Shown here piece after piece: positions 1 to 16,677 of a DNA stretch of 16,677 nt. Position 1 is the first letter of the stretch. The number at the start of each line of letters is the position of its first letter. The stretch covers positions 1 to 16,677 of the forward strand of contig JAGWVZ010000027.1 in assembly GCA_018970625.1 (NCBI GenBank). The letters run 5' to 3'. The notes beneath the pieces were generated by a model. That model was not told the DNA's origin. It searched no databases and was given only the letters and a program-made list of their open reading frames with translations. The translations under genes were made by a program, and so were the position numbers. Source of the stretch: Myxococcales bacterium (GTDB taxonomy: Bacteria > Myxococcota > Bradymonadia > REDH01).

Positions 1-512
1 CGGACGCTACGCCGCGACGAGTAGGAGGGCCGCTGCGGTGAGCCTTGAAGCCTAGGGCGCGGGCCCGGGTGGAGCCGCCGCAGTGTGCCACATTGAATCT
101 GGCGTCGTTCTGGGCCGGTGCGGACGCCGGAACGTCGCACCTGCGCCTGCACATGAGCGAGCAACTGACGAGCCGAGAAAGGTATGGCGACACATTCATC
201 GGCTCCCGACTCGAGGCTTGACGTGCGTAAGGACTCACTCTCGTGGGGAGTGAGCAGAATGATCGGTACGTCACTCCTTCGGCGGAATGTCCTGCACAGA
301 TCGGTCCCCTCGAATCCGGGAACCGTGGCATTGATGAGGACGACATCGGGCGTCAGCTGCAATGTCATGTCCAGCCCTTCCTTTCCGTCCCGTGCCAACG
401 TGACCCCCACTCCATACCGGGTCAGAAATTCGGTCGTCAGGTCTGCGAGTCGTTGGTCGCTGTCTACGAGGACCACGCTAATCGACTCACCCAACTCGAT
501 GATCGACGTCAT
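1..512 (-). CDS. Degenerate response-regulator receiver protein (partial, runs off left edge)
   Basis: The frame opens with ATG at 512, 7 nt after an AAGGA ribosome site (520-524), and stays open for 170 codons to the window edge. Residues 11-127 read as a CheY/OmpR-type receiver: beta-1 SVVLVDSD, an ARDGKEGLD segment, VVLINATVPGFEGTDLC, the SDVPIILLT strand, ESGADECVAIPF and ARQLLAHVQAQVRR, in the usual order and spacing. Compared with PhoB (E9, D10, D53, T83, K105), D17 and T88 are kept. The second acidic residue is S18, the phosphoacceptor Asp is N61, and the invariant Lys is I110. The domain is therefore probably not phosphorylated and may be locked in one state or read another signal. 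After residue 128 a basic, Pro-rich stretch (GPERRQIQCGTLRRLHPG) resembles the start of an OmpR-type winged helix only loosely, so the effector domain is unknown. It lies downstream of the barrel/cyclophilin unit on the same strand, after a 164-bp gap. The receiver call is firm; full length and output are not. Confidence 0.82.
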   Translation of the reverse strand, partial: MTSIIELGESISVVLVDSDQRLADLTTEFLTRYGVGVTLARDGKEGLDMTLQLTPDVVLINATVPGFEGTDLCRTFRRRSDVPIILLTPHESESLRTSSLESGADECVAIPFSARQLLAHVQAQVRRSGVRTGPERRQIQCGTLRRLHPGPRPRLQGSPQRPSYSSRRSV

Positions 513-625
513 TTTGAGATCCTTGGGTCCAGCAGCGTCCAAATGCATCGCAGGTCGTCGTTACGGGCGGGGGAGACACCGGAACGAATACCGCCGCGAC
601 CGCGTGCTTTCATCTGTCGGATTGC

Positions 626-650
626 CGCCCCGGCCAAGGGGCGATCGCCC
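626..650 (-). other. Two overlapping, mutually exclusive hairpins between barrel gene and receiver gene
   Basis: CGCCCC (626-631) pairs with GGGGCG (638-643) across a GGCCAA loop. The 12-bp palindrome GGGCGATCGCCC (639-650) shares bases with the second arm, so only one hairpin can form at a time. The site lies in the 164-bp gap downstream of the barrel gene stop (677) and upstream of the receiver start (512). Neither hairpin is followed by a U-tract on the minus strand, so a standard intrinsic terminator is not supported. It could slow transcription or help end the upstream transcript; this is weak. Confidence 0.3.
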
Positions 651-676
651 TAATTTCGAACAGATTCGACCGAGTA

Positions 677-1420
677 TCAGGTGCTCCAGTCAACGCCGAC
701 GAGCGCCAGAAACACGAAGTCGTTGTCGACGGTGTAGGCACCGGGTGATTCGGTGCTCTGGAAGTCTGGCAAACGTTCCAGTGTCGTGTCGGGGTAGGTG
801 ACATTCCAGAGGGCGACGCCGGTGATGGGGATCTGAATGGCACCGAGGTCGATGGCGACGCCAGCGTGTGCGCCGGCGAGCAGGTTGATGGCGGTTCGGA
901 CGGCGGGAGCGGGCGTTTCCGAGGCGAACCCGGTACGTTGCTCAGTCGCGTTGGCCGAGAGTCCGAAACGGACGCCTGCATCGACTCCTGCGATGAGAAT
1001 GACGGGTCCGAGGTCACGCTGAAATTCGAACGAGGGCAACAGCTCCACGGCGTTCAGGTCGAACGCCAGCTCGCGTCTGGTGCTGCCGGTCTCGGCAAAG
1101 CCGGACATTCGGTATCGTGCGAACGCGAGTGCAGCCCGAAGACGAAGAGTCTGCGAGAGCTTGAATTGTGCGTGGCCTTGCAAGCGGAGCGCCAGGCCGG
1201 AGTAGCCGCTGCCGTTCAGCAGGGTGGGTGCATCGGGCGCGTCATCGGGTCGACCCGTCGCGACGGCGCCGACCCCAGCTGCGGCGCCAAACGAGAACCG
1301 ATCACCGAAGCCGGCAGGAGCCGGTTCCTGCGCGACTGCGAGGCTCCCGAAGGCGGTGAATGTGACGCCAAAGCCGAGGAGCAGGGCGAGCAATCGACGC
1401 ATGTGCGAAGAGGATGACAT
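677..1420 (-). CDS. Predicted outer-membrane beta-barrel protein (distal gene of the unit)
   Basis: This 247-residue protein has an N-terminal signal peptide: basic MRR at 7-9, hydrophobic LLALLLGFGVTFTAFG, likely cleavage after AVA30. The mature part alternates polar and hydrophobic residues with many Gly and aromatic residues (GAAAGVGAV, YSGLALRLQGHAQF, LRLRAALAFARYRM, PVILIAGVDAGVRFG), typical of a small barrel, and ends FVFLALVGVDWST. No family-specific motif is recognisable. Its C-terminal half aligns by eye with the barrel gene at 2009-2947 (AGVAIDLGAIQIPITGVALWNVTYP against GVGVNLALKRIEIPIEFRAILYP), suggesting paralogy. It follows the cyclophilin gene after 17 bp, so it is probably the last gene of a three-gene transcript. 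The ATG at 1420 has no strong ribosome site; the ATG at 1402 (MRRLL) is an equally valid start that would shorten the signal peptide to a more usual length. Confidence 0.75.
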   Translation of the reverse strand: MSSSSHMRRLLALLLGFGVTFTAFGSLAVAQEPAPAGFGDRFSFGAAAGVGAVATGRPDDAPDAPTLLNGSGYSGLALRLQGHAQFKLSQTLRLRAALAFARYRMSGFAETGSTRRELAFDLNAVELLPSFEFQRDLGPVILIAGVDAGVRFGLSANATEQRTGFASETPAPAVRTAINLLAGAHAGVAIDLGAIQIPITGVALWNVTYPDTTLERLPDFQSTESPGAYTVDNDFVFLALVGVDWST

Positions 1421-1437
1421 GCGCGTAATCGCCTGAA

Positions 1438-1995
<558 letters not shown>

Positions 1996-2008
1996 GGGGC
2001 GGAGGGGG

Positions 2009-2947
2009 TCAGAAGATGAGGAAATCGAGGCCAAACAGAACGAAGACCTGCGTGGTCCAGACGTCGTTGTACGCCGGGGCTGGCTGGTCAAGAGGATTGC
2101 TACATTCGCCGGCCTGACGCTGCGCGCTGGTGCAGACGTCTCCGAACTCACCGCGTTGTGTGATCGAAGCGCCAGTAGCTGGATACAGGATCGCCCTGAA
2201 CTCAATCGGTATCTCGATCCGCTTCAGGGCGAGGTTGACGCCAACACCGGCGATCAGGCCGCCGTAGAAGTCGCGCGTGTCCGGGTTCAATCCGGCGCGC
2301 AGCAGGTTCTGACCGCGAGGCGAAACGTCCCACTGGTCTGCGATGCCCTGATCGATCTCATCGCCTGCGCGACGCTCTTCGGGCAGCGGGCTGCGAGCGT
2401 TGACCTCGTAGGAACGATCCGTGCGCGCAATGACCACGTCAAGCCCCAACGAGATGAAGGGACGTGCGACCCCGAGCGGCAGCGACGCCTGAACGACCAT
2501 GGGGATGTGGTGAGCCGAGTGTGAAATGCGCTGCTCGAGCTCCTGCCGATAGCAGGGGTTGCTGGGAGCGAAGCGGCAGTCCTGTACGTCGGCCACTTCG
2601 ATGGTTCCGCGGACCGATTCACGGGCGTACTGGTACCCGACCTCGACTCCGATGATGTCGATGAATCGGACATTGAGCGCGGCTCCACCGTTCCAGCCTG
2701 CACCGTAGTAGTTGGTGTAAGGAATGTAGTCGAGCACGCGATCCGGGTTGCTCTCGGTGGGTGCATCATACTCGTAGAGGGCGCCGGTATCGGGCGGGTT
2801 GTTCAGGATCGCGTAGTTGGCTCCACCACGCAGCCCAATCTTCAGGTCGGCAAATGGCAGGTCGAAGGCGCTCGCCTGACCAGCGTTGAAGAAGACAAAG
2901 GCGAGGCCAGACACAAGTCCGGCAGCAGACGACCGAATCAATCGCAT
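2009..2947 (-). CDS. Predicted outer-membrane beta-barrel protein (first gene of the unit)
   Basis: This 312-residue protein has a clear signal peptide (RLIRS, then a hydrophobic core ending GQASA27, cleavage before Phe28). The mature protein shows barrel-like alternating strands (LKIGLRGGANYAI, GWNGGAALNVRFIDIIGVEVGYQYARES, HHIPMVVQASLPLGVARPFISLGLDVVI, DFYGGLIAGVGVNLAL, TTQVFVLFGLDFLIF). It ends in phenylalanine, the usual BAM-recognition end of outer-membrane proteins. Two Cys pairs (DCRFAPSNPCY and VCTSAQRQAGEC) lie in polar segments and may form disulfides in surface loops. No substrate or family can be named. ATG 2947 is preceded by AGGGA about 9 nt upstream. It leads a unit with the cyclophilin gene (13 bp downstream) and the second barrel gene. 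Confidence is good for an exported barrel, none for its function. Confidence 0.8.
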   Translation of the reverse strand: MRLIRSSAAGLVSGLAFVFFNAGQASAFDLPFADLKIGLRGGANYAILNNPPDTGALYEYDAPTESNPDRVLDYIPYTNYYGAGWNGGAALNVRFIDIIGVEVGYQYARESVRGTIEVADVQDCRFAPSNPCYRQELEQRISHSAHHIPMVVQASLPLGVARPFISLGLDVVIARTDRSYEVNARSPLPEERRAGDEIDQGIADQWDVSPRGQNLLRAGLNPDTRDFYGGLIAGVGVNLALKRIEIPIEFRAILYPATGASITQRGEFGDVCTSAQRQAGECSNPLDQPAPAYNDVWTTQVFVLFGLDFLIF

Positions 2948-3247
2948 AAGTCATTTCCCTGAAAGACAGACGGAGGCATTCTTGTCGCACGCATATCGTT
3001 GTCTGAAGGGCCTTTCAAGCGGTCGCACGCGGCGCGCAGGGCGGTGGTGGGTGCGAGCGTGTGCGCGCGGGTTGTGTGAGGTGTTCGGATGCACGCCACG
3101 ATGAGGTCGCGCACCCCGGTGCGGCTTCTGGAGGTTAGCCGGTCACTCGTATGGCGGTAGCTCCGGTTGGGGCGATAGCGAAGCAGGCGTCAGACCAGCC
3201 CCGTGGCGATACAGCCGAGTACCCGTCTGGAAGACGCGTGGCAGGAC
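2948..3247. other. 300-bp intergenic region without a supported gene
   Basis: The region lies between the end of the PTS IIB-like gene and the start of the barrel gene, both on the minus strand. I found no credible coding region, tRNA or strong terminator with a T-tract. The only regulatory feature I can suggest is the weak promoter at 2990-3018. Short frames here are arginine-rich and match no family. Confidence 0.5.
2990..3018 (-). promoter_or_regulatory. Weak sigma-70-type promoter candidate for the barrel/cyclophilin unit
   Basis: On the minus strand TTGAAA (3018-3013, 5/6 to consensus) is followed by a 17-bp spacer and TATGCG (2995-2990, 3/6). Spacing and placement about 45 bp before the barrel gene start are right, but the -10 is poor. 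Confidence 0.3.
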
Positions 3248-3721
3248 CTATGCCTCGCCGTTCGCAGTCATGGTGGCGGAGCGCAGGCCGCGGCTGGTCA
3301 CGTTGGGCAGGGGCTGGAGATGAAACTCGAATCCTTTCTGCTGCAGCTGGTTGAGCTGCGTCCGTTGCTCGAGGCTGATAGTGACCTGCGCCGACAGTCG
3401 GTCACCGGTACTGTCGATGTTGACCAGCACGGCCCGTTGGGCGGTGAGTCCGAACTGTGAAGCACGAAGCAGGTGGTCAACCGACTCAAAGAGCGCGACA
3501 ATGCGCGTGTCCTGCGCGGTAGCCTGCAGCTCAGCGAGCGCGAAGCCCGGTTCACGCACCGACATTGGCACGACGGGGATGATGTCGTGCAGGAGCTCGG
3601 GATCGGGCTCCGAATCGCCAACGAACCAGATGACATCGGGGTCGAGCGCAGGTACCCAGTTTTCGAGCAGGGCTCGACTGAGACCGCGGTCGTCGATGAG
3701 GATGTGAAAGGAGCGGTTCAC
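3248..3721 (-). CDS. Mannose-family PTS IIB-like protein lacking the phosphorylated histidine
   Basis: The 157-residue protein aligns by eye with the EIIB domain of mannose/fructose/sorbose PTS transporters: N-terminal HILIDDRGLSRALLENWVPAL, then DVIWFVGDSEPDPELLHDII, TRIVALFESVDHLLRASQFG, and the C-terminal VTISLEQRTQLNQLQQKGFEFHLQPLP, matching the family's 'L-x(n)-G-x-x-x-x-x-Q-x-x-P' ending. Active IIB proteins have (D/E)RLIHGQV near residue 15, with His accepting phosphate from IIA. Here the segment is DDRGLSRAL, with Ser15 at the His position, so phosphotransfer should not occur. The start is GTG overlapping the rapZ stop (GTGA at 3718-3721), so translation is probably coupled. No IIA, IIC, IID, HPr or EI gene is in the window. 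Its place after rapZ in an rpoN operon suggests a regulatory rather than transport role. The family call is moderately sure; the His loss is visible directly. Confidence 0.75.
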   Translation of the reverse strand: MNRSFHILIDDRGLSRALLENWVPALDPDVIWFVGDSEPDPELLHDIIPVVPMSVREPGFALAELQATAQDTRIVALFESVDHLLRASQFGLTAQRAVLVNIDSTGDRLSAQVTISLEQRTQLNQLQQKGFEFHLQPLPNVTSRGLRSATMTANGEA

Positions 3722-4584
3722 GCGTTTGTCGTTGTCCAGTGAGCTCTGTCGCGGTGCGAAACCACGATACCGCGCGAATGGACACTTAGCGTGCGAGCCA
3801 GATGTTCAGCAATAGCCACGGAACGATGTTTGCCGCCTGTGCAGCCGACGCCAATGGTGAGGTAGGCTTTGCCTTCGGCAGCATAGCGAGGCAACAGCCA
3901 CATCAGGAGCGGCTGCAGCAAGGCGTCGAACTCCAGAAAGGCGGGGAGCTGCAGAACAAAGTCAGAAACTTCGGGTTGCAGCCCGGTTCGCGCGCGCAGG
4001 TCGGGGTCGAAATGGGGGTTGGGAAGAAACCGCACATCGAAGAGCAGATCGGCGTCAGTCAGGGGCCCGTGTTTGAAGCCGAAGCTGACGATGCGCACGG
4101 TCATGGAGCGGTCGCCCTCCGCCGCAAAGTGCTGCTGAATGATGGCCTTGAGTTCGTGTACATTGCAGTGCGACGTGTTGATGGTGAGGGCGGATCGGCG
4201 AGCGAGGTCTTCGAGCGTTGTGCGCTCTTCGGCGATGGCCTCCATGAGATCGTTTGATTCCGTGGACAGTGGATGCCGTCGCCGCGTCTCGCGAAAGCGC
4301 CGCACCAGGGCGTCGGTGTCGGAATCCAGAAACACGACGGTGGTGGCAACGCCCTGTCGATTCAGTTCGTCGAGTACGGCGCCGGCGTCACGGATGAACT
4401 GCCTGTCACGCACATCGACGACGACGGCGATTCGTGGGGTGGCGTTACCTGCCAGCTCCACGACTTTGGGCAGCAGGACGACAGGGACATTGTCCATGCA
4501 AAACCAGCCGGTGTCCTCGAGGGCGCGCAGTGCGGTGGTCTTGCCGGAGCCGGAGAGACCCGTGACGAGGACGACGGAAGGCAT
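3718..4584 (-). CDS. rapZ: RapZ-family RNA-binding / P-loop protein
   Basis: At 288 residues it is close to E. coli RapZ (284). The N-terminal domain has Walker A GLSGSGKT (9-16), the conserved GWFCMDNVPVVLLP (26-39) and a Walker-B-like strand IAVVVDVRDR (52-61). The C-terminal domain carries the RapZ signature: SFGFKHGPLTDADLLFDVRF (167-186), LPNPHFDPDLR, and IGVGCTGGKHRSVAIAEHLA (244-263). In E. coli RapZ binds the sRNAs GlmY/GlmZ and targets GlmZ to RNase E, controlling glucosamine-6-phosphate synthesis. Its RNA targets in this lineage are unknown, so the role in amino-sugar or envelope control is inference. It lies 6 bp after hpf and overlaps the next gene by 4 bp. The ATG has no clear ribosome site, fitting coupled translation. 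In E. coli ptsN sits between hpf and rapZ; here there is no room for it. Confidence 0.93.
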   Translation of the reverse strand: MPSVVLVTGLSGSGKTTALRALEDTGWFCMDNVPVVLLPKVVELAGNATPRIAVVVDVRDRQFIRDAGAVLDELNRQGVATTVVFLDSDTDALVRRFRETRRRHPLSTESNDLMEAIAEERTTLEDLARRSALTINTSHCNVHELKAIIQQHFAAEGDRSMTVRIVSFGFKHGPLTDADLLFDVRFLPNPHFDPDLRARTGLQPEVSDFVLQLPAFLEFDALLQPLLMWLLPRYAAEGKAYLTIGVGCTGGKHRSVAIAEHLARTLSVHSRGIVVSHRDRAHWTTTNA

Positions 4585-4590
4585 GATGGG

Positions 4591-5199
4591 TCAGTGTTTT
4601 GCAGCTTCGGGTTCAATGAGGCCGAAATTGCCGTCATCGCGCCGGTAGAGGATGCAGATGCTCTCGGTCTCCTTGTTGGTAAACACAAGGAACTGCGCGT
4701 GACGCAACTCAATCTGCATCAGCGCTTCGTCGGGCGACAGGTAGGGGGCGACGAGCTCCTCGCGCTGCAGCGTGGTGATGGCGTGTCCGCCGATGTGTTT
4801 CGCTTCGGAGTGGTTGACAACGGCGGGGGTCTCTTCGACCTGTTCAGCGGCGGCCGGTGCCGGGGCGAGGATCTGCATGGGGACGCTTCGCCGGCGGCTG
4901 TCGGGTCTGTGGTCGCGGATGCGGCTCTTGAACCGGTTCATCTGTCGCTCGACCTTGTCGAGCGCGAGGTCGATCGAGGAGTACATGTTGTCGGTTTTCT
5001 CGACGCTCTTGAGCGTGAGGCCGTTCACGTTGATGGTGAAGTTGGCGACGTGCTGGTAGCGTTCGAGTGAGAAGACCACCTGCGAGTCGATGTCCATGCC
5101 CTGCACGTATTTTTTCGCGATATGCTGAAGCTTTTCGGACGCGTAGCGCTGAACGGCTTCAGAGACATCCATGTGTCGGAAAGCGACGGATACCTGCAT
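4591..5199 (-). CDS. hpf: Long-form ribosome hibernation-promoting factor
   Basis: This 202-residue protein has two parts. The N-terminal RaiA/YfiA-like domain (about 1-100: MQVSVAFRHMDVSEAVQRYA, VNGLTLKSVEKTDNMYSSIDLALDKVERQM) binds the 30S decoding region. After a low-complexity linker (about 104-134), the C-terminal domain (about 142-196: LVAPYLSPDEALMQIELRHA, FLVFTNKETESICILYRRDDG, FGLIEP) is the dimerisation domain of long HPF, which joins two 70S ribosomes into inactive 100S particles. Gammaproteobacteria have only the short form. I chose ATG 5199 over the upstream TTG at 5211 because GGAG lies 6 nt before it and MQ(V/I) is the usual family start. It follows rpoN by 32 bp and precedes rapZ by 6 bp, so its supply probably tracks the sigma-54 operon. 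Confidence 0.95.
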   Translation of the reverse strand: MQVSVAFRHMDVSEAVQRYASEKLQHIAKKYVQGMDIDSQVVFSLERYQHVANFTINVNGLTLKSVEKTDNMYSSIDLALDKVERQMNRFKSRIRDHRPDSRRRSVPMQILAPAPAAAEQVEETPAVVNHSEAKHIGGHAITTLQREELVAPYLSPDEALMQIELRHAQFLVFTNKETESICILYRRDDGNFGLIEPEAAKH

Positions 5200-5205
5200 G
5201 GTGCA

Positions 5206-5209
5206 CTCC
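5206..5209 (-). promoter_or_regulatory. Ribosome binding site of hpf, deciding the start
   Basis: GGAG on the minus strand, 6 nt before ATG 5199. It lies too close to the alternative TTG at 5211 to serve it, so it supports the shorter protein. Confidence 0.75.
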
Positions 5210-5231
5210 AATGATGGGTGAGAGGGGCAGC

Positions 5232-6668
5232 TCAGAGGAGGCGGCGCCGCCTGGAGCTGGATAGAATCCCTTGCATTTCTCGGTATTTGGCGACTGTTCG
5301 CCGAGCGATTTCGATCGAGTACTCCTTGGCGAGAGTGTCGGCAAGTTGTTGATCGCTAAGGGGATGTGCGGGTTCTTCCTCGGAGATGAGCTGACGGATG
5401 CGGTGTTTGACCGCTTCGGCAGCGACGTCTTCTCCGCCCCGCTTGCGGATCGACGAATTAAAGAAATACTTGAGTTCAAATATCCCACGGGGTGTGTGGA
5501 CGTATTTATTGGTCGTGACCCGGCTGATGGTGGACTCGTGCATGCCAATATCATCGGCAATATCCCGAAGAACCAACGGACGCAGGTGATCAATTCCCAG
5601 CTCGAGAAAATCGCGCTGGTACCGAATGATCGAGTCGGTGACCCTCACGATGGTGCGTTGCCGCTGCTCAATGGATCGAATCAGCCAGATCGCGCTGCGG
5701 AGCCGCTCCTGTACATATTCTCTGGCTTCGCGCTGACCCTTTCCACGGATGGCACGGCGGTAGTGGTCGCTGACTCGCAGGCGGGGCATCCCGTCGTCGT
5801 TGAGCTGAGCGATCCACTCCCCATCCTGTTTGACGATGTAGATATCGGGGATGATGTACTGCGAGGATTCGTCGGCGAACTGCCGCCCTGGGCGTGGGTT
5901 GAAGGTCTGTATGGTGCGATGCACGTCCATGATGTCTTCCTTTCGGACGTGCAGGGCGCGGGCGATTCCGGCGTAGTTACGCTTTTCGAGGTCGTGCAGG
6001 TGATGCCGGATGGTGTCATGGATGACATCATCATACGGGTATTCGCGCTGCGCCTGCAGGAGCAGGCACTCGGCGAGGTCACGTGCGCCAACGCCTGCCG
6101 GTTCGAGCTCCTGTACCAGAGTGAGGGCGTCTTCGACGTCGTCGAGGGTGACGCCTTCACGGTCGGCGATCTCCTGCAGCGGCAGGTCGCGCAGGTAACC
6201 GTCCTCGTCGAGCTCGTAGATGATGGTCTCGGCGAGCTCGCGCTCCCCGGGCTGTGTGTCCATGCAGCCGAGCTGTTCGAGCAGGTATTCGACGAGCCCG
6301 CCTGAGACGCTGAGGGTCTGGTCGATGCCGGGCAGCTCATCGTCGAAGCCACCGCCGGAGGCTGGCATGGGGGAGCTGAAGTTCTCGACGTAGGCTTCCC
6401 AGTCGATTTCGTTGACCGCTTTCTGACCCGCGGCGTCCTCGGCGGTCTTTTCGCGCTGCAACATCTCGATGGTGCCGCCCTCAGGCTCAGGGTTCCAGCC
6501 GCCGTCGTCGGGGATCTCTTCCAGCAGTGGATTTTCGACCATTTCGGTCGCGATGACGTCGACCAGCTCCAGACGCGACAATTGCAACAGCTTGATGGCC
6601 TGCTGAAGCTGCGGTGTCATCCGCAGCTCCTGCGACATCCGCTGCGATTGTTTCATCTCCAGGGCCAT
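5232..6668 (-). CDS. rpoN: RNA polymerase sigma-54 factor
   Basis: This 478-residue protein is full length and appears intact. Region I (MALEMKQSQRMSQELRMTPQ, LQQAIKLLQLSRLEL, 1-50) is Gln/Leu-rich and contacts activators and the -12 element. An acidic region II follows (about 51-115). The core-binding domain starts near 115 and includes YELDEDGYL and LEPAGVGARDLAECLLLQ. The FNPRPGRQF (256-264) and YIIPDIYIVKQDGEWIAQLN segments are also family hallmarks. The helix-turn-helix lies at about 368-390 (RDIADDIGMHESTISRVTTN). The RpoN box ARRTVAKYRE (455-464), which reads the -24 element, is perfect. I chose ATG 6668, 5 nt after GAGG (6674-6677), over GTG 6686. It leads rpoN-hpf-rapZ-IIB. A sigma-70-like and a sigma-54-like promoter are both visible upstream. 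An Arg-rich tail (SSSRRRRLL) follows the box. Confidence 0.97.
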   Translation of the reverse strand: MALEMKQSQRMSQELRMTPQLQQAIKLLQLSRLELVDVIATEMVENPLLEEIPDDGGWNPEPEGGTIEMLQREKTAEDAAGQKAVNEIDWEAYVENFSSPMPASGGGFDDELPGIDQTLSVSGGLVEYLLEQLGCMDTQPGERELAETIIYELDEDGYLRDLPLQEIADREGVTLDDVEDALTLVQELEPAGVGARDLAECLLLQAQREYPYDDVIHDTIRHHLHDLEKRNYAGIARALHVRKEDIMDVHRTIQTFNPRPGRQFADESSQYIIPDIYIVKQDGEWIAQLNDDGMPRLRVSDHYRRAIRGKGQREAREYVQERLRSAIWLIRSIEQRQRTIVRVTDSIIRYQRDFLELGIDHLRPLVLRDIADDIGMHESTISRVTTNKYVHTPRGIFELKYFFNSSIRKRGGEDVAAEAVKHRIRQLISEEEPAHPLSDQQLADTLAKEYSIEIARRTVAKYREMQGILSSSRRRRLL

Positions 6669-6706
6669 CACCACCTCAGCCAGCACGATCCATGGGCACG
6701 AGGGTC

Positions 6707-6735
6707 AGTGTAGGGCGGCCAGCGTCCGGCGTAAA
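6707..6735 (-). promoter_or_regulatory. Sigma-70-type promoter candidate for the rpoN operon
   Basis: TTTACG (6735-6730, 4/6), a 17-bp spacer, and TACACT (6712-6707, 4/6) on the minus strand, predicting a start near 6700 and a leader of about 30 nt before rpoN. It is a reasonable housekeeping promoter, competing with or adding to the sigma-54-like site upstream. Confidence 0.4.
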
Positions 6736-6753
6736 GAAGTCAGAGACGCGTGG

Positions 6754-6778
6754 GCGATTTTTCCTTTGCAAAAATCGC
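6754..6778. repeat. Perfect 9-bp inverted repeat upstream of rpoN
   Basis: GCGATTTTT (6754-6762), a 7-bp spacer, and AAAAATCGC (6770-6778). It is strikingly AT-rich in its GC-rich surroundings and overlaps the -12 side of the sigma-54-like site. It could be an operator for a dimeric protein. A T-tract after the stem is absent on both strands, so I do not call it a terminator. Confidence 0.55.
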
Positions 6779-6782
6779 GCCG
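6767..6782 (-). promoter_or_regulatory. Sigma-54-type (-24/-12) promoter candidate upstream of rpoN
   Basis: On the minus strand the site reads CGGCGCG-ATTT-TTGCA. The consensus is TGGCACG-N4-TTGC(A/T). The essential GG (6781-6780) and GC (6769-6768) are exactly 10 bp apart, the -12 element is complete and the -24 element matches 5 of 7. The predicted start is near 6756, about 88 nt before rpoN. It points the right way to drive rpoN-hpf-rapZ-IIB. Confidence 0.45.
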
Positions 6783-6787
6783 ACGGC

Positions 6788-6820
6788 TGCTTCACGAGCC
6801 CGTGTGTTCGTTGCTTCACG
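6788..6820. repeat. Two 9-bp direct repeats just upstream of the rpoN sigma-54-like site
   Basis: TGCTTCACG occurs at 6788-6796 and 6812-6820, 24 bp apart, between the pyrG stop and the -24 element. It could be a regulator half-site pair or chance. Confidence 0.35.
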
Positions 6821-6840
6821 GATCAGGGCGGTAGACGGGC

Positions 6841-8484
<1,644 letters not shown>

Positions 8485-8622
8485 CTACGGCCATATGGCC
8501 ATGAACGGGTGCGGAGAGACCTGCGTAACAGGGCGGGTGCAGGCCCGACCGGGGTTCGTCGAGGACGGAATGTGGCGACCGGCGGACAGGGCGCGGCTCA
8601 TGGCTCCGCGAAGGTCGGCGGG

Positions 8623-8650
8623 ATAGTACGGAGGCAATCGAAGTTGTCAA
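8623..8650 (-). promoter_or_regulatory. Sigma-70-type promoter candidate for pyrG
   Basis: A perfect -35 TTGACA (8650-8645), a 16-bp spacer, and TACTAT (8628-8623, 4/6 with the key T, A, A, T positions kept) on the minus strand. The predicted start near 8616 gives a leader of about 145 nt. The initial transcribed bases are C/G-rich and do not resemble the G-run used for CTP-dependent reiterative attenuation in Bacillus pyrG. Confidence 0.6.
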
Positions 8651-8945
8651 CGGTGTGGGAAGGGGGAAGTTGGTGATGCCGGGCGAGGGTGTGATTTCAG
8701 GATGGAACGTGACGAGGAGCCCGATGGTGGACGGCTCCCGCTGTGCGGTGCGCGCGGGTTCAGGAATCCGAACCTTCGACGAGTGTTTGTCCGAGGTGCG
8801 CGACCCGCCGCCCGGGATATCCCACGTTCGTGCCAAACGCTTGCCGGGAGCGCATGGGGAACAGCGAACTATGCAAACTGTTTCGCGCGTGGCCGAAATC
8901 GTGCGCGATTTTTGTCACCTGCGCCAGCGGTCCGGTCGGGTCCTG

Positions 8946-8959
8946 CGCTCGTGCGAGCG
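8946..8959. promoter_or_regulatory. Inverted repeat, possible distal activator site
   Basis: CGCTCG-TG-CGAGCG, a perfect 6-bp dyad centred about 135 bp upstream of the predicted sigma-54 start of the lipoprotein gene. Confidence 0.3.
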
Positions 8960-8987
8960 GGGGTGCGTGCACATGACGCGACCGTGT

Positions 8988-9009
8988 CAGACCGGTGTCG
9001 AGCGGTCTG
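8988..9009. promoter_or_regulatory. Inverted repeat, possible activator site
   Basis: CAGACCG, an 8-bp spacer, and CGGTCTG form a perfect 7-bp dyad of 22 bp overall. Its centre is about 88 bp upstream of the predicted sigma-54 start, within the range typical for bacterial enhancer-binding protein sites. Confidence 0.4.
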
Positions 9010-9059
9010 GCGCAAGAGCGCGCGTGCAAAAGATCTGAGTCTGGTCGTCGAAAACCGGG

Positions 9060-9075
9060 TGGCCCAAATCTTGCT
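9060..9075 (+). promoter_or_regulatory. Sigma-54-type (-24/-12) promoter candidate for the giant lipoprotein
   Basis: TGGCCCAAATCTTGCT matches TGGCACG-N4-TTGC(A/T) with the GG (9061-9062) and GC (9073-9074) exactly 10 bp apart, a complete TTGCT -12 and 5 of 7 bases in the -24. The predicted start is near 9086, leaving a leader of about 98 nt. I see no convincing sigma-70 promoter in this leader. Confidence 0.5.
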
Positions 9076-9081
9076 AAAGTG

Positions 9082-9116
9082 AAACACACACATTAGCCCT
9101 GTCAGGCTGTGTGTTT
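9082..9116 (+). other. Hairpin at the predicted 5' end of the lipoprotein mRNA
   Basis: AAACACAC (9082-9089) pairs with GTGTGTTT (9109-9116); inside it AGCC (9095-9098) pairs with GGCT (9105-9108) around a CTGTCA loop, with a 5-nt bulge (9090-9094) on the 5' side. It begins at the predicted sigma-54 start, so it could stabilise the mRNA end. There is no U-tract for termination. Confidence 0.4.
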
Positions 9117-9183
9117 GTGAGAATGCCGTCCGTATCGGCGGCTGTCGCCCCAATAACCTTGTCGTGTCGTCTCGGAGTTGCGC

Positions 9184-12100
9184 ATGCGCACAATCTCTCT
9201 TCCATCCCAAGGTCTGTTACCTGCCGTCAGGTGTGCCTTCGGTTCAGCCATGCTGGCGGGTGTTGTACTCGCATCCGGCTGCGCTGAGCAGGGTGAGGTG
9301 GAGGTGGCTGAGACCTCTCCGGTCCCCGACACGGCAACGGCGTCGGTGGATGCGGGAGGTGTCTCGGGTGCCGATGCCGTTTTGTGGTCGTATGAAGAAG
9401 ATGTGACGCTGGGGTACGTGCCGTTCGAGGGGCGCTGGGAGCGCGAAACAGGCGAGCTGGTGTTCACGTTCGACGAAGAACCATCGGTTCGGGTGAACGG
9501 CGATCTCGCGACGCGCGGACAGGCGCTCTGGTGTCGTGACCAGCTGTTGATCGCGACGGACGGCAGTCCGGATACGAACCCGCCGGAGACTGCTCAGCTG
9601 CGCAGCTTTGACGTGCTCGAGGACAGCGCGTGCGGGCCGGCCTATGGTGGGCTGGGCGGCTATACGGCGTTGTGTTCGGATGTCGAGCTGCGCTCGTTCT
9701 ATACGAGCCGCAGCTTCACCAACGTGTACGCCGAGGTCCGCGAGATTCCGGAGAGTTTCAAGGCGTACACCTACGCCGACCGAATTGCGGCTCAGCTCGC
9801 CGGTATTCCGGGTGTCGGCACGGGTTCGCTTCCGCCGGCAGGCGAGATTGGACGAACCGGGGTCAGTGATGCTCCCACGGATTCGCTCGGCGGTCTCTTC
9901 AGCTACGGCAATCTGGCGCCCGGTGCGTCGACGACGCGTCAGTGGGTGTTCCGTAATCCTCCCGGTCAGGACAGCTTTACCTTTCGCGGTCGCATTGTCG
10001 TCCAGATGCTGGAGGTTTGTGACGGCGTCGATAATGACTGCGATGGTTACGCAGACGAAGGACTGGGCTGCCTGAATATCGGTGCTGAGTGCCGCGATAA
10101 CAGCGACTGCCAGGCCGGCGTCAGCTGCATTTACAACGAAGTGAACGACAACAACACCTGCGGTGGCGGACTCGCTCAGGAGAATTGCTCGGGTACGGTG
10201 GATACCAACGGCGATGGTAACGTCGGTTGTCAGGACCCGACCTGCTCCGGGGTGGGTGCATGTCCCGTGTTCTCGTGTGCACGAGGCAACCTCGGTAGCG
10301 CAACGAGCAATGTGAGCCTCGCTCCTCTGGCGACCTTCCTGCACCGTAGTACGGGAACGAGCGACCAGACGCTGGCTGTCGGCGAAGCGGCATGTGGTTC
10401 TCAGCTGCCCGGTGTCGATACCGTCTATCGTTGGCAGGCTCCTTACGCCGGCGACTATACGATCACGACCGCCGGCAGCACGTTCGATACAGCGCTCGTC
10501 GTTGTGCCTGCGGTTTGTCCCATTGATATCTCGGCTGCGTTCCTTCCCGGCGGGCCTGGTCAGTGCGCCGACAGCGCAGCGGCTGGCGAAACCACCGAAG
10601 AGCTGACCCTCACCAACCTGAGTGCCGGAGACGCGTTCTTCATTATTGTGGACTCGCGTTTCCCGCCTGCGACCCCTGTTGTGGGCAACGGCACCGGTCG
10701 CCTGTCGATTTACCGTGTGCCGGTGTGCGGTGACAATGTGCTGGATGCCAATGATCGGCTCGGTAACGTGCTGGAAGAGTGCGACTCCGGTGGCGTGAAT
10801 ACGACGACCTGTAACTTTGACTGCTCGTCCACGGTGTGCGGCGATGGCTATGTGAACCTGACTGTCGAGAACTGCGAGGACGGCAACCTGCTCGCGAACG
10901 ATGGTTGCTCAGCACTGTGCCAGTCCGAGACGGGGTGGGACTGCAATCCGACAGGATGTACCGAACGATGTGGTGACGGGATCGTTCCTCCGGGTGGTTC
11001 GCACGTGTGCGACGATGGCAATCTGGTCGCGGGTGATGGCTGTAATGCGACCTGTACGGCGGTTGCAACCGGTTGGACCTGCCCTGCGGGCGGCGGTGCA
11101 TGCGCCGAGGTGTGTGGTGATGGTCTGGTGGTCGGCAGCGAGGTCTGCGACTCGCCGTCCGCTCCCGGCTGCGACAACAGCTGCCGCACCGTGCGCACCG
11201 GCTTCCGTTGCCCGAGCGCTGGCGGTGTGGGTGGTTCGTGCACCCCGATCAACGAGTGTGCAGAGGGCACGGCGGTGTGCGGTGCCGATGCGAGCTGTGT
11301 TGACCTGACCCCCGACCTGCTCACGGTTGTGGATACCTATCGGTGCGACTGCAATGCGGGGTACACCGGCGACGGTCAGGTGTGCACCAACATCAACGAG
11401 TGTCTGACGGGCACAGTGTGCGGTCCCAACACGAACTGTCAGGACCTTGTGCCTGCTGCGTCGGGTGGCTCTCGTTTCGCGTGCACCTGCCAGACGGGCT
11501 TCTCGGGCGATGCGTTCAATACGGTTACGGGATGCGAAGACAATAATGAGTGCGCCACGGCGAACGGCGGTTGCGACCCGCTGACGACGTGCACAAACAC
11601 GGCCGGTTCGCGCACCTGCGGTGCGTGTCCGTCGGGTTACACGGGGTCGGGCGATGTGGGTTGCGAGCGGGGTGACTGCGGCGCTCCGGTCGTGCCTGCG
11701 AATGCCACCGTGTCGACGACGCCGGCAGATTATCGTCTGAACTCAACGGTCGTGTACGCGTGCCAGAGTGGTTACGAGCTGACGGGAGGCAATCTGAGCC
11801 GGACCTGCGCGCCTTCGGGTGGTGGGGTTGCTTTCAGCGGCTCCGCTCCGGTGTGCTCCGCGGTGTCGTGCGGTCTGCCTTCGTCACCGCCGGCGAACGC
11901 GACGCGCGTGGGAACGGCCACGTCGTACGTGTATCCTCAGGTGGCGCAATTCACCTGTAACGCGGGTTGGACAATCGCCGACCCGGCAAACCTGAACATG
12001 GCCTGCGGCGCCAGCGGCAGCTTCTCGGCTCCGGCGGGTGCCTGCGAGCGCGTGGCATGCCCGACGATCGCGACAACCGATGTGGCCAACGGCACCGTAT

Positions 12101-15100
12101 CGGCCGGCGACAACCTGTTCGAGACCGAGCGGACGATCACCTGTAACACCGGCTATGCGCGCAACGGCGCCAGCGCGATCACGTGTCAGGACAACGGACA
12201 GTGGTCGGCTGCGCTGCCTACATGCGACATCAAGACCTGTACGCTGCCGGCCACGCCGGCCAACATGAGCCTGACGACGGTGAACCCGTCGAACGAGTGG
12301 AACACAAGCGTGAGCTACAGCTGCAACCCGGGTTACACCCAGGTGGGAAGCCTGACGAGCACCTGTGAGGATACCGGTCCGTCCACCGCCGCCTACTCAG
12401 CGTTGACCGGGAGCTGCCAGATTCAGTCGTGCGGCGCGCTGAGCCTTCCGAATGGCTCGGTCGGTGTTCTGGCCGGTGATGGTAATTCCTTTGGTTCGCG
12501 GCTTTCGTTCACCTGTAATGCCGCTGCGGGTTACGTACTGTCGGGCTCGGCGGTGCGGGAGTGTGTGGTCAGCGGCGCCTCGGTGGCATGGAATGGTACG
12601 GCTTCGTCGTGCGCCCTGTACGACTGTGGCGCGCCGGAGCTGCCGACGAACAACGGCCGTCTGGTCTCGCAGAGCGGTGGGACGACGTTTGGCGCAAGCG
12701 TCACGCTGGGCTGCGCGCCCGGATACGGCGTGGTGAGCGGAGACACGACTCGCACCTGCGGAATCGGCGGATGGAGCGGCACGCTGCCGGTGTGTGCGCC
12801 TCTGGCGTGCCCGTCGGTGGCGAGCGGCGGTCCCGCGTTCGTTGCCAATGCCACCATTGTCAGTGGAGACCCTGCGGGGCTGTTTGGTGGTCCGGCTGTC
12901 ACGTGGGATTGCAACGAGGGTTATCGCCTTACGGCGGGCAACCTGACGCGCAGCTGCGAAGTCAGCGGTGGCGGCGTGGCGTGGACGGGCACGACCCCGG
13001 TATGCACGCGCATCAGCTGCGCACCGCTCAATGGTGGCGCGCTGGCCAATGGTCAGGTGCTTTCGCCGGCCGGTGCTCTGCCCGCGACACTCGATTACAA
13101 CCAGACCATCCAGTACGGCTGTAACAACGGCTTCGACCCGGTGGGTTCGTTTGAGCTTCGCTGCACGGGCGCAACCGATGCTGGCGGTAATATTGTCAAT
13201 AACGGCTGGAACAACCCGCTGCCCACGTGCGAGGCAGGCAGCTGCGGTGAGCTTCCGGTGGTGGCCAACTCGACGCGCGTATGGAACGGCTCGAACGCAG
13301 TGAACGTGGGCTCTGTGACCTACACCTGCATCAACCCTGGGTACAACCGGACCTCGGGCAACCTGTCTCGCCAGTGTCTGCCTACGGGAGTGGGTGCAGA
13401 ACGTCAGTGGACCGGCACCTCGCCCGTGTGTACACCAGTGACGTGCCCGTCGCTGAGCACTCCGACCGGTCAGCTGGCCACAGGTGACACGACCAACTTC
13501 GATTTTGGTGCGCTGCGCACGTTCGAGTGCAATCCGGCGATTGGCTACGTATTGCCGAGCGGTGCGACAGAGTCTGACCTGAACGTGAGCTGCAACGCGT
13601 CGGGTGATAACTCGACCGGTGTGTGGAGCACGCCGGCCCGCGCTTGCGAACGGGTGACCTGTCCCGTGTTGCCTGCACCTGGCAACGGTGGGTCGTGGTC
13701 GCGCACGTCGGGCGATGTCTCGGGCGGCGGTGCTCCCTTCTTTGGTGCTGCCTACACGGTCAGCTGTCCATCGGGTTACGTGATTCAGGGCGAGGCCAGC
13801 CGCACGTGCGGGCTCTCCGGCTGGTCGGGCAACCCGACGGCGACGACCTGTGTGCCGGCGTCGTGTGGCACGGCTGCTCCTTCGGTGTTGTCGCCGGCCG
13901 GCGTAGGTCCGTCACCGTCGATCGTGACTGCCGGTGGCGCACCGTCAACCGGCCTGACCGGTGACCGTGCCGTGTACAGCTGTCCGGCAGGCTGGGAGTT
14001 CTCGGGCGGCGGTGCGACCTACGAGCGCACCTGTACGGCCAACGCGGGCACCGATACCTCGAGCTGGTCGGGCACGCCCGCTACCTGCGTGCGTCGTACG
14101 TGCTCTGCGCTGACGGCACCGACGAATGGTGCGTTGTCGAGCGCGAACCGGGCCTATGAAACGACCGTCAACTTCAGCTGCGACACGGGCTATCGGCGCA
14201 ACGGCGCTGCTTCGGCCACCTGTCAGCTGAACGGTGCCGGGCCGGGTGTCACGTGGAGTGCAAACGTACCCACCTGCGAGCGCATCACCTGCGACCCGAG
14301 CACGCAGCCTGCGGTGGTGACCGGTCGTACGCCCCCCGCTTCGTGGCCCAATCCCGCGGTGGTGGCGACCTCGACGCCAGGCAGCGCCTCGACGGCCACG
14401 CATACGTGTGCGGGTGGTTATTCGGTGCAATCTGGTGCCGGCGGTCAGGTGTGTCAGACCAGTGATAACATCACCGGCGCCTGGGCGTGGTCGGCAGGAG
14501 AGCTGGTGTGTGCGGAGCGCAGCTGCTCAGCGACTCCGCCTACCCGGTCGACCTTCGTGGTTCCGTCTGGTCCGGTGGGCGACTCGACGCTGGGTGGTCA
14601 GTACACGTACACCTGCCAGTCGGGCTACTACCTGACCAGCAGCAGTGCGTCGGGCAACACGCGCGTGTCCACATGCAGCTACAACGCCGGGACAGACACG
14701 ATGGAGTGGAGCGCCACAACCGCCTGTGTGCCCGTATCGTGCGGCGCGTTCACTGCGAGTGCGCCCAACAATACGACCGGCGGCGTCAGCTACAACACCG
14801 ATGGTCAGGGCTCTCAGCTTCTGGGAAGCACCGCCCAGTGGAACTGCGCCACGGGATTTGATTCCAATGGCGACACGGCAGGCGGAGCGACTGTCGCCGT
14901 GGCCACCTGTGGTGCGACGGGCACGTGGAGCGTTACACAGACCTGCCAGCCGGTGTCGTGTCCGGCTACGCTGCCGACGGTCGCCAATACGACCGGGGCG
15001 CCGACGGGGTCCGGGTTTGCTCCCGCCAGCACGCGGGTCTGGACGTGCAGCGACGGCTTCGTGAATACGGGCAACACGGCACGCACCGTAACGGCGACCT

Positions 15101-16677
15101 GCGCCGGCGCTGCCACGGGTACCTGGAATGTGGTGGGTTCCTGCTCGCAGGTGACCTGCGGTTCGCTTGCGCCCACGGGCAATCAGAGCACCACGCCCAA
15201 CACCACGCAGAACTGGGGCGCTACCGCTGATCTGGGTTGCAACAACGGTTGGTGGACCGGTGCAGGCGGAAACCTGACCGTGTACTGCGGCTACGGTGGA
15301 GCACTCAACTCGACGACGGGCTCGTGGCGAATCACGAGCACGGGCGGCAGCACGACGTTCACCCGGCCGGCCTGTACCACCGCTCAGGTGTGTCAGGACA
15401 TGGGTGACAACGCCGCGCAGTGGGACGCTGCGGTTGTGTACAGCGCTGGTACAGCCAACAACCGGCCCGTCGCCTCTACGGGTACGGAGCGTTGTCTGGC
15501 GGGTACGACGGAGGGGACGGCCGGTACAACGGTGCATACGTGCACTGCCGCAACCGGAACAAACCAGTTTGCGAACTGGGTAACCTCCGGTCCATCGACC
15601 TTCACGCGACGAACCTGCACCAACGCGACAGCAGCCGCCAACGCATGTCGGCAGGCCTATGGCGCCCAGTTCGTAGACCACACCGTGTTGCAGCGCGATC
15701 CCCCGCTGTTGTTCGAGTGTGAGTGCGCGACCGGTTACTCCAGCAGCGCAACGTTGTCGGCTGATGTGGCACCGACGACGTGTCAACCCGCGTGCGGTAA
15801 CAACACCACGCTGGTGGACGCACCTCAGATTGGCGAGGCGTGCGACTATGGTTCCAGCTGCAATACGGTTGATCCTCCAGCGGTATGCCCGAACAAGTGC
15901 GAGGGCGTGGCATGCAATACCCGGTCCGTCTGCCGCCCCAATGTGACCTCCGGCATTTGCGAGATTCCGGCAGGCGTTAGTCCCAACCCCCGCTGCGACG
16001 ACGGCGGTGACAACGACGGCGACGGCCTCGTGGACTGCTTTGACCCGGATTGTTCAGGCGTGGGTGAGTGTCCGAGCTGGGCTGGTTCGTGCGGCATCGA
16101 TGCCTACGTCGGCTCTGGTCAGACCGGACTGGGTGCGTTGCAGCCGAGCTGGTTCAACTGGAGGGCGCAGTTCACGAGCGGCGAGCAGTACAACGTGGCC
16201 AACACCAACGCTGACTACGCCGTGTTGTGGCGTGCTCCGCACACCGGTACATGGGAGTTCAACACCTGTCAGCTGGCCACGGGTGTGGGCATCTCGGTGC
16301 GCGGTGGTTCGCGTATCCCGAACAGCGCCTTCACCGCTTCCGCCAGTTATTCAGGTACGTTTGGCCGCCCACAGCAGGCCCGGTTGTGGAACCTGGCCAC
16401 GGGGGGCAATGGTGGCTGGGCTGCAGCCTCTGGGAACAACTGGCTGCAGGTCGATCTCGGTGCCGCTGTGTCCATCGGCGCGATCGGAACTCAGGGCCAT
16501 GCCGAATACACCGAGTGGATGGCATCGTACTGGTTGTTGTACTCCGCCGACAATGTCACGTGGCGTAACGCACGAACCGACGCTGTCGTGACGATCAATG
16601 CTGCCGCCACCGCCACCTACGGAAGCAATGCTGGGGACTGGTTCAGTGGTAACTCTGACCAGTCGACAATCGTGTAC
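9184..16677 (+). CDS. Giant modular surface lipoprotein: disulfide repeats, EGF, ~18-20 sushi domains, discoidin (partial, runs off right edge)
   Basis: ATG 9184 is 6 nt after GGAG (9174-9177) and opens 2498 codons with no stop to the edge. A signal peptide ends in LASGC with C33, a somewhat loose lipobox. Order of parts: MopE-like CDGVDNDCDGYADEG (279-293); NGDG...CQDPTCSGVGACP (about 335-361); a PPC-like beta-sandwich (about 376-512, DTVYRWQAPYAGDYTI, FDTALVVV, AGDAFFIIVDS); four CGDG-type disulfide repeats (from C515, C551, C596, C644); three Ca-binding EGF-like domains (about 690-827, each opening N-E-C); 18 clear plus 2 degenerate sushi/CCP modules (832-2200); a second NDGDG...DPDCSGVGECP (about 2271-2298); a second PPC-like segment; and a discoidin (F5/8 C) domain from about 2378 (ASASYS, WLQVDLGA, IGTQGHAEYTEWMASYWLLYS). 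It is probably surface-anchored, disulfide-rich and made for binding glycans, cells or matrix; the ligand is unknown. A possible sigma-54 promoter precedes it. Confidence 0.92.
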   Translation, partial: MRTISLPSQGLLPAVRCAFGSAMLAGVVLASGCAEQGEVEVAETSPVPDTATASVDAGGVSGADAVLWSYEEDVTLGYVPFEGRWERETGELVFTFDEEPSVRVNGDLATRGQALWCRDQLLIATDGSPDTNPPETAQLRSFDVLEDSACGPAYGGLGGYTALCSDVELRSFYTSRSFTNVYAEVREIPESFKAYTYADRIAAQLAGIPGVGTGSLPPAGEIGRTGVSDAPTDSLGGLFSYGNLAPGASTTRQWVFRNPPGQDSFTFRGRIVVQMLEVCDGVDNDCDGYADEGLGCLNIGAECRDNSDCQAGVSCIYNEVNDNNTCGGGLAQENCSGTVDTNGDGNVGCQDPTCSGVGACPVFSCARGNLGSATSNVSLAPLATFLHRSTGTSDQTLAVGEAACGSQLPGVDTVYRWQAPYAGDYTITTAGSTFDTALVVVPAVCPIDISAAFLPGGPGQCADSAAAGETTEELTLTNLSAGDAFFIIVDSRFPPATPVVGNGTGRLSIYRVPVCGDNVLDANDRLGNVLEECDSGGVNTTTCNFDCSSTVCGDGYVNLTVENCEDGNLLANDGCSALCQSETGWDCNPTGCTERCGDGIVPPGGSHVCDDGNLVAGDGCNATCTAVATGWTCPAGGGACAEVCGDGLVVGSEVCDSPSAPGCDNSCRTVRTGFRCPSAGGVGGSCTPINECAEGTAVCGADASCVDLTPDLLTVVDTYRCDCNAGYTGDGQVCTNINECLTGTVCGPNTNCQDLVPAASGGSRFACTCQTGFSGDAFNTVTGCEDNNECATANGGCDPLTTCTNTAGSRTCGACPSGYTGSGDVGCERGDCGAPVVPANATVSTTPADYRLNSTVVYACQSGYELTGGNLSRTCAPSGGGVAFSGSAPVCSAVSCGLPSSPPANATRVGTATSYVYPQVAQFTCNAGWTIADPANLNMACGASGSFSAPAGACERVACPTIATTDVANGTVSAGDNLFETERTITCNTGYARNGASAITCQDNGQWSAALPTCDIKTCTLPATPANMSLTTVNPSNEWNTSVSYSCNPGYTQVGSLTSTCEDTGPSTAAYSALTGSCQIQSCGALSLPNGSVGVLAGDGNSFGSRLSFTCNAAAGYVLSGSAVRECVVSGASVAWNGTASSCALYDCGAPELPTNNGRLVSQSGGTTFGASVTLGCAPGYGVVSGDTTRTCGIGGWSGTLPVCAPLACPSVASGGPAFVANATIVSGDPAGLFGGPAVTWDCNEGYRLTAGNLTRSCEVSGGGVAWTGTTPVCTRISCAPLNGGALANGQVLSPAGALPATLDYNQTIQYGCNNGFDPVGSFELRCTGATDAGGNIVNNGWNNPLPTCEAGSCGELPVVANSTRVWNGSNAVNVGSVTYTCINPGYNRTSGNLSRQCLPTGVGAERQWTGTSPVCTPVTCPSLSTPTGQLATGDTTNFDFGALRTFECNPAIGYVLPSGATESDLNVSCNASGDNSTGVWSTPARACERVTCPVLPAPGNGGSWSRTSGDVSGGGAPFFGAAYTVSCPSGYVIQGEASRTCGLSGWSGNPTATTCVPASCGTAAPSVLSPAGVGPSPSIVTAGGAPSTGLTGDRAVYSCPAGWEFSGGGATYERTCTANAGTDTSSWSGTPATCVRRTCSALTAPTNGALSSANRAYETTVNFSCDTGYRRNGAASATCQLNGAGPGVTWSANVPTCERITCDPSTQPAVVTGRTPPASWPNPAVVATSTPGSASTATHTCAGGYSVQSGAGGQVCQTSDNITGAWAWSAGELVCAERSCSATPPTRSTFVVPSGPVGDSTLGGQYTYTCQSGYYLTSSSASGNTRVSTCSYNAGTDTMEWSATTACVPVSCGAFTASAPNNTTGGVSYNTDGQGSQLLGSTAQWNCATGFDSNGDTAGGATVAVATCGATGTWSVTQTCQPVSCPATLPTVANTTGAPTGSGFAPASTRVWTCSDGFVNTGNTARTVTATCAGAATGTWNVVGSCSQVTCGSLAPTGNQSTTPNTTQNWGATADLGCNNGWWTGAGGNLTVYCGYGGALNSTTGSWRITSTGGSTTFTRPACTTAQVCQDMGDNAAQWDAAVVYSAGTANNRPVASTGTERCLAGTTEGTAGTTVHTCTAATGTNQFANWVTSGPSTFTRRTCTNATAAANACRQAYGAQFVDHTVLQRDPPLLFECECATGYSSSATLSADVAPTTCQPACGNNTTLVDAPQIGEACDYGSSCNTVDPPAVCPNKCEGVACNTRSVCRPNVTSGICEIPAGVSPNPRCDDGGDNDGDGLVDCFDPDCSGVGECPSWAGSCGIDAYVGSGQTGLGALQPSWFNWRAQFTSGEQYNVANTNADYAVLWRAPHTGTWEFNTCQLATGVGISVRGGSRIPNSAFTASASYSGTFGRPQQARLWNLATGGNGGWAAASGNNWLQVDLGAAVSIGAIGTQGHAEYTEWMASYWLLYSADNVTWRNARTDAVVTINAAATATYGSNAGDWFSGNSDQSTIVY
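10726..11220 (+). repeat. Four myxobacterial-type disulfide repeats inside the lipoprotein gene
   Basis: Copies start at 10726, 10834, 10969 and 11113 (protein C515, C551, C596, C644). Each follows CGD(G/N)xV...C(D/E)(D/S)...C...C; the third is the best match (VCDDGNLVAGDGCNATC). They resemble the DUF4215 / TIGR02232-like Cys-rich repeats common in Myxococcota surface proteins. Confidence 0.8.
11677..15783 (+). repeat. Tandem array of sushi (CCP) modules inside the lipoprotein gene
   Basis: First-Cys codons of the clear modules are at 11677, 11869, 12058, 12238, 12430, 12625, 12808, 13018, 13243, 13444, 13660, 13864, 14101, 14290, 14524, 14740, 14959 and 15157. Two degenerate units follow from 15391 and 15649. 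Each has four Cys, a GY or GF after the second Cys, and usually a W(S/T)G...C ending. Units are 180-240 bp and diverged, so this is an old protein-level expansion rather than recent DNA duplication. Confidence 0.88.

Follow-up and report, generated by a model that had tools for sequence, protein, structure and literature searches.

The frame at the right-hand end of the window (the whole 16,677-nucleotide stretch of Myxococcales bacterium DNA that was analysed) encodes a predicted giant lipoprotein with 19 consecutive sushi modules, an array far beyond chance, lying between an N-terminal domain designated the base and a discoidin domain. The base is common to a family of bacterial lipoproteins for which no description was found in the open-licence PMC literature searched, and complement-type sushi arrays have been built in bacteria, inside this family. 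The sequence supports well the view that the protein is a surface-anchored rod. It is somewhat probable that this putative outer-membrane lipoprotein serves as an elongated receptor for contact or adhesion.

Domain layout of the window protein

On the + strand, the frame is stop-free from TTG 9178 or ATG 9184 to 16677, which is the edge of the window and not the end of the gene, and encodes 2,498 aa counted from the ATG. ATG 9184 is the correct start; GGAG lies 6 nt upstream, and the N-terminus of the database homologue P0002 (3,312 aa) is the same residue. All 2,498 residues were aligned with P0002 at 93.8% identity and with zero gaps. An indel or hidden stop is therefore very unlikely, and the proposal in the initial annotation of one lipoprotein of more than 2498 residues, with the error that it feared, was resolved in favour of a single intact frame that runs off the window. 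P0002 extends 814 aa beyond the window edge; the window holds about three quarters of the protein, and the remaining quarter is known from P0002 only. The features are as follows.

9184–9282, + strand: lipoprotein signal peptide with lipobox LASG/C, matching the lipobox pattern; predicted lipidated Cys at codon 9280–9282
9418–10002, + strand: N-terminal base domain, residues ~81–275 (own HMM; all-beta AlphaFold2 model)
10009–10059, + strand: MopE-like CDGVDNDCDG motif, below cut-off (Pfam PF11617, E 4e-4)
10288–10728, + strand: PPC-like beta domain 1, named by eye, without Pfam hit (kept in the rows of alignment A1)
10834–11247, + strand: DUF4215/myxo_disulf_rpt disulfide repeats, three stretches, outer limits approximate (Pfam PF13948, NCBIfam TIGR02232)
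11257–11664, + strand: three 6-Cys EGF modules (EGF_3 above and EGF_CA below the Pfam cut-offs; Cys positions)
11677–15618, + strand: 19 consecutive sushi/CCP modules, residues 834–2147 (Pfam PF00084; 19 Cys quads)
15985–16071, + strand: acidic double-disulfide repeat CDDGGDNDGDGLVDCFDPDCSG, sub-threshold (NCBIfam NF033662, 32.5 bits against a cut-off of 41)
16090–16308, + strand: first part of PPC-like domain 2, split by the discoidin domain (P0002/P0016 alignment; named by eye)
16333–16677, + strand: F5/8 type C (discoidin) domain, residues 2386–2500, cut by the window (Pfam match residues 2386–2475; PDB)

The lipobox, identified by the lipobox pattern, reads VVLASGC and follows a hydrophobic N-terminus. 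The sushi profile PF00084 matched with E 2.2e-66 (220.5 bits, cut-off 20.7). Pfam itself marks 13 stretches at E <= 1, and counting of Cys quads gave 19 modules, within the 18–20 first estimated, each spaced C-x(25-38)-C-x(13-20)-C-x(11-28)-C. Trp lies between the third and fourth Cys in 16 of the 19 modules, and the linkers are 4 aa long in 17 of 18 cases and 5 aa in the other. The array is followed by a further Cys-rich part that contains the acidic repeat, below cut-off.

EGF and discoidin domains had also been proposed, and both EGF_3 (E 5e-7, two stretches) and F5_F8_type_C (PF00754; E 2.1e-10, 41.2 bits, cut-off 28.2) were, like Sushi, recovered above the Pfam cut-offs, the discoidin match being partial with 115 aa in the window. 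The proposed disulfide repeats were likewise recovered by DUF4215 (E 1.4e-9, three stretches, above the Pfam cut-off) and myxo_disulf_rpt (NCBIfam, E 3.1e-19), whereas Cu-binding_MopE (PF11617) reached 21.0 bits against a cut-off of 27, and the motif is MopE-like only. The best PDB sequence match of the discoidin segment was the CASPR2 discoidin domain (E 1.2e-11). Full-length P0002 scored 110 bits for F5/8 type C in two stretches, indicating a second discoidin domain beyond the window. In one global alignment, the first discoidin domain of P0002 sits between the halves of a PPC-like domain that is uninterrupted in P0016. Judged from P0002, the discoidin domain is not C-terminal; the single match obtained for the P0002 tail was a weak one to VOMI (E 4e-4, under the cut-off), and the similar-looking tail of P0016 gave a different weak match, dermatopontin.

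Lysine is nearly absent from the window protein (3 in 2,500 residues) and makes up 0.07–0.38% of its relatives P0002–P0006 and P0012–P0018, compared to 2.1–4.9% of five other window proteins (CTP synthase, RpoN, S30AE, RapZ and cyclophilin). It is also low in two membrane-like window proteins (0.40 and 0.64%) and in a small PTS IIB-like protein (0.64%). With these three proteins low as well, export by itself may be an insufficient explanation.

The bacterial setting of the window is plain from the neighbouring genes. Pfam identified CTP synthase, sigma-54, an S30AE ribosome protein, RapZ, cyclophilin and a response regulator on the opposite strand. In the phylum of G001, 361 of the 377 genomes gave a match to the window RpoN, and the closest was genome G036 (57%); the window is myxobacteria-like. 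Two membrane-like proteins with signal-like starts (677–1420 and 2009–2947, - strand) had no Pfam match at E <= 0.001, and the small protein beside rapZ (3248–3721, - strand) had a sub-threshold PTS IIB-type match (E 6.7e-5).

The base domain and its lipoprotein family

The base domain begins 46 residues past the lipobox Cys. Its AlphaFold2 model is all-beta (pLDDT 73.7, pTM 0.74), and residues ~81–275 had no Pfam match, no PDB sequence hit and no confident fold match. An HMM was built from the five rows of alignment A1, one of which is the window domain itself, and matched that domain with E 1.6e-77. The base was identified in 26 of 33 proteins examined (the window protein and 32 database proteins), five of the 26 being rows of the HMM. 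Their ectodomains were sushi in 10, FGE-sulfatase in nine (one also with LTD) and RCC1 in four; one each had an EGF array, discoidin without Pfam-detected sushi, and DUF4215 only. Not every member has a discoidin domain. The lipobox pattern is present in 25 of the 26, P0004 missing the strict pattern, and in 24 of these 25 the base starts 38–56 residues past the lipobox Cys. The other is P0017 (69 residues), whose match begins late in the model and which keeps the same plan with an EGF array in place of sushi. In P0013 the sushi array is almost lost (2 quads). The C-termini of P0004 and P0015 are Cys/Trp-rich and thrombospondin type 1-like by eye, with no such Pfam match listed.

The HMM also matched 23 ORFs in 42 genome loci, which had mostly been chosen for base-type matches; 21 of the 23 carry the lipobox pattern. 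The 23 do not count independent paralogues, since several look orthologous across genomes by domain sequence. Pfam searches of 15 of them identified FGE in six, TSP3 in two, and RCC1, NIDO, LTD, beta-propeller, DUF285 and DUF4215 alone in one each, with no match in one and sushi in none of the 15. Six base-domain lipoproteins (L078, L102, L108, L109, L113 and L117) have one to four FGE-sulfatase stretches. The base is firm in four genomes (G001, G002, G060 and G227), from all of which sushi was absent in the profile search; only the window protein and database proteins are therefore known to combine the base with a sushi array.

Alignment A1 matched at least 146 of 282 genomes in the phylum sample, with no more than six candidates scored for any one genome. 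The best 20 matches (E <= 4.1e-22) all lie in the four firm-base genomes, and most others listed cover the MopE/PPC part and not the base; among the matches listed, G277 (positions 43–268, E 1.6e-14) and G183 (93–200) are partial exceptions. In the order of G036, six of six genomes matched a query that includes the MopE-like end, G139 at that end only. G036 has two weak base-like ORFs (E 2.8e-4 and 3.7e-5); in addition to this weaker base-like domain, it has sushi as single modules adjacent to FGE-sulfatase (L074, L075). Reverse-transcriptase matches were present in five of the six genomes of this order.

The longest contigs listed for P0002 and P0015 are equal in length (183,467 bp), as are those for P0005 and P0014 (140,285 bp), which suggests two such genes per genome. 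Judged by domain content, the family has a common base and a differing later ectodomain (FGE-sulfatase-like, RCC1, TSP3, nidogen, lamin-tail, beta-propeller, EGF, sushi or discoidin). The constancy of the base is relative, since it was the best conserved 100-aa stretch in only two of six pairs: P0006/P0012 (87–89%, overall 71%) and P0013/P0014 (80–83%, overall 61%). In P0014/P0016 the base was high (71–76%, overall 55%), yet one sushi block reached 80%. It was not the best conserved stretch in P0004/P0015, window protein/P0002 or P0002/P0003, the last pair compared over the 1,709 aa of P0003 only.

History and spread of the sushi modules

The window sushi modules average 34% identity among themselves and reach at most 52%. 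Modules 1–12 pair one-to-one, in order, with the 12 of P0003, and the order is looser in more distant relatives. Mean module identity was 38% to L069, a bacterial lipoprotein, compared to 28% to one eukaryote array. A tree of 154 modules included 17 of the 19 window modules after a motif filter, and no animal sequence. In this tree, which is weak because modules are short, all 25 modules of the eukaryote protein that were left after the filter dropped seven of its 32 quads fell in a single clade without window modules, and 16 of the 17 window modules were nearest to a module of another protein.

In the phylum of G001, 16 of 377 genomes contained sushi, five of them with at least 14–16 matches in one ORF; in that of G382, one of 299 did, as a marginal match in a 52-aa frame. 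None was detected in 199 genomes of the phylum of G381, where the search gave no hit anywhere and is thus no proof of absence, nor in 14 control genomes. Among 12 selected genomes, sushi was present in G036 only, and it was absent from five further genomes (G002 also belongs to the set of 12). L069–L073, from five genomes of the phylum, form a second lipoprotein family with about 19 sushi modules and another shared C-terminus; L069 has 19 Pfam sushi stretches and four EGF stretches. Long sushi arrays with EGF and F5/8 C domains had been called typical of animal complement regulators and matrix proteins. The description "animal-complement-like" holds for the module types only: the base is common to bacterial lipoproteins with other ectodomains, and these same-phylum lipoproteins without the base domain have long sushi arrays too.

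By title and start of abstract, no report of bacterial sushi arrays was recognised among the open-licence PMC papers listed, and no paper joined the sushi domain with myxobacteria or with Bradymonadales. In PMC9031357, "sushi" is a laboratory's name. Bacterial arrays of this kind allow sushi rods to be studied independently of complement, and "CUB/sushi domain-containing protein" as the name of a bacterial protein (P0004) tells nothing on complement.

Discoidin variability and a putative recognition role

Between the window protein and P0002, 85 of 115 discoidin residues were identical (73.9%), compared to 2257 of 2383 elsewhere (94.7%; Fisher 2e-12, residues treated as independent). The discoidin segment was the lowest of all 115-aa stretches; the lowest lying wholly before residue 2300 had 100 of 115 identical. 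All other segments were 90.5–97.3% identical, and single sushi modules 88–99%. Loops were assigned from an alignment with factor V and the spike positions. Loop 1 had 6/13 residues different, loop 2 had 3/17, loop 3 had 3/10 and the last stretch 12/27, against 3/20 and 1/17 in two core stretches; loop 1, loop 3 and the last stretch exceeded the core, and loop 2 did not. The pattern comes from one protein pair and part of one domain, with the segment chosen after the per-domain identities were known, and relaxed constraint or gene conversion would give the same pattern in this protein-level comparison.

That the discoidin part differs most between two close relatives suggests a role in recognition or attachment. 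A lipid would anchor the protein on the outer face of the outer membrane, and Ca2+ and disulfides would stiffen the stalk. Sushi modules are 3–4 nm long, and 19 of them would give a rod of ~60–75 nm. This long stalk may present the fast-changing, lectin-type discoidin domain, whose putative target is a surface of glycan or lipid; the likeliest bearers of that surface would be other cells, whether prey, kin or further neighbours. Discoidin domains often bind sugars. The initial annotation had proposed a prey- or kin-binding adhesin. Binding or adhesion is the best reading; prey and kin as targets are not distinguishable from sequence.

A structural protein of the matrix or sheath is a rather unlikely but serious alternative; the array would then be a passive spacer or a fibre of the cell coat, and its discoidin domain would do no more than anchor it to the cell's own polysaccharide. 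In favour of this, the rod has length, regularity and age (in the tree, 16 of 17 window modules are nearest another protein's module), its order is kept relative to P0003, and other base-domain members bear TSP3, nidogen-like or beta-propeller parts; however, the fastest change in the discoidin domain and the differing display modules fit outward recognition better, neither being proof. Less probable again is a kin-recognition receptor of the TraA type, with self-specificity set by a variable discoidin domain. TraA combines cysteine-rich repeats with a PA14-like domain that is variable (PMC6372800, PMC3325183), and variability is local in the window protein too, but that comparison holds two close sequences only. 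Neither the window protein nor P0002 gave a PA14 or MYXO-CTERM match (Pfam, NCBIfam), although a remote PA14 relative could be missed, since TraA's own PA14 is a distant one, and none of the nine scanned window genes upstream resembles traB, the downstream side lying outside the window. It is highly improbable that the protein imitates animal complement regulators, having been taken over from an animal host to counter that host's immunity: the best solved-structure sequence match was complement receptor 1 (E 2.9e-111 for many modules taken together), but this reflects a common module type, the eukaryote modules (one array, none from an animal) form a clade without window modules, mean module identity is higher to L069, every base domain found came from a bacterial genome or from a database protein without a eukaryotic label, and a complement function or interaction is unsupported.

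For the favoured contact receptor, recognition becomes testable through the common base, differing displays and one fast-changing domain. More tentatively, this uncultured myxobacteria-like group may possess a repertoire in which giant lipoproteins combine a single base with exchangeable ectodomains of animal-like type, and the window discoidin domain would be diversifying under recognition selection. If true, the design of this bacterial repertoire would parallel that of receptor families built from constant and variable regions.

Several known systems share parts of this design. The authors of PMC3325183 suggest that the Cys-rich stalk of TraA presents its PA14 lectin-like domain. TraA of Myxococcus (PMC6372800, PMC3325183) and the window protein share a lectin-type domain, a Cys-rich stalk and local variability. 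Unlike TraA, the window protein lacks a PA14 or MYXO-CTERM match, has a lipobox and a sushi/EGF stalk, and carries its lectin-type domain far from the N-terminus. L069–L073 resemble it in their lipobox, recognised by eye, in their sushi-type quads (19 each in four proteins, 13 in the contig-cut L073) and, for L069, the one scanned, in EGF; they differ in that the base HMM matches none, L069 has no discoidin domain and their shared C-terminus is different by eye. Surface proteins with myxo_disulf_rpt/DUF4215 repeats and MopE-motif proteins are alike in their disulfide repeats, above cut-off here, and the MopE-like motif, yet in the window protein these repeats are only part of the stalk. Animal proteins of the complement receptor 1 type have similarly long head-to-tail sushi arrays with short linkers, to which the window protein adds a lipobox, bacterial stalk repeats, and base and discoidin domains.
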